Source: Promicromonosporaceae bacterium (GTDB lineage Bacteria > Actinomycetota > Actinomycetes > Actinomycetales > Cellulomonadaceae). Taken from it: 64,000 bases of DNA. Position numbers and translations under genes: made by a program. Below the pieces are notes generated by a model. That model was given only the letters and a program-made list of their open reading frames with translations, did no database searches and had not been told where the DNA came from. How positions within the stretch are numbered: the stretch's first letter is position 1; every line of letters starts with the position of its first letter. The DNA is taken from contig WRHK01000010.1 in the NCBI GenBank assembly GCA_009783295.1, forward strand, positions 17,793 through 81,792. Reading direction: 5' to 3'. This document shows positions 1 through 64,000 of the stretch, piece by piece.

Positions 1-977
1 GCCGCGGCGTCGTCGTCCACCATGCGCTGCCACACCAGGTCCTGCGACCAGTCGAGCTTGGGCAGCGACGAGAACCCGAGCCAGGAGACGTAGCCGGGCC
101 GCACGCGCGGGTCGACGTCGAGCGCGCCCGGCGTGTCCTCCCACAGGTAGAGCTCGCGCTCCGGGGCGGCGGGGTCTGCCTGGGCGCGCACGAACCACTC
201 GTGGCCCGCGCCCGTGTGGTTGGGCGTGATGTCGCCCATGAGCCGCATGCCGCGGGCGTGCACCTGTGCCGCGAGCGCCGCGAGCGCGTCGTCGCCGCCG
301 AGCAGCGGGTCGACGTGCTCGAACGTCGAGGCGTCGTACCGGTGGCACGACCGGCCGGGGAAGAACGGCGTCAGGTAGAGCGTGCGGACGCCGAGCGACT
401 CCAGGTGGTCGAGGTGCTCGGCGACGCCCGCGAGGTCTCCTCCGTAGAGCTGCTGGCCGGTGAGGGCCCCGAAGCGGGCCGGCTCGGCGTCCCAGTCCAT
501 CGGCACGGCCCAGTCGGGCGTGGGGTGCGTGTCGGCCTGCGCGGAGCGCGCGAACCGGTCGGGGAACACCTGGTACACGGTGCCGTCGGCGAGCCAGCCG
601 GGCGGCGGCGGGGCGGTCAGCAGGCGGAAGTCGTGGGTGTCGGCGACGTCGCGCTCGTGCACGCCCTCGCCGTCGAGCCACAGGTAGCCGGCGGGTGCCG
701 CGGGCACGTCGAGCAGGAACCGGTACGACGTGGAGGGGTGGTGCACCACGACGTCGGCGACGTACGCGTCCTCGCCGCCCTCGTCGACGGCGGCGGTCTC
801 CCGCCGCGCCTCGGTGATGCGCGGCTCGCCGTCCAGGACGGTGCGCAGCCAGACGGTGCGCACCCCCGCCGCGCGGGGCACGGCGACGCGCACGGGCACG
901 ACGTCGCCCAGGGCGTGCGGGCCGGGCGGCACGTAGCGGGCGGAGCCGTCGTGGTGGGGCTGGTCCAGCAGGGTCAC
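1..977 (-). CDS. Glycoside hydrolase family 13 (alpha-glucosidase/neopullulanase-like), truncated by window edge
   Basis: Minus-strand reading from GTG at 975-977 gives ...DGTVYQVFPDRFARS...LYGGDLAGVAEHLDHLESLGVRTLYLTPFFPGRSCHRYDASTFEHVDP...GMRLMGDITPNHTGAGHEWF, typical GH13 catalytic-barrel motifs; no stop before base 1. Confidence 0.9.
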   Translation of the reverse strand, partial: MTLLDQPHHDGSARYVPPGPHALGDVVPVRVAVPRAAGVRTVWLRTVLDGEPRITEARRETAAVDEGGEDAYVADVVVHHPSTSYRFLLDVPAAPAGYLWLDGEGVHERDVADTHDFRLLTAPPPPGWLADGTVYQVFPDRFARSAQADTHPTPDWAVPMDWDAEPARFGALTGQQLYGGDLAGVAEHLDHLESLGVRTLYLTPFFPGRSCHRYDASTFEHVDPLLGGDDALAALAAQVHARGMRLMGDITPNHTGAGHEWFVRAQADPAAPERELYLWEDTPGALDVDPRVRPGYVSWLGFSSLPKLDWSQDLVWQRMVDDDAA

Positions 978-1039
978 GCGCTCTCCCGGGGGACGTGTGT
1001 GGCGGGCAGCAGAACGGTAGCGGTCGCCGCGCCGTGGGC

Positions 1040-2980
1040 TCAGAGGTTCTCCACAACCACGTCGTCGCCGGCCCGCCGCCAGTCCGCGCGGCCGGGCGCC
1101 GTCGTGCTGGTGCGCACCAGCAGCCCGAACGACAGCGGGTCGGGCGAGTGCACGCGCCCCAGCCCGAGCGCCGAGGCGGCGACGGCAGTCTCCGCCGCCC
1201 GGTGGCCCTGCTCCTGCGGGTGCACGTCGATGGTGGTCAGCCCGAACGCCTCGCCCGCGGGGTGCCCGCCGAACCCGACGACGGAGAGGTCCGACGGCAC
1301 CCGGATGCCGAGCTCCTGGGCCGCGTGCAGGGCGCCGAACGCGAGCTCGTCGCTCGCGGCGAACACCGCGGTCGGGCGGCGGCGTGGGTCCCCGAGCAGC
1401 AGCCTCGCCTCGCGGTACCCGCCCACCGCGGTCGGGTCGGTGCGGTGGTCCCGGCCGCTGGGGTCGAGCCCGGCGTCCCGCAGGGCCGCGCGGAAGCCCT
1501 CGAGCCGCAGCGCCTGCGGCGACAGCCCGTGGCCCGTCGCGCCGGTCAGGTGCGCGATGTCGGTGTGCCCCAGGCTGAGCAGGTGCTCGGTGGCGACACG
1601 GGCGGCAGCGGCGTCGTCGGCGGCGACGGCGATCAGCCCCGGCACGACCCCGCCCACGGACACCGCGCGGATGCCGAGCCGCGCGATCGTCTCGACGTCG
1701 GCCGGTTCGGGCGCCGCCTCGACGAACACGATGCTGGCGAACCGCGCGGGGTCGGGCAGCAGCGACGTCAGCGGCGGGATGGTGGGGCCCGTCCCGGCGG
1801 ACTGGATCACCACCTCGGCGCCCACCTCGCGCGCGAACCGCGTGATGCCGTCCACCACCGACCCGGCGTACCAGCCCGCCGTGGCGGGCGTCAGCACGGC
1901 GAGCTGCGCGTGGGGGCGGGTGCCGTCGTCGTGGGCGTCCGGGCCGGCGCCGGCCGCGGGGAGCCGCACCTGCGGGTTGGGCGCCGAGGTGCTGGACCGC
2001 TTCACCAGGAGCACCGGCAGCCGCACCGCGCGCTTCGCGGTCCGCCTGCCCTCGAGCTGGTCGAGCACCACGCGGGCGGCCATGGCGCCCTGCCGGCGCG
2101 GGTCCTGCGCCATGGTGGTGAGGCCGAACATCGCGGCCGACGGGTGGTCGTCCACCCCGACCACCGAGATGTCCGCGGGGACGCGCAGGCCGTGGTCGGC
2201 GATGGCCAGCATCGCCCCGACCGCCATCTCGTCCGACGCCGCCAGCACCGCCGTCGGGGGCGCCCCACGGCCGTCCAGGAGCTCGTTCATCCGCCGCCGC
2301 GCGACGGCCGTGGAGAACTCGCCCTCGAGGGGCGGGCGGGCGTCCACCGGGACCCCCGCCGCCCGCAGCGCGCGCTCGTAGCCGACCCGCCGCTCGTGGG
2401 GCACGCGCGCGCCGCGCCCGTCCTGCGGCTCCCCGCCGATGAACAGGATGTCGCGGTGCCCCAGGTCGAGCAGGTGCTGGGTGGCCGTGCGCGCGAGCGC
2501 CACCTCGTCGACTCCCACGGAGCGCACGTCCCGCGCGGGCGCGCCCACCACCACCGAGGGCACCGCCGCGGCCTGCAGCGCCTCGTGCTCGTCGTCCGTC
2601 AGGTCGGCGCAGAGCGCCACGATGGCGTCGCTGCGCCGCCGCAGGATCGCCTCGCGGAACAGGCGGTCGCGCTCGCCGCCGTCGTCCCCGATGCTCACGA
2701 GCACGACGTCGTACCCGGCCTGCCGCAGCTCGCCGTCGACGCCGTCGAGCACCGACGAGCAGAACCAGCCGTCGACGCGCGGCACCACGACGGAGACCGC
2801 CATCGTGCGCCCGGTGGCCAGCCCGGCAGCGCTCGACGACGGCACGTAGCCGAGCGCGGCGGCGTGCTCGAGGATCAGCTCCCGGGTGTGGCCCGTGACG
2901 TGGGGCAGGCCGCGCAGGGCGCGCGAGACGGTCGCCGTCGAGACGCCGGCTGCCTTGGCCACATCCCTGATCCCCGCCAT
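1040..2980 (-). CDS. LacI-family transcriptional regulator with two tandem periplasmic-binding-protein-like sensor domains
   Basis: N-term MAGIRDVAKAAGVSTATVSRALRG (LacI HTH) followed by two consecutive sugar-binding-like domains, each with LLxLGHxDI and PTAVxAASDExAxGA motifs; start placed at ATG 2978-2980. Confidence 0.93.
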   Translation of the reverse strand: MAGIRDVAKAAGVSTATVSRALRGLPHVTGHTRELILEHAAALGYVPSSSAAGLATGRTMAVSVVVPRVDGWFCSSVLDGVDGELRQAGYDVVLVSIGDDGGERDRLFREAILRRRSDAIVALCADLTDDEHEALQAAAVPSVVVGAPARDVRSVGVDEVALARTATQHLLDLGHRDILFIGGEPQDGRGARVPHERRVGYERALRAAGVPVDARPPLEGEFSTAVARRRMNELLDGRGAPPTAVLAASDEMAVGAMLAIADHGLRVPADISVVGVDDHPSAAMFGLTTMAQDPRRQGAMAARVVLDQLEGRRTAKRAVRLPVLLVKRSSTSAPNPQVRLPAAGAGPDAHDDGTRPHAQLAVLTPATAGWYAGSVVDGITRFAREVGAEVVIQSAGTGPTIPPLTSLLPDPARFASIVFVEAAPEPADVETIARLGIRAVSVGGVVPGLIAVAADDAAAARVATEHLLSLGHTDIAHLTGATGHGLSPQALRLEGFRAALRDAGLDPSGRDHRTDPTAVGGYREARLLLGDPRRRPTAVFAASDELAFGALHAAQELGIRVPSDLSVVGFGGHPAGEAFGLTTIDVHPQEQGHRAAETAVAASALGLGRVHSPDPLSFGLLVRTSTTAPGRADWRRAGDDVVVENL

Positions 2981-3032
2981 GGCGTCAGTCTGCCAGTCCA
3001 CATCAGCTTTCCAGCGGTTTCACGGCCGAGCC

Positions 3033-3989
3033 TCAGCCCTTGGTGGCCCCCGCCAGGAGCCCCCGGACGAAGAACCGCTGCAGGGCGAAGAAGACGACCA
3101 GCGGCACGATGATCGCCAGGAACGTGCCCGCCGAGAGCAGGTACCACTGCTGCCCGTACGTCCCCGACAGGTCGGTGAGCAGCTTGGTGATCGGCGCGTT
3201 CGACCCGGGCGCGAAGATCGTGGCCACGAGCAGGTCGTTCCACACCCACAGGAACTGGAAGATCGCGAACGACGCGATCGCGGGCATCGCCAGCGGCAGC
3301 ACGAGCCGCAGGAACGTGTGCCCGTGCCCGGCGCCGTCGACCTTCGCCGCCTCGATCACGTCCCGCGGGATCGCGGACACCGAGTTGTGCAGGATGAACA
3401 CGGCCAGCGGCAGGGCGAAGATCGTGTGCGAGATCCACACCTCGGCGAAGCTGGAGCTGAGCGAGTTGAGGTTCAGGCCCGGGAACACCTGGACGCCGAA
3501 GAGGTTCAGCCCGTTCGAGTACAGCCGCAGCAGCGGCACCAGGGCCATCTGCAGCGGCACCACCTGCATCGCGAACACGCAGATGAACAGCAGGTCCTTG
3601 CCCCGGAAGTCGATCCACGCGAAGGCGTACGCAGCCATCAGGGCGAGCGTGATCGGGAACAGCGTGGCCGGGATCGTGATCGTCAGGGAGTTCACGAACG
3701 ACTGCCACACCGTCAGCGTGTCGGTGAACTTCAGCGTGTTGACGTAGTTGGCCAGCGTGAACTGCGGGTTGGCGAAGGCGGTCCACCACCCGCTCGTCGT
3801 GATGGCGTCCGGGGGCCGGAACGAGGAGACGAGCAGCCCGAAGCTCGGGATGGTCCACAGCACGGCGAGCACGATGGCGGCCAGGGTCGCCCACGGGCTC
3901 GAGAGGCGGATCCGGGTGCGGCGCAGCGTGCCGCCCTCGGAGCGGTGCCGGCGCGCGGTCGTGGCGCTGGGCGAGGCGATCGTGGCCAT
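3033..3989 (-). CDS. Carbohydrate ABC transporter permease (MalG-like)
   Basis: ORF 3033..4649 contains MATIASPS...; EAAKVDGAGHGHTFLRLVLPLAMPAIASFAIFQFLWVWNDLL is the permease EAA loop; stop/start overlap with the upstream permease. Confidence 0.93.
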   Translation of the reverse strand: MATIASPSATTARRHRSEGGTLRRTRIRLSSPWATLAAIVLAVLWTIPSFGLLVSSFRPPDAITTSGWWTAFANPQFTLANYVNTLKFTDTLTVWQSFVNSLTITIPATLFPITLALMAAYAFAWIDFRGKDLLFICVFAMQVVPLQMALVPLLRLYSNGLNLFGVQVFPGLNLNSLSSSFAEVWISHTIFALPLAVFILHNSVSAIPRDVIEAAKVDGAGHGHTFLRLVLPLAMPAIASFAIFQFLWVWNDLLVATIFAPGSNAPITKLLTDLSGTYGQQWYLLSAGTFLAIIVPLVVFFALQRFFVRGLLAGATKG

Positions 3990-5131
3990 CACTGCTCCCT
4001 CTGCTTCCTGAGGTTGCGCGCGTTGTAGATGATGAACGGCGTCACCAGCACGAAGATCAGCAGCGCCAGCGCTGCGGAGTGCCCGGACTGGGGCGGCAGG
4101 ATCTCGATCTGCTTGACCATCTCGTACCCGAGCACCGTGGTGTGGTTCTGCCCGGCGGTGGTCGTGGCGATGATGTCGTAGACCTTCAGCGACGTGATCG
4201 AGATGGTGATCCAGACGACGATGATCGTCGGCCGGATCCCGGGGACGGTGACGTTCCGGAACTGCTGCCACGCGTTCGCGCCGTCGAGCTGGGCGGCCTC
4301 GACCTGGTCGACGGGGATGCCCTTGATCGCGGCCGAGAGCAGCACCATCGCGAACCCCGTCTGCGTCCAGATCAGCACGACGATGAGCAGCAGCATGTTG
4401 AGCGGGTAGTGCTGCAGGAAGCTGACGGGCTGCCCGCCGAACCACTCGACGATCTGGTTGAGCAGGCCGATCTGCTTGCCCTGCTGGTAGGCGAAGAAGA
4501 ACTTGAAGATGATCGACGCGCCGACCAGCGAGATCGCGACCGGCATGAAGATGAAGACCTTGAGCACCTTCTCGGCGCGGCTCCGGTCCACGAACACCGC
4601 GTAGGCGAGCCCCAGCACCGTGGTGACGACGGGCGCGATGACCACCCACACGATCGTGTTGACGAACGCGATGAACCCCGTGCTACCGCCAGAGAACACC
4701 CACGCGAAGTTCTGCAGGCCCACGAACTGGGTGCCGTCGTTGCTGAGGAACGCGTTCACGATGGTCCGCAGAGCCGGGTACACGAGCCCGATGACCAGCA
4801 GCAGGAGCGCCGGCGACAGGAACGCCGCGAGCTGCAGCAGCGAGCCGTTGCCCTTCCGGGCGCGCAGGTCGAGCAGGAACATCCCGCCGCCCAGCACCGC
4901 GCCGAGGATCAGCACCCAGGCGGCGGCGGCCTGCACGCCCAGGACGCCGATGACGGCCACCGGCACCAGCACGGCGACGGCGAGCCGCATGATCGAGTAG
5001 CCGCGCCCGGCCCGGGGTGCGACCTCGATGAAGAACACGATCAGCCCGACGACGACCCCGAACACCGCGATCACGACGGGCACCTGGGCAAGCGGTGGCA
5101 GGCCCGCGAGCCAGACGAAGAAACCAGACAC
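3989..5131 (-). CDS. Carbohydrate ABC transporter permease (MalF-like)
   Basis: Multi-TM protein with EAAQLDGANAWQQFRNVTVPGIRPTI EAA loop. Confidence 0.93.
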   Translation of the reverse strand: MSGFFVWLAGLPPLAQVPVVIAVFGVVVGLIVFFIEVAPRAGRGYSIMRLAVAVLVPVAVIGVLGVQAAAAWVLILGAVLGGGMFLLDLRARKGNGSLLQLAAFLSPALLLLVIGLVYPALRTIVNAFLSNDGTQFVGLQNFAWVFSGGSTGFIAFVNTIVWVVIAPVVTTVLGLAYAVFVDRSRAEKVLKVFIFMPVAISLVGASIIFKFFFAYQQGKQIGLLNQIVEWFGGQPVSFLQHYPLNMLLLIVVLIWTQTGFAMVLLSAAIKGIPVDQVEAAQLDGANAWQQFRNVTVPGIRPTIIVVWITISITSLKVYDIIATTTAGQNHTTVLGYEMVKQIEILPPQSGHSAALALLIFVLVTPFIIYNARNLRKQREQ

Positions 5132-5186
5132 TGGGGACGCACTTCCTCTCAGGCGCGAGCGTCAGCCGAGCACCTCGTCCCGCGGG

Positions 5187-5209
5187 CGCCGCCGCCGGGG
5201 TCGGCGGCG
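5187..5209. repeat. Perfect 8-bp stem-loop between binding-protein and permease genes
   Basis: CGCCGCCG-ccggggt-CGGCGGCG. Confidence 0.7.
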
Positions 5210-5237
5210 GAGTCCGGAGGCGTGGGTGTGCCGGCTG

Positions 5238-6575
5238 CTACTTCGAGGGCCAGGACGCCTGGATCTGCTTCTCGACGTCGGCCTGGGAGGTGCCGTTGAC
5301 CCAGTCGACCATGCCGGTCCAGAACGCCGTCTCCACGACGTTCGGCATGGCGTCGTCCGCGCCGAACCGGAAGGTGGTGCTGGAGTTCTGCAGGGTCTCG
5401 ATCGCGGACTTCAGCAGCGGGTCGGTCTCCTTGGAGGAGTCGACGCCCTTGTTCGCGCTGATGAACGACGCGTTCTTGACGGTGATCAGGCTGTTCGCCC
5501 AGTCGGCGCTCGAGAGGTACTCCATGACCTTCTGGGTCGCCGCGTTCGAGTTGAATGCGGCCGCGAAGTCGCCACCGCCGGTCACGGCGCTCTGGCCGGC
5601 GCTCGGGCCGGGCAGCGGGAACGCCCAGATGTCACCGTTCGGCCCGACCTTCGGCACCGCGCCGGAGGCCGTCTTCGTGGTCGAGAAGCTCGCCTCGAGG
5701 AACGTGGCCTGGTTGGTCATCGCGCACGTCCCGTTCGCCAGCGGGATGGCGACGTCGCCGAACGCCGTCGAGTTGATCGACGGCACGGCGCCGAAGCCGG
5801 CGTTGACGTACTTCGGGTCCTTCAGGATCTTGCCGAGCTGCGTGAACGCGTCGTCGATCTTCGGGTCGGTGAACTTCACGGTGCCCTTGACCCAGCCGTC
5901 GTACGTCGACGCGCCGGCGTCGGCCAGCACCATCTCGGCGAGCTGGTCAGCACCCGGCCACCCCGAGGCGTCGCCCGAGTTGAAGCCCGCGCACCACGGG
6001 GGCTTGCCCGTCTTCTGCTCGATCGTCTGCGTGAGGCTGAGGAGGTCCGCGTAGGTCTTCGGCACCTGCACGCCCCACTGGGAGAACTGCGACGGCGAGT
6101 ACCAGACGAAGCCCTTGACCGATGCGTCCAGCGGCGTGCCGTACATCTTGCCGTTGACGGTCACGTAGCCGATCCAGTCGGTGGAGAAGTTCTTCTTCAC
6201 GCTCGACTCGGTCGCGGAGTCCACCTGGGCGACCTTCCCCGTCGCCACCGCGCTCGACAGCAGGCCGGGCTGCGGGAACATGGCGATGTCCGGCAGGGCG
6301 TTGCCCTGGATCTTGGTCGCGATGTTCGCCGTGAAGTTCTTGTCGCCCGTGTACTTGATCGTGATGCCTTCCTGCTTGGCCCACGTCGCCCACGACGCCT
6401 CGAGCTCGGTGGCCTCGGTGCCCGTGTCCGCGCCGTAGATGGTGACCGTGGACCCCTTGACGTTCCCAGAGCCGGACGACGCGCCCGACGGCGAGGTGCA
6501 CCCGGTGAGGGCGAACGCGGTGGCAGCGACCGCCACGACCGGCAGAAGGGACTTTCGGACCAGAGAAGCGGCCAT
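5238..6575 (-). CDS. Extracellular sugar-binding lipoprotein of ABC transporter
   Basis: MAASLVRKSLLPVVAVAATAFALTGCTSP lipobox; solute-binding protein family 1-type sequence; first gene of the operon. Confidence 0.93.
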   Translation of the reverse strand: MAASLVRKSLLPVVAVAATAFALTGCTSPSGASSGSGNVKGSTVTIYGADTGTEATELEASWATWAKQEGITIKYTGDKNFTANIATKIQGNALPDIAMFPQPGLLSSAVATGKVAQVDSATESSVKKNFSTDWIGYVTVNGKMYGTPLDASVKGFVWYSPSQFSQWGVQVPKTYADLLSLTQTIEQKTGKPPWCAGFNSGDASGWPGADQLAEMVLADAGASTYDGWVKGTVKFTDPKIDDAFTQLGKILKDPKYVNAGFGAVPSINSTAFGDVAIPLANGTCAMTNQATFLEASFSTTKTASGAVPKVGPNGDIWAFPLPGPSAGQSAVTGGGDFAAAFNSNAATQKVMEYLSSADWANSLITVKNASFISANKGVDSSKETDPLLKSAIETLQNSSTTFRFGADDAMPNVVETAFWTGMVDWVNGTSQADVEKQIQASWPSK

Positions 6576-6759
6576 GACTGCTTCCTCCTCAGTGAGCTGC
6601 CCGCGCCACGGGTCGGTGGCCGCGGACCTTCCCGCCCGCCTCGTGTGCGGCGGGTGCACGATCCGGGCTCGGTGAGGCGCTGCTTCGGGCCTCTGTCACG
6701 AGCCGGAGCCGGGTCGCGTGGACGGCTCCTCGAGCCGTCGGAGTGCTGCAAACAGGTGC

Positions 6760-6773
6760 AGCAAGCGGTTACA
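6760..6773 (-). promoter_or_regulatory. Candidate LacI-family operator upstream of the binding-protein gene
   Basis: Minus strand TGTAACCGCTTGCT matches 9/10 fixed positions of TGNAANCGNTTNCA. Confidence 0.6.
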
Positions 6774-6855
6774 TCTCATGTAAGCGCCGCCCCCGACGAG
6801 TGGCCAGCGGAGCCCGGGAGTCTGCGGGAACCGAGACCTGAAAGTGATCGTGGCG

Positions 6856-8553
6856 TTACTCGGTGGGGCCCAGAACCCAGGGTTCGGACTTCAGCAGGCG
6901 CCGCCGCACGGCCTCGCCGCCGATGCGCTCGACGTCGGCCCGCGCCCCGACCACGACGAGGAGGGACTTCGCGCGGGACATCCCGGTGTAGAGCATCGAG
7001 CGGGCACGCTCGGCGTTCTGGAACCCGTTGACGGCGAGCACGACGACGGACCGCTCCAGGCCCTTGAAGTTGAGCACGTGCCCGTAGAAGACGTCCTCGG
7101 CCGCGAAGAAGTCCGACCAGTACGCCCCGTACCCCTCGAGCTCGATGGTGTTGCGCTGCTCGGGGTGCCGGCTGCCGGTCGTGATGAGCGCGATGTGCCC
7201 CGGGTGCCACCCCTCCTCGACGAGCGCGTCGACGGCCTGGTCGGCGGCGTCGACGGCCTCCGCGGCGGGGACGTCGACCACGCGCACGGGGGCGCCGTCG
7301 AGCCCGCGCGGCTCGACGCGCGTCGCCGTGAGCGCGCCGAAGGTCTGGGCGATCTGCTTCGTCGAGCGCAGGTTGGCGTTGAGCTCGTACGGCGGCAGGC
7401 CGATGGGCGGGCGGCCGTCGCGCGGGAACAGGGTCTGGTCGTCGTCCATGAAGACGAAGACGCCGCCCTTCTCGGGGTCCTTGAGGCACGCGAGCAGCGC
7501 GGGCCACCAGTCCGCCCCGAAGTCCTGCGCCTCGTCCACGACGACGGAGTCGAACAGCTCGCCGGGCGGCTGCTGGGCCGCGAGCCGGCCGAGCTCGGCG
7601 GGCAGGCCGGTCTCGTAGTAAGCGGCGCGCACCTCGGGCGGGGCCGTGTCAGGCGGCGGCTCCGAGGCGCCCCAGGCCAGGGGCAGCTCGTGGAAGAGCC
7701 CGACGTATCCCGGCTGCTCGTTGCGCCTCCACCCGGCGACGGTGCGTCGGAAGCTCAGGCCCAGCCCGCGGGAGTAGCACAGCAGGGCGACCCGGTGCCC
7801 GTCGCGGGCGAGCCGCCGGGCCTGCTCGAGCGCGAGCCAGGTCTTGCCCGACCCGGCCCCGCCGACGACGCGGACGCGACGCTGGTGCTTGAGCAGGTCG
7901 AGGATCGACCTCTGGTCGGACGTGAGCTGTTCGAGACGGACCTCGTGCGCAGCCGCGGCGGCGAAGGCGTCGGCCGCCGGGCGCAGCCTGGCCTCGACGA
8001 CGTCGACCAGCGCCTCGAGGCCGCCCGCCTCGAGGGGCGCGTGGCCTGCCCCGTACCTCTCGATCGCGGTGCGGAGCCGGTCGCCCACCCCGAGCCCGCG
8101 CCGGAGGTCCGACTGGTCGACCACCATCGTGCGCGGCAGGTCGAGGGCGTCCCACCGGTCCGGCAGCGTCAGGAAGGGGAACGCGACCATGTGCACCGCC
8201 CGCGCGTACGCCGCCGCCAGCCCGCGCGCCGCGAGCAGCTTCTGGAGCGCGTGCCGGGAGGTCTGCGCCTGCCGGGCCGGGTCGATCCGATGGGCCACGC
8301 CGTCACGGCCCGACTGCCGCCACCCGTCCCCGTCGCGCGTGACGTGGCCGCCCTTGACCTCGATCACCGCGAGCCCGAAGCCGGGCCACGCGACGAGCAG
8401 GTCGATCTCGTGCTCGGCGGCCTCGTCCTGGAGCCGCAGGCCGTGGAAGAGCGCGGCGTCGTCGGGGAGCTGCTCGACGAGCGCCTCCCACACCGCGCGC
8501 TCGGCGCCCGAGTCGTCGGGCCACACGGGTTCGGACGGGAACAGGCGGGGCAC
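6856..8553 (-). CDS. NERD-domain nuclease-related UvrD-like DNA helicase/ATPase
   Basis: N-term EHEIDLLVAWPGFGLAVIEVKGG (NERD); VVGGAGSGKTWLALEQA (Walker A); VVDEAQDF (Walker B); C-term YTGMSRAKSLLVVVG. Confidence 0.88.
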   Translation of the reverse strand: MPRLFPSEPVWPDDSGAERAVWEALVEQLPDDAALFHGLRLQDEAAEHEIDLLVAWPGFGLAVIEVKGGHVTRDGDGWRQSGRDGVAHRIDPARQAQTSRHALQKLLAARGLAAAYARAVHMVAFPFLTLPDRWDALDLPRTMVVDQSDLRRGLGVGDRLRTAIERYGAGHAPLEAGGLEALVDVVEARLRPAADAFAAAAAHEVRLEQLTSDQRSILDLLKHQRRVRVVGGAGSGKTWLALEQARRLARDGHRVALLCYSRGLGLSFRRTVAGWRRNEQPGYVGLFHELPLAWGASEPPPDTAPPEVRAAYYETGLPAELGRLAAQQPPGELFDSVVVDEAQDFGADWWPALLACLKDPEKGGVFVFMDDDQTLFPRDGRPPIGLPPYELNANLRSTKQIAQTFGALTATRVEPRGLDGAPVRVVDVPAAEAVDAADQAVDALVEEGWHPGHIALITTGSRHPEQRNTIELEGYGAYWSDFFAAEDVFYGHVLNFKGLERSVVVLAVNGFQNAERARSMLYTGMSRAKSLLVVVGARADVERIGGEAVRRRLLKSEPWVLGPTE

Positions 8554-8632
8554 AGCTCATGCAACCACGCGCGCGCTCGCGGGCGGAGGGCGAAGTGCCG
8601 CGAGCATCGGGTCAGGCGGGTGAATGTCGGGC

Positions 8633-8693
8633 CGTCGGGCGCCGCCCGACGCGAAGAGGGCCCGGACCTGCGCCGACGCGCAGGCCCGGACCC
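8633..8693 (-). terminator. Two consecutive hairpins downstream of lpdA
   Basis: CGTCGGGC-gcc-GCCCGACG (8633-8651) and GGGCCCGGACCTGCG...CGCAGGCCCGGACCC (8658-8693, two mismatches). Confidence 0.65.
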
Positions 8694-8710
8694 TCCGGCC
8701 TGAGAGCTTC

Positions 8711-10114
8711 TCAGAAGTTGATCATGTGCCCCGCGATGCCGTGGATGGCCTCCTGGATGGCCTCCGACAGCGTCGGGTGGGTGTGCACGTTGCGGGCGAC
8801 CTCGTCGGCCGTGAGATCCCACTTGGCGGCGAGCGTGAGCTCGGGCAGCATCTCGGAGACGTCCGGACCGATCATGTGGGCGCCGAGCAGCTCGTTGTAC
8901 TTGGCGTCGGCGACGATCTTGACGAAGCCCGTCGGGTCGCCGAGGCCGTGCGCCTTGCCGTTGGCCATGAACGGGAAGCTCGCGACCTTGACGTCGTAGC
9001 CCTCGTCCTTGGCCTGCTGCTCGGTGAGGCCGAACGACGCGACCTGCGGGGAGCAGAACGTGGCGCGCGGCATCATGCGGTAGTCGCCGAGGGTCATGGT
9101 CTCGGCGCCGGCGATGGTCTCGGCGGCGACGACGCCCTGGGCCTCGGCCACGTGGGCGAGCATGAGCTTGGCGGTGACGTCGCCGATGGCGTAGACGCCC
9201 GGCACGTTGGTGCGCATGTGGTCGTCGATGGCGATGGCGCCGCGCTCCGTGAGGGCCACGCCGGTGTTCTCGAGCCCGTACCCGGAGACGTTGGGGGCGA
9301 AGCCGACGGCGCTGAGCACCTTGTCGACCACGATCTCGCCCGGCTTGTCGTCCTTGACGCCCTTGTAGCTGACGGTGACGGAGCCGCCGTTGTCCTTGAT
9401 CGTCTGGACGGCGGTCGACGTCAGGATGGTGATGCCGAGCTTCTTGTACTGCTTGGCGATCTCCTTGGAGACGTCGGCGTCCTCGTTCGGCAGGGCACGG
9501 TCGAGGAACTCGATGATCGTGACGTCCACGCCGTAGTTCTTGAGGACGTAGCCGAACTCCATGCCGATGGCGCCGGCACCGACGATGGCGATCGACTTCG
9601 GCAGGTCACGGGTCATGATCTGCGACTCGTAGGTCACCACGTTGTCGGACAGCTCGACGCCCGGCAGCAGGCGGACGGCGGAGCCGGTCGCGATGATCAC
9701 GTTGTCCGCGGTGACGGTCTCGGTCGTGCCGTTGCTCAGCGCGACCTGGATCGTCTTGGCGTCCACGAACGTGCCCCGGCCGTCGTACTCCGTGATCTTG
9801 TTCTTCTTCATCAGGAAGTGGACGCCCTTGACGCGGCCGTCGGCCACCTCGCGCGAACGGTCCCACGCGCGGCCGAAGTCGAAGCTGACCTCGCCGGACA
9901 TCCCGAAGAAGTCCTTCTGCGTGTGGAAGATGTGGGCCAGCTCCGCGTTGCGCAGGAGAGCCTTCGACGGGATGCAGCCCACGTTGAGGCAGACACCACC
10001 CCAGTACTTCTCCTCGATCACCGCAACGGACTTGCCGAGCTGAGCAGCACGGATGGCGGCGACGTAGCCACCAGGTCCGGCCCCGAGGAGGACGACGTCA
10101 TAGTGAGAAGCCAT
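8711..10114 (-). CDS. lpdA: Dihydrolipoyl dehydrogenase
   Basis: [44 protein letters not shown] redox-active motif; HAHPTLSEA-like [14 protein letters not shown]-term. Confidence 0.97.
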
Positions 10115-10186
10115 GGCGCAAGCCTATGGCTCCGCGCCACAGATGCTGACGCGACGTGTGTCACAGCCTGAACCTAGGTTGGGTCC

Positions 10187-11050
10187 ATGAGGATCGGGCT
10201 GGTGGGTTCGTACGGTTCGCCGCGCCAGATGGTGGCGCTCGCACGTGAGGCGGAGCAGCACGGCTGGGACGGTTTCTTCACGTGGGACGGCGTCAGCCTG
10301 GACGAGCCAGGCATGGACACGGTCCCCACCTACGACCCGTTCTCCATCCTCGCCGCGGTCGCGACCGTCACCGAGCGCCTGACGCTCGGCGCGATGGTGT
10401 TCGCTCCCCCGCGCCACCGCCCGTGGGAGCTCGCCCAGCGCGCGCTCACGGTCGACCATCTGTCCGGCGGCCGCCTGGTGCTCCCGGTGGGCGTCGGCGT
10501 CCCGGTGGACCGCGCGTTCACGTCGGTCCACGGCCAGCCGACGGCGCTGCGTGACCGCGCTGAGCTGCTCGACGACGTGCTCGGCTGGCTCGAGCGCGCG
10601 TGGTCCGGCGAGGAGTTCTCCTACGAGGGCGAGCACGTGTCCACGGGCCCGTTCCGCTTCCCGGAGCGCCCGGTCAACGGCCACATCCCCGTGTGGCCGG
10701 TCGCGGTGTGGGACGCCGCGAGGCCGCCGCTGCGCTCGCTGCGCCGCGCGCTGCGCTGGGACGGCGTGGTGCCGCAGGTGCGCGCGGCGAACCCGGAGGA
10801 GGCCGAGGCCGGCCCCGAGCACATCGCGCAGCTGGTCGCCTGGCTCGCGTCACACCGCGCCCCGGAGGCCGCCCCGCTCGAGGTGGTGATCCAGGGCCGC
10901 CTGTCCCCCGACGACGGCGAGGCGCGCGAGCAGCTCGCCGCCGCGGCACAGGCGGGCGCGACGTGGTGGGTCGAGAGCTGGTGGGACCCGGCGACGGTAA
11001 CGGCGGAGCACCTGCTCACACTGGCCCGACGCAGGCTCCCCAGGCCGTGA
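10187..11050 (+). CDS. LLM-class flavin-dependent oxidoreductase
   Basis: MRIGLVGSYGSPRQMVALAREAEQHGWDGFFTWDG...TLGAMVFAPPRHRPWELAQRALTVDHLSGGRLVLPVGVG. Confidence 0.9.
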   Translation: MRIGLVGSYGSPRQMVALAREAEQHGWDGFFTWDGVSLDEPGMDTVPTYDPFSILAAVATVTERLTLGAMVFAPPRHRPWELAQRALTVDHLSGGRLVLPVGVGVPVDRAFTSVHGQPTALRDRAELLDDVLGWLERAWSGEEFSYEGEHVSTGPFRFPERPVNGHIPVWPVAVWDAARPPLRSLRRALRWDGVVPQVRAANPEEAEAGPEHIAQLVAWLASHRAPEAAPLEVVIQGRLSPDDGEAREQLAAAAQAGATWWVESWWDPATVTAEHLLTLARRRLPRP

Positions 11051-11068
11051 GAGGCGGCAGCGAAAAGC

Positions 11069-11140
11069 GGCCGGGTCGAGGCTCCGTGCTCGGGTCGAGG
11101 GCTTGAACCCTCGACCCGATCCGGAAACCTCGACCCGGCC
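11069..11140. repeat. Four-arm palindromic intergenic repeat, copy 1
   Basis: Outer arms GGCCGGGTCGAGG (11069-11081)/CCTCGACCCGGCC (11128-11140); inner arms CGGGTCGAGGG (11091-11101)/CCCTCGACCCG (11108-11118). Confidence 0.9.
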
Positions 11141-11158
11141 GCCGCCGTCAGGCAACCG

Positions 11159-11800
11159 TCAGGCGTCGACCGGGCGTGCCGGCTCGATCGGCACGGTCGG
11201 CAGGTGCTTCGCCGGCAGGGTCTTGGGGCGCCACGCCTCGCGCTTCGCCTCGAACTCCGTGATGGCCCCCTCGTTCTGGAGGGTCAGGCCGATGTCGTCG
11301 AGGCCCTCCATGAGGCGCCAGCGGGTGTAGTCGTCGATCTGGAACGGCACGGTGATGTCGTCCGCGTGCACGGTGCGGTTCTCGAGGTCGACGGTCACCT
11401 CGGTGCCTGGCTTGGTCTCGAGGATCTTCCACAGGAGCTCGATGTCCTCCTGCGCGACGACGCCCGCGACGAGGCCCTGCTTGCCCGAGTTGCCGCGGAA
11501 GATGTCCGCGAAGCGCGAGGCGAGCACCACCTTGAAGCCGTAGTCCTTGAGCGCCCAGACGGCGTGCTCACGCGACGAGCCGGTGCCGAAGTCCGGGCCC
11601 GCGACCAGCACGGAACCGGTCTTGTACGCGTCCTGGTTCAGCACGAACGACGCGTCGCCGCGCCACGCGGCGAACAGCGCGTCCTCGAAGCCCGTGCGGG
11701 TGATCCGCTTGAGGTAGACGGCGGGGATGATCTGGTCGGTGTCGACGTTGCTGCGGCGCAGCGGCACCCCGACGCCGGTGTGGACGGTGAACTTCTCCAT
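11159..11800 (-). CDS. leuD: 3-isopropylmalate dehydratase small subunit
   Basis: [32 protein letters not shown]...[17 protein letters not shown]. Confidence 0.97.
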
Positions 11801-11817
11801 GAGTCTCTGCTTCCGGG

Positions 11818-13299
11818 TCAGACGAGCGAGGGGGCGGCGAGCGGGGCGAGCGGCGTGCCGTCGAACGTCGTCAGGTCGACGTCGCCGGGCAGGTCGAGGT
11901 CGCTCAGCGAGGACAGCGTGCCGCGCACGGCCGTGGCCGCCGCGACGAGCGGCGACACCAGGTGGGTGCGGCCGCCCTTGCCCTGGCGCCCCTCGAAGTT
12001 GCGGTTCGACGTCGACGCCGAGCGCTCCCCCGGCGCGAGCTGGTCGGGGTTCATGCCCAGGCACATCGAGCAGCCGGCGTTGCGCCACTCCGCACCGAAG
12101 TCGAGGAAGATCTTGTCGAGGCCCTCGGCCTCGGCCTGCAGGCGCACGCGCGCCGACGCCGGCACCACGAGCACGCGGACCGACTCGGCCTTCTTGCGGC
12201 CGTTGAGCACCTTGGCGACCGAGCGCAGGTCCTCGATGCGGCCGTTGGTGCACGAGCCGATGAACACCGTGTCCACCTTGACGTCGCGCAGCGGCACGCC
12301 GGGCTCCAGGCCCATGTACTCGAGGGCGCGCTCGGCGGCGACGCGCTCGTTGGCGTCCGCGATCTCGGACGGCACGGGCACGTTGGCCGACAGGGGCAGG
12401 CCCTGGCCGGGGTTGGTGCCCCAGGTGACGAAGGGCTCGAGGTCGGCGGCGTGGAGCACGACCTCGGCGTCGAACGTGGCGTCGTCGTCGGACTTGAGCG
12501 TGGACCAGTACTCGACGGCGGCGTCCCAGTCGGCGCCCTCGGGGGCGTGCGGGCGGCCCTTGAGGTACTCGAACGTGGTCTCGTCCGGCGCGATCATGCC
12601 GGCGCGGGCGCCGGCCTCGATCGACATGTTGCAGATGGTCATCCGGGCCTCCATGGAGAGCTTCCGGATGGCCTCGCCGCGGTACTCGAGCACGTAGCCC
12701 TGGCCACCGCCGGTGCCGATCTTGGCGATGATCGCCAGGATGATGTCCTTCGACGTCGTGCCCGGGGGCAGGTCGCCGTCGACCGTGATGGCCATGGTCT
12801 TGAACGGCTGCAGCGGCAGCGTCTGCGTGGCGAGCACGTGCTCGACCTCGGAGGTGCCGATGCCGAACGCGAGGCCGCCGAAGGCGCCGTGCGTCGACGT
12901 GTGCGAGTCGCCGCAGACGACGGTGAGGCCCGGCATGGTCAGGCCGAGCTGCGGTCCCACCTGGTGGACGATGCCCTGGTCGGAGTCGCCCAGCGAGTGG
13001 ATGCGGACGCCGAACTCCTTGGCGTTCTTGCGCAGCTGGTCGATCTGCGTGCGGCTGGTGAGGTCCGCGATCGGCAGGTCGATGTCGAGCGTCGGGGTGT
13101 TGTGGTCCTCGGTGGCGATCGTCAGGTCCGGACGGCGGACGGGACGGCCGGCCAGACGGAGGCCCTCGAATGCCTGCGGGCTCGTGACCTCGTGAAGGAG
13201 GTGCAGGTCGATGTAGAGGAGGTCCGGCTCTCCGTTCGAGCCGTGGCGCACGAGGTGTGCGTCCCAGACCTTCTCTGCCAGGGTGCCGGCCATACTCAC
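11818..13299 (-). CDS. leuC: 3-isopropylmalate dehydratase large subunit
   Basis: [14 protein letters not shown]...[33 protein letters not shown]...[12 protein letters not shown]. Confidence 0.97.
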
Positions 13300-13343
13300 G
13301 ATCCCTTCTTGGGCCCCGTCCTCGGGGCTCGGTTACCTCGAAC

Positions 13344-13370
13344 TTGCAATCTCACGTGCCGAGACGGCAA
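13344..13370. promoter_or_regulatory. Gapped palindrome in the leuC/iclR divergent promoter region
   Basis: TTGC-aa-TCTC-acgtgcc-GAGA-cg-GCAA, perfect at all eight paired positions. Confidence 0.65.
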
Positions 13371-13379
13371 TATCGCCCT

Positions 13380-14099
13380 ATGGACGATACTAGCGGAGTC
13401 GGCGTACTTGACAAGGCCGCGTCCGTGCTCGGCGCTCTGGAGTCGGGTCCGGCAACTTTGGCCCAGCTCGTGGGCTCCACCGGCCTCGCACGGCCGACCG
13501 CCCACCGCCTCGCCGTGGCGCTCGAGCACCACCGTCTCGTAGCCCGGGACATGCAGGGCAGGTTCATCCTCGGACCGCGCCTCAACGAGCTTGCCACGGC
13601 CGCCGGCGAGGACCGCCTCCTCGCGGCCGCAAACCCCGTGCTGATCGCCCTGCGCGACCACACCGGGGAGAGCGCGCAGCTGTACCGCCGCCAGGGCGAC
13701 CACCGCGTGTGCGTCGCCGCCGCCGAGCGGCCCGTCGGCCTGCGCGACTCGATCCCGGTCGGCGCCACGCTCACGATGCACGCCGGCTCGGCCGCCCAGA
13801 TCCTGCTCGCCTGGGAGGAGCCCGACCGCCTGCACCGCGGCCTTCGCGACGCCGTCTTCACGGCCACGATCCTGTCCGGCGTGCGCCGGCGCGGGTGGGC
13901 GCAGTCCGTCTCGGAGCGGGAGCTCGGCGTCGCTTCGGTCTCGGCCCCCGTCCGCGGGCCGTCCGGGAAGGTCGTCGCCGCCGTGTCGGTGTCGGGCCCG
14001 GTGGAGCGCCTCACGCGCCAGCCCGGCCGCCTGCACTCCGCGGCCGTCGTCGCCGCCGCCAACCGGCTCACCGAGGTGCTGCGGCGCGCCGGGGAATGA
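13380..14099 (+). CDS. ndgR: IclR-family regulator divergent from leuCD (NdgR/LtbR-type)
   Basis: MDDTSGVGVLDKAASVLGALESGPATLAQLVGSTGLARPTAHRLAVALEHHRLV; conserved position opposite leuCD. Confidence 0.9.
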   Translation: MDDTSGVGVLDKAASVLGALESGPATLAQLVGSTGLARPTAHRLAVALEHHRLVARDMQGRFILGPRLNELATAAGEDRLLAAANPVLIALRDHTGESAQLYRRQGDHRVCVAAAERPVGLRDSIPVGATLTMHAGSAAQILLAWEEPDRLHRGLRDAVFTATILSGVRRRGWAQSVSERELGVASVSAPVRGPSGKVVAAVSVSGPVERLTRQPGRLHSAAVVAAANRLTEVLRRAGE

Positions 14100-14181
14100 T
14101 CCCGGCGTTGTCCCCGCAGGTCACTACGCTGCGGGGACAGGTGCGACCGTCGCGCCGTTACCGACCTGCGTGAGGACCCGG

Positions 14182-14349
14182 ATGCCTGCCAAGGTGAAGA
14201 CCGCTTTCGTCTGGCTCGTCGTGATCTTCCTGGTCTATGCGATCGTCCAGAGCCCAGACCGGGCGGCCGAGATCGTCAAGGCGCTCGCCGACGTCATCGT
14301 CAACGCCTTCACGAGCATCGGCCAGTTCTTCGGCAACCTGCTGAGCTGA
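14182..14349 (+). CDS. Small single-TM protein (55 aa)
   Basis: MPAKVKTAFVWLVVIFLVYAIVQSPDRAAEIVKALADVIVNAFTSIGQFFGNLLS; SD-like GTGAGGACC upstream; 4 nt before the next CDS. Confidence 0.7.
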   Translation: MPAKVKTAFVWLVVIFLVYAIVQSPDRAAEIVKALADVIVNAFTSIGQFFGNLLS

Positions 14350-14353
14350 CGCC

Positions 14354-15139
14354 GTGCTGCCCGAGCCGCGCCCGAGCGTCCGAGGCAACCACGACCTGAG
14401 CCGCTACATCCTGCCTACGGAGCGGGTCGTGGTGGCCACGCGCCGCCACCGTGCTGCGCTGCTCGAGCCTGCCGTGACGGCCGTCCTCGTGTTCCTCCTG
14501 ATCGGCGCGATCGTCGCCGTCGTCCCGGCGTCCGCGAAGGACGCCGCGGGCTGGCTCTGGGTGCTCTGGGTCGCCGCGCTCGTGCGGTTCCTGTTCCGGT
14601 GGGTCGAGTGGCGTCACGAGTGGTTCGTGTCCACCGACAAGCGGCTGCTGCTGCTGTACGGCCTGGTGATCCACAAGGTCGCGATGATGCCCCTCACCAA
14701 GGTGACCGACATGGGCTACACGCGCACGCCCCTGGGGCAGCTGCTCGGCTACGGCCGGTTCGTCATGGAGTCGGCGGGGCAGGACCAGGCGCTGCGGCAG
14801 ATCGACTACGTGCCGAGCCCCGACGAGACGTACCGCACGCTCTGCGCGGAGATCTTCCGCGCCCCCACCGGCGCCCGCCCACCGGCGCCCGAGGGCCCGC
14901 AGGCTCCCGGCGAGGTCGCCCCGGTCCCCGGCGGCCCGACGCGCCCGCCGGTCGTCATCGTGCCGGGCCGCGCAGGCACTCCGGAGCACCTGCCCTCGAC
15001 GCAGCCGATCCCCGTGGCCGGGTCGAAGCCGGCGCCCGTCCCCGTGGCGCCCGCCCCCGTGCCTGTGGAGCCCGCGACGCCGCCCTGGAAGCCGACGGAG
15101 TGGGTGCGGCCCGCTCCGTACGACCCGCACCCGCACTGA
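14354..15139 (+). CDS. PH-domain (bPH2/YdbS-like) membrane protein
   Basis: Two TM segments followed by W...EWFVSTDKRLLLLYGLVIHKVAMMPLTKVTDMGYTRTPLGQLLGYGRFVMESAGQDQALRQIDYVPSPDETYRTL. Confidence 0.82.
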   Translation: MLPEPRPSVRGNHDLSRYILPTERVVVATRRHRAALLEPAVTAVLVFLLIGAIVAVVPASAKDAAGWLWVLWVAALVRFLFRWVEWRHEWFVSTDKRLLLLYGLVIHKVAMMPLTKVTDMGYTRTPLGQLLGYGRFVMESAGQDQALRQIDYVPSPDETYRTLCAEIFRAPTGARPPAPEGPQAPGEVAPVPGGPTRPPVVIVPGRAGTPEHLPSTQPIPVAGSKPAPVPVAPAPVPVEPATPPWKPTEWVRPAPYDPHPH

Positions 15140-15158
15140 GGCTGCCCCGGGAACGACA

Positions 15159-15186
15159 AAGGCCCGGTCCTGATGGACCGGGCCTT
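15159..15186. terminator. Bidirectional terminator-like hairpin
   Basis: AAGGCCCGGTCC-tgat-GGACCGGGCCTT, 12-bp perfect stem. Confidence 0.85.
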
Positions 15187-15194
15187 CTGCGATG

Positions 15195-15267
15195 TACCCC
15201 CAGCGGGATTTGAACCCGCGTTACCGCCGTGAGAGGGCGGCGTCCTAGGCCGCTAGACGATGGGGGC
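15195..15267 (-). tRNA. tRNA-Glu (CTC)
   Basis: Reverse complement GCCCCCATCGTCTAGCGGCCTAGGACGCCGCCCTCTCACGGCGGTAACGCGGGTTCAAATCCCGCTGGGGGTA; cloverleaf arms pair; anticodon CTC. Confidence 0.96.
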
Positions 15268-15298
15268 CTGTGACTTCCGTTCATGATGGAACGGTGCG

Positions 15299-15371
15299 TA
15301 CCCCCAGCGGGATTTGAACCCGCGTTACCGCCGTGAGAGGGCGGCGTCCTAGGCCGCTAGACGATGGGGGC
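15299..15371 (-). tRNA. tRNA-Glu (CTC), second identical copy
   Basis: Same 73-nt sequence as 15195-15267. Confidence 0.96.
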
Positions 15372-15390
15372 CGGGACTTGCTGTGCTGCG

Positions 15391-15462
15391 CTGGGGTACC
15401 AGGACTCGAACCTAGACTAAGTGAACCAGAATCACTCGTGCTGCCAATTACACCATACCCCA
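15391..15462 (-). tRNA. tRNA-Gln (CTG)
   Basis: Reverse complement TGGGGTATGGTGTAATTGGCAGCACGAGTGATTCTGGTTCACTTAGTCTAGGTTCGAGTCCTGGTACCCCAG; anticodon CTG. Confidence 0.96.
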
Positions 15463-15590
15463 TGGTGGTATCAGCCCCGGTGGTTTCCCTCAGGGCCAAC
15501 AGCCGAGAACACTACCCGACGCACGGCCGGTCCACCAAAACGGCCGAGGGGTGTCCTGTGTCACGCCCGGCGACCGGGCAGGATCGGACC

Positions 15591-16346
15591 ATGACCACGC
15601 CTGACCCGCACGATCACGCCACCCGCGCCGCCTCGTTCTCGCACGGCGCCGACGTCTACGCGGCCGTCCGGCCCACCTACCCGGACCCCGTCGTCGCGTA
15701 CCTGGTGCCGCCCGGCGCTCGCCGGGTGCTCGACCTCGGCGCCGGCACCGGCAAGCTCACGTCGTCGCTGGTCGCGCAGGGTCTGGACGTCGTCGCCGTC
15801 GACCCGTCGGAGCCCATGCTCGAGCAGCTGCGGGCCGCGCTCCCCGGGGTCGAGGCGCACGTCGGCACCGCCGAGAGCATCCCCCTGCCGGACGGGTCCG
15901 TGGACGCCGTCGTCGTCGGGCAGGCGTGGCACTGGTTCGACCATGCGGCAGCATCCGCCGAGATCGCGCGCGTGCTGCGCCACGGCGGCACGCTCGGCGT
16001 CGTGTGGAACGACCGCGACACGTCCGAGGACTGGGTCGCGCGGTTCGGCGAGATCCTGCACCGCGGCGACCGCCTCGAGCCGGTTGCCGACCACGTCACC
16101 CCCGTGCTCGGCCCGATCTACGACGACGTCGAGGAGGCGAGCTTCCGCTGGGCGGACGAGATCGCGACGGCGTCGCTGCGGCCCCTCGCCGGTTCCCGCA
16201 GCTTCCTGCTCACGCTGCCCGCGCAGGACCGCGACGCGCTCCTGGCGGCCGTCGACGAGCTCGTCGCCACCCACCCCGACCTCGCCGGCCGCGAGCGCGT
16301 CGCGCTGCCCTACGTCACGCACGCCTACCGCGCGCGGCTGCGCTGA
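15591..16346 (+). CDS. Class I SAM-dependent methyltransferase
   Basis: VLDLGAGTGKLTSSLVAQGLDVVAVDPSEPMLEQL. Confidence 0.9.
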   Translation: MTTPDPHDHATRAASFSHGADVYAAVRPTYPDPVVAYLVPPGARRVLDLGAGTGKLTSSLVAQGLDVVAVDPSEPMLEQLRAALPGVEAHVGTAESIPLPDGSVDAVVVGQAWHWFDHAAASAEIARVLRHGGTLGVVWNDRDTSEDWVARFGEILHRGDRLEPVADHVTPVLGPIYDDVEEASFRWADEIATASLRPLAGSRSFLLTLPAQDRDALLAAVDELVATHPDLAGRERVALPYVTHAYRARLR

Positions 16347-17269
16347 CCCGCGGTCGCGACCGCGGCGAGGCGTCGGGCCGACCCCGACAGGCTGGCGCCG
16401 TCCTTCCACACCATCCGGAGGCGGCGGCCCAGGTCGATCCCCTCGACCGGCACGCGGATCAGCGTGCCGCGCTCGACGGCGTCGGCCACGCTGAGCGCCG
16501 AGACCACGGTGACCGCTCCCCCGTGCACGACGGCGGACGTCAGCGCGACCGTGGAGCCCAGCGTGGGCAGGTGCGGGGGCAGCGCCTCGCCGACGCGCGC
16601 CAGGGCGGCCTCGAGGACGTCGCGGGTGCCCGACCCGGCCTCGCGGATCACCAGGCGCGCGCCGAGCAGCTCCGGCACGCCGACGGACCGCCTCCGGGCC
16701 CAGGGGTGACCGGGCGCGACGACGGCGACGAGCTCGTCGTCGGCCACCGTGCGGCTGCGCAGGCCGCGGCGCACGCCTGAGCTCTCGACGAAGCCCAGGT
16801 CGGCCTCGCCGGACAGCACCAGGTCCATGACCTCGCGGGAGTTGCGCACGGCCAGCTCGACGTCCGGCGAGGCGCCCCGAGCGGGCGACGCAGCGAGCTG
16901 GGCGAGCCAGCGCGGCGCCAGGTGCTCGGCCACCGTGAGGCTCGCGGCGACGCGCAGGCGTTCGTGCGCGGTGGTGCGCAGGGACGCCGTCGCGTCCTCG
17001 AAGCGTGTCGAGGCGTCGACGACGTCGGCCGCCCACGCCGCCACCACGCGGCCCGTCTCGGTCAGCGACGTGCCGCGGGACGAGCGGGCGAGCAGGTCCA
17101 GGCCCAGGCGTCGCTCCAGCGCGCGCAGGCCCGCCGACGCCGTCGGCTGCGCGACTCCGAGCGTGCGGGCCGCGGCGCTGATCGACCCGTGCTCGTCCAG
17201 GGCGACCAGCAGCTCGAGCAGCGCGAGCGTGGTGCGCTCCCCGCGCCGGACGCCTGACGGGTCGGTCAT
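16325..17269 (-). CDS. LysR-family transcriptional regulator
   Basis: LALLELLVALDEHGSISAAARTLGVAQPTASAGLRALERRLGLDLLARSSRGTSLTETG. Confidence 0.93.
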   Translation of the reverse strand: MTDPSGVRRGERTTLALLELLVALDEHGSISAAARTLGVAQPTASAGLRALERRLGLDLLARSSRGTSLTETGRVVAAWAADVVDASTRFEDATASLRTTAHERLRVAASLTVAEHLAPRWLAQLAASPARGASPDVELAVRNSREVMDLVLSGEADLGFVESSGVRRGLRSRTVADDELVAVVAPGHPWARRRSVGVPELLGARLVIREAGSGTRDVLEAALARVGEALPPHLPTLGSTVALTSAVVHGGAVTVVSALSVADAVERGTLIRVPVEGIDLGRRLRMVWKDGASLSGSARRLAAVATAGQRSRAR

Positions 17270-17283
17270 AGAGTCACTCTATG
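17267..17283. promoter_or_regulatory. LysR-type T-N11-A palindrome over the regulator start codon
   Basis: CATAGAGT-c-ACTCTATG perfect palindrome. Confidence 0.75.
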
Positions 17284-17339
17284 GTTCCATCCGGGACTCG
17301 GCCTGGTGCGCGGCGCTCGCCGCACGTCACGCTCTCCGG

Positions 17340-18386
17340 GTGACCCTTCTGCCCGGCCTCGCACTCACCGCCCTCGCGACCGCTGCGCTGCTCGCCGCGT
17401 CCCAGCTCGCGCCCGCGGTCTCGCCGCTGGTGATCGCGCTGGTGCTCGGGGCCGTGGTCGGCACGCTGGGCGGGGCGTGGGTGCGCCGGTCGCCGTCGGA
17501 GCGCGAGCCCCGGTGGGCCCGGCTCGCGCCCGGCACCACCCTGGTGGCCAAGCGCGTGCTGCGCGTCGCCGTCGTGCTGCTGGGGCTGCGGCTGTCGGTG
17601 CCCGACGTGCTGGCGCTCGGGTGGCGCGGGCTGACCGTCGTGGTGGTGACCCTCGCCGCGACCTTCTTCGGCACGCAGTGGGCCGGGCGGCGCATGGGCG
17701 TGCCGCGCGAGGCGGCGCTGCTGGTGGGCACCGGTTTCGCTGTGTGCGGTGCCGCGGCCGTCTCGGCGATGGCCGGCGTGGTCGAGCGCACGCGGCCGGC
17801 CGGCGCGAAGGCGGCGCGCGAGTCGGCCGACGCCGTCGCCGCGGCGCTCGCCCTCGTGACCGTCTACGGCACGGTCGCGGTGTTCGTGCTGCCGCCGCTC
17901 GCTCGGGCGCTCGGGCTCGACGACGCGCGCGCCGGGCTGTGGATCGGCGCCTCGGTGCAGGAGGTCGCGCAGGTGGTCGCCGCGGCGGGTGCCGTGTCGT
18001 CGGCCGCGCTCGCGACGGCCACCGTCGCCAAGCTGGCGCGCGTCGCGCTGCTCGCCCCGCTGGTGGCCGGGACGGGGGCGGTGCGCGCACGCCGCACGGC
18101 CGCCGCACGGCTGCCCGGCGCCCGGCGCACGCCGCCCGTCCCGCTGTTCGTGCTCGGGTTCCTCGCGGCCGTCGCGGTGCGGTCGCTGGGCGTGCTGCCC
18201 GACGGCGTGATCGCGGGCGCCAACACGCTCACGACGGGCCTGTTCGTGGCCGCCATGTTCGCCCTGGGGCTGGGCGTGGACGTGCCCCGGCTGCTGCGCA
18301 CGGGGCGCCGCACGCTGCTGCTCGGCGCGGTGTCGGCACTCGTGGCGACCGGCGTCTCGCTCGCCGGGGTGCTGGTGCTGGCGTGA
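17340..18386 (+). CDS. YeiH-family putative sulfate exporter
   Basis: LRVAVVLLGLRLSVPDVLALGWRGL...LLVGTGFAVCGAAAVSAMAGVV...LWIGASVQEVAQVVAAAGAVS; divergent from a LysR gene. Confidence 0.88.
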   Translation: MTLLPGLALTALATAALLAASQLAPAVSPLVIALVLGAVVGTLGGAWVRRSPSEREPRWARLAPGTTLVAKRVLRVAVVLLGLRLSVPDVLALGWRGLTVVVVTLAATFFGTQWAGRRMGVPREAALLVGTGFAVCGAAAVSAMAGVVERTRPAGAKAARESADAVAAALALVTVYGTVAVFVLPPLARALGLDDARAGLWIGASVQEVAQVVAAAGAVSSAALATATVAKLARVALLAPLVAGTGAVRARRTAAARLPGARRTPPVPLFVLGFLAAVAVRSLGVLPDGVIAGANTLTTGLFVAAMFALGLGVDVPRLLRTGRRTLLLGAVSALVATGVSLAGVLVLA

Positions 18387-18393
18387 GCCCGCT

Positions 18394-19149
18394 CTAGAGG
18401 CCCAGCGCCTCCGGGAGGGCCTCGAGGCCGGCGATGCGGCGGGTGCGCGGGCCCTCGGCGAACGTGTTCGCGTGCACACCGTCGCGGCGCGTTCCCGGGC
18501 GGTCCAGCCAGATGCCGATGAGGCCGGCCTCGGCGGCCGCGCGCGCGTCGACGTCGGGCTCGTCGCCCACGTAGGCCGTGCGCGCCGGGTCGGTGCCCAG
18601 GCGGCGGCAGCCCTCGAGGAACACCTCCGGGCGGGGCTTCCCGTAGCCCAGCGTGTCGACACCCACGAGCACCGGCAGGCCCTCGACCTGGGCCGCGGCG
18701 AGCTTCGACTCCTGGAGCGCCACCCGGGCGTTCGTCACCACGCCGACGGGGATGCCCGCCTCGCGCAGCAGCTTGAGCGCGGGCGCGACGTCGTCGAACG
18801 CGCGCCACGCCCGCTCGAACGCACCCCAGAACACCTCGACCCAGGCCGGGTAGGACGCCTCGTCGACGGGCGGGCCGCCGAACGCCGCGTGGAGCTCGTC
18901 GGCGCGCAGGCGGCGCTGCTCGTCGAAGCCGAGCTCGCCGCGCGTGTAGGCGCGGTAGTGCCCGCGAGGGTCGCTGCGCCACAGCGCGAGCATCTCGGGC
19001 TCGCGTCCTGCGGGGACGTCCGGCATGAAGGCGCAGCGCACTGCGGCGACCGCCTCGCCGAAGCCGCCGGCGGTGTCGACCACCGTGTCGTCGACGTCGA
19101 ACAGGACGCCGTCGACGCGCCTCGGATCCGTCATCGTGGGCTCCGCCAT
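18394..19149 (-). CDS. HAD-superfamily hydrolase
   Basis: VDGVLFDVDDTVVDT...GVVTNA...YVGDEPDVDARAAAEAGLIGIWLDRPG. Confidence 0.92.
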   Translation of the reverse strand: MAEPTMTDPRRVDGVLFDVDDTVVDTAGGFGEAVAAVRCAFMPDVPAGREPEMLALWRSDPRGHYRAYTRGELGFDEQRRLRADELHAAFGGPPVDEASYPAWVEVFWGAFERAWRAFDDVAPALKLLREAGIPVGVVTNARVALQESKLAAAQVEGLPVLVGVDTLGYGKPRPEVFLEGCRRLGTDPARTAYVGDEPDVDARAAAEAGLIGIWLDRPGTRRDGVHANTFAEGPRTRRIAGLEALPEALGL

Positions 19150-19156
19150 CCGGAGC

Positions 19157-20587
19157 TCAGGCGGCCAGGCGGGCGATGGCGGCGTCGACCCGGGCGAGCG
19201 TCTTCTCCCGGCCCAGCACCTGCAGCGACTCGAACAGCGGCAGGCCCACCGTGCGGCCCGTGACCGCGACGCGCACCGGCGCCTGCGCCTTGCCGAGCTT
19301 GAGGCCGTGCTTCTCGCCGACGGCGGTCACGGTGTCCTTGAGCGGCTCCGCCTCCCACGGCTCGAGGGCCGCGAGCGCCTCGCGGGCGTCGGCCAGCAGG
19401 GCGGCTGCGGGCTCCTTCATAGCGCGCGCCCACGACTGCTCGTCGTCGACGGGGGTGTCGAGGAACAGGAAGTCGACGTTTTCGGTGATCTCGGCGAGCG
19501 TCGCGACGCGCGTCTGGGCGAGGGGCGCGACGGCGGCGAACGCCGCGGCGTCGAACTGCTCCTCCGCCCAGGGCGCGTGCGGGGCGTGCAGCCACGGGCC
19601 GACGGCGGCGGTGAACCCGGCGACGTCCATCGCGCGGATGTACTCACCGTTGAACGCCGTGAGCTTCTTGATGTCGAAGAACGCGGACGACGAGTTCACG
19701 TCGGCGATGTCGAAGCGCTCGACGAGCGTCTCGAACGGGAGGATCTCCTCGTCGTTGCCCGGCGCCCAGCCCAGCAGCATGAGGTAGTTGACCATCGCGT
19801 CCGGGAGGATGCCGTCGGCCAGGTAGTCCTCGAGGGCCACCTTGTCGCGGCGCTTGGACAGCTTCTGCCGCTTCTCGTTGACGATCACCGGCAGGTGCGC
19901 CCACGTGGGCGGCGTCGCGCCGAGGGCCTCCCACAGCAGCTGCTGCTTGGGCGTGTTGGGCAGGTGTTCCTCGCCGCGGATGACGTGCGTGATGCGCTCG
20001 TCCATGTCGTCGACGACGTTGGCGAGCAGGAACACGGGCGAGCCGTCGCCGCGCGCGACGACGAAGTCCTCGATCGCGCTGTTCGGGAACGTCGGGTTGC
20101 CGCGGATCAGGTCGACGACGCTGGTCTCGCCCTCGTCGGGGGTGCGGAAGCGCAGGGCGCGGCCGGGCTCGTAGGCGAGGCCGCGGTCGCGGCAGAAGCC
20201 GTCGTAGCCGGTCTGGGCGTTGCCGGTGCGGGCCGCGACGTCGTCGCGCGTGCAGTCGCAGTAGTAGGCGCGGCCGGCCGCGAACAGCTGGGCGGCGGCG
20301 TCGGTGTGCAGCGCGACGTTCAGCGACTGGAAGTACGGGCCCTCGAACGTCGGGTCCTGCTCGTGCATGCCGAGCGACGCCATGGCGCTGAGGATGCCTT
20401 CGGTCCACTCCGGCTTGTTGCGGGCCGCGTCGGTGTCCTCGATGCGGAGCACGAAGGTGCCGCCCGTGTGCTTGGCCACCGCCCAGTTGAACAGGGCGGA
20501 CCGCGCGCCGCCGACGTGGAACATCCCCGTGGGCGAGGGAGCGAAGCGGACGCGGACGTCGGACGAGCCGGCAGCAGGAAGAGTCAC
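19157..20587 (-). CDS. gltX: Glutamyl-tRNA synthetase
   Basis: [59 protein letters not shown] (KMSKS-like). Confidence 0.97.
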
Positions 20588-20632
20588 GCGGCCAAGCGTA
20601 GTTGGCGGCGCGGGGCGGGCGGGGCGGGCCGT

Positions 20633-20698
20633 CGGGTCGAGGCTTCCGGCTCGGGTCGAGGCCCCGAGCCCTCGACCCCAACGCGAACCCTCGACCCG
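20633..20698. repeat. Four-arm palindromic intergenic repeat, copy 2
   Basis: CGGGTCGAGG (20633)...CGGGTCGAGG (20652)...CCTCGACCC (20670)...CCTCGACCCG (20689). Confidence 0.9.
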
Positions 20699-20732
20699 CC
20701 CGCGCTCCGGCCCGTCACAGGCGCCCGCCCCG

Positions 20733-21686
20733 TCATGCCCGCCCCGGCGGCGACCACGGCGGGAGTGCCGGTAGGCGCCGGTCCGGGCGGAGTGCCGCGC
20801 GCACGTCCGCCGGGAACCGCGCCGTCAGCCGCGCGACCACGAGGTCGGGCCGGCGCGCGTCCGTCGCCATGAACCGCACGGGCCGAACGCCCAGCGCCTC
20901 GGCGATCGCGTCCTCTCGGCGCTTCTCGGCGACGAGTGCCCTCCGCCCGTCGTACCCGGCGCCGAACGCGCCGTCCGTGTACTTGACCGCGCCGTCGAAC
21001 TCGGCGAGCACGCCGTACGCCGGCCAGGCGAGGTCCACCCGCATCGGGCCGAGGTGCGTCTCGACGGGGAGCTGCGTCGTCGCCGCGGGCAGCCCCGCCC
21101 GGAGCGCCACGTAGCGCAGCCACGTCTCCCACTCGGACTCCGCGCCCCGGTCGGCAAGGCCGAGCAGCGTCGCCGCACGCGCGCGCCCGTTGCGCTGCCG
21201 CCGGTCGGCGAGCTCCGCCAGGGCGGCCGCGCGGTCGAGCCCGGCGGCGAGCGCCGAGTCGGCCACCACCAGGCCGTCCAGAGGCGGGAGCCACGTCAGG
21301 CAGTCGAGCACCGTCTGCTCGAGCGTCGTCACGGGCAGCCCGTCGATCGAGACGGACGACGCCGGCAGGCCCCGGTGGCGTGCGATGTCGGCTTAGCTGT
21401 CCCCGGCACAGCGGGACGCCTGGCGCACGTGGGTCTGGGTGGGCGGCGCCCACAGGCGCAGGTTCCACAGCAGCGCGGCGCTCGGTCCGGCCAGGACGTG
21501 GTTCGTCCGGAGGGCGGAGTGGACGGCTCGGATCCGATCGCGCTCCCTCGCCCGCCACGCGTCGGCGCCATCGGCGTCGGACCTCGCGAGGTAGGCGCCG
21601 CGTCGCAGGCGCACCAGGGCGCCGTCGGCCACGCCGCGGCGCAGCGACGTGGGGTCGTGGTCGGCGGCGAGAAGGAGTCGGTTCAC
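20733..21686 (-). pseudogene. AbiEi-antitoxin-like/DUF559-like protein interrupted by one in-frame TAA
   Basis: ORFs 21393..21686 and 20733..21332 are in the same frame; reading through the TAA (21393-21395) gives ...VRQASRCAGDS*ADIARHRGLPASSVSIDGLPVTTLEQTVLDCL..., with the usual N-terminal wHTH-like and C-terminal endonuclease-fold-like halves. Confidence 0.8.
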
Positions 21687-21746
21687 GCCGCGAAGCCCGG
21701 CGCAGGCGCCCGGCCCGCCGCGGGGGTGCTGTGGACAAGGCGAGCC

Positions 21747-21808
21747 GGTCGAGGCTTCCCGTCCGGGTCGAGGCCCGAAGCCCTCGACTCGTGCCCGAAA
21801 CCTCGACC
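21747..21808. repeat. Four-arm palindromic intergenic repeat, copy 3
   Basis: GGTCGAGG (21747)...GGGTCGAGG (21765)...CCTCGACT (21782)...CCTCGACC (21801). Confidence 0.88.
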
Positions 21809-21837
21809 CGCCGCCCGCCGCCGCCCCGCCGCCCCCG

Positions 21838-22482
21838 TCACCCCCGCTGCAGCACCGCCAGCCGCCACACGCCGCCCCGCTCCGTGCGCGTCACGCTGAA
21901 GCCCTGCGCCTCCAGCGCGCCGAGCAGCTCGCGCTCCGGGTGGATGTGGAAGCGCCAGTCGCTGCGCCGCCACCGGCCCACGAGCGCCATGCCCCGCGCC
22001 CCGGCGCGCAGCCACCAGGCGTCGCGCGGGTACCTGAGCACCACGTGCCGTCGCGCCAGGCCGCCCGCCACGGCCAGCAGGCGGCCGGCGTCGGCGTAGC
22101 AGCACACCACCTTCATGAGCGTGACGACGTCGGCGGGCCCGGCGAGCTCCGGGTGGGCGGCGACGTCGCCGATCACGCGCCGCGACCGCTCGCCGAGCCC
22201 CGCCTCGGCCAGCAACGACGCGGCGGCGGCGTCGTACCCCGGGGACATGTCGACACTGGTCGCTTCACCCATGCCGGCGCGCAGCAGCTCGAGGCCGAGG
22301 TCGCCGATGCCGGCGCCGACGTCGAGCACGCTGTCCCCGCCGATGGTGCCGTCGCGGTACAGGTCGACCACGCGCTGCGGGTCCCAGGTCAGGCCCGACT
22401 TCCGGTACCGCGCGGCGTCCAGGCGCGCCTGGCGGCCCGTGAAGACCCGGTCGTAGCCCTGGGGCTCGCAGCAGGCGTCCAC
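21838..22482 (-). CDS. Class I SAM-dependent methyltransferase
   Basis: VLDVGAGIGDLGLELLRAGMGEATSVDMSPGYDAAAASLLAEAGL. Confidence 0.88.
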   Translation of the reverse strand: MDACCEPQGYDRVFTGRQARLDAARYRKSGLTWDPQRVVDLYRDGTIGGDSVLDVGAGIGDLGLELLRAGMGEATSVDMSPGYDAAAASLLAEAGLGERSRRVIGDVAAHPELAGPADVVTLMKVVCCYADAGRLLAVAGGLARRHVVLRYPRDAWWLRAGARGMALVGRWRRSDWRFHIHPERELLGALEAQGFSVTRTERGGVWRLAVLQRG

Positions 22483-22489
22483 GGGCGGC

Positions 22490-24421
22490 TCAGCGGTAGA
22501 GCCGCAGGTCGGCCACGCTCCACCACGAGCCCGCGGTGCCGGTCTGGGTGACGCGCAGGTACCGCGCGGTCACCTGGCCGACGTCGATCGTCGTGAGCTG
22601 ACCGGTGGGGGTGCCTGTGGCGACGGTGCTCCAGGCGGTGCCGTCCTTGCTCACCTCGACGCGGTAGCCGCGGGCGTAGTCGCCGACGTTGCCGCCGGCG
22701 TCGAGCGCGACCTGGTCGAAGTGCGTCGCACGGCCGAGGTCCACCTGGATCTGCTGGCCGGGCGTCTGGGCGGCGTCGGAGGTCCAGCGGGTCGAGGCGT
22801 CGCCGTCGACGATGGCCGCGGGATCGGTGCCCGTGCTCGCCGTCGCCGTCGCGCCGGACAGGTCGAGCAGCGTGCGGTCGTCGCGGAGCCGGGACGACGC
22901 CGGCCACACGAACGTGGCGAGCGCCCCGCCGGGCAGCTCGTACTCGAACCGCTGCCCGCCCACGGCGACCGCGAACGACCGCGGGTCGTCGTTCTCGTTG
23001 TGCACCACCAGCGCGGTGGACCCGTCGGGGTTGCGGAAGGCGACGTCCATGATCTGGCCGTTCCAGCCCGTGGTGCCGAACGACGTCGACGCGATCCGCA
23101 CGGCGCCGGGCTTCACGAACTTCGCGAGGTGGCCGATCGTGAAGTACTGCGCGTCCTCGCGCACGGTGCCGTCGGGCAGCAGCGTGAGCAGACCGTCGCA
23201 CGTGTCGCAGCCGCCCAGGTGCGGGCCGCTGTCCTCGCGCAGCATGACGTTCCAGTTCACGACCGACTTGGCCCAGTTGCGCGTCGTGCCGATCTCGAGC
23301 GTCCTCGCGTGCCACGTGAGGGTGCCACGGAAGGTCTGGTCGGGCGTGTCGCCGGCGCCGTGCGAGCCGGAGCACTCGGTGAACCAGATGCCCTTGCTCG
23401 GGTACTGGTCGTGGAGCACGGTCTGGGCGCTGGGGTCGCCGTAGTAGCAGTGGTAGGCGGTGCCGGCCACCCACTTCGCGGCGCTGCTGGCCAGCACCTC
23501 GTACGGGTAGTCGGTCTCCGGGTCCTCGCCCGGAGGCGTGTTCGCGATGTCGTTGGGGTGCTCGGACCAGTTGTGGTCGAACGCCAGGATCCGGGTGTGC
23601 GGCGAGGCCTCGCGCAGCTTCGGCCCGAGGGCGTTGATGACCGCCACCTCCGTCGCCGGTGGCATGTCCGTGCCCGGGTAGCCCGACGGCGTGCGGTTCT
23701 GCGGCTCGTTCTGCACCGACAGGTAGTCGATCGGCACCCCCGCGGCCGCGTACGCCTGGACGAACCGCACCAGGTAGCGCGCGTAGGCGTCGACTGTCGC
23801 CGGGTCGTCCTTGAGCCGGCCGCCGATCAGCGAGTCGGTCGTCTTCATCCAGGCCGGCGGGCTCCACGGCGTCGCCATGACGGTGAGGCTCGGGTTCAGC
23901 GCCTTCGCCTGCCGCAGCAGGGGCAGGATCTGGGCCTGGTCGTGCGCGATGGAGAAGTGCGCCAGCGGCATGTCCGTCTGGCCCGGTGCGACGTCGTCGT
24001 ATGTCCAGTGCGTGGCCGCTGCCGTGAAGTCGCTCGAGCCGACCGGCTGGCGCAGGAAGCTCACGCCGATGCCGGCCTGCGGGTCGAACAGCGACCGCAT
24101 GACCTGGTCGCGCTGCGCCGCCGGCATCGGGGCGATCAGGCTCGCCGAGGAGTCCGTGATCGACCCCCCGAAGCCGTCCATCGCCTGGTACGTCGTGCCC
24201 GGGTCGACCTCGATGGTCGGCAGGTCCGACGTGCCCGGCGTGAACGTCACCGGCGCTCGCTGGTGCAGCAGCTCGGCGCGGTCCGGCGTCGTGACCCAGA
24301 CCTGGGCCTGCGGTGGACCGCCGGGCTGCGGGCCGGCGGCGGCCGCCGCCATCGCGGGCATCGTCAGCGCCGCGGCAAGACAGCCTGCGGCGGCACCGGC
24401 CAGGGCACGGTTGCGGGTCAT
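22490..24421 (-). CDS. Secreted glycoside hydrolase family 30 enzyme with C-terminal F5/8-type (CBM32-like) discoidin domain
   Basis: Signal peptide; YQAMDGFGGSITDSSASLI; MATPWSPPAWMKTT; PIDYLSVQNEPQN (acid/base); WFTECSGS (nucleophile); C-term TASTGTDPAAIVDGDASTRWTSDAAQTPGQQIQVDLG. Confidence 0.92.
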   Translation of the reverse strand: MTRNRALAGAAAGCLAAALTMPAMAAAAAGPQPGGPPQAQVWVTTPDRAELLHQRAPVTFTPGTSDLPTIEVDPGTTYQAMDGFGGSITDSSASLIAPMPAAQRDQVMRSLFDPQAGIGVSFLRQPVGSSDFTAAATHWTYDDVAPGQTDMPLAHFSIAHDQAQILPLLRQAKALNPSLTVMATPWSPPAWMKTTDSLIGGRLKDDPATVDAYARYLVRFVQAYAAAGVPIDYLSVQNEPQNRTPSGYPGTDMPPATEVAVINALGPKLREASPHTRILAFDHNWSEHPNDIANTPPGEDPETDYPYEVLASSAAKWVAGTAYHCYYGDPSAQTVLHDQYPSKGIWFTECSGSHGAGDTPDQTFRGTLTWHARTLEIGTTRNWAKSVVNWNVMLREDSGPHLGGCDTCDGLLTLLPDGTVREDAQYFTIGHLAKFVKPGAVRIASTSFGTTGWNGQIMDVAFRNPDGSTALVVHNENDDPRSFAVAVGGQRFEYELPGGALATFVWPASSRLRDDRTLLDLSGATATASTGTDPAAIVDGDASTRWTSDAAQTPGQQIQVDLGRATHFDQVALDAGGNVGDYARGYRVEVSKDGTAWSTVATGTPTGQLTTIDVGQVTARYLRVTQTGTAGSWWSVADLRLYR

Positions 24422-24433
24422 GGCGCACTCCCT

Positions 24434-24481
24434 CGTCGTCGAGCGGTGGGTCCGCGGGGGACGCTACCCGCTTCGACGACG
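24434..24481 (-). terminator. Imperfect hairpin downstream of the FAH-family gene
   Basis: CGTCGTCGAGCGG...CCGCTTCGACGACG with one bulge. Confidence 0.55.
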
Positions 24482-24495
24482 CAGGCAAGCGGGCG

Positions 24496-25278
24496 TCAGC
24501 GGCGGCGCAGCACCGGGTTGCTCATCGCGCCGATGCCCTCGACCTCCACCTCCATGCGGTCGCCGTGGTCCACGCGGCCCACGCCCGCGGGCGTGCCGGT
24601 CAGGATCACGTCGCCGGGCAGCAGCGTCATCGCCTCGGAGATGTAGGAGATGAGGAACGGGACGTCGAAGACGAGGTCGCGCGTGCGGCCGTCCTGCTTG
24701 AGCTCGCCGTTGACGCGCGAGCGCACGGCGAGGTCCTCGGGGTCGACGTCGGTGTCGATCCACGGGCCCAGCGGGCACGACGTGTCGAAGCCCTTGGCGC
24801 GGGCCCACTGGCCGTCGGTGCGCTGGGCGTCGCGGGCGGTGACGTCGTTGGCGACGGTGTAGCCGAGCACGTACGACAGGGCCGACTCGGGCGTGACGTC
24901 CTTGCAGACCTTGCTGATGACGACGGCGAGCTCGGCCTCGTAGGAGACCTCCTGCGTCCAGTCGGGCAGCACCACCAGGTCGTCGGGCCCGACGACGGCG
25001 GTGTTGGGCTTGAAGAACAGCATCGGCGACGTGGGCAGCTCGTTGCCCATCTCGGCGGCGTGGTCGGCGTAGTTGCGCCCGACGCACACCACCTTGGAGC
25101 GCGGGATCACGGGCGCGAGCAGGCGGACGCCGTCGCCCAGCTCGACGCGCTCCCCCGTCGGCATCGCCGGCATGTAGAGGGGGTCACCGCCCAGCACGGC
25201 CAGGTAGGTGCGGTCGCCCTCCTGCTGGACGAGGGCGAAGCGGGGGTCGTCTCCGGTGGTGAATCTCGCGATGCGCAC
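24496..25278 (-). CDS. Fumarylacetoacetate hydrolase-family protein
   Basis: VVCVGRNYADHAAEMGNELPTSPMLFFKPNTAVVGP...YEAELAVVISK...DVILTGTPAGVG. Confidence 0.94.
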   Translation of the reverse strand: MRIARFTTGDDPRFALVQQEGDRTYLAVLGGDPLYMPAMPTGERVELGDGVRLLAPVIPRSKVVCVGRNYADHAAEMGNELPTSPMLFFKPNTAVVGPDDLVVLPDWTQEVSYEAELAVVISKVCKDVTPESALSYVLGYTVANDVTARDAQRTDGQWARAKGFDTSCPLGPWIDTDVDPEDLAVRSRVNGELKQDGRTRDLVFDVPFLISYISEAMTLLPGDVILTGTPAGVGRVDHGDRMEVEVEGIGAMSNPVLRRR

Positions 25279-25287
25279 GCGCCCACC

Positions 25288-26208
25288 TTAGACGCGGGCG
25301 AGCACCTCACCGTGAAGGATGGCGAACCAGCCGTCGGGCGCCTGGGCCCACGCCAGCCAGTCCTGCGCGAGCTGCTCGAGGGCGACGTCGTCGGCCAGGC
25401 CGGACTCGCGCGCCTGGACCGCGAAGTTGGAGGCGACGCAGCGCTCGGCCCACACCTGGCCCCACCACTGGCGGTCGGTGGGCGTGGCGTAGCACCACGA
25501 CGACGCCGACGGCACCAGGTGCGCGACGTCGAACCCGGCCTGCTGCACCCAGGAGAACAGGCGGCGGCCGGCGTCGGGCTCGAACCCGTACGCGTGCGTG
25601 ACCTCGTGGTAGAGCGTGTTCCACTCCTCCAGGCCCGCCGACTCGGGGTACCAGGCCATGGCGGCGTAGTCGGCGTCGCGGACGGCGACCAGCCCGCCCG
25701 GCTTGGCGACGCGGCGCATCTCGCGCAGCGCGCCCACGGGGTCGGACAGGTGCTGCAGCAGCTGGTGGGCGTAGACGACGTCGAACGTGTCGTCCTCGAA
25801 CGGCAGCTCGTAGGCGTTGGCCTCCTCGAACCGCACGTTGTCGTAGCCGAGGGCGTGCTCGCGGGCCGCCTCGAGCACCTGGGGCGCGGCGTCGACGCCC
25901 ACGACGTGGCCGCCGGCCAGCACGCGGGCCAGGTCGACGGTCACGGTGCCGGGCCCGCAGCCGACGTCGAGCAGCGACATGTCGTCGCGCAGGTGCGGCA
26001 GCAGGAACCCGGCGGAGTTCTGCGCGGTGCGGGCGCGGTGCGCGCGCAGCACGGACTCGTGGTGGCCGTGCGTGTAGGACTCGGACTCCTTGCTCGGCAC
26101 GGTGTGGTGCGAGCTGGGCGCCTCGATCGCGTCGGTGAGATCGGCGCCGGCGGGCGCCTCGGAGGTGCGCTCGGGCGCGCCGGCGGGGAGCCAGGTCTGG
26201 TCGCTCAT
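25288..26208 (-). CDS. Class I SAM-dependent methyltransferase (UbiE/COQ5-like)
   Basis: SLLDVGCGPGTVTVDLARVLAGGHVVGVDAAPQVLEAAREHA. Confidence 0.92.
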   Translation of the reverse strand: MSDQTWLPAGAPERTSEAPAGADLTDAIEAPSSHHTVPSKESESYTHGHHESVLRAHRARTAQNSAGFLLPHLRDDMSLLDVGCGPGTVTVDLARVLAGGHVVGVDAAPQVLEAAREHALGYDNVRFEEANAYELPFEDDTFDVVYAHQLLQHLSDPVGALREMRRVAKPGGLVAVRDADYAAMAWYPESAGLEEWNTLYHEVTHAYGFEPDAGRRLFSWVQQAGFDVAHLVPSASSWCYATPTDRQWWGQVWAERCVASNFAVQARESGLADDVALEQLAQDWLAWAQAPDGWFAILHGEVLARV

Positions 26209-26287
26209 GGCTCCACGCTAGACGGCCGCGCGCGGCGTCTCACCCGGGGTCCCACGGTGCGGACGGATCACGTCCGCCCTGGCCCGC

Positions 26288-27157
26288 TCAGAGGGTCGCG
26301 CGACCCTTGAAGACGGTCGTCGTCACGCCGCCCACCCAGACCCGGCCGTCGCGCGCGAGCTCGACGTGCACGCGGCCGCGCCGCTGCATCGCCGTGCCCT
26401 GCGAGGCCACGTACTGCGCCGGGAGCACGGTCCCGGCCAGCCACTGGCCCAGCCCGGCGTTGAGGCTCCCCGTGACCGGGTCCTCCCAGCCGTCGAAGAA
26501 GGCGCGCACCTCGACGTCGGCGTCGCCGGGGGCCGCCGGGTCGTCGTCGGCCCACTCCCCCACGACGCCGAGCTTGAGCCCCTGCATCGCCACCGTGTCG
26601 GGGGTGACCGCGAGCACCGCGGCGGCGTCGCGCAGCCGCAGGCCCAGCCAGCCCGGGCCGTTGTCCACCCACGTCGCGTCCACCACGTCGCCCGGCGCGA
26701 TCGCCAGGCCGCGGCACGCCCGCTCCAGCTCCTCGCCCGTCGGGGCGCCCGTGCGCAGCAGCGGCGGCGCCGCGAACGCGAGCCGCACGCCGCCGTCGGG
26801 CGTGGGCGTCTGCCGCACGGTCACGAGCCCGGCGCCGCACTGCTGCACGACGTCGGTGCCGGCCGGCGCGGCGTGCGGGGCGTGGCCAGCCTCGAGCCAC
26901 GCGTGGGCCGAGCCCAGCGTCGGGTGCCCGGCGAACGGCAGCTCGCCCGACCCGGTGAAGATCCGCACGCGGTAGTCGGCGCCGTGCACGGTCGGGGCCA
27001 GCAGGAACGTGGTCTCGGAGAGGTTGGTCCAGCGCGCGAGCGCCGCCATCTGCTCGTCGGTGAGGCCGTCGGCGTCGTGGACCACCGCCAGCGGGTTGCC
27101 CAGCAGCGGGCCGGAGGCGAAGACGTCGACCTGGCTGAACGGGAGGGTGCGCGTCAC
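26288..27157 (-). CDS. PhzF-family isomerase
   Basis: FSQVDVFASGPLLGNPLAVVHDADGLTDEQMAALARWTNLSETTFL...IFTGSGELPFAGHPTLGSAHAWL. Confidence 0.94.
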   Translation of the reverse strand: MTRTLPFSQVDVFASGPLLGNPLAVVHDADGLTDEQMAALARWTNLSETTFLLAPTVHGADYRVRIFTGSGELPFAGHPTLGSAHAWLEAGHAPHAAPAGTDVVQQCGAGLVTVRQTPTPDGGVRLAFAAPPLLRTGAPTGEELERACRGLAIAPGDVVDATWVDNGPGWLGLRLRDAAAVLAVTPDTVAMQGLKLGVVGEWADDDPAAPGDADVEVRAFFDGWEDPVTGSLNAGLGQWLAGTVLPAQYVASQGTAMQRRGRVHVELARDGRVWVGGVTTTVFKGRATL

Positions 27158-27180
27158 GGCCTCACGCTAACGTGCCTTGC

Positions 27181-28284
27181 ATGGGCGCGACCACGCACAG
27201 GCCACTGCACGTCGGCATCGTCGGAGCGGGGATCTGCGGGCTCACGCTCGCGGCCGGGCTGCGGCGCCACGGGCACGACGTCACGCTCTACGAGCGAGCC
27301 CCGCGCCTCATGCCGGTGGGTGCGGGCATCTCGATCTCCCCCCAGGCGGTGCGGGCGCTCACCTCGCTGGGGCTGGCCGAGCCCGTGCTCGGCGACGCCC
27401 GCTCCCGGCACACCACACGCCGGGCCGCGCTGCTGCGCCCCGACGGTTCGGCCGTGCTGCGCGCCACGGCGGCGCACATGCCGCTCCTGCCGATGACCCG
27501 CTCGGCGCTGCACGCCGCGCTCGCGGAGCAGGCCGGCGACGTGGTGCTCGGGGTCGACGCCCAGGTCTCCGCCTCCGGTGCGCCCGTCGTCACCGTGGAC
27601 GGCGTCGAGCACGAGTTCGACGTCGTGGTCGCGTCCGACGGCGTGCGGTCCGCCGCCCGCGAGCGCCTGGGCCTCGACCCCGGCCTGCGCTACGCGGGCT
27701 GGACCACCTGGCGCGGCGTCACCGCCGAGCCCTTCGACCTGCGCGGCCAGGCCAGCGAGACGTGGGGGCCCGGCGCGATGGTGGGGCTGGTGCCGCTGCT
27801 CGACGGCCACGCCTACTGGTTCGCCGCCCAGCACGCGCCGCCCGGCACCACCGTGCCGGACCCGCGCGGCGACGCCCTCGGCCGGTTCGGCGACTGGCAC
27901 CTGCCGATCCGCCTGGTCATCGAGGCGTGCGACCCGCAGGCCGTCGTCCGCACGGACGTCTACGACCTCGCCGAGCCCCTGACCACGTACGTGCGCGGCC
28001 GCGTGGCGCTCGCCGGCGACGCCGCCCACCCCATGACCCCGAACCTGGGGCAGGGGGCGAACCAGGCGATCGTCGACGCCGCCTCGCTGGTGCGGCGCCT
28101 CGAGAGCACCGGCGTGGTACCCGCGCTCATGGCCTACGACAACGAGCGCCGCCACCGCTCCCAGCGGGTCGCGCGGGCGTCCCGGGCGATGGGCCAGGTG
28201 GCCCTTGCCGAGGGGATGGGGAGGCAGGCCCGCGACAGGGTGCTGGGGGCGATGGCCGCCGTGACGCGCGCGGTCGGCGGCTAG
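27181..28284 (+). CDS. FAD-dependent monooxygenase
   Basis: HVGIVGAGICGLTLAAGLRRHGHDVTLYER; VALAGDAAHPMTPNLGQGANQAIVDAASL. Confidence 0.93.
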   Translation: MGATTHRPLHVGIVGAGICGLTLAAGLRRHGHDVTLYERAPRLMPVGAGISISPQAVRALTSLGLAEPVLGDARSRHTTRRAALLRPDGSAVLRATAAHMPLLPMTRSALHAALAEQAGDVVLGVDAQVSASGAPVVTVDGVEHEFDVVVASDGVRSAARERLGLDPGLRYAGWTTWRGVTAEPFDLRGQASETWGPGAMVGLVPLLDGHAYWFAAQHAPPGTTVPDPRGDALGRFGDWHLPIRLVIEACDPQAVVRTDVYDLAEPLTTYVRGRVALAGDAAHPMTPNLGQGANQAIVDAASLVRRLESTGVVPALMAYDNERRHRSQRVARASRAMGQVALAEGMGRQARDRVLGAMAAVTRAVGG

Positions 28285-28306
28285 CGTCGGCGGCTAGCCT
28301 GGGGGC

Positions 28307-29215
28307 GTGCCCACGCCCCTGCTCGACGCCGTCCCCGCCGCCGCCTGGCGGGCCGACGTCGCGGCGCACGAGGCGCGCGCGGACGCTCTGACCGCGGTGT
28401 GGCGCGAGGCGCACGACGCCGGCCGCAAGCACGCCGTCGAGGACTTCCTCTTCACCTACTACCCCACCCGCCTGGGCACGCTGCGCCGGTGGAACCCCGG
28501 CGCGGGCGTGGTGCTGTCCGTCGCCGCCGACGACGAGCGCCACGGGTGGCGCTGGCACCGCACCCTGCCGCTGCCCGACGGCGGCACGGGCGTCACGCTC
28601 GACGTCGAGGCGTTCCTCGCCGAGCGCGGCGACGCCGTGCGGTGGGTGCGCGGCTTCGTCGCGGCGACGGGCGGCCGGGCGGGCTCGTTCGGCTGCTTCG
28701 GCCTGCACGAGTGGGCGATGGTCTACCGCGACGGTGCCACGGGCCGCGACCACCGCCACCCGCTGCCGCTGCGCCTCGGCGCGGACGGCACCGACGACGT
28801 GGTTGCCACGCACCGCCTGACGTGCACGCACATCGACGCGTTCCGGTTCTTCACGCCGGACGCCCGGCCGCTCAACGCCCTCACGCCCACGCGCGCCGAC
28901 CAGGCGGAGCTCGACCAGCCCGGCTGCCTGCACGCCACGATGGACCTCTACAAGTGGGCGCTGAAGCTGGGCCCGGCCGTGCCCGGCGACCTGCTGCTCG
29001 ACGCGTTCGAGCTGGCGCGCGACGTGCGGTACACGGACATGCAGGCCAGCCCGTACGACGTGTCGTCGTACGGGCTGGAGGCCGTGGCGATCGAGACGCC
29101 CGCGGGGAAGGCCGAGTACGTGCGCCGTCAGCGCGCGTTCGCCGAGCGCGGCCAGGCGCTGCGCGCCCGGCTGGTCGAGGCCTGCGACGCCGTGCTCGCG
29201 CTCGCCGAGCGCTAG
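28307..29215 (+). CDS. 3-methyladenine DNA glycosylase-like protein
   Basis: Conserved actinobacterial family: HAVEDFLFTYYPTRLGTLRRWNPGAGVVL...LHATMDLYKWALKLGP...LARDVRYTDMQASPYDV. Confidence 0.75.
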   Translation: MPTPLLDAVPAAAWRADVAAHEARADALTAVWREAHDAGRKHAVEDFLFTYYPTRLGTLRRWNPGAGVVLSVAADDERHGWRWHRTLPLPDGGTGVTLDVEAFLAERGDAVRWVRGFVAATGGRAGSFGCFGLHEWAMVYRDGATGRDHRHPLPLRLGADGTDDVVATHRLTCTHIDAFRFFTPDARPLNALTPTRADQAELDQPGCLHATMDLYKWALKLGPAVPGDLLLDAFELARDVRYTDMQASPYDVSSYGLEAVAIETPAGKAEYVRRQRAFAERGQALRARLVEACDAVLALAER

Positions 29216-29219
29216 CGCG

Positions 29220-30959
29220 CTAGGGGGCGGTGCGCTCCCCGGCGCTCGCCAGCGTCTGCCGCAGGTCGGCCACCAGCGCGGGCATGCCCAGGCTGGAGAC
29301 GTCCTTGTAGCCGTCGCTCGCACGCGTGACCAGGTACGACGGGTGGCGCATCGGCCGCCCGGCCTCCTTGGCGCGCGCGTCCGCCCACCGCTTGCCCACG
29401 CCGAGCGCCACGGCCCAGGGCAGGTTGGACGCGTCGGCGTGCGGGTCCGCGGGCCCGACGTCGGCGCTGCGCAGCGACCCGTCGAGGCGCCCGGCGAACG
29501 CCCGCACCTCGGCCTGCGCGCGCAGTCCCGACGTGGTGCGCAGCACGCCCGCCTGGGGGCTGAGGCACGGGAGCGCCCCGGCCAGGAAGGCCCCGGGGAT
29601 CAGCGCGACGACGGAACCGCCCGGGTGCCAGATCGCGAGGCCGACGGTCGCGAGCGCCGCGACGACGACCGCCAGGATCAGCCACAGGCGCAGGTGGGGC
29701 CCCTTGACCCCGCCGGCGTCGCGCAGGGAGCCGTGGGTGGCGTCGGCGGCCGCCGCGCGGGCGGCGCGGAGCACCTGGCCCGCGGACGGGTCCTGCGGGC
29801 GGATGAGCGTGGTCTGCTGCCCGAACGCCTCGACGACGGCGAGCGTCACGGGGTCGAGCCCGGCAGCACGCACGGTGGCGTCGTCGGCACGGTCGACGGC
29901 CCAGCCGCGGTCCACCGCCCGGATCAGCACGACGCCGCGCGCGGCGGCCTCGAACAGCGACGCGAGCACCGTGTCCTCGGGGAGCTGGCCCGTGGCGAGG
30001 TAGGCGCCCTGGACCGGCCCGAGGCCCGCCGGGCGACCCGAGTACCGCCGCACCCGGGCGGTGCGCCAGCCGCCGACCCACCAGGTCAGCACGATGCCCC
30101 CGGCGAGGGCCGCGAGCGCCAGCACGACGATGAGCAGCAGCGGCACCAGGCCGGTGCCGAGCACCGGGTCCCACCGGCTGGCCCACGGGGTGCCGGCGCC
30201 GGTGCCGGGCACCTGCGTGTCGACGTCGGCGTGGAACGCGATCGACGCGAACGGGGCGAGGTTCGTGGCGGACGCGTCGAGCGTGGCGGCGCCCTCGCCG
30301 TCGCTGGTGGCGCACGCCTTGCCGCCCGCGGTGCAGTGCAGGCCGGACGCCTTGCCCGGCAGGGTCACGGTGACGGTGGCGTTGACCACCTGCTGCGGCC
30401 AGCCGGCGGGCAGGGCGTCCCAGTCGAGGCGCGCGCCGTGGTCGCCGGGCTGGAGCACGCCGTCGATCGTGTAGCGCAGCTGGTAGACGTAGACGCCCGG
30501 GTCGAGCTGCGTCGCCTCGTCGCCCGTGCGCAGCGCCGTCGTGCGGCCGCCCTGCTCGGAGGTGAGCTCGACGTGCGCGGCCGGTGCGTCGGCGCCCAGG
30601 TAGGCGGCGCGCGCGTCGTCGACGCGCCATGTGGCGTCGGCGCTGGCCGAGATGATCCGGGCGCTGACGTCGCGCGGCTCGCGGCGGACGCCGTCGGCAC
30701 CCTCCGTCGCACGCGGGAAGTACTGGACCAGGCCGATCTCGTTCTGGCCGGTGACGTGCACCTTCACGCGCTCGCCCACCTCGGCGGAGCCGTCGTGGTC
30801 GACGGTCACGGTGATGTCGTCCGACTGGATGGTCACGCCCGCCTGCATCTCCGGACGCGACGACGCCTCGGTCCAGGAGATGCCCGGCAGGGCGAGGCCC
30901 ACGACGACGAGGGCGAGGACGGCGACCCGGGCCGTCCACCACGCGATGGCGCTGTTCAC
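29220..30959 (-). CDS. DUF2207-domain membrane protein
   Basis: N-term signal/TM; extracellular domain ITVTVDHDGSAEVGERVKVHVTGQNEIG...; C-term TM plus YSGRPAGLGPVQGAYLATGQLPEDTVLASLFEAAARGVVLI. Confidence 0.82.
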   Translation of the reverse strand: MNSAIAWWTARVAVLALVVVGLALPGISWTEASSRPEMQAGVTIQSDDITVTVDHDGSAEVGERVKVHVTGQNEIGLVQYFPRATEGADGVRREPRDVSARIISASADATWRVDDARAAYLGADAPAAHVELTSEQGGRTTALRTGDEATQLDPGVYVYQLRYTIDGVLQPGDHGARLDWDALPAGWPQQVVNATVTVTLPGKASGLHCTAGGKACATSDGEGAATLDASATNLAPFASIAFHADVDTQVPGTGAGTPWASRWDPVLGTGLVPLLLIVVLALAALAGGIVLTWWVGGWRTARVRRYSGRPAGLGPVQGAYLATGQLPEDTVLASLFEAAARGVVLIRAVDRGWAVDRADDATVRAAGLDPVTLAVVEAFGQQTTLIRPQDPSAGQVLRAARAAAADATHGSLRDAGGVKGPHLRLWLILAVVVAALATVGLAIWHPGGSVVALIPGAFLAGALPCLSPQAGVLRTTSGLRAQAEVRAFAGRLDGSLRSADVGPADPHADASNLPWAVALGVGKRWADARAKEAGRPMRHPSYLVTRASDGYKDVSSLGMPALVADLRQTLASAGERTAP

Positions 30960-31027
30960 GCCGCGAGGGTAGGGCACGCGGCACCGGGTGCGAAATGGGC
31001 TGTTCGCCCTGTGGAAGAGACGCCGCG

Positions 31028-31786
31028 TCAGGCGCGCGCCGCAAGCGCCCCGTCGAAGAACGCGAGCACGCTCGTCCAGGCGGCCGAGGCGGCCTCGGGC
31101 GTGTACGCGTGGGAGTTGGTGTCGTTGAAGAACGCGTGGCCCGCGCCCTCGTAGACGGTCGCCTCGAACGCGACTCCGGCGTCGGCCATCGCCTTCTCGA
31201 CGTCGGGCAGGCCGTCCATGAGCCGGGCGTCCTGGTGGCCGTAGTAGGCGTGGACGGGGCAGGCGATCCGGGCGACGTCGGCGCTCGCGGGCGGCGAGCC
31301 GTAGAACGGCGCGGCGGCCTGGACGCGGGGGTCGGCGGCGGCGAGCGCGAACGTGTACGAGCCGCCGAAGCAGAAGCCCAGGGCTGCGACCCGGCCGTCG
31401 ACCCCGGGCTCCTCTTCCAGGGCGTCGACCACGCGGCGCAGCGCGCCGACGGCCCACACGCCGTACTCGGGCTGGTTCGCGGCGGTCATGGCCTCGCGCA
31501 TCATCGGCTGCATGCGGGTGCGCTCCGCCTCGTCCGCCGACTCGCGCAGGCGCTGCAGCTCGGCCCCGACCTCCGGGGTGACGCCGCCGTGGCTCAGGAT
31601 GTCGGGCGCGTAGACGACGTAGCCCTGCGCGGCGAACCGGTCGGCCACGTCCTTGACGTGGTCCACGAGGCCCCAGATCTCGTGGACGACGACGAGGCCG
31701 CCCTTGATGGCGACGCCCTCCGGCGGGGTGCTGCGGTAGGCGGCGAAGTCGCCCAGGTCGACGGTCGTTCCACGCAAGGTGCTCAT
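31028..31786 (-). CDS. Dienelactone hydrolase-family protein
   Basis: GGLVVVHEIWGLVDHVKDVADRFAAQGYVVYAPDIL; ALGFCFGGSYTFALAA. Confidence 0.93.
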   Translation of the reverse strand: MSTLRGTTVDLGDFAAYRSTPPEGVAIKGGLVVVHEIWGLVDHVKDVADRFAAQGYVVYAPDILSHGGVTPEVGAELQRLRESADEAERTRMQPMMREAMTAANQPEYGVWAVGALRRVVDALEEEPGVDGRVAALGFCFGGSYTFALAAADPRVQAAAPFYGSPPASADVARIACPVHAYYGHQDARLMDGLPDVEKAMADAGVAFEATVYEGAGHAFFNDTNSHAYTPEAASAAWTSVLAFFDGALAARA

Positions 31787-31831
31787 GCGCCGCATGATGG
31801 CACCCTCGCCTGAGCGGTTACCCTCGGCGCC

Positions 31832-32755
31832 ATGACCACCCTGGCGCTCGGGCGCGCCGACGCGCGCGCGGCCGGGCTGGCCCTCGCGGTGGCGTCCGCG
31901 ATCTCGTTCAGCCTCTCGGGCGCGCTCGCGAGCGGCCTGCTCGAGACGGGCTGGTCGCCGGGCGCGGTGGTGCTGGTCCGGATCGCGCTGGGCGCGCTGG
32001 TCGTGGCCCCGGCCGGGGTGCGGGCGCTGCGCGGGCAGTGGTCACTGGTGCGGCGCAACGCGGGCCGCGTGCTGCTGTACGGCGCGCTCGCGGTGGCGGG
32101 CGCACAGCTCGCCTACTTCTACGCGATCCAGCGCATGCCCGTCGGGCCCGCGCTGCTGGTCGAGTACACGTCCCCCGCGGCCGTCGTGGCGTGGATGTGG
32201 GCACGGCACGGGCAGCGGCCCGGGCGGCTCACGCTGGGCGGCGCGGCGGTCGCGGCCGTCGGGCTGCTGCTCGTGCTCGACCTGCTGGGCGGCACGCACC
32301 TCGACCCGGTCGGTATCGCCTGGGCACTGGGCGCCATGGTGGGCGCTGCCACCTTCTTCGTGGTCGGGTCCAGCACGTCGGGCGGGCTGCCGCCGCTGGC
32401 GCTCGTGGCCGGGGGCCTGACGGTGGGCGGCGCGCTGCTGGGGCTGGCGGGCCTGGTCGGGGTGCTCCCGCTCACCGCCACCGCCACGTCGCCGGTCTAC
32501 GGCGGCGCGGCCGTGCCGTGGTGGCTGCCGCTGCTGGGGCTGGGCGTCGTGACCGCCGGGCTCGCCTACGTGACCGGGGTGCTGGCGGCCCGGCGGCTCG
32601 GGGCCCGGCTGGCGTCGTTCGTGGGGCTGCTCGAGGTGGTGGCCGCGGTGCTGTTCGCGTGGCTGCTGCTGGGGCAGCTGCCCACGCCCGTGCAGCTGCT
32701 GGGCGGCGTGCTGGTGCTGGCCGGCGTCGCGGCCGTCCAGGCGGGCGAGCGATGA
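31832..32755 (+). CDS. EamA/DMT-family transporter
   Basis: Ten-TM-type sequence; ISFSLSGALASGLLETGWSPGAVVLVRIALGALV... Confidence 0.9.
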   Translation: MTTLALGRADARAAGLALAVASAISFSLSGALASGLLETGWSPGAVVLVRIALGALVVAPAGVRALRGQWSLVRRNAGRVLLYGALAVAGAQLAYFYAIQRMPVGPALLVEYTSPAAVVAWMWARHGQRPGRLTLGGAAVAAVGLLLVLDLLGGTHLDPVGIAWALGAMVGAATFFVVGSSTSGGLPPLALVAGGLTVGGALLGLAGLVGVLPLTATATSPVYGGAAVPWWLPLLGLGVVTAGLAYVTGVLAARRLGARLASFVGLLEVVAAVLFAWLLLGQLPTPVQLLGGVLVLAGVAAVQAGER

Positions 32756-33507
32756 CGCCGCTGGCGGCCCCGCCGCCCGGGCCCGTCCCCGTGCCGGCCG
32801 CCGTCCGCCGGGCCGCCGGGGCGGACGCCGTGGCGCCCGTGTGGCGCAACGAGCTGGGCGGCCTCACGTTCCGCCTGCTCGCGCACGACGGCACGGCCCG
32901 GTTCGCCAAGTGGTCGCCCGCGAGCGCCGGCATCGACCTCGCCGCCGAGGCCGCCCGGCTGCGCTGGGCGTCGCCGTGGACGCCGGTCCCGGAGGTGCTC
33001 GACCTGAGCGACGACGCCGACGGCGCCCAGCTGCTCGTCACGCGCGGCCTGCCGGGCCGCTCCGCGGTGGACCCGCGCTGGCTGGCCGAGCCGGCGACGG
33101 CCGCTCGCGCCCTGGGCGAGGGCCTGCGGTCGCTGCACGACGCGCTGCCCGCGGACGCGTGCCCGTTCGACTGGGGCGTCGAGGCCCGCCTGGCTCGGCT
33201 GCGCCCCGACGTCCGCCCCGAGGTGCGAGCTGCGCTGGCCGACGCGCCCGACGTCGAGCGCGCCGTCGTCTGCCACGGCGACGCCTGCGCCCCAAACACG
33301 CTCCTGGCCGACGACGGCCGCTGGACGGCGCACGTGGACCTGGGGACGCTGGGCGTCGCCGACCCCTGGGCCGACCTGGCGGTCGCGGCGATGAGCACGG
33401 GCTGGAACTACGGCCCGGGCTACGAGGGCGCCGTCTACGAGGCGTACGGCGTCGAGCCGGACGCGGAGCGGATCGCGTACTACCGGATGCTGTGGGACGC
33501 GGGGTGA
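32752..33507 (+). CDS. Aminoglycoside phosphotransferase APH(3')-like kinase
   Basis: AVVCHGDACAPNTLLADDGRWTAHVDLGTLGVADPWADLAVA; overlaps the transporter stop by 4 nt (ATGA). Confidence 0.85.
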   Translation: MTPLAAPPPGPVPVPAAVRRAAGADAVAPVWRNELGGLTFRLLAHDGTARFAKWSPASAGIDLAAEAARLRWASPWTPVPEVLDLSDDADGAQLLVTRGLPGRSAVDPRWLAEPATAARALGEGLRSLHDALPADACPFDWGVEARLARLRPDVRPEVRAALADAPDVERAVVCHGDACAPNTLLADDGRWTAHVDLGTLGVADPWADLAVAAMSTGWNYGPGYEGAVYEAYGVEPDAERIAYYRMLWDAG

Positions 33508-33530
33508 GCCGTACGGGAGAATGGGCGGCG

Positions 33531-36185
33531 ATGACCACCACCACGCCCACGACCCCTCGCCCGGCGGGCACCCTGATCCCGTACCTGCCGCCGCCCACCG
33601 GCAAGGCGCCGGACGCCGACACCCTCTTCGAGTCGTACGCGCAGTGGGCCGCCGACGGCGGCCGCCCGCTGTACCCGCACCAGGAGGAGGCGCTCCTGGA
33701 GGTGATGACGGGCTCGCACGTGGTGCTGGCGACCCCGACGGGCTCGGGCAAGTCGCTCGTGGCGATGGGCGCGCAGTTCGCGGCGCTGGCAGCGCACCGC
33801 GCGGGCCGCGGCGGGCGCACGTTCTACACGGCGCCGCTCAAGGCGCTGGTGAGCGAGAAGTTCTTCGACCTGGTGGCGGCGTTCGGGTCCAAGAACGTGG
33901 GCATGATGACGGGCGACTCGGCGGTCAACGCCGACGCCCCGATCATCTGCTGCACGGCCGAGATCCTGGCCAACCTGGCGCTGCGCCGGGGGGCGGGCAC
34001 CCCGGGCGACGAGGACGGGATCGCCCAGGTGGTCATGGACGAGTTCCACTACTACGGCGACCCGCAGCGCGGGTGGGCGTGGCAGGTGCCCCTGCTGGAG
34101 CTGCCGCACACGCAGTTCCTGCTCATGTCGGCGACGCTCGGCGACACCTCCGCGCTGCGCGAGGACCTCGAGGAGCGCACGGGCCGCCCGGTGGCCGAGG
34201 TCGCGGGCGCCGAGCGCCCGGTGCCGCTGACGTTCGCGTACTCGGTCGAGCCGCTCACCGAGGTGATCGAGGAGCTCGTCACCACGCACCGCGCGCCCGT
34301 CTACGTCGTGCACTTCACGCAGAAGGACGCCGTCGAGCGGGCCCAGTCGCTGCTCTCGATGAACGTCGCGAGCAAGGCCGACAAGGACGCCATCGCCGCC
34401 GAGCTCGGCGCGTTCCGCTTCGGCACGGGCTTCGGCAAGACGCTCAGCCGCCTGGTGCGGCACGGCGTCGGCGTGCACCACGCCGGGATGCTGCCCAAGT
34501 ACCGCCGCCTGGTGGAGCGCCTCACGCAGAAGGGCCTGCTCAAGGTGGTGGCGGGCACCGACACGCTCGGCGTGGGCATCAACGTGCCCATCCGCACCGT
34601 GCTCATGACGGGCCTGGTGAAGTTCGACGGCGAGCGCATGCGGCACCTCACGGCGCGCGAGTTCCACCAGATCGCCGGGCGCGCGGGCCGCGCCGGGTTC
34701 GACACGGTGGGCGAGGTCATCGTCATGGCTCCCGAGCACGTCATCGAGAACCGCAAGGCCCTGCAGAAGGCGGGCGACGACCCGAAGAAGCTCAAGAAGA
34801 TCGTCCGCAAGAAGGCCCCGGCCGGGTCGGTGAACTGGACCGACGCGACGTTCGAGCGCCTGCGCGACGCCGACCCCGAGCCGCTCACCTCCCAGTTCCG
34901 CGTCTCGCACGCCCTGGTGCTCAACGTGCTCGCCCGCCACACCGACCCGGTCGAGGCGATGCGCCACCTGCTCACCGCGAATCACGACACCGAGGGCGCG
35001 CAGCTGGGCCACGTGCGCCAGGTGTTCCGCATCTACCGCTCGCTGCGGCAGGCGGGCGTGGTCGAGCGCGTGCGCGTCCCGGACGCCACGCGCGCCACCG
35101 GCTGGCGGCCGTCGGTCCGCCTCACCGTGGACGTGCCCCGCGACTTCGCGCTCAACCAGACCCTGTCCCCGTTCGCGCTCGCGGCGATGGACCTGCTCGA
35201 CGTCGAGGGCCCCTCCCACGCGCTCGACGTCGTCTCCGTCATCGAGGCGACCCTCGACGACCCGCGCCAGATCCTCTACGGGCAGCAGAACGCGGCCCGG
35301 GGCGAGGCCGTCGCCGCGATGAAGGCCGAGGGCATCGAGTACGAGGAGCGCATGGCGCTGCTCGAGGACGTCACGTGGCCCAAGCCTCTGGCGGGGCTGC
35401 TCGAGCCGGCGTTCGTGATCTACAAGCAGACCAACCCGTGGGTCGCCGACGCCGAGCTCGCCCCCAAGTCCGTGGTGCGCGACATGGTGGAGCAGGCGAT
35501 GACCTTCCCGGAGGTCGTCAGCCGCTACCAGCTCGAGCGCACCGAGGGCGTGGTGCTGCGCTACCTCGCCGACGCGTACCGGGCCCTGCGCCAGGTGGTG
35601 CCCGAGGAGCACCGCACCGAGGAGGTCGCCGAGATCGTCGAGTGGCTGGGCGAGCTGGTGCGCGGCACCGACTCGTCGCTGCTGGACGAGTGGGAGCGGC
35701 TGGCGAACCCCGTGGACGACGACGTCGCCCCGCCCGCGCCCGCGGACGACCTCGACGAGCCGCCCGCCCGCCCCGTCACAGGCAACCCGCGCGCGTTCCG
35801 CCGCCTGGTCCGCAACGCGATGTTCCGCCTGGTCGAGCTCGCGGCGCGCGAGCGCTACGAGGCGCTGGGTGCGGCGTCGGGCACAGCGGCGTGGGACGCC
35901 GACGCCTGGGAGGACGCCCTCGACGACCTGTTCGTGGAGCAGGGCGACGACGCCATCGGCGTGGACGCCCCGGCCCGCGCGTCGGCGCTGCTGACCATCC
36001 TCGAGCCCGGCGCGGAGCTGCCCGCCGGCGGCCGCGTCGAGCCCGGCACGTGGTGGGTGCGCCAGACGCTCGACGACGACGACGGCAACCACGACTGGGC
36101 GATCACCGCGCTCGTCGACCTGGCCGCCAGCGACGAGGCGGGCGCCGTCGCGCTCACCGTGCTGCACGTCGGCCCGATCGCCTGA
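33531..36185 (+). CDS. DEAD/DEAH-box RNA helicase (DUF3516-type)
   Basis: VVLATPTGSGKSLVAMGAQFAAL; VVMDEFHYYGD; LLMSATLGD; HQIAGRAGRAGFDTVGEVIV. Confidence 0.93.
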   Translation: MTTTTPTTPRPAGTLIPYLPPPTGKAPDADTLFESYAQWAADGGRPLYPHQEEALLEVMTGSHVVLATPTGSGKSLVAMGAQFAALAAHRAGRGGRTFYTAPLKALVSEKFFDLVAAFGSKNVGMMTGDSAVNADAPIICCTAEILANLALRRGAGTPGDEDGIAQVVMDEFHYYGDPQRGWAWQVPLLELPHTQFLLMSATLGDTSALREDLEERTGRPVAEVAGAERPVPLTFAYSVEPLTEVIEELVTTHRAPVYVVHFTQKDAVERAQSLLSMNVASKADKDAIAAELGAFRFGTGFGKTLSRLVRHGVGVHHAGMLPKYRRLVERLTQKGLLKVVAGTDTLGVGINVPIRTVLMTGLVKFDGERMRHLTAREFHQIAGRAGRAGFDTVGEVIVMAPEHVIENRKALQKAGDDPKKLKKIVRKKAPAGSVNWTDATFERLRDADPEPLTSQFRVSHALVLNVLARHTDPVEAMRHLLTANHDTEGAQLGHVRQVFRIYRSLRQAGVVERVRVPDATRATGWRPSVRLTVDVPRDFALNQTLSPFALAAMDLLDVEGPSHALDVVSVIEATLDDPRQILYGQQNAARGEAVAAMKAEGIEYEERMALLEDVTWPKPLAGLLEPAFVIYKQTNPWVADAELAPKSVVRDMVEQAMTFPEVVSRYQLERTEGVVLRYLADAYRALRQVVPEEHRTEEVAEIVEWLGELVRGTDSSLLDEWERLANPVDDDVAPPAPADDLDEPPARPVTGNPRAFRRLVRNAMFRLVELAARERYEALGAASGTAAWDADAWEDALDDLFVEQGDDAIGVDAPARASALLTILEPGAELPAGGRVEPGTWWVRQTLDDDDGNHDWAITALVDLAASDEAGAVALTVLHVGPIA

Positions 36186-36186
36186 C

Positions 36187-37650
36187 ATGGGCTTCCCCGC
36201 CCGCCGGGCCCTGACCGCCCCGCTCGCCGCCGTCGTGGTGGCCGGCGGCCTCGCGGCGCACGCGTGGCTGCCGTCCGCCGCCGCAGGCCCGGTCGGCGAC
36301 GCCCTCTACGCGACGCTCGTGGTGCTGCTGGTGGCGCTCGTCCGCCCGCGCACCCGCACCTGGGTTGCCGCCGCAGTCGTCTGGGGCATCAGCGCCGCCG
36401 TCGAGGCGCTCCAGCTCACGGGCCTGCCCGCCACCGTCGTCGCGCACGTGCCGCTCGCGCGCTACGCGCTCGGCACCACCTTCGCCGCCGTCGACCTCGC
36501 CTGGTACGCCGTCGGCGCGGCGCTCGGCGGGCTGCTCGTGGCCTTCGCGCGCTCTGACCTCGACGCCATCCAGGTGCGGCACACGCGCACGGCGAACCGC
36601 CGGCACCGCGTGCTGGTCCCGGCCATCGTGGCGGGCGTCCTGGCCGTCGCCGTCGCCGTGACGGGCACGCTCGCGTGGACCGTGCGCGGCGAGGCCCGCG
36701 ACCTGCGCTCGACGCTCGGCTCCGCCCGCACCGCGCTCGCGCAGTCGAAGGGCCAGGTCGCCGACGACGCCACGCGCACCGCGCTGAGCGCGTCGATCGC
36801 CGCGGCGGAGTCCCTGCTGCGCGAGACGCCGATCCTGCAGCGCGGCCCGCACGACGCCGTCCGCGCGGGCGACCTCGTCACGGCCGACGTCGACGCGGTG
36901 GCCGCGTCCCGCCTGACGAAGGCGCGGTCCGACGCCGACGCCGCACTCACCGCCCTCACTCCCGTGACGGCGCGCGCCACCCAGGTGCTCACCGCGACCG
37001 ACGGCCTGGCCGTCCCGGCCCCGCCCCGCACCGCCCTCAGCACGGCACTGGACGCCGCGAAGTCCGCGACGGCGGCCGCCGCGGGCCTCGACAAGGCGAC
37101 GCCCGCGCAGGCCGCCCAGGTCGAGGAGAAGGCCGCCGACCTCACCGCCGCCGCCCGCACGGTGCACCAGGCGACCGTCGCCCTGCTGACCGCCACGGAC
37201 GCCGCCCTGTGCCCCTACCCGGACCAGGTCTGGTTCCCCGAGGACGGCAAGATCCCCGACGCCGACCTCGCGCCCATCCCCTGGGCGCCGCAGTTCCGGC
37301 TCCGCAAGGACGTGCTGCCCCGGTTCGTGGCCATGGACGCGGCCTTCAAGGCGCAGTTCGGCCACGACCTGGTGGTCAACTCCGCGTACCGGTCCGTGGC
37401 CGACCAGCAGGCGGTCTACGGCGACCCCGCGCACCCGAACCCCGAGGCCGCGCCGCCCGGATGCTCCAACCACGGGCTCGGCACGGCCATCGACATCAAG
37501 GGCATCACCACGCCCGACAACGCCCAGTACGCGTGGCTGGCGGCGCACTCCCAGGAGTACGGCTGGTACCACCCGGCCTGGGCAGACCCCACGGGGCGCC
37601 TGCCGGAGCCATGGCACTGGCAGGCCGACGAGACCCCGACGGGCTACTGA
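36187..37650 (+). CDS. Fusion of DUF2809-like membrane domain with M15 (VanY-type) D-Ala-D-Ala carboxypeptidase domain
   Basis: N-term TM block (VWGISAAVEALQLTGLPATVVAHVPLARYALGTTFAAVDLAWYAVGAALG), coiled Ala-rich linker, C-term VVNSAYRSVADQQAVYGDPAHPNPEAAPPGCSNHGLGTAIDIKG...EYGWYHPAWADPTGRLPEPWHWQ. Confidence 0.85.
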   Translation: MGFPARRALTAPLAAVVVAGGLAAHAWLPSAAAGPVGDALYATLVVLLVALVRPRTRTWVAAAVVWGISAAVEALQLTGLPATVVAHVPLARYALGTTFAAVDLAWYAVGAALGGLLVAFARSDLDAIQVRHTRTANRRHRVLVPAIVAGVLAVAVAVTGTLAWTVRGEARDLRSTLGSARTALAQSKGQVADDATRTALSASIAAAESLLRETPILQRGPHDAVRAGDLVTADVDAVAASRLTKARSDADAALTALTPVTARATQVLTATDGLAVPAPPRTALSTALDAAKSATAAAAGLDKATPAQAAQVEEKAADLTAAARTVHQATVALLTATDAALCPYPDQVWFPEDGKIPDADLAPIPWAPQFRLRKDVLPRFVAMDAAFKAQFGHDLVVNSAYRSVADQQAVYGDPAHPNPEAAPPGCSNHGLGTAIDIKGITTPDNAQYAWLAAHSQEYGWYHPAWADPTGRLPEPWHWQADETPTGY

Positions 37651-37652
37651 CC

Positions 37653-38144
37653 GTGGCCGCGAAGAAGCCGCACGGGGGCACCCTGGCCGTCGTCGCGCTC
37701 GAGCGCGCAGGCGTCGCACACACCGTGCACCCCTACGTGCACGACGCGGCGTCCGACGTCGGGTACGGCCTCGAGGCGGCCGCCGCGCTCGGCGTGCCGC
37801 CCGCCCACGTGTTCAAGACGCTGCTGGCCGACGTCGACGGCCGGCTCGTGGTCGCCGTCGTGCCCGTGGACCGGCAGCTGGACCTCAAGGCGCTCGCGCG
37901 CGCCGTCGGCGGCAAGCGGGCGGGCATGGCGCAGCCCGCCGCGGCGGAGCGCGCGACGGGCTACGTGGTGGGCGGCATCTCGCCGCTCGGCCAGAAGCAG
38001 CGGCACGCCACCGTGGTCGACGCCTCGGCCGAGGCGTTCGACGTCGTCTACGTCTCGGGCGGACGCCGCGGGCTCGACGTCGGCCTCGCGCCGGCGGACC
38101 TGGTGCGGCTCACCGGTGCGACCGTGGCGGACGTCGCCCGCTGA
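37653..38144 (+). CDS. ybaK: YbaK/EbsC-type Cys-tRNA(Pro) deacylase
   Basis: GVPPAHVFKTLLADVDGRLVVAVVPVDRQLDLKALARAVGGKRAGMA; GYVVGGISPLGQKQRHATVVD. Confidence 0.93.
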   Translation: MAAKKPHGGTLAVVALERAGVAHTVHPYVHDAASDVGYGLEAAAALGVPPAHVFKTLLADVDGRLVVAVVPVDRQLDLKALARAVGGKRAGMAQPAAAERATGYVVGGISPLGQKQRHATVVDASAEAFDVVYVSGGRRGLDVGLAPADLVRLTGATVADVAR

Positions 38145-38148
38145 GCGC

Positions 38149-38520
38149 TCAGGCGCGGACGATCACCTTGCCGAGCGGCATGAGCGACACCGGGATCATC
38201 TTGAGGTTCGCCCACGCCATCGGGATGCCGATGATCGTGCACGCCAGCGGGATGGCGGTGGCGAGGTGCGCGAGCGCCAGCCACCAGCCGGCCAGCAGCA
38301 GCCAGATGATGTTGCCGAGCGCGCTGCCGACGCCGGCGGACGGCGACTCGACGACGGTGCGGCCGAACGGCCAGAACGCGTACGCCGCGATGCGGAACGA
38401 CGCGATCGCGAACGGGATGGTGACGATGGGCAGCAGCAGGAGGACGCCCGCGAGCAGGTAGCCCAGGCCGAGCCAGAACCCCGCGAACACGAGCCAGATC
38501 AGGTTGAGGAGAGTCTTCAT
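38149..38520 (-). CDS. YccF-domain inner-membrane protein
   Basis: MKTLLNLIWLVFAGFWLGLGYLLAGVLLLLPIVTIPFAIASFRIAAYAFWPFGRTVV...GNIIWLLLAGWWLALAHLATAI. Confidence 0.93.
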   Translation of the reverse strand: MKTLLNLIWLVFAGFWLGLGYLLAGVLLLLPIVTIPFAIASFRIAAYAFWPFGRTVVESPSAGVGSALGNIIWLLLAGWWLALAHLATAIPLACTIIGIPMAWANLKMIPVSLMPLGKVIVRA

Positions 38521-38601
38521 CGTGCTGCCATGGTGACGGATCAGAGCCCCCGGGTCATCAAGGATGACCCTGATCCTGACCCTGATCCGGCCGCACCTAG
38601 G

Positions 38602-39312
38602 ATGGTCGCCGTGAAATCCCGGATCTCCGCCGTGCTCGCGCGCGTCGAGTCGGCCGCCCGCGCCGCCGGCCGCAACCCCGACGAGGTCAGGGTGCTGCTG
38701 GCCACCAAGACGCAGGACGCCGCGACGGTGCTCGAGGCGGTCGAGGCCGCCGGCTCCCTGCTGCCGGCCCCCGTGCTGATCGGCGAGAACCGCGTGCAGG
38801 AGCTGGTGGCCAAGGCCCCCGCGCTCGCCGGTCTCGTCGCCGCCGGCCAGGTCGAGGTGCACCTCATCGGGCACCTGCAGTCCAACAAGGTCAACCAGGC
38901 CCTGGCGACGTCGTCGTGCGTCGAGTCCGTGGACTCCCTCGACATCGCGACGGCGCTCGCGACGCGCTGCGTGCGCGACGGGCGCACGCTCGACGTGATG
39001 GTCGAGGTCAACGTGTCGGGCGAGGCCACCAAGGCGGGCGTCGCACCCGACGACGCCCCCGCGTTCGCCCGCGCCGTCGCCGCCCTCGACGGCCTGCGCC
39101 TGCGGGGCTTCATGACGATCGGCGCCCGGTCGGACGACGACGCCGTGGTGCGGGCCGGCTTCGCTCGCCTGCGGGCGATCCGCGACGAGGTGCTGCCGGG
39201 CGGCGAGCTGTCGATGGGGATGACGGGCGACCTGGAGCTCGCCGTCGCGGAGGGCGCCACGATCGTCCGCGTGGGGACGGCCGTGTTCGGCCCGCGGGCC
39301 CCGCAGGCCTGA
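38602..39312 (+). CDS. YggS-family PLP homeostasis protein (start may be GTG at 38611)
   Basis: PDEVRVLLATKTQDAATVLEAVEA...LIGENRVQELVAKAPAL...VHLIGHLQSNKVNQAL...LSMGMTGDLELAVAEGATIVRVGTAVFG. Confidence 0.94.
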   Translation: MVAVKSRISAVLARVESAARAAGRNPDEVRVLLATKTQDAATVLEAVEAAGSLLPAPVLIGENRVQELVAKAPALAGLVAAGQVEVHLIGHLQSNKVNQALATSSCVESVDSLDIATALATRCVRDGRTLDVMVEVNVSGEATKAGVAPDDAPAFARAVAALDGLRLRGFMTIGARSDDDAVVRAGFARLRAIRDEVLPGGELSMGMTGDLELAVAEGATIVRVGTAVFGPRAPQA

Positions 39313-39322
39313 CGGGTCCGGG

Positions 39323-40399
39323 TCACGGCACCCGCGCGATCCACTCCGGCGTCGCGAACTTGGTCTCGACCAGCTTCTCGGCCCGCTCGAGCTCGTCGGG
39401 GCGCAGCTCGGAGTCCTCGGTCTTGTAGAGACGCTTGAAGCACGCCTCGAACGCGTCGACGATCGCCTCGCGCGGCATGCCGGTCTGCGAGCGCAGCGGG
39501 TCCACGCGCTTGTTGGCGCTCTTGGTGCCCTTGTCGCTGAGCTTCTCGCGGCCGATGCGCAGCACCTCGAGCATCTTGTCGCTGTCGATGTCGTACGCCA
39601 TGGTCATGTGGTGCAGCACGGCGCCGCCCGCGAGGCGCTTCTGCGCGGAGCCGGCGAGCTTGCCGGCGGGCGACGCGACGTCGTTCATGCCGGAGAAGAA
39701 CGCCTCGACACCGATGCTGCGCAGCGCCTCGAGCACCCACGCGTCGAGGAACGCGTAGGACTGCTCGAACGTCATGCCGTCGACGAGCGAGCCGGGCACC
39801 ACCAGCGAGAACGTCACGCAGTTGCCGGCCTCCATGAACATGGCCCCGCCGCCGCTGATGCGGCGCACCACGGTCACGTCGTGCTTGGCGACCCCCTCGG
39901 GGTCGAGCTCGTTGGAGAGCGACTGGAACGACCCGATGACCACCGCGCGCTCGTCCCAGTCCCAGAACCGCAGCGTGGGCCCGCGCAGGCCCTCGGCGAG
40001 CTCCTCGGTGAGCACCTGGTCGAGGGCCGCGAGCGTCGGCACGGGCAGGGGCCCGGGACGCAGCACCTCGAACGTGTGGTCCTCCCACGACGTCGCGAGC
40101 CCGAGCGCGCGCCGCACGGCGACGGCGACGGCCCACGCGTCGAACCCGACCAGCGCGACGGGGCCGACGAGCGTCCCGGCAGCCTCGGCGGCCTGGAGGG
40201 CCACGTCGACCGCGGCGGCGATCCCCGACGTCGAGGTGTCGGCCGCAAGGCCGTCGAGGGCGCCGTCGATCACCTCGAGGGCGTCGTCCGGCTCGAGGAA
40301 GAAGTCGCCCGACAGGTGGGCGTCGCTCAGCCGTCCGTCGACGACGTCGAGCTCGACGGCGACCAGCTTGCCGCCCGGGACCTTGTACTCACCACGCAC
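39323..40399 (-). CDS. Lipoate-protein ligase A family protein
   Basis: RFWDWDERAVVIGSFQSLSNELDPEGVAKHDVTVVRRISGGGAMFMEAGNCVTFSLVVP. Confidence 0.93.
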   Translation of the reverse strand: MRGEYKVPGGKLVAVELDVVDGRLSDAHLSGDFFLEPDDALEVIDGALDGLAADTSTSGIAAAVDVALQAAEAAGTLVGPVALVGFDAWAVAVAVRRALGLATSWEDHTFEVLRPGPLPVPTLAALDQVLTEELAEGLRGPTLRFWDWDERAVVIGSFQSLSNELDPEGVAKHDVTVVRRISGGGAMFMEAGNCVTFSLVVPGSLVDGMTFEQSYAFLDAWVLEALRSIGVEAFFSGMNDVASPAGKLAGSAQKRLAGGAVLHHMTMAYDIDSDKMLEVLRIGREKLSDKGTKSANKRVDPLRSQTGMPREAIVDAFEACFKRLYKTEDSELRPDELERAEKLVETKFATPEWIARVP

Positions 40400-40459
40400 G
40401 GCCCCACCGTACGACGGCGTCGGCCTGCGGCGGGGGTGAGCCGTCTCACGCTGCGCCGC

Positions 40460-41653
40460 TCACCCCTCCAGGAGCGCCCCGACGCGCCGGGCGGTCCTGC
40501 GGTCGGCGAGCATCCCAGCGGCCAGCTCGCGCAGCGCATCGCCCGTCGGGCCGGCCGACTGGAGGTCGTGCTGGAGGCGGGTCAGAGCGAGGGTGCGCTC
40601 GTTGGCCGCGTGGCGCCGCGCCGCGTAGCCGTCGAGGTCGCCGCCGCCGTCGCCGCGGAACGAGGCGGCGAGCGTCGCGGCGAGGTCCACGGCGTCGAGG
40701 ATCCCGGCGTTGATGGCGCTACCGCCGGCCGAGAACACGTGGGCGGCGTCGCCGGCGAGCAGCACGCGCCCGTCGCGGTAGCGCGTCGCGTGGCGGCTGT
40801 TGCCCACCACGCTGCGGGCCGACGTCGACTCGGTGTACGGCAGGTCGGCGCCGAGCACGCGGCGCAGGCTGGCGCGCAGCTCCTCGTCGGGGAGCTCGTC
40901 GGACGGGTCGGCGCTCCCGCGCTCCTCGTGGGTGCTCACGATGTACTGGTCGTCGGGCGCGCTCGGGTCGAGCGACCGCATGGGGGCGAGCGTGACCGAG
41001 CCGCGGCCCGTGAGCACGGGCTGGAACATGGGGACGGTGCCGACGCCGGGCAGGTCGACCTGGTCGCGGGTGCGGGCGATCGTCCCGGCGGGGAGGGTGA
41101 CGCGGGCCTGGCGGGAGATGCCGTCGCTCGTGATGCCCGGGAAGTCGATGCCGAGCGCCTTGCGCACCGGGCTGTGGGAGCCGTCGCAGCCCACGAGGTA
41201 GCGGGCGCGCACGTCCACCAGCATTCCGTCGGCGGTCGCGTGGACCGTCACGCCGTCGTCGTCCTGCTCGAAGCCCGTGACGTCGTGGCCGCGCCGGACG
41301 ACGGCGCCCCGCGCCACGGCCCAGCGCTCGAGGAGCTCCTCCAGCCGCCTCTGGGGCACGGGGAGCAGGTGCAGCGGGCTGCGCAGCAGCCCGAGGTCCA
41401 GGGTCAGCGGCCCGAACCGGAACCGCGGCGTGCGCACGACGCGCAGGCCCGCACCGTCGAGGACCCCGCGCCGCTGCAGCTCGACGGCCGCCCGGCCCGC
41501 GACCCCGTTGCCCTGGGGCGAGGTCACGGGGCTGGGCACCCGGTCCAGCACGACCGTGGGCACGCCGGCGTCCGCGAGCTCGCCCGCGAGGAACAGCCCG
41601 GTGGGCCCGGCACCGACGACGACCACCCAGGGGCCGTCAACTTGAGTTGACAT
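40460..41653 (-). CDS. FAD-dependent aromatic hydroxylase-like monooxygenase
   Basis: VVVVGAGPTGLFLAGELADAGVPTVVLDR; RYLVGCDGSHSPVRKALGIDFPG; GRVLLAGDAAHVFSAGGSAINAGILDAVDLA. Confidence 0.92.
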   Translation of the reverse strand: MSTQVDGPWVVVVGAGPTGLFLAGELADAGVPTVVLDRVPSPVTSPQGNGVAGRAAVELQRRGVLDGAGLRVVRTPRFRFGPLTLDLGLLRSPLHLLPVPQRRLEELLERWAVARGAVVRRGHDVTGFEQDDDGVTVHATADGMLVDVRARYLVGCDGSHSPVRKALGIDFPGITSDGISRQARVTLPAGTIARTRDQVDLPGVGTVPMFQPVLTGRGSVTLAPMRSLDPSAPDDQYIVSTHEERGSADPSDELPDEELRASLRRVLGADLPYTESTSARSVVGNSRHATRYRDGRVLLAGDAAHVFSAGGSAINAGILDAVDLAATLAASFRGDGGGDLDGYAARRHAANERTLALTRLQHDLQSAGPTGDALRELAAGMLADRRTARRVGALLEG

Positions 41654-41699
41654 GCCCTCAGTGTCGGCCGCGGTCCGGCGGTCGTCAACCCATGTTGAC
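41636..41699. promoter_or_regulatory. Two GTCAAC-N4-GTTGAC palindromes flanking the monooxygenase promoter
   Basis: GTCAACttgaGTTGAC (41636-41651) and GTCAACccatGTTGAC (41684-41699); minus-strand TTGACG-N17-GACACT-N6-ATG between/over them. Confidence 0.78.
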
Positions 41700-41707
41700 G
41701 GCTCGCG

Positions 41708-43330
41708 TCAGCGCGGCTCGACCCCGGACCGGAGCAGGCCGAACACGTGCGCGTCGAGCAGCGCCTCCCACGACGCCTCGATGATGTTCGGGCCCACGCC
41801 GACGGTCGACCACGTCTGCTCGCCGTCGGTGGTGACCACCAGGACGCGCGTGATCGAGTCGGTGCCCTGCTCGCTCTCGAGGATGCGCACCTTGAAGTCC
41901 GTGAGCTCGAACCGGTCGATCTCCGGGTAGATGCGGGTCAGGGCCGTGCGCAGCGCCTGGTCGAGGGCGTTGACCGGGCCGTTGCCCTCCCCCGTGCTGA
42001 CGAACCGCTCGCCGCCCGCGCGCAGCTTCACCGTCGCCTCGGCGAGCGCGACCGCGTTGCGGCCCTGGCCGCTGCCCGGCGTCGTCTCGACGATGGTGCG
42101 CCACGACTCGACCTCGAAGTACGACGGGCGCTCGCCCGTGAGCTCCTCGCGGAGCATGAGCTCGAACGACGCGTCGGCGGCGTCGTACGTGTACCCGTCG
42201 GCCTCGGCGGCCTTGACGCGGTTGGTGACGCGCGACAGCAGCTCGGCCTGGCCCGTGAGGTCGAACCCGAGCTCGCGGCCCTTGAGCTCGACGGCGGCGC
42301 GGCCGGCCATGTCGGACACGAGCATGCGCATGTCGTTGCCGACCGTCTTCGGGTCGACGTGCTGGTACAGGTCCGGGTCCACCTTGATGGCTGCGGCGTG
42401 CAGGCCGCCCTTGTGGGCGAACGCGCTCGCGCCCACGTACGGCTGGCGCTGGAACGGCGTGATGTTGGTGATCTCGGCGATCGCGTGGGCGATGCGGGTG
42501 GCCTCGCGCAGGCCACCGTCGGCCAGCAGGTCCATGCCCAGCTTGAGCTCGAGGTTCGCGACGATGGCGATGAGGTCGGCGTTGCCCGTCCGCTCGCCGT
42601 AGCCGTTGACGCAGCCCTGCACGTGGCTCGCGCCGGCGTCGACGGCGGCCAGCGAGTTCGCGACCGCGCAGCCGGTGTCGTTGTGGGCGTGCATGCCCAG
42701 GCGGGGACCCTCGCCCAGCACGGCGCGCAGCGCGCCGACGACGTCGGTCACGCGGTCCGGCAGCATGCCACCGTTGGTGTCGCACAGGGTGACCACCTCG
42801 GCGCCGGCGTCGAAGGCGGCGAGCGCGGCGTCGGTGGAGAACTGCGGGTCGAACCGGAACCCGTCGAAGAAGTGCTCGGCGTCGAGCACGACGCGGCGGC
42901 CCTCGCCCACCAGGAACCGCACGGTGTCGGTGATCATCGCCAGGCCCTCGGCCCGCGTGGTCTTCAGGGCCCGCTCGACGTGCCGGATGTCCGACTTCGC
43001 CACGAGCGTCAGCACGGACGCCTCGGAGTCGAGCAGCGCTCGCACCTGCGGGTCCGCGTCGACGGCGACGCCCGCCTTGCGTGTGGAGCCGAACGCGGCG
43101 AGCACGGCGTTCTTGAACGTCAGCTCGGTGCGTGCGCGGCGGAAGAACTCGGTGTCCTTGGGGATGGCGCCCGGCCACCCGCCCTCGATGTAGCCGACAC
43201 CCAGCTGGTCGAGCAGCGGCGCGATCGCCAGCTTGTCCGCGACGGTGAGGTTCATGCCCTCCTGCTGGGCGCCGTCGCGCAGCGTCGTGTCGTACACGTC
43301 GAAGGTCACGTGGGGGTCCCTCTTCCTCAT
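41708..43330 (-). CDS. cimA: (R)-citramalate synthase
   Basis: VYDTTLRDGAQQEGMNLTVADKLAIAPLLDQLGVGYIEGGWPGAIPKD; C-term LeuA-dimer-like regulatory region. Confidence 0.94.
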   Translation of the reverse strand: MRKRDPHVTFDVYDTTLRDGAQQEGMNLTVADKLAIAPLLDQLGVGYIEGGWPGAIPKDTEFFRRARTELTFKNAVLAAFGSTRKAGVAVDADPQVRALLDSEASVLTLVAKSDIRHVERALKTTRAEGLAMITDTVRFLVGEGRRVVLDAEHFFDGFRFDPQFSTDAALAAFDAGAEVVTLCDTNGGMLPDRVTDVVGALRAVLGEGPRLGMHAHNDTGCAVANSLAAVDAGASHVQGCVNGYGERTGNADLIAIVANLELKLGMDLLADGGLREATRIAHAIAEITNITPFQRQPYVGASAFAHKGGLHAAAIKVDPDLYQHVDPKTVGNDMRMLVSDMAGRAAVELKGRELGFDLTGQAELLSRVTNRVKAAEADGYTYDAADASFELMLREELTGERPSYFEVESWRTIVETTPGSGQGRNAVALAEATVKLRAGGERFVSTGEGNGPVNALDQALRTALTRIYPEIDRFELTDFKVRILESEQGTDSITRVLVVTTDGEQTWSTVGVGPNIIEASWEALLDAHVFGLLRSGVEPR

Positions 43331-43354
43331 GCTGGTTCTGCTTGCTCCGCCAAC

Positions 43355-43449
43355 AAAAAAGACCTCCCGGGTACGGAAGGTCTGCGCGTCCGGCGTGGGT
43401 GGGGCCGGACGCGCTAGCTAATGAAGGCGCGGGTGTGCTGGGAGGTCAC
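43355..43449 (-). promoter_or_regulatory. Candidate cimA attenuator: short ORF, hairpin, intrinsic terminator
   Basis: GTG ORF 43449-43414 (VTSQHTRAFIS*), 11-bp perfect hairpin 43384-43414, 10-bp stem with tetraloop (43360-43383) followed by TTTTTT on the minus strand. Confidence 0.65.
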
Positions 43450-43595
43450 CAGGCCATGGTGCCATACCGGATGATCACGCCGGCAGGCGTATCGCCCACC
43501 GGAACCGGACAAAGGTCGCAGAAAGTCCACCCCGGCACGTGCATCTCACCGGGATCCGTGTTCAGGTGGAAGGACGAGCACGGGAGGAGCCCATC

Positions 43596-44234
43596 ATGAG
43601 CGACCCGAACCGACCGTACGAGAGCGCGCCGGAACCGGCCGGCGGCTACGAGGCACAGCCCGCCAGGCAGCCCGCGTACGAGCCCCAGCCGGCCACGCGG
43701 CCGGTGTACCAGGCCCAGCCCGCGGCACGGCCGGCGTACGAGGCCGAGCCCGCCGGCCAGCCCGCCTACGAGCCGCGGCCCGACGTCACCGAGACCGCAC
43801 CCACGCGGCCGGAGCGGCTCCAGCTCGACGTCGGCCGCTACTGGGGCGGTGCGCTCGCGACCGTGCTGGTCTGCGCGCTGATCGGCCTGGTGGCGTGGTT
43901 CGTCGTGGACCGCGTGGCGAGCGAGGACCTGCGCAACCCGCCGTTCGGCGGCTCCGCGGCGGCGTCGTGGGCGGTCGCCGGGGCGATCTTCGCGCTGCTC
44001 GCGGCGATCCTGCTGAACCTGCTGGTCGTCGCGACGCCGCGACCGGCGTCGTTCTTCGGCTGGATCGTGGCGATGGCCACCATCATCCTGGCGGCCATCC
44101 CGTTCACGGGCCGCAGCATCGACCTCAGCGCGGTGCTGACCGCGATCGTGTGGGTGGTGCTGGGCGCGGCGGTCTGGTCGCTGCTGACAGGCGTGCTGTC
44201 CAGGACCGTCGTCCGCCGCGCCCGCACCGTGTGA
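43596..44234 (+). CDS. Membrane protein with N-terminal Tyr/Glu/Pro/Ala decapeptide repeats
   Basis: MSDPNRPYESAPEPAGGYEAQPARQPAYEPQPATRPVYQAQPAARPAYEAEPAGQPAYEPRP then four hydrophobic segments; SD-like GGGAGGAG upstream. Confidence 0.78.
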   Translation: MSDPNRPYESAPEPAGGYEAQPARQPAYEPQPATRPVYQAQPAARPAYEAEPAGQPAYEPRPDVTETAPTRPERLQLDVGRYWGGALATVLVCALIGLVAWFVVDRVASEDLRNPPFGGSAAASWAVAGAIFALLAAILLNLLVVATPRPASFFGWIVAMATIILAAIPFTGRSIDLSAVLTAIVWVVLGAAVWSLLTGVLSRTVVRRARTV

Positions 44235-44249
44235 ACATCCGGCGGCGCC

Positions 44250-45383
44250 TCAGGCGAGCCGGCGAAGCCACCCGTGACGGTCGGGGAGCCGGCCGTACTG
44301 GATGTCCGTGAGCTCCTCGCGGATGGCCATCGTCAGCTCGCCGGGGGCGCCGCCGCCGATCTGGGAGTCGAAGGTCTCTCCCGCGAGCCGGCCCACGGGC
44401 GTGACCACGGCGGCCGTGCCGCAGGCGAACATCTCGACGATGCGGCCGGTGCGCAGGCCCTCGACGACCTCGGCCAGCGGGATGCGGCGCTCGACCACCT
44501 CGCGGCCGCGGTCGGCGGCCAGGCGCAGGATCGAGGAGCGCGTCACGCCCTCGAGGATCGACCCGGTGAGCTCGGGGGTGTGGACGGAGCCGTCGTCCAT
44601 GACGAAGAAGACGTTCATGCCGCCGAGCTCGTCGATGTAGGTGTTCGACCCGCCGTCCAGGAAGCACACCTGGTCGAACCCCTTCGCCGCGGCCTCCTCC
44701 TGCGGGAGCAGGCTCGCGGCGTAGTTGCCGCCGCACTTGGCGGCGCCGGTGCCGCCGGGGCCCGCCCGGTGGAACTCGGCGTCGACCCAGATCGACACGG
44801 GCTTCACGCCGCCGGAGAAGTACGCGCCGGCGGGCGAGGCGATGACGAGGAACTCGACCTGGTCGGACGGCCGCACCCCGAGGAACGGCTCCGACGCGAA
44901 CGTGAACGGCCGCAGGTACAGGCTCGAGTCGGGCGCCTTCGGCACCCACGCCAGGTCGGTGCGCACCAGCGCCGCGCACGCGGCGATGAAGTCGTCGACC
45001 GGCAGCGCGGGCAGGGCGAGGCGGTGGGCGGAGCGCGCCATGCGCGCCGCGTTCTCCTCCGGGCGGAACGTCCAGACGGAGCCGTCGGCGTGCCGGTAGG
45101 CCTTCATGCCCTCGAAGATCTCCTGCCCGTAGTGCAGGACGGCCGTGGCCGGGTCGAGCTGGAGCGGCCCGTACTTCTCGACGCGCCGGTGCACCCAGCC
45201 CTCGTCGCGACGCCACGAGATGCGTGCCATGTGGTCGGTGAACACCGTGCCGAACTTCGGGCTCTCGAGCTTGGTCGCCCGCTCGGCGTCCGAGGTGGGG
45301 GTGTCCGTCGGGGTGACCGCGAAGAGCTCGACGATCTCCTCGATGTCCTGCGACAGGATGGTCTGGTCAGTGGTGCTCGACAT
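44250..45383 (-). CDS. ilvE: Branched-chain amino acid aminotransferase
   Basis: FGTVFTDHMARISWRRDEGW...YGQEIFEGMKAYRHADGSVWTFRPEENAARM...GGNYAASLLPQ. Confidence 0.96.
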   Translation of the reverse strand: MSSTTDQTILSQDIEEIVELFAVTPTDTPTSDAERATKLESPKFGTVFTDHMARISWRRDEGWVHRRVEKYGPLQLDPATAVLHYGQEIFEGMKAYRHADGSVWTFRPEENAARMARSAHRLALPALPVDDFIAACAALVRTDLAWVPKAPDSSLYLRPFTFASEPFLGVRPSDQVEFLVIASPAGAYFSGGVKPVSIWVDAEFHRAGPGGTGAAKCGGNYAASLLPQEEAAAKGFDQVCFLDGGSNTYIDELGGMNVFFVMDDGSVHTPELTGSILEGVTRSSILRLAADRGREVVERRIPLAEVVEGLRTGRIVEMFACGTAAVVTPVGRLAGETFDSQIGGGAPGELTMAIREELTDIQYGRLPDRHGWLRRLA

Positions 45384-45462
45384 CTTCGGTCCCGGCCTTT
45401 CCGTGTGAACTTTCGTAGTGTTCCACGCCTGCCGCGACCGTGCGGGCAGACGGGGGAAACGG

Positions 45463-45494
45463 CGACGGGGCCCCCGCCTGTCGGCGAGGACCCC
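45463..45494 (-). terminator. Hairpin downstream of leuB
   Basis: ACGGGG...CGCC-tgtc-GGCG...CCCCGT after leuB stop. Confidence 0.5.
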
Positions 45495-45517
45495 GTGGCG
45501 GAGGTGGCGCTGTGTGC

Positions 45518-46561
45518 TCAGCCGCGCACGCGCGCGGCGAGGTCGGCGCCGACCTCCGCCGTCGTGCGTACGACGCTGCCCCGCTCGGCGAGGTCCGCCG
45601 CGACGGCGGCCTCGACGCGGCGCGACTCCTCGGTGAGGCCGAGGTGGTCGAGCATCATGCTCACGCTGAGCACGGTCGCGGTGGGGTCGGCCTTGCCCTG
45701 GCCGGCGATGTCGGGGGCCGAGCCGTGGATGGGCTCGAACATCGACGGGTACGTGCCGTCCGGGTTGATGTTGGCGGAGCCGGCGAGGCCCATGCCGCCC
45801 GTGATCGCGGCGGCCTCGTCGGTGATGATGTCGCCGAACAGGTTGTCGGTGACGATGACGTCGAAGCGCGACGGCTTGGTGACCAGGAAGATCGTGGCCG
45901 CGTCGACGTGCAGGTAGTCGGTGGTGACCTCGGGGAACTCGGCGTTCACGGCCTCGACCGTGCGGCGCCACAGGTGGCCGGCGTTCACGAGCACGTTGTG
46001 CTTGTGCACCAGCGTGAGGTGCTTGCGGTCGCGCTTGGCGGCCTTCTCGAACGCGTAGCGCACCAGGCGCTCGACGCCGAACGCGGTGTTGAGCGACACC
46101 TCGGTGGCGACCTCGTGGGGCGTGCCGGTGCGGATCGAGCCGCCGTTGCCCGTGTACGGGCCCTCGGTGCCCTCGCGCACGACGACGAAGTCGACGTCGC
46201 CCGGGTTCGCGAGGGGTGAGGTGACGCCCTGGTACAGCTTGTTGGGGCGCAGGTTCACGTAGTGGTCCAGCGCGAAGCGCAGCTTGAGCAGCAGGCCGCG
46301 CTCGAGCACGCCGGACGGGACGGTGGGGTCGCCGATCGCGCCGAGCAGGATGGCGTCGTGGCCCTTGATGGCCTCGAGAGTCTCGTCGGTGAGGGTCTCG
46401 CCCGTGGCGTGCCAGCGGCGCGCGCCCAGGTCGAACTCGGTGGTGCCGACCTTCGCGTCCGAGCCGGCCAGCGCCGCCTCCAGGACCAGGAGGCCCTGCT
46501 CGACGACCTCGGTGCCGATGCCGTCACCCGCGACCACTGCCAGCTCGATGTTGCGCGTCAT
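45518..46561 (-). CDS. leuB: 3-isopropylmalate dehydrogenase
   Basis: [71 protein letters not shown]. Confidence 0.96.
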
Positions 46562-46672
46562 GGCCCGAGACTACGCCGGATGCGTCACGATGCGGGACGC
46601 GTGTCTCGCAGGCTGGACCCCGCCGGCGCCGTTCGTCGCGCGCCGGCGCGCGGCCGTACCTAGCGTGAGCCC

Positions 46673-47683
46673 ATGCCCGACGACGCCGCCGCCGCGGAGC
46701 TCACCGACGCCCTCGCGGACTGGCTCCTCGACTCCGACCCGGCGCTGCGCTGGCAGGTCGAGCGCGACCTGCTCGGCGAGCCGGACGCCGTCTGGCAGGC
46801 CACCCGCGCCCGCGTCGCGACCGACGGCGTCGGCGCCCGGCTCCTGGCGCTCCAGGACCCGGACGGGCAGTGGGCCGGCGGCGCGTTCTTCCCCAAGGAC
46901 TTCGACTTCCACGGGCCGGAGGCCGGCCCCGGTGCGGGGCAGCCGTGGACGGCCACCACGTGGTCGCTCGCCAGCCTGCGGGAGTGGGGACTCGACGCCG
47001 CGGCGCTGGCAGGCACCGCCGAGCGGCTTGCCGCGAGCTGCACGTGGGAGTACGACGACCTGCCGTACTGGGACGGGGAGGTCGACTGCTGCATCAACGC
47101 CTTCACCCTCGCCAACGGCGTCTGGCTCGGCGCCGACGTCGCGGGCATCGCTGACTGGTTCGTCGAGCACGCCCAGGCCGAGGGCGGCTGGAACTGCGGG
47201 TGGGTCGAGGGCTCCGTGCGGTCCTCCGTCGTCTCCACCCTCAACTCGGTGCGGGGACTCCTCGCGTGGGAGCAGGCGACGGGCGGCTCCGACGCCGTGC
47301 GGGCGGCGCGCCACGCGGGTGAGGAGTACCTGCTCGAGCGCCGCCTGCTGCACCGGCTCACGACGGGTGAGCCGATCCTGCCGGACGCGCTGCACGTCGC
47401 GTACCCGTTCCGTGGTACCTACTCGGCCCTGAAGGCCACCGACCATTTCCGCGCGGCGGCCCTGCACGACGGGGTCGCGCCCGACCCGCGGCTGGCGGAG
47501 GCGATCGAGGCCGTGCGCGCCCGGCGGCGGCCGGACGGCACCTGGGTGCAGGAGCGACGTCACCCCGGCCGCGTGTGGTTCGAGGTCGACGTCGAGCCGG
47601 GCGAGCCGTCGCGGTGGCTCACGTTCCACGCCACCCGCGTGCTCCGGTGGTGGGACGCCGCGCGGGGCGCCGTCGTCGGCTAG
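46673..47683 (+). CDS. Squalene-cyclase/prenyltransferase-like alpha-alpha barrel protein
   Basis: SDPALRWQVERDLLG...LLALQDPDGQWAGGAFFPKDF...AEGGWNCGWVEGSVRSSVVSTLNSVRGLLAWE. Confidence 0.75.
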   Translation: MPDDAAAAELTDALADWLLDSDPALRWQVERDLLGEPDAVWQATRARVATDGVGARLLALQDPDGQWAGGAFFPKDFDFHGPEAGPGAGQPWTATTWSLASLREWGLDAAALAGTAERLAASCTWEYDDLPYWDGEVDCCINAFTLANGVWLGADVAGIADWFVEHAQAEGGWNCGWVEGSVRSSVVSTLNSVRGLLAWEQATGGSDAVRAARHAGEEYLLERRLLHRLTTGEPILPDALHVAYPFRGTYSALKATDHFRAAALHDGVAPDPRLAEAIEAVRARRRPDGTWVQERRHPGRVWFEVDVEPGEPSRWLTFHATRVLRWWDAARGAVVG

Positions 47684-47686
47684 CGG

Positions 47687-48250
47687 TCAGAACATGCGCG
47701 GCGGCCTCGGGTAGAGCAGCTCGAACCGCTCGCACACGACCTCCATGCCGCGCGCGAACTCGTGCCCGACCTGCGGCAGCGTGCGGCGCCAGTAGGCCTC
47801 GTGCGCGGCACGCCACTCCTCGAGCGACCGGTTGCCCTCCCCCTCGAGGAAGGCGTGCTCCTCGCTCACGTCGTCGAACGCGACACGCGCGACCGCCGTC
47901 GTGCGGATGAGCGCGCGCGGCTCGCCCCGCCCGTCGAGGATCACCGCAAGGTCGCCCTTCGTGGGCAGCGGCTCGTCCTGCGCCTGGTACTCCCACACGG
48001 CGCCCGCGGTGGCGGTCTTGACCCCGCCGAGCACCAGCGCGAGCAGCTCGTCGGCCAGCTCCGGCGTGTCGCCGAACGACCACGCGGGCGGCGGCACGGT
48101 CTCCGTCCACCCCACCCCGACGACGGCGCCGGCACGCGCCATGCCCGCCCGCGCCCGGGCCAGCTCCCAGAACTGCTGGATCCGCCGTGCCTGCTCGACG
48201 TCGTCGGCGGGCGGCTCGGCGGCGTCGGGTGCGAAAAGGTCGTCGTCCAC
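47687..48250 (-). CDS. ASCH-domain protein
   Basis: WSFGDTPELADELLALVLGGVKTATAGAVWEYQAQDEPLPTKGDLAVILDGRGEPRALIRTT...VSEEHAFLEGEGNRSLEEWRAAHEAYW. Confidence 0.88.
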   Translation of the reverse strand: MDDDLFAPDAAEPPADDVEQARRIQQFWELARARAGMARAGAVVGVGWTETVPPPAWSFGDTPELADELLALVLGGVKTATAGAVWEYQAQDEPLPTKGDLAVILDGRGEPRALIRTTAVARVAFDDVSEEHAFLEGEGNRSLEEWRAAHEAYWRRTLPQVGHEFARGMEVVCERFELLYPRPPRMF

Positions 48251-48274
48251 GCACCCATCCAACCAACAATCCCC

Positions 48275-48336
48275 GTCGCAGGGAGGACGTCGGCCCGGTC
48301 CCGCGGACGGGACCGGGCCGACGTCGTCCCTGCGAC
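48275..48336 (-). terminator. Exceptionally long hairpin downstream of ilvC
   Basis: GTCGCAGGGAGGACGTCGGCCCGGTCCC-gcggac-GGGACCGGGCCGACGTCGTCCCTGCGAC, 27/28 bp paired. Confidence 0.85.
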
Positions 48337-48345
48337 GGAGCGGGG

Positions 48346-49380
<1,035 letters not shown>

Positions 49381-49398
49381 CTAAAGCGTAGGTCGGTA

Positions 49399-49923
49399 CT
49401 AGGCGGAGGTCCGGACGCGCTCGAGCGCCCGGTCGGTGATGGACCGCGACCCGCGCCCGATGGCGATGGTCCCGGACTTGACGATCTCGCGGATGCCGTA
49501 GGGCTCGAGCGCGCTGACCAGCGCGTTGAGCTTGGCGTCGGTGCCGATGGCCTCGACCACGACGGTGTCGGTCACGACGTCGACGACGTGGGCGCGGAAC
49601 AGGTTGACGACCTCGATCACGCCGGACCGGGTCTCCTTGTCCGCGCGGACCTTGACCAGCAGCAGCTGGCGGCCCACGGACGCCTCGTGGTCGAGCTCGA
49701 CGATCTTGATCACGTGCACCAGCTTGTTGAGCTGCTTGGTGACCTGCTCGAGCGGCAGCTCGTCGACGTCGACCACGACGGTGATGCGCGAGATCTCCTC
49801 GTGCTCCGTGGGCCCGACGGCGAGCGAGTGGATGTTGAACGCGCGGCGGGCGAACAGGCCCGCGACGCGCGTGAGCACGCCGGGCTTGTTCTCGACCAGC
49901 ACGGACAGGGTGTGGCGGGTCAT
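49399..49923 (-). CDS. ilvN: Acetolactate synthase small subunit
   Basis: MTRHTLSVLVENKPGVLTRVAGLFARRAFNIHSLAVGPTEHEEISRITVVV. Confidence 0.97.
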   Translation of the reverse strand: MTRHTLSVLVENKPGVLTRVAGLFARRAFNIHSLAVGPTEHEEISRITVVVDVDELPLEQVTKQLNKLVHVIKIVELDHEASVGRQLLLVKVRADKETRSGVIEVVNLFRAHVVDVVTDTVVVEAIGTDAKLNALVSALEPYGIREIVKSGTIAIGRGSRSITDRALERVRTSA

Positions 49924-49928
49924 CGTGC

Positions 49929-51767
49929 TCAGTCCTCTCGGTCCCACGACGGCGAGATGCCGCGCGCGTACTGGATCTCGTCGTTGCTCACGCCCGCGGC
50001 CACCATGGGCCACACGAGCGCGTCGCGCGAGACGGTGAAGTCGACGACGACGGGGCGGTCGTCGATCTCGTTGGCCCGCTTGATGGCGTCGTCGACCTCG
50101 GCCGGCGACTCGACGCGGATGCCCACCGCGTCGTACGCCTCGGCGAGCTTGACGAAGTCGGGCACCCTGCGCGTGCCGTGGCCCGTGTGCAGGTCGGTGT
50201 TGGAGTAGCGCTGGTCGTAGAACAGCGTCTGCCACTGCCGCACCATGCCGAGCGAGCTGTTGTTGATCAGCGCCACCTTGATGGGGATGTCGTTGATCGA
50301 GCAGGTGGCCAGCTCCTGGTTGGTCATCTGGAAGCAGCCGTCGCCGTCGATCGCCCAGACGTTGGCGTCGGGGCGGCCCACCTTGGCGCCCATGGCGGCG
50401 GGGACCGCGTAGCCCATGGTGCCGAGGCCGCCGGAGTTGATCCAGGTGCGCGGGTGCTCGTAGGTGATGAACTGCGAGGCCCACATCTGGTGCTGGCCCA
50501 CGCCGGCCACGATCACGGCGTCGGGGCCGTTGATCTCGCCGACGCGCTGGATCACGTGCTGCGGCGAGAGCAGGCCGTCGTCCGTGGGCGTGTAGCCGAG
50601 CGGGTAGGCGGCGCGCCACTCGTCGATCTGGTGCCACCAGCCGGCCAGGTCGGGCAGGCCGGAACGCTCGTGCTCGGCCTGCAGCGCCGGCACCAGGTCG
50701 GCGAAGACCTCTCGCAGGTCGCCCACGATCGGCACGTCCGCGGTGCGGTTCTTGCCGATCTCGGCCGGGTCGATGTCGGCGTGCACGACGGCGGCGTGCG
50801 GGGCGAAGCTCGAGAGCAGGCCCGTGACGCGGTCGTCGAACCGGGCGCCGAGGGCCACGATCAGGTCGGCCTTCTGCAGCGCGGCGACGGCAGGCACGGT
50901 GCCGTGCATTCCGGGCATGCCCAGGTGCTGCGGGTGCGTGTCGGGCACGGCTCCGCGGGCCATGAGCGTCGTGACGACGGGGGCGCCGGAGACGTCGACG
51001 AGCTTGCGCAGGCCGTCCCACGCCTGCGCGCGGATCACGCCGCCGCCGACGTAGAGCACGGGCCGGCGCGCCGTCGCGAGCAGCCGCGCGGCCTCGCGCA
51101 CCTGCTTGGCGTGCGGCTTGGTCACCGGGTGGTAGCCCGGCAGGCGCGTGTCGGTGGGCCACGTGAAGCGGGTCTGGCCCTGCAGCGCCGACTTGGCGAT
51201 GTCCACGAGCACGGGGCCGGGGCGGCCGGTCGAGGCGATGTGGAACGCCTCGGCGATGGTGCGCGGGATGTCGTCCGGGTTCGTCACCAGGTACGAGTGC
51301 TTGGTGACCGGCATCGTGATGCCCACGATGTCGGCCTCCTGGAAGGCGTCCGTGCCGATCATCGACGCGCCGACCTGACCGGTGATCGCGACCATCGGGA
51401 TCGAGTCCATGTTGGCGTCGGCCAGGGGCGTCACCAGGTTGGTGGCACCGGGGCCCGACGTCGCCATCGTGACGCCCACGCGGCCCGTGGCGTGCGCGTA
51501 GCCGGACGCGGCGTGGCCGCCGCCCTGCTCGTGGCGCACCAGGATGTGGCGCAGGCGGGTGGAGTCGAGCAGCGGGTCGTACAGCGGGAGGATGGCGCCG
51601 CCGGGGAGGCCGAAGATGACGTCCGCACCGACCTCCTCGAGCGAGCGGACGACTGACTGCGCGCCAGTCATCGCCTCGCCGGCCGCGGTCGAAGCCGCCT
51701 GCGTGCCGGGGAGGACGACGGAGCTGCGCGCGGCGACCTGTGCGGGACTGGGGGTCGGCGTAGCCAT
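49929..51767 (-). CDS. ilvB: Acetolactate synthase large subunit
   Basis: [67 protein letters not shown]. Confidence 0.97.
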
Positions 51768-51804
51768 CGGTGTCTCCTGCCGTTCAGTGGGACTCGGGGC
51801 AATG

Positions 51805-51853
51805 AAAAACCCCCCGGATCCCAGGGATGGTGCTGCTGGGACGATCGAGGGGT
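51805..51853 (-). terminator. ilvB leader intrinsic terminator
   Basis: Minus strand CCCC...TCCCAG...CTGGGA...GGGGGG TTTTT. Confidence 0.8.
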
Positions 51854-51887
51854 GAGCGCGCTGACGATGCCGTCGGAACGTCTGGGG

Positions 51888-51932
51888 TTAGCCAGCGCGC
51901 CCGGGGAGTACTACGAGGCGGATCGTCTGCAT
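51888..51932 (-). CDS. ilvB leader peptide MQTIRLVVLPGRAG
   Basis: 14-codon ORF with Ile/Leu/Val/Val/Leu run, followed by an intrinsic terminator, upstream of ilvB. Confidence 0.85.
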   Translation of the reverse strand: MQTIRLVVLPGRAG

Positions 51933-52026
51933 GCACGGAAACCTACGCCTCGGCGGCGCGCGATGTCACGCCGCGTGGCGCTCTTCCCACATCCTGGGAT
52001 CGCTGATCGGCTCTCGGACGCCGCCG

Positions 52027-52052
52027 GGCGCGACGTCACGCGACGTCGCGCC
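52027..52052 (-). terminator. 10-bp perfect hairpin overlapping the ABC permease stop codon
   Basis: GGCGCGACGT-cacgcg-ACGTCGCGCC. Confidence 0.6.
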
Positions 52053-53109
52053 GCCGGAACACCAGGTACGCGGCGAGCGAGAGCACCGCGGTCACGCCGA
52101 GCAGGAACAGGCCGCCCTGGACGGGCGTGACCAGGTGCTCGACGGTGGTGCACGACATCCCGGTGTCCGACGGGACGCAGCGGTCGGTCGTGTAGACCTC
52201 CCCGCCGTGCAGCCACGCGGAGAGGTTGACGGAGAAGAGCCAGCGCTGCAGGTCCCCCATCCCCCAGCGGAAGATCGTCTCGGCGCCCAGCCACGCGGCG
52301 GCGACGCCGATCGCCGCCGCCGCGTGCCGCAGCAGCATGCCGAGCGCGACGCCGGCCAAGGCCACGGCCGCCCCGGCGACGGCCAGCCGGCCGGTGAACG
52401 CCGCGATGTCGCCGACGACGCCGTCGGGCGCGCTGCCGACCGTCCCGACCACGGCGTACGCGGCGTAGGAGCCCGCCGCCGCGAGCGCGAACGCCACCAC
52501 CACGAGCGGTACGGCCCACGTCGCCGCCGCTCCGGCCTTCGACCAGAAGACGCGCGTGCGCCCCGGGACGAAGGTCAGCCAGAGGCCGATCGCGCCGGAC
52601 GCGAGCTCCGCCGTCACGAAGCTCACCGCGACGAGGAACACGGCGAACAGGAAGACGGGGGCGAGGTCGTCGAGCGCGGCGAGGCCGCCGAAACGCCGCC
52701 ACATCGATGTGTCGACCTGCCGGATCGCCGGGTCGACGGACCCGCCGTCGGCGCTCGCGCCGGTCACGCTGGACGGGTCGGCCGGCGGGAAGAAGTGCTG
52801 AACGGCCGGCAGGAACTGGTCGAGCGTCGGAGCCAGCTGGTCGCAGCCGTGGTCGGCGTCCGGGTTCGGGTCGGCCTGCTGGGACGCCAGGCAGTCGGAC
52901 ACGATCTGGTCGCCGTCCGTCGCCCACTGGGCCGCCTGCTGCTGGTAGGACACGCGCGCCTGCCGGATCGCCGCGGCGCTCGGCGGCCGCGCGTCGAACC
53001 CGGCCACCACGGTGCTGAGCACCACGACGCCCACGAGCCCGATCCCCACCCAGAGCGCGACGCGGCGAGCACGGTACCGGCGCAGCTCGACGCGCAGCAG
53101 GCGGCTCAT
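52036..53109 (-). CDS. ABC-2 type transporter permease
   Basis: MSRLLRVELRRYRARRVALWVGIGLVGVVVLSTVVAGF; multiple TM segments; overlaps ATPase gene by 4 nt. Confidence 0.88.
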   Translation of the reverse strand: MSRLLRVELRRYRARRVALWVGIGLVGVVVLSTVVAGFDARPPSAAAIRQARVSYQQQAAQWATDGDQIVSDCLASQQADPNPDADHGCDQLAPTLDQFLPAVQHFFPPADPSSVTGASADGGSVDPAIRQVDTSMWRRFGGLAALDDLAPVFLFAVFLVAVSFVTAELASGAIGLWLTFVPGRTRVFWSKAGAAATWAVPLVVVAFALAAAGSYAAYAVVGTVGSAPDGVVGDIAAFTGRLAVAGAAVALAGVALGMLLRHAAAAIGVAAAWLGAETIFRWGMGDLQRWLFSVNLSAWLHGGEVYTTDRCVPSDTGMSCTTVEHLVTPVQGGLFLLGVTAVLSLAAYLVFRRRDVA

Positions 53110-54056
53110 GCGGCCGCCCCCGCCGTCGCGCGGGCGCTCTCGCCCTCGGTGAGCCCCAGGAACACCTGTTCCAGGCCTTGGTGCTCCTGGACCAGCTCGC
53201 TGACCCACAGGCCCTGCACTCCGAGCGCCCGGGACACCACGGCTGGGTCGGCGACGCCGTCGACCACGAGCGAGCCGTGGTCCGCGCGGACGGCGAAGCC
53301 GGCGGCGTCGAGCACCTTGCGTGCCGCCTCGGCGTCGCCCACGCGCACCCGCACCGACGCGCCGCCGGCGCCGACGATGTCGGCGACCCGCCCCGACGCG
53401 AGCAGCCGCCCGCGGGCGACGATCGACACGGTGTCGGCCACCTGCTCCACCTCGGCCAGGATGTGGCTCGACACGAGCACGGTGCGGCCCTGGTCGGCCA
53501 GCGACCGCATCGTCTCGCGGATCTCGCGGATGCCCGCGGGGTCGAGCCCGTTGGTGGGCTCGTCGAAGATCAGCAAGTCTGGGTCCTTGAGCAGCGTGGC
53601 CGCCACGGCCAGGCGCTGCTTCATGCCCAGCGAGTAGGTCCGGTACCGGTCCCGGGCCCGGTCGGTCAGCCCGACGTGCTCCAGCACCTCGCCGACGCGC
53701 GTCGACGGCGCGTCGATGGCCTGCGCGAGCAGGTCGAGGTTGCGCCGCCCGCTGAACGCGGGGAAGAACTTGGGGCTCTCGACGATGGCCCCTACACGCC
53801 CGACCACCTCGTCGAGGCGCTCGGGCACCGGGGTGCCGAAGATCCGCATCGTCCCGGCGTCGGCCCGCACCAGCCCGAGCAGCATCCGGATGGTCGTCGT
53901 CTTGCCCGACCCGTTCGGCCCGAGGAACCCGTGGACGCCCCCGGCGGGGACGACCAGGTCGAGGTTCTCGACCCCGACCGTGCGCCCTCTGCGGGTGCGG
54001 TAGACCTTGCGGAGGCCCGCCGTCTCGATCGCGGGGACGTCGTCGTCCAGTGGCAT
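53106..54056 (-). CDS. ABC transporter ATP-binding protein
   Basis: GFLGPNGSGKTTTIRMLLGLV; YSLGMKQRLAVAATLLKDPDLLIFDEPTNGLDPAGI. Confidence 0.96.
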   Translation of the reverse strand: MPLDDDVPAIETAGLRKVYRTRRGRTVGVENLDLVVPAGGVHGFLGPNGSGKTTTIRMLLGLVRADAGTMRIFGTPVPERLDEVVGRVGAIVESPKFFPAFSGRRNLDLLAQAIDAPSTRVGEVLEHVGLTDRARDRYRTYSLGMKQRLAVAATLLKDPDLLIFDEPTNGLDPAGIREIRETMRSLADQGRTVLVSSHILAEVEQVADTVSIVARGRLLASGRVADIVGAGGASVRVRVGDAEAARKVLDAAGFAVRADHGSLVVDGVADPAVVSRALGVQGLWVSELVQEHQGLEQVFLGLTEGESARATAGAAA

Positions 54057-54128
54057 GGCGCAGACAGTAGGGCATCCCAGGTACCGGGCAGAAGACCCCC
54101 AGGAGTTTCACCCGCTGCGCGGAGCGTC

Positions 54129-55823
54129 CTACTCGAGCACGGCGCCCCGCGAGGCCGACTGCACCAGCTTCGTGTACTTCGACAGCACGCCCCGCGTGTA
54201 CCCGTGCGCCAGCGGCGCCCAGCCCTCGCGGCGGCCGGCGAGCTCCGCGTCGTCGACCAGCAGCTCGAGCGTCTTGTTGCGGACGTCGAGGCGGATGCGG
54301 TCGCCGTCGCGCACGAACGCGATCGGCCCGCTGTCCACCGCCTCCGGGGCGATGTGCCCCACGCACAGGCCCGTCGTGCCGCCCGAGAAGCGGCCGTCGG
54401 TGATGAGGAGGACGTCCTTGCCGAGCCCGGCGCCCTTGATGGCGCCGGTGATCGCGAGCATCTCGCGCATGCCCGGCCCGCCCTTGGGCCCCTCATACCG
54501 GATCACGACGACGTCGCCCTCGGTGATGGTGCCGTCCTCGAGTGCGTCGAGCGCGGCACGCTCCCGCTCGAACACGCGCGCGGTCCCCTCGAACACGTCG
54601 TCCGTGAACCCCGCCGACTTCACGACGGCGCCGTCGGGCGCGAGCGAGCCGTGCAGGATCGTGATCCCGCCCGTGGCGTGGATGGGGTTGTTCATCGCGC
54701 GCAGGATGTTGCCGTCCGGGTCCGGCGGGTTGATGTCGGCGAGGTTCTCGGCGACCGTGCGCCCGGTGACGGTGAGTGCGTCGCCGTGCAGCAGCCCGGC
54801 CTCCAGCAGCGCCTTCATCACCACGGGGACGCCGCCCACCCGGTCGACGTCGTTCATGACGTACCGGCCGAACGGCTTGAGGTCGCCCAGGTGCGGCACC
54901 CGGTCGCCGACGCGGTCGAAGTCGGCGAGCGTGAGGACGACGTCGGCCTCGTGCGCGATCGCCAGCAGGTGCAGCACCGCGTTGGTCGAGCCGCCGAACG
55001 CCATGACCACCGCGATGGCGTTCTCGAACGCCTCCTTGGTGAGGATCTGCCGGGCCGTGATCCCCTGCTTGAGCAGGTTCACCACGGCCTCGCCCGAGCG
55101 GTGCGCCCAGGCGTCACGACGCCGGTCCGCCGACGGCGGCGACGCGCTGCCCGGCAGCGACATGCCGAGCGCCTCGGCCGCCGACGCCATCGTGTTGGCC
55201 GTGTACATGCCGCCGCACGCGCCCTCGCCCGGGCAGATGGCCCGCTCGATGCGGTCGACGTCCTCCTCGCTCATCAGCCCGCGCGCGCACGCCCCGACGG
55301 CCTCGAACGCGTCGATGATCGTGACCTGCTTCTCCGACCCGTCGGTGAGCTTGACCCAGCCGGGCATGATCGACCCGGCGTAGAGGAACACGCTCGCGAG
55401 GTCGAGCCGCGCGGCCGCCATGAGCATCCCGGGCAGCGACTTGTCGCACCCGGCCAGCAGCACCGAGCCGTCGAGCCTCTCGGCGGACATCACCACCTCG
55501 ACCGAGTCCGCGATGACGTCGCGTGACACGAGCGAGAAGTGCATCCCCTCGTGGCCCATCGAGATCCCGTCGGACACCGAGATCGTCCCGAACTCCAGCG
55601 GGTAGCCGCCCCCGGCGTGCACGCCCTCCTTGCACGCCTGGGCGAGCCGGTCGAGCGAGAGGTTGCAGGGCGTGATCTCGTTCCACGAGCTGGCGACGCC
55701 GATCTGGGGTTTGCCCCAGTCCTCGTCCCCCATGCCGACGGCGCGGAGCATGCCCCGCGACGCCGTCGCCTCGAGTCCGTCGGTGACCTGCCGAGACCTC
55801 GGCTTGATGTCAGGCGCGCTCAT
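54129..55823 (-). CDS. ilvD: Dihydroxy-acid dehydratase (564-aa form)
   Basis: [93 protein letters not shown]. Confidence 0.94.
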
Positions 55824-55854
55824 GGGGCGAGCGTCCCACCTGGACGCTCGCCCC
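55824..55854 (-). terminator. 13-bp perfect hairpin between the two ilvD genes, abutting the ilvD start codon
   Basis: GGGGCGAGCGTCC-cacct-GGACGCTCGCCCC; ATG complement is 55821-55823. Confidence 0.75.
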
Positions 55855-55868
55855 GCTAGAGGACGCGC

Positions 55869-57731
55869 TCAGCGCCGCTTGATGAGCGAGACGTCGCGCA
55901 CGGCGCCGCGGTCGGCCGACGTCGCCATCGCGGCGTACGCCTGGAGGGCCGGCGACACGTAGCGGTCGCGGTCCTTCGGCTGCCACGGGTTCTCGGACGA
56001 CTCCATCTTGGCGCGGCGCTCCGCGAGCACCTCGTCCGGCACGTTGACGCGGATGACGCGCGTCTCGACGTCGATCTCGATCTCGTCGCCGTCCTCGACC
56101 AGGCCGATGGTGCCGCCCGCGGCGGCCTCCGGGGACACGTGGCCCACGGAGATGCCCGACGACCCCCCCGAGAACCGGCCGTCGGTGATGAGCGCGACGA
56201 CCTTGCCCAGGCCGCGGCCCTTGATGAACGACGTCGGGTAGAGCATCTCCTGCATGCCCGGCCCGCCCGCCGGCCCCTCGTACCGCACGACGACGACGTG
56301 CCCGGGCTCGACCTGCTTGTTCAGGATCTTCTCGACGGCCTGCTCCTGCGACTCGACCACCAGGGCCTTGCCGACGAAGTGGAAGACGTCGGGGTCGATG
56401 CCCGCGGTCTTGATGATGGCGCCGTCCACGGCGAGGTTGCCCTTGAGCACGGCCAGGCCGCCCTCGACGGTGTAGGCGTGCTCGACGTCGCGGATGCAGC
56501 CCTCGGCCGCGTCGGTGTCGAGCGAGTCCCACACGTTCGACGTCGAGAACGCCTGCGTGGTCCGCACGCCGCCGGGGGCGGCGTGGAACAGCTGCAGCGC
56601 GCGGTCCGTGGCCTTGCCGCCGCGGATGTCCCAGGCGTCCAGCCATGCGCCCAGCGTGGGCGTGTGCACGGAGGTGACGTCGCGGTCCAGCAGCCCGGCG
56701 CGGTCCAGCTCGCCCAGCAGGGCGGGGATGCCGCCGGCGCGGTGGACGTCCTCCATGTGGTAGTTCGGGTGGTTCGGCGCGACCTTGCTCAGGCACGGCA
56801 CGCGGCGCGAGATCGCGTCGATGTCGTCGAGCGTGAAGTCGACCTCCGCCTCCTGCGCGGCGGCGAGGATGTGCAGCACCGTGTTGGTGGAGCCGCCCAT
56901 CGCGACGTCGAGCGTCATCGCGTTGGTGAACGCCGCCTTGGTGACGATGCCGCGCGGGGTGGCCGTGTCGTCCTCGTCCTCGTAGTAGCGCTTGGCGAGG
57001 TCGACGATGGTGCGGCCCGCCTCGAGGAACAGGTCCTTGCGCGCCGTGTGCGTGGCCAGCGTCGAGCCGTTGCCCGGCAGCGACAGGCCCAGCGCCTCGG
57101 TGAGGCAGTTCATCGAGTTCGCGGTGAACATGCCGGAGCACGACCCGCACGTGGGGCAGGCGTTCTCCTCGACCTTGCCCAGCGCGTCGTCGGTGACGTT
57201 GTCGTCCGCCGAGTAGTTGATCGCGTTGATCAGGTTGAGCTTGGTCTGCGCGACGCCGTCGACGACGATCGCCTTGCCGGCCTCCATCGGGCCGCCGGAC
57301 ACGAAGATCGTGGGGATGTTCAGGCGCAGCGCGGCGTTGAGCATGCCCGGCGTGATCTTGTCGCAGTTCGAGATGCACACGAGCGCGTCGGCCGTGTGCG
57401 CGTTCACCATGTACTCGACCGAGTCGGCGATCAGGTCGCGGCTGGGCAGCGAGTAGAGCATGCCGCCGTGGCCCATCGCGATGCCGTCGTCGACGGCGAT
57501 CGTGTTGAACTCCTTGGCGACGCCGCCCGCCTCGCGGATCGCGGAGGCGACGAGGTCGCCCATGTCCTTGAGGTGGACGTGCCCGGGCACGAACTGGGTG
57601 TAGGAGTTGGCGATCGCGATGATCGGCTTGCCGAAGTCCTCGGAGCCCATGCCGGTGGCGCGCCAGAGGGCGCGCGCACCAGCCATGTTGCGACCGTGAG
57701 TAGAGGTGCGGGAACGCAGGGGCCGGCTCAT
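55869..57731 (-). CDS. ilvD: Dihydroxy-acid dehydratase (620-aa form)
   Basis: [108 protein letters not shown]. Confidence 0.96.
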
Positions 57732-57787
57732 GGCGTCACCCTACGCCGGTGTCCACGGACCGGTCCCCATCCGTCCGCGGGCTGACC

Positions 57788-59314
57788 CTAGTCGCCCGAC
57801 GTGTGCACGCCCTCGACGGCGTCGGCCGAGCGCATCCGGCGCAGCACCCACGGGCCGAGAGCCGCGACGAGGCCCGCGAACACGAGCGCGACCCCGCCGA
57901 TCCCGCCGAAGAACGGCGTCGGCGCGACGTTCTCGGTCGCCTGCACCAGCTGCGCGGTGATGGCCTGGCCCGCCGCGGGCGCCAGGAACCAGAGCGCCAT
58001 CGCCTGCCCACGGAACGCCCGCGGGGCGAGAAGCGTCGTGGCGGCCAGCCCCACGGGCGACAGGCACAGCTCGCCCAGCGTCTGGATCACGTAGACCAGG
58101 CCCAGCACCCATGCCCCGGTCTTGGCCTCGCCCGACGCCGCCGACATGATCGCGAGGAACAGGAACGACAGCGCCGCCAGCGCGAGGCCGATCGCGAACT
58201 TGTACGGGGTGGCCGGCCGGTCCTTGGTCTTGAGCCAGATCCACGCGAACACGGGCGCCAGGACGATGATCCCGAGCGGGTTGATCGACTGGAACGTCTC
58301 CGGGCTGAAGTGGTGCCACCACAGGAAGCTGAGCGTCGTCTCGTCGCGGGCGTACGTCGACAGCGTCGTCGCCGCCTGCTCGAAGATCATGAAGAAGAGC
58401 ATCGCTGCGACGAACAGCGGGATGTAGGCGAGCAGGCGGCTGCGCTCGGCCCCGGTCACCTTGGGCGACCGGTAGATGACGATGAAGAACAGGATCGGCG
58501 TCACGAACGCCAGGTAGCTCAGGGCGTCGATGATGGCGTTGAGCCCGAACGTCCCGTCGATCGCCGCGACGATCGCGTAGAGCGCCGCGACGCCGACGAC
58601 GATCCCCACGAGCAGCCGCACGACCTTCGGCCGCTCCTCGGCGCTGATCGGGTTCTCGATCCAGGACCCGGCCCCCGCGAGCAGCCGCCGCCCGCCCACG
58701 AACATGACCAGCGCGAACGCCATGCCGATCGCCGCGACGAGGAACCCTGCGTGGTAGCCCCAGGCGTGCCGCACCGCACCGACGATCAGCGGGCTGAAGA
58801 ACGAGCCGATGTTGATGCCCATGTAGAAGATCGAGAACGCCGACTGCCGCCGCGTGTCCTCCCGGCTGTACAGCTCGCCCACCATCGACGACACGTTCGG
58901 CTTGAGGAACCCCGTGCCCAGCGCGACGAGGCAGATTCCGAGCCAGGACGACGCCGGCGTCGGGATCGCCAGAGCCACGTGCCCGGCGGCGATGATCACG
59001 CCGCCCAGGAACGTCGCCCGGTACGCCCCGATGACGCGGTCGGCGAACCAGCCACCCACCACCGACAGCAGGTAGACGCCCGTGCCGTAGATGGAGACGA
59101 CCGCCACGCCCTGCGACTCCGGGATCCCGAGCCCCCCGTGGGCCAGGGTGTCCGTGATGTAGAAGACGAGGATGGCCCGCATGCCGTAGTAGCTGAACCG
59201 CTCCCACAGCTCGGTCCCGAAGAGCGTGAAGAGGGCCAGCGGGTGACCGAAGAACCGGCGATCGCCGGCGACGGCCGCCGCGGGAGTCGGGCGGTTCAGG
59301 TCAGGCGTGCTCAC
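57788..59314 (-). CDS. POT-family peptide MFS transporter
   Basis: GTELWERFSYYGMRAILVFYITDTL; FYMGINIGSFFSPLIVGAV; IYGTGVYLLSVVGGWFADRVIGAYRATFLGG. Confidence 0.94.
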   Translation of the reverse strand: MSTPDLNRPTPAAAVAGDRRFFGHPLALFTLFGTELWERFSYYGMRAILVFYITDTLAHGGLGIPESQGVAVVSIYGTGVYLLSVVGGWFADRVIGAYRATFLGGVIIAAGHVALAIPTPASSWLGICLVALGTGFLKPNVSSMVGELYSREDTRRQSAFSIFYMGINIGSFFSPLIVGAVRHAWGYHAGFLVAAIGMAFALVMFVGGRRLLAGAGSWIENPISAEERPKVVRLLVGIVVGVAALYAIVAAIDGTFGLNAIIDALSYLAFVTPILFFIVIYRSPKVTGAERSRLLAYIPLFVAAMLFFMIFEQAATTLSTYARDETTLSFLWWHHFSPETFQSINPLGIIVLAPVFAWIWLKTKDRPATPYKFAIGLALAALSFLFLAIMSAASGEAKTGAWVLGLVYVIQTLGELCLSPVGLAATTLLAPRAFRGQAMALWFLAPAAGQAITAQLVQATENVAPTPFFGGIGGVALVFAGLVAALGPWVLRRMRSADAVEGVHTSGD

Positions 59315-59374
59315 CGCACGATGCTCGCACCGTCGGCCGCCCCCCGCCGGGCCGGGGACGATCGATCGCCCGCG

Positions 59375-59974
59375 TCACGCGCCGGCGGCCGCCCGGAACT
59401 CGTCCTCGAGGATGCTCATGACGATGGCGTCGGCCCAGCCCTCGCCGTCGCGGTAGACGTCGCGGAGGCGGCCCTCCTCGCGGAACCCGAGCGACTCGTA
59501 GAGCGCCTTCGCGCGCGGGTTGATGCTCAGCACGTCGAGCCCCACGCGGTGCAGCCCGGGCCCGGGCTCGCGCTCGCCGTCCACCCGGACGCCGTCGAAC
59601 GCGAAGCGCAGCACCTCCCAGATCGCCTCGCGGCCGTAGCCGCGCCCCCGGTAGTCGGGGAGCATCTGCAGGCGCAGGTTGGCGCCGCCCGCGACCTCGT
59701 CGATCTCGTTGAGCACGATCTCGCCGATCAGCTCGTCGCTCACCGGCGCACCGTCCCGGACGGCTCCGGGCGTGATCGCCCAGTCGTACCGCCCGGGACG
59801 GTCGCTGACCGTCGCCGCCCACTCGTCGATCTCGGTGCGCGAGAACGTCGCCGTCGTTCCCGTCTGGCGCCGGCCCTCGGGGTCGTGCAGCGACTCCCAG
59901 AGCCGCTGGGCATCGCGCGCCTCGATCGGCCGCAGCCGCACCATCTCACCGTGCAGCTCCGGGCCGCGCGTCAT
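59375..59974 (-). CDS. GNAT-family N-acetyltransferase
   Basis: MVRLRPIEARDAQRLWESLHDPEG...DYRGRGYGREAIWEVLRFAFDGV...LSINPRAKALYESLGFREEGRLRD. Confidence 0.93.
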   Translation of the reverse strand: MTRGPELHGEMVRLRPIEARDAQRLWESLHDPEGRRQTGTTATFSRTEIDEWAATVSDRPGRYDWAITPGAVRDGAPVSDELIGEIVLNEIDEVAGGANLRLQMLPDYRGRGYGREAIWEVLRFAFDGVRVDGEREPGPGLHRVGLDVLSINPRAKALYESLGFREEGRLRDVYRDGEGWADAIVMSILEDEFRAAAGA

Positions 59975-59998
59975 CGGGGTCTCCGTCCGTCCGGGCCG

Positions 59999-61492
59999 TC
60001 AGGCGCCGATGCGCTCGAGCACCAGCTCGCGCACGCGCTGGGCGTCCGCCTGGCCCTTGGTGGCCTTCATGACGGCGCCGATGATCGCGCCGACCGGCCC
60101 GAGGTTGCCCCCGCGCACCTTCTCGGCGATGTCCGGCTGCGCGGCCAGCGCCGCGTCGACCGCCTCGAGCAGGGCGCCGTCGTCGGACACGACCTCCAGG
60201 CCGCGCGCGACGACGACGGCCTCCGGGTCGCCCTCGCCGACCAGCACGCCCTCGAGCACCTGGCGGGCGATCTTGTCGTTGATCCGGCCGGCGTCGATCA
60301 GCTGCTGGAGCTGGGCGATCTGCGCGGGCGTGATCGCGACCTCGTCGAGGCTGACCTCCGCCTGCTTCGCCTTCCGGGCGAGCTCGCCCATCCACCACTT
60401 GCGGGCCGCGGCGGGCGTGGCGCCCGCGGCGACGGTCGCCTCGATGAGGTCGACCGCACCGGCGTTGACGACGTCGCGCATCTCGGCGTCGGCGTAGCCC
60501 CACTCCCCCTGCAGCCGGCGACGACGTGCGGCGGGGAGCTCGGGCAGGCCGGCGCGGATCTGCTCGACCCACTCCCTGCTCGGCGCCACCGGCACGAGGT
60601 CCGGCTCGGGGAAGTAGCGGTAGTCCTCGGCGTCCGACTTCACGCGGCCCGACGACGTCGTGCCGTCCTCCTCGTGGAAGTGACGGGTCTCCTGGATCAC
60701 CCGGTCGCCCGCGTCGAGCACGCCCGCCTGACGCGAGATCTCGAAGCGCACCGCCCGCTCGACCGAGCGGAACGAGTTGACGTTCTTGGTCTCCGTACGG
60801 GTGCCGAGCTTGTCCTGCGGCGTCGGGCGCAGCGAGACGTTGACGTCGGCGCGCACGTTGCCGCGCTCCATGCGGGCCTCGGACACGTCGAGCGCACGGA
60901 AGATGTCGCGGAGAGTCTGCACGTAGGCACGTGCGACCTCGGGCGCACGGTCGCCCGCACCCTCGATCGGGCGCGTGACGATCTCCACCAGCGGGATGCC
61001 CGCGCGGTTGTAGTCGACCAGCGAGTACTCGGCGCCGTGGATGCGGCCGGAGCCGCCGACGTGCGTGTTCTTGCCGGCGTCCTCCTCCATGTGGGCCCGC
61101 TCGATGTCGACGCGGAAGATCGTCCCGTCCTCCAGCTCGACGTCCACCCAGCCGTCGTGGGCGATGGGCTCGTCGTACTGCGAGGTCTGGAAGTTCTTGG
61201 GCACGTCCGGGTAGAAGTAGTTCTTCCGGGCGAAGCGGCACGTCTCTGCGATCTCGCAGTTGAGCGCCAGTCCGATGCGGATGGCGTACTCGACGGCCTT
61301 CCCGTTGACCACCGGCAGGGCGCCGGGCAGGCCGAGGCTCACCGGGGTGGTCTGCGAGTTGGGCTCGGCGCCGAAGCTCACCTCGGCCGCGCAGAACATC
61401 TTGGTGCGGGTGCCGAGCTCGACGTGCACCTCGATGCCGAGCACCGGGTCGTAGCGCTTGACGGCGTCGGCGTAGTCGACCAGTTCAGTCAC
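59999..61492 (-). CDS. gatB: Asp-tRNA(Asn)/Glu-tRNA(Gln) amidotransferase subunit B
   Basis: [50 protein letters not shown]. Confidence 0.97.
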
Positions 61493-61512
61493 TTTCGTTC
61501 TCCGTCTTCGTC

Positions 61513-63018
61513 TCAGGCCAGCTCGGGTGCGGTGCTCAGCAGCGGGGCTCCCCACTGGTTCTCGAGCAGGTGCTCGAGGGCTGCGCCGACACGGTAGAGG
61601 CGGTCGTCGGCCTTCGCCGGAGCGAGGATCTGGAACCCGACCGGCAGGCCGTCGTCGGACACCCCGTTGGGCACCGAGATGCCCGGGACGCCGGCGAGGT
61701 TCGCCGGGATGGTCGCGACGTCGTTGAGGTACATGGCCAGCGGGTCGTCGAGCTTCTCGCCGAGCTTGAACGCCGTCGTCGGGGCCGTGGGGCTGACCAG
61801 CACGTCCGCCTGGGCGAACGCGTCCGCGAAGTCGCGCTGGATGAGCGTGCGGACCTTCTGGGCGCTGCCGTAGTAGGCGTCGTAGTAGCCGGCGCTCAGC
61901 GCATAGGTGCCCAGGATGATGCGGCGCTTGACCTCGTCGCCGAAGCCCTGGCCGCGCGTGGCGGCCATGACGCGCTCCGCGGTGACCGGGCCCTCGGAGG
62001 GCTGGACGCGCAGTCCGAACCGCATGCCGTCGAACTTGGCGAGGTTGCTGGACGCCTCGGCGGGCATGATCAGGTAGTACGCGTCGAGCGCGTACGGGAA
62101 GTGCGGGCAGGACACCTCGACGAGCTCGGCGCCGGCCTTCTCGAGCAGGTTCAGCGACTCCTGGAAGCGCGCGAGGACACCGGCCTGGTAGCCCTCGCCC
62201 TGCAGCTCGGTGACGACGCCGACCTTGACGCCGGCGAGGTCGCCGGTCGCTCCGTGGCGGGCCGCGTCCACCAGGGACGGCAGGGCCTCGGGGATCGACG
62301 TCGAGTCGCGCGGGTCGTGCCCACCGATGAGCTCGTGCAGCAGCGCGGAGTCGAGGACGGTGCGGGTGACCGGGCCGGCCTGGTCAAGGCTCGACGCCAT
62401 GGCGATGAGGCCGTAGCGGGAGACGCTGCCGTAGGTGGGCTTGACGCCCACGGTCCCGGTGACGGCGCCCGGCTGGCGGATGGAGCCGCCGGTGTCCGTG
62501 CCGATGGCGAGCGGGGCCTCGAACGCGGCGACCGCCGCGGCGGACCCGCCGCCGGACCCGCCGGGGATACGGTCCAGGTCCCACGGGTTGTGCGTGTTGC
62601 CGTACGCCGAGTGCTCGGTGCTCGACCCCATGGCGAACTCGTCCATGTTGGTCTTGCCGAGGATCGGCAGCCCGGCCGCCTTGATGCGCTCCACGAGCGT
62701 CGCGTCGTAGGGCGGGATCCAGCCCTCGAGGATCTTCGAGCCGGCCGTCGTCGGCAGACCCTTCGTCACGACGACGTCCTTGACGGCGATGGGCACGCCC
62801 GCGAGCGGGTGCAGCTCCTCACCGGCCGCACGGCGCTGGTCGATGTCGTGGGCGGTGGCGAGAGCCTCGTCGCTGCTCACGTGCAGAAAGGCGTTGACCT
62901 TGCCATCGACGGCGGCGATCCGGTCGAGGTGCGCCTGCGTGGCCTCGACGCTGCTGACCTCGCCCGCGGCGAGGTGGTCCGCCAGGGCCGCGGCGGACAG
63001 GCGGGTGACGTCGGTCAT
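61513..63018 (-). CDS. gatA: Asp-tRNA(Asn)/Glu-tRNA(Gln) amidotransferase subunit A
   Basis: [68 protein letters not shown]. Confidence 0.97.
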
Positions 63019-63019
63019 C

Positions 63020-63316
63020 TCACTCCTCACCGAGGATCTGCGGGACGAGGAACTTGCCGTCCTCCGAGTCGGGGGCGGCCGCGAGCACGTCGGCCACCGG
63101 CAGCGCCGGCACAGGGACGTCCTCACGGAACACGTTCGTCATCGGCAGGGGGTGGCTGGTCGCAGGCACGTCGGGGGTGGCGACCGTGTTCACCTTGGCG
63201 ATCGACTCGACGATGACGTCGAGCTCGCCGGCGAGCCGGTCGACCTCCTCGGGCCGCAGGTCGATGCGGGCGAGTGCTGCCACGCGCGCGACCTCGTCAC
63301 GGGAGATGGTGGACAT
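63020..63316 (-). CDS. gatC: Asp-tRNA(Asn)/Glu-tRNA(Gln) amidotransferase subunit C
   Basis: [65 protein letters not shown]. Confidence 0.96.
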
Positions 63317-63375
63317 GGCCGTCAGTCTAGTGTGCGCGCCGCGCGGGGCGACAGGAATGGCAGTTTCTGGGTATG

Positions 63376-63410
63376 CGAAAGACCCCGCACCGTGGGTGCG
63401 GGGTCTTTCG
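63376..63410 (-). terminator. rRNA operon terminator
   Basis: CGAAAGACCCCGCACC-gtg-GGTGCGGGGTCTTTCG, 16-bp perfect stem, just downstream of 5S. Confidence 0.9.
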
Positions 63411-63419
63411 TGAAGGGTG

Positions 63420-63536
63420 TCCGGCGGCGTCCTACTCTCCCACCCCGTCTCCAGGGCAGTACCATCGGCGCTGTAGGGCTGAGCTTCCGGGTTCGGAATG
63501 GGACCGGGCGTTTCCCCTACGCTATGACCGCCGTAA
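63420..63536 (-). rRNA. rrf: 5S ribosomal RNA
   Basis: Reverse complement TTACGGCGGTCATAGCGTAGGGGAAACGCCCGGTCCCATTCCGAACCCGGAAGCTCAGCCCTACAGCGCCGATGGTACTGCC... Confidence 0.96.
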
Positions 63537-63620
63537 CTTTATCGAGTTGTTGGGTTTTGTGGTGCCCGTTTCTCGGGAACCGCACAGTGGACGCGAAGCA
63601 CTTTGAAGAGTGTGTGTTGT

Positions 63621-64000
<380 letters not shown>

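Follow-up and report, generated by a model that had tools for sequence, protein, structure and literature searches.

The locus analyzed here raises the question of whether the RNA in front of a citramalate synthase gene senses isoleucine and, if so, how sensing is converted into a decision to transcribe the gene. Citramalate synthase catalyzes the first step in making isoleucine independently of threonine. Its gene, cimA, lies at 41708-43309 on the minus strand of the window, the whole 64,000-nucleotide stretch of Promicromonosporaceae DNA that was analyzed, and the product is a true citramalate synthase by its match to TIGR00977 (595 bits, where the cut-off is 450). The longest open reading frame begins at ATG 43330; the start is probably GTG 43309, which we favor because the relatives agree and because GAGGAAGAGGG, a probable Shine-Dalgarno region by sequence and by comparison with relatives, lies at 43328-43318. 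A divergent gene adjoins the element on the other side (43539-44234, plus strand) and separates it from ilvE. Its 231-aa product has a proline/alanine-rich start followed by hydrophobic segments, and no NCBIfam match was found for it at 0.001.

What lies between the two genes is compact, and all of it is on the minus strand. An extended -10 promoter element (TGG CACCAT, 43456-43464) ends 6 nt 5' of a GTG codon that opens a short reading frame (43414-43449). The frame, probably leaderless, encodes VTSQHTRAFIS followed by a TAG stop. Two residues before the stop is the candidate sensor codon, ATT for Ile (43420-43422), and a 5-nt spacer (43415-43419) separates it from a hairpin, P1 (43384-43414). 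P1 is a perfect 11-bp stem with arms at 43414-43404 and 43394-43384 (GCGCGTCCGGC/GCCGGACGCGC), the first base being the G of the stop codon. It is followed at a distance of 0 nt by the terminator hairpin T (43360-43383), which has 10 bp with one G.U pair and the loop UACC (AGACCTTCCG-TACC-CGGGAGGTCT in the DNA), and then by a U-tract of six T (43355-43360), which would complete an intrinsic terminator. When the 121-nt leader (43340-43460) was folded with RNAfold, both hairpins were predicted, at -53.1 kcal/mol (z = -3.94), and 0 of 200 shuffles were equally stable. Finally, GACCTCCC at 43447-43440 is complementary to GGGAGGTC. The reading frame, the two hairpins, the six T and this last match are the features from which a first-pass annotation had proposed an attenuator, and all are present where it had placed them.

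The same parts are found in the same order 5' of cimA in 28 of 30 relatives. In an alignment of 41 sequences, 96% of the pair cells are standard and 10 of the 20 pairs change on both sides, a count that leans upward because the alignment was fitted to the structure; every measure of covariation is higher than in the slid controls and in any of the 500 shuffles. Although the fitting favors such a count, free folds of all 203 cimA elements yield both hairpins, P1 in 203/203 and T in 203/203. Seven of the 11 P1 pairs show double changes, and 98.4% of the T cells are paired (both in the 41 sequences). Two nested hairpins account for the covariation. The base of P1, GCGCG/CGCGC, is nearly invariant, and the T run after the terminator is conserved. 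Dimensions are also held within narrow limits: P1 mostly has 10-12 bp (163/203) and T 9-11 bp, and the two are separated by 0 nt in 162 elements, by 1 nt in 37 and by 2 nt in 4. The first nucleotide of the T loop (43373-43370 in the window) is C or T in 191/203, the rest of the loop being A/C-rich; the pyrimidine bias could reflect a pause site or a short GCG:CGY pairing.

How widespread is the element? A first covariance model, seeded with ten in-register sequences, gave at most one strong match per genome in 59 relatives, adjoining cimA, with the exception of one leuS match. A second model was built from 41 sequences. At E <= 1e-4 it had matches in 155 of 396 genomes of the order (211 of the 396 contain cimA itself), and at E <= 3e-4 in 151 of 297 genomes of the class. 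The gene directly downstream of the 217 examined matches was cimA in 203 cases, ilvB in 11, leuS in 2 and the gene of one other small protein. Among the 80 best-matching named cimA loci, 78 have the element within about 300 bp upstream, loci of Streptomyces, Actinomadura, Kribbella, Nocardioides, Knoellia, Isoptericola and Cellulomonas being among them. In four genomes that have cimA without the element, cimA abuts the preceding reading frame. The element is a class-wide actinobacterial RNA element preceding cimA.

A few individual cases deserve mention. The match before the small protein (L114, G589:C37:283436-283498) has an Ile leader, MFALVIIM, and the protein resembles an ACT-domain protein. 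In five Streptomyces loci (L344, L347, L349, L354, L355) the cimA leader is VLSFATIIGSRRAGPQ, P1 is much longer, about 70 nt, and 8 nt lie between the Ile codon and P1. Some relatives only (L013-L024) carry an extra hairpin, GCCGGGCACCACC...GCCCGGC, 3' of the U-tract in what would be readthrough mRNA; it is absent from the window. Four weak model matches (L069-L072) were dropped on inspection, as they are located inside coding regions. In the plasmid collection, similarity to the cimA locus was seen in several Streptomyces records; it was mostly coding sequence and was left out of the analysis.

The leader peptide identifies the likely signal. A reading frame that opens with a start codon and closes at P1, or just within it, could be assigned in 195 of the 203 cimA elements. 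Ile makes up 21% of the leader residues; it stands at -2 from the stop in 163/195 and at -3 in 149/195, and the pair Ile-Ile occurs in 164/195. ATT and ATC are used about equally in leaders. In five neighboring genes, by comparison, Ile accounts for only 2.7% of the codons and ATT for 0 of the 53 Ile codons. The window peptide has a single Ile (Phe-Ile-Ser; the near relatives L031 and L033 have Val-Ile), a weak sensor, which speaks against an isoleucine response. Judged from the leaders as a group, the conserved sensor residue is Ile; the Phe beside it in the window, where the first-pass annotation proposed stalling at Phe-Ile, locally replaces the first Ile that most leaders have.

Position is conserved too. 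The last Ile codon and the first G of P1 are separated by exactly 5 nt in 149/193 leaders and by no fewer than 5 nt in 185/193, and the 5-nt spacing is kept in 18 of about 20 leaders whose stop falls inside P1. Upstream, most members have the consensus TGTGg-CAnnaT, an extended -10, 6-8 nt before the leader start. An xAxxxT hexamer is found 5-8 nt before the start in 187/195, which is an upper bound because the choice of start favored such hexamers (control positions give 9% for 6-7 nt), and TGN in 155/182. With an extended -10 just before the start codon, the leader transcript is probably leaderless, with transcription predicted to begin at the start codon itself.

Codons for an amino acid of the pathway thus lie in the leader frame, and a terminator lies between that frame and cimA. 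Together with the conservation of promoter, peptide, hairpins and U-tract across the class, this makes isoleucine-responsive, ribosome-mediated attenuation of cimA, as such, very probable on the sequence evidence. The attenuator of the first-pass annotation is therefore supported, with Ile as its sensor: the alignment of related cimA upstream regions that it had proposed as a check found the frame and the hairpins conserved, with covariation, and not the lack of conservation that it had said would speak against an attenuator. Two explanations dispense with isoleucine altogether. P1 and T might be a plain double-hairpin terminator of ilvE or of a stray transcript; ilvE does lie just upstream on the same strand in some relatives, and adjacent hairpins are known at terminators (PMC8355165). 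This is very unlikely, as it leaves the conserved promoter, start codon, Ile codons and fixed Ile-P1 distance unexplained; moreover, the divergent gene stands between ilvE and the element in the window, and the element is absent from some families in which cimA abuts ilvE. In the other, the reading frame is incidental and the leader acts as a ligand-binding riboswitch or binds a protein, as has been suggested for the LEU element. The nearly invariant base of P1 and the conserved terminator sequence would suit it, but there is no Rfam family match and no conserved unpaired pocket, and the most specific conserved feature is the Ile codons, which become L/V/I codons before ilvB or leuS. We consider it most improbable.

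If the leader attenuates, what does the ribosome switch? According to the first-pass annotation, the 5' end of the leader, GACCUCCC, would pair with the 3' arm of T, GGGAGGUC, once the ribosome has stalled near the end of the frame. The complementarity is a perfect 8 bp in the window genome, and the segment would sit just behind a ribosome holding Ile in its A site. However, among 195 leaders the 8-nt match of GACCTCCC to GGGAGGTC occurs in one, that of the window, where 0.4 are expected from shuffles; the other leaders, close relatives included, mostly have 3-5 nt of complementarity, and complementarity between the leader and the 3' arm of T is overall below the shuffled expectation. (GUGACC is a common leader start.) We rejected this pairing as a conserved mechanism, and the chance that it operates is slight. 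The classical arrangement of trp attenuators has more in its favor: P1 would be the 1:2 hairpin, an anti-antiterminator, and a stalled ribosome masking its 5' arm would free the 3' arm to pair with the terminator (2:3), for instance through GCG with the loop CGY. The order of parts is that of trp and ilv attenuators, about 93% of the sequences could form the 3-bp GCG:CGY pairing (with a pyrimidine as first loop nucleotide in 191/203), and the model for C. glutamicum likewise uses a trinucleotide switch. Yet the region freed by masking the 5' arm is not more structured than its shuffles (z = +0.36, 60 sequences) and has a mean energy of -3.6 kcal/mol against -16.6 for T. Alternative helices were sought by position-pair complementarity across the 203 aligned elements and by folding with the P1 5' arm taken away. 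Register shifts and pairs between G-runs and U-runs aside, only P1 and T are conserved at more than 3 bp, and all that is left of a 2:3 antiterminator is the 3-bp GCG:CGY. Furthermore, P1 would not be masked with Ile in the A site, because it starts at +12. A classical switch therefore seems unlikely, if well short of negligible.

We prefer the view that P1 itself is the switch. When the Ile codon occupies the A site, the first nucleotide of P1 is at +12, where +1 is the first nucleotide of the P site. Stem-loops of 11-12 bp whose first nucleotide is at +12 are positioned at the mRNA entry channel and hinder binding of the A-site tRNA (PMC7282821, PMC8861025). A ribosome that waits at the Ile codon should therefore not disturb P1; to arrive at the stop codon, it must first have melted the base of the hairpin. 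The ilvB leaders of the same genomes obey the same rule, the last branched-chain codon being followed by 5 nt and a GCGC hairpin in 15/18. In the mutation-backed model of C. glutamicum ilvBNC, the role of antiterminator falls to the hairpin that directly follows the control codons, which overlaps the base of the terminator by 3 nt (PMC11857589). It is this fixed geometry, the common rule and the C. glutamicum precedent that lead us to favor P1 as a gated antiterminator.

In the scheme that follows, the start site, termination, the response to isoleucine and the role of P1 are each predicted from sequence. Transcription would begin at the GTG, give or take one nucleotide, and a 70S ribosome would translate the leaderless peptide, in which the rare Ile codon ATT, 5 nt before P1, alone stands out. 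When Ile-tRNA is plentiful, the ribosome would advance to UAG, drawing GCGCGU, the basal strand of P1, into its mRNA channel and so melting P1; the abutting T could then zip to its base, and transcription would stop. When Ile-tRNA is scarce, the ribosome would wait with Ile in the A site, and P1, starting at +12 just outside the ribosome, would remain folded. Since P1 abuts T without a spacer, the folded P1 may keep the base of T from closing in the exit channel of RNA polymerase, and cimA would be transcribed. P1 may also slow the entry of Ile-tRNA, as the dnaX stem-loop does. P1 and T coexist thermodynamically, both being present in the minimum-energy fold, so exclusion of one by the other needs sterics, and our literature search found no direct precedent for a hairpin of the P1 type sterically excluding an abutting terminator. 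We consider the explanation as a whole, an isoleucine-responsive attenuator with gating at P1, to be probable; that P1 acts as a ribosome-gated antiterminator specifically by abutment is tentative, and we give it slightly less than even credence. Broader still, and doubtful, is the idea that the cimA, ilvB and leuS leaders of actinobacteria share a design without alternative pairing, in which a 10-12 bp stem-loop at the mRNA entry would brake decoding of the sensor codon and, as long as it is folded, sterically block the adjoining terminator; the advancing ribosome would melt the stem-loop and so allow termination.

Is the element new? Rfam 15, with its T-box, ilvB and leader families, gave no match at the gathering score in the element region, and a relaxed threshold gave chance matches only. 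The first-pass annotation knew of no cimA leader of this type, and our searches agree: no description of a cimA leader peptide or citramalate synthase leader was found in the open-access literature, to which the search was confined, so that priority is not certain. Seliverstov et al. cover ilvB, leuA, leuS, trp and cys leaders and T-boxes, with cimA not among them (PMC1262725); an RNA-seq list of leader peptides in S. lividans has eight leaders and does not name cimA (PMC8079986), which speaks against a cimA attenuator. On sequence grounds the element is best called a new Ile-specific, cimA-associated attenuator built like the actinobacterial ilvB attenuators. With it, the known branched-chain regulation would extend, across the class and in Streptomyces too, to an isoleucine-specific control of the citramalate route, and the covariance model can be used to annotate it. 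There is also an old puzzle here, namely how the branched-chain leaders of actinobacteria work without classical antiterminators. As reported in PMC1262725, swapping the regulatory codons of the S. coelicolor ilvB leader left regulation unaffected, and by analogy such leaders may not behave classically. The fixed distances, from sensor codon over 5 nt to hairpin and over 0-1 nt to terminator, are common to the ilvB leaders and offer a concrete and cheap test.

In closing, we compare the element with systems already known. The E. coli dnaX frameshift signal has the same arrangement of A-site codon, 5-nt spacer and stem-loop of about 11 bp from +12; that stem-loop pauses the ribosome and shifts the frame, and for cimA the analogy is one of geometry only. 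The LEU element of actinobacterial leuA belongs to the same phylum and also has a leader frame with branched-chain codons. It forms a pseudoknot without an obvious terminator, its run of Leu codons pairing with the Shine-Dalgarno region of leuA, whereas the cimA element combines Ile codons with two simple hairpins and a terminator; in codons and terminator, the comparison, which the first-pass annotation had also suggested, sets the two apart. The leuS attenuator of Streptomyces (leuL2, MRAVRLLLSEPR) likewise has a leaderless frame, a hairpin and a terminator, but its codons are for Leu and it serves an aminoacyl-tRNA synthetase. The cimA models also caught leuS leaders such as MFFTDSLLSQPR and MRRTLLLT (L068 (G048:C2), L242, L247), in which a hairpin close to the stop codon is followed by a terminator. 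The window also has an attenuator of its own for ilvB (51932-51809, minus strand; ilvB match at about 50691-51677): in the leader MQTIRLVVLPGRAG, starting at 51932, the last branched-chain codon stands 5 nt before a 12-bp GCGCGC hairpin, which abuts the terminator CGGGGGGTTTTT. The closest likeness is to the actinobacterial ilvB(NC) attenuators (ilvL of S. coelicolor and S. lividans, the ilvBNC/ilvB-II motif of C. glutamicum, ilvB1 of M. tuberculosis), which share the leaderless short frame, the branched-chain codons, the GCGC hairpin 5 nt after the last sensor codon and the adjacent intrinsic terminator. Unlike them, the cimA element would sense Ile only, and in most cases the UAG that closes its leader frame falls right at P1; unlike the middle hairpin of C. 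glutamicum ilvBNC, which overlaps the terminator by 3 nt, P1 abuts it. Since 203 of the 217 elements lie upstream of cimA rather than ilvB, the element is related in design to the ilvB attenuator and is not the ilvB element itself.
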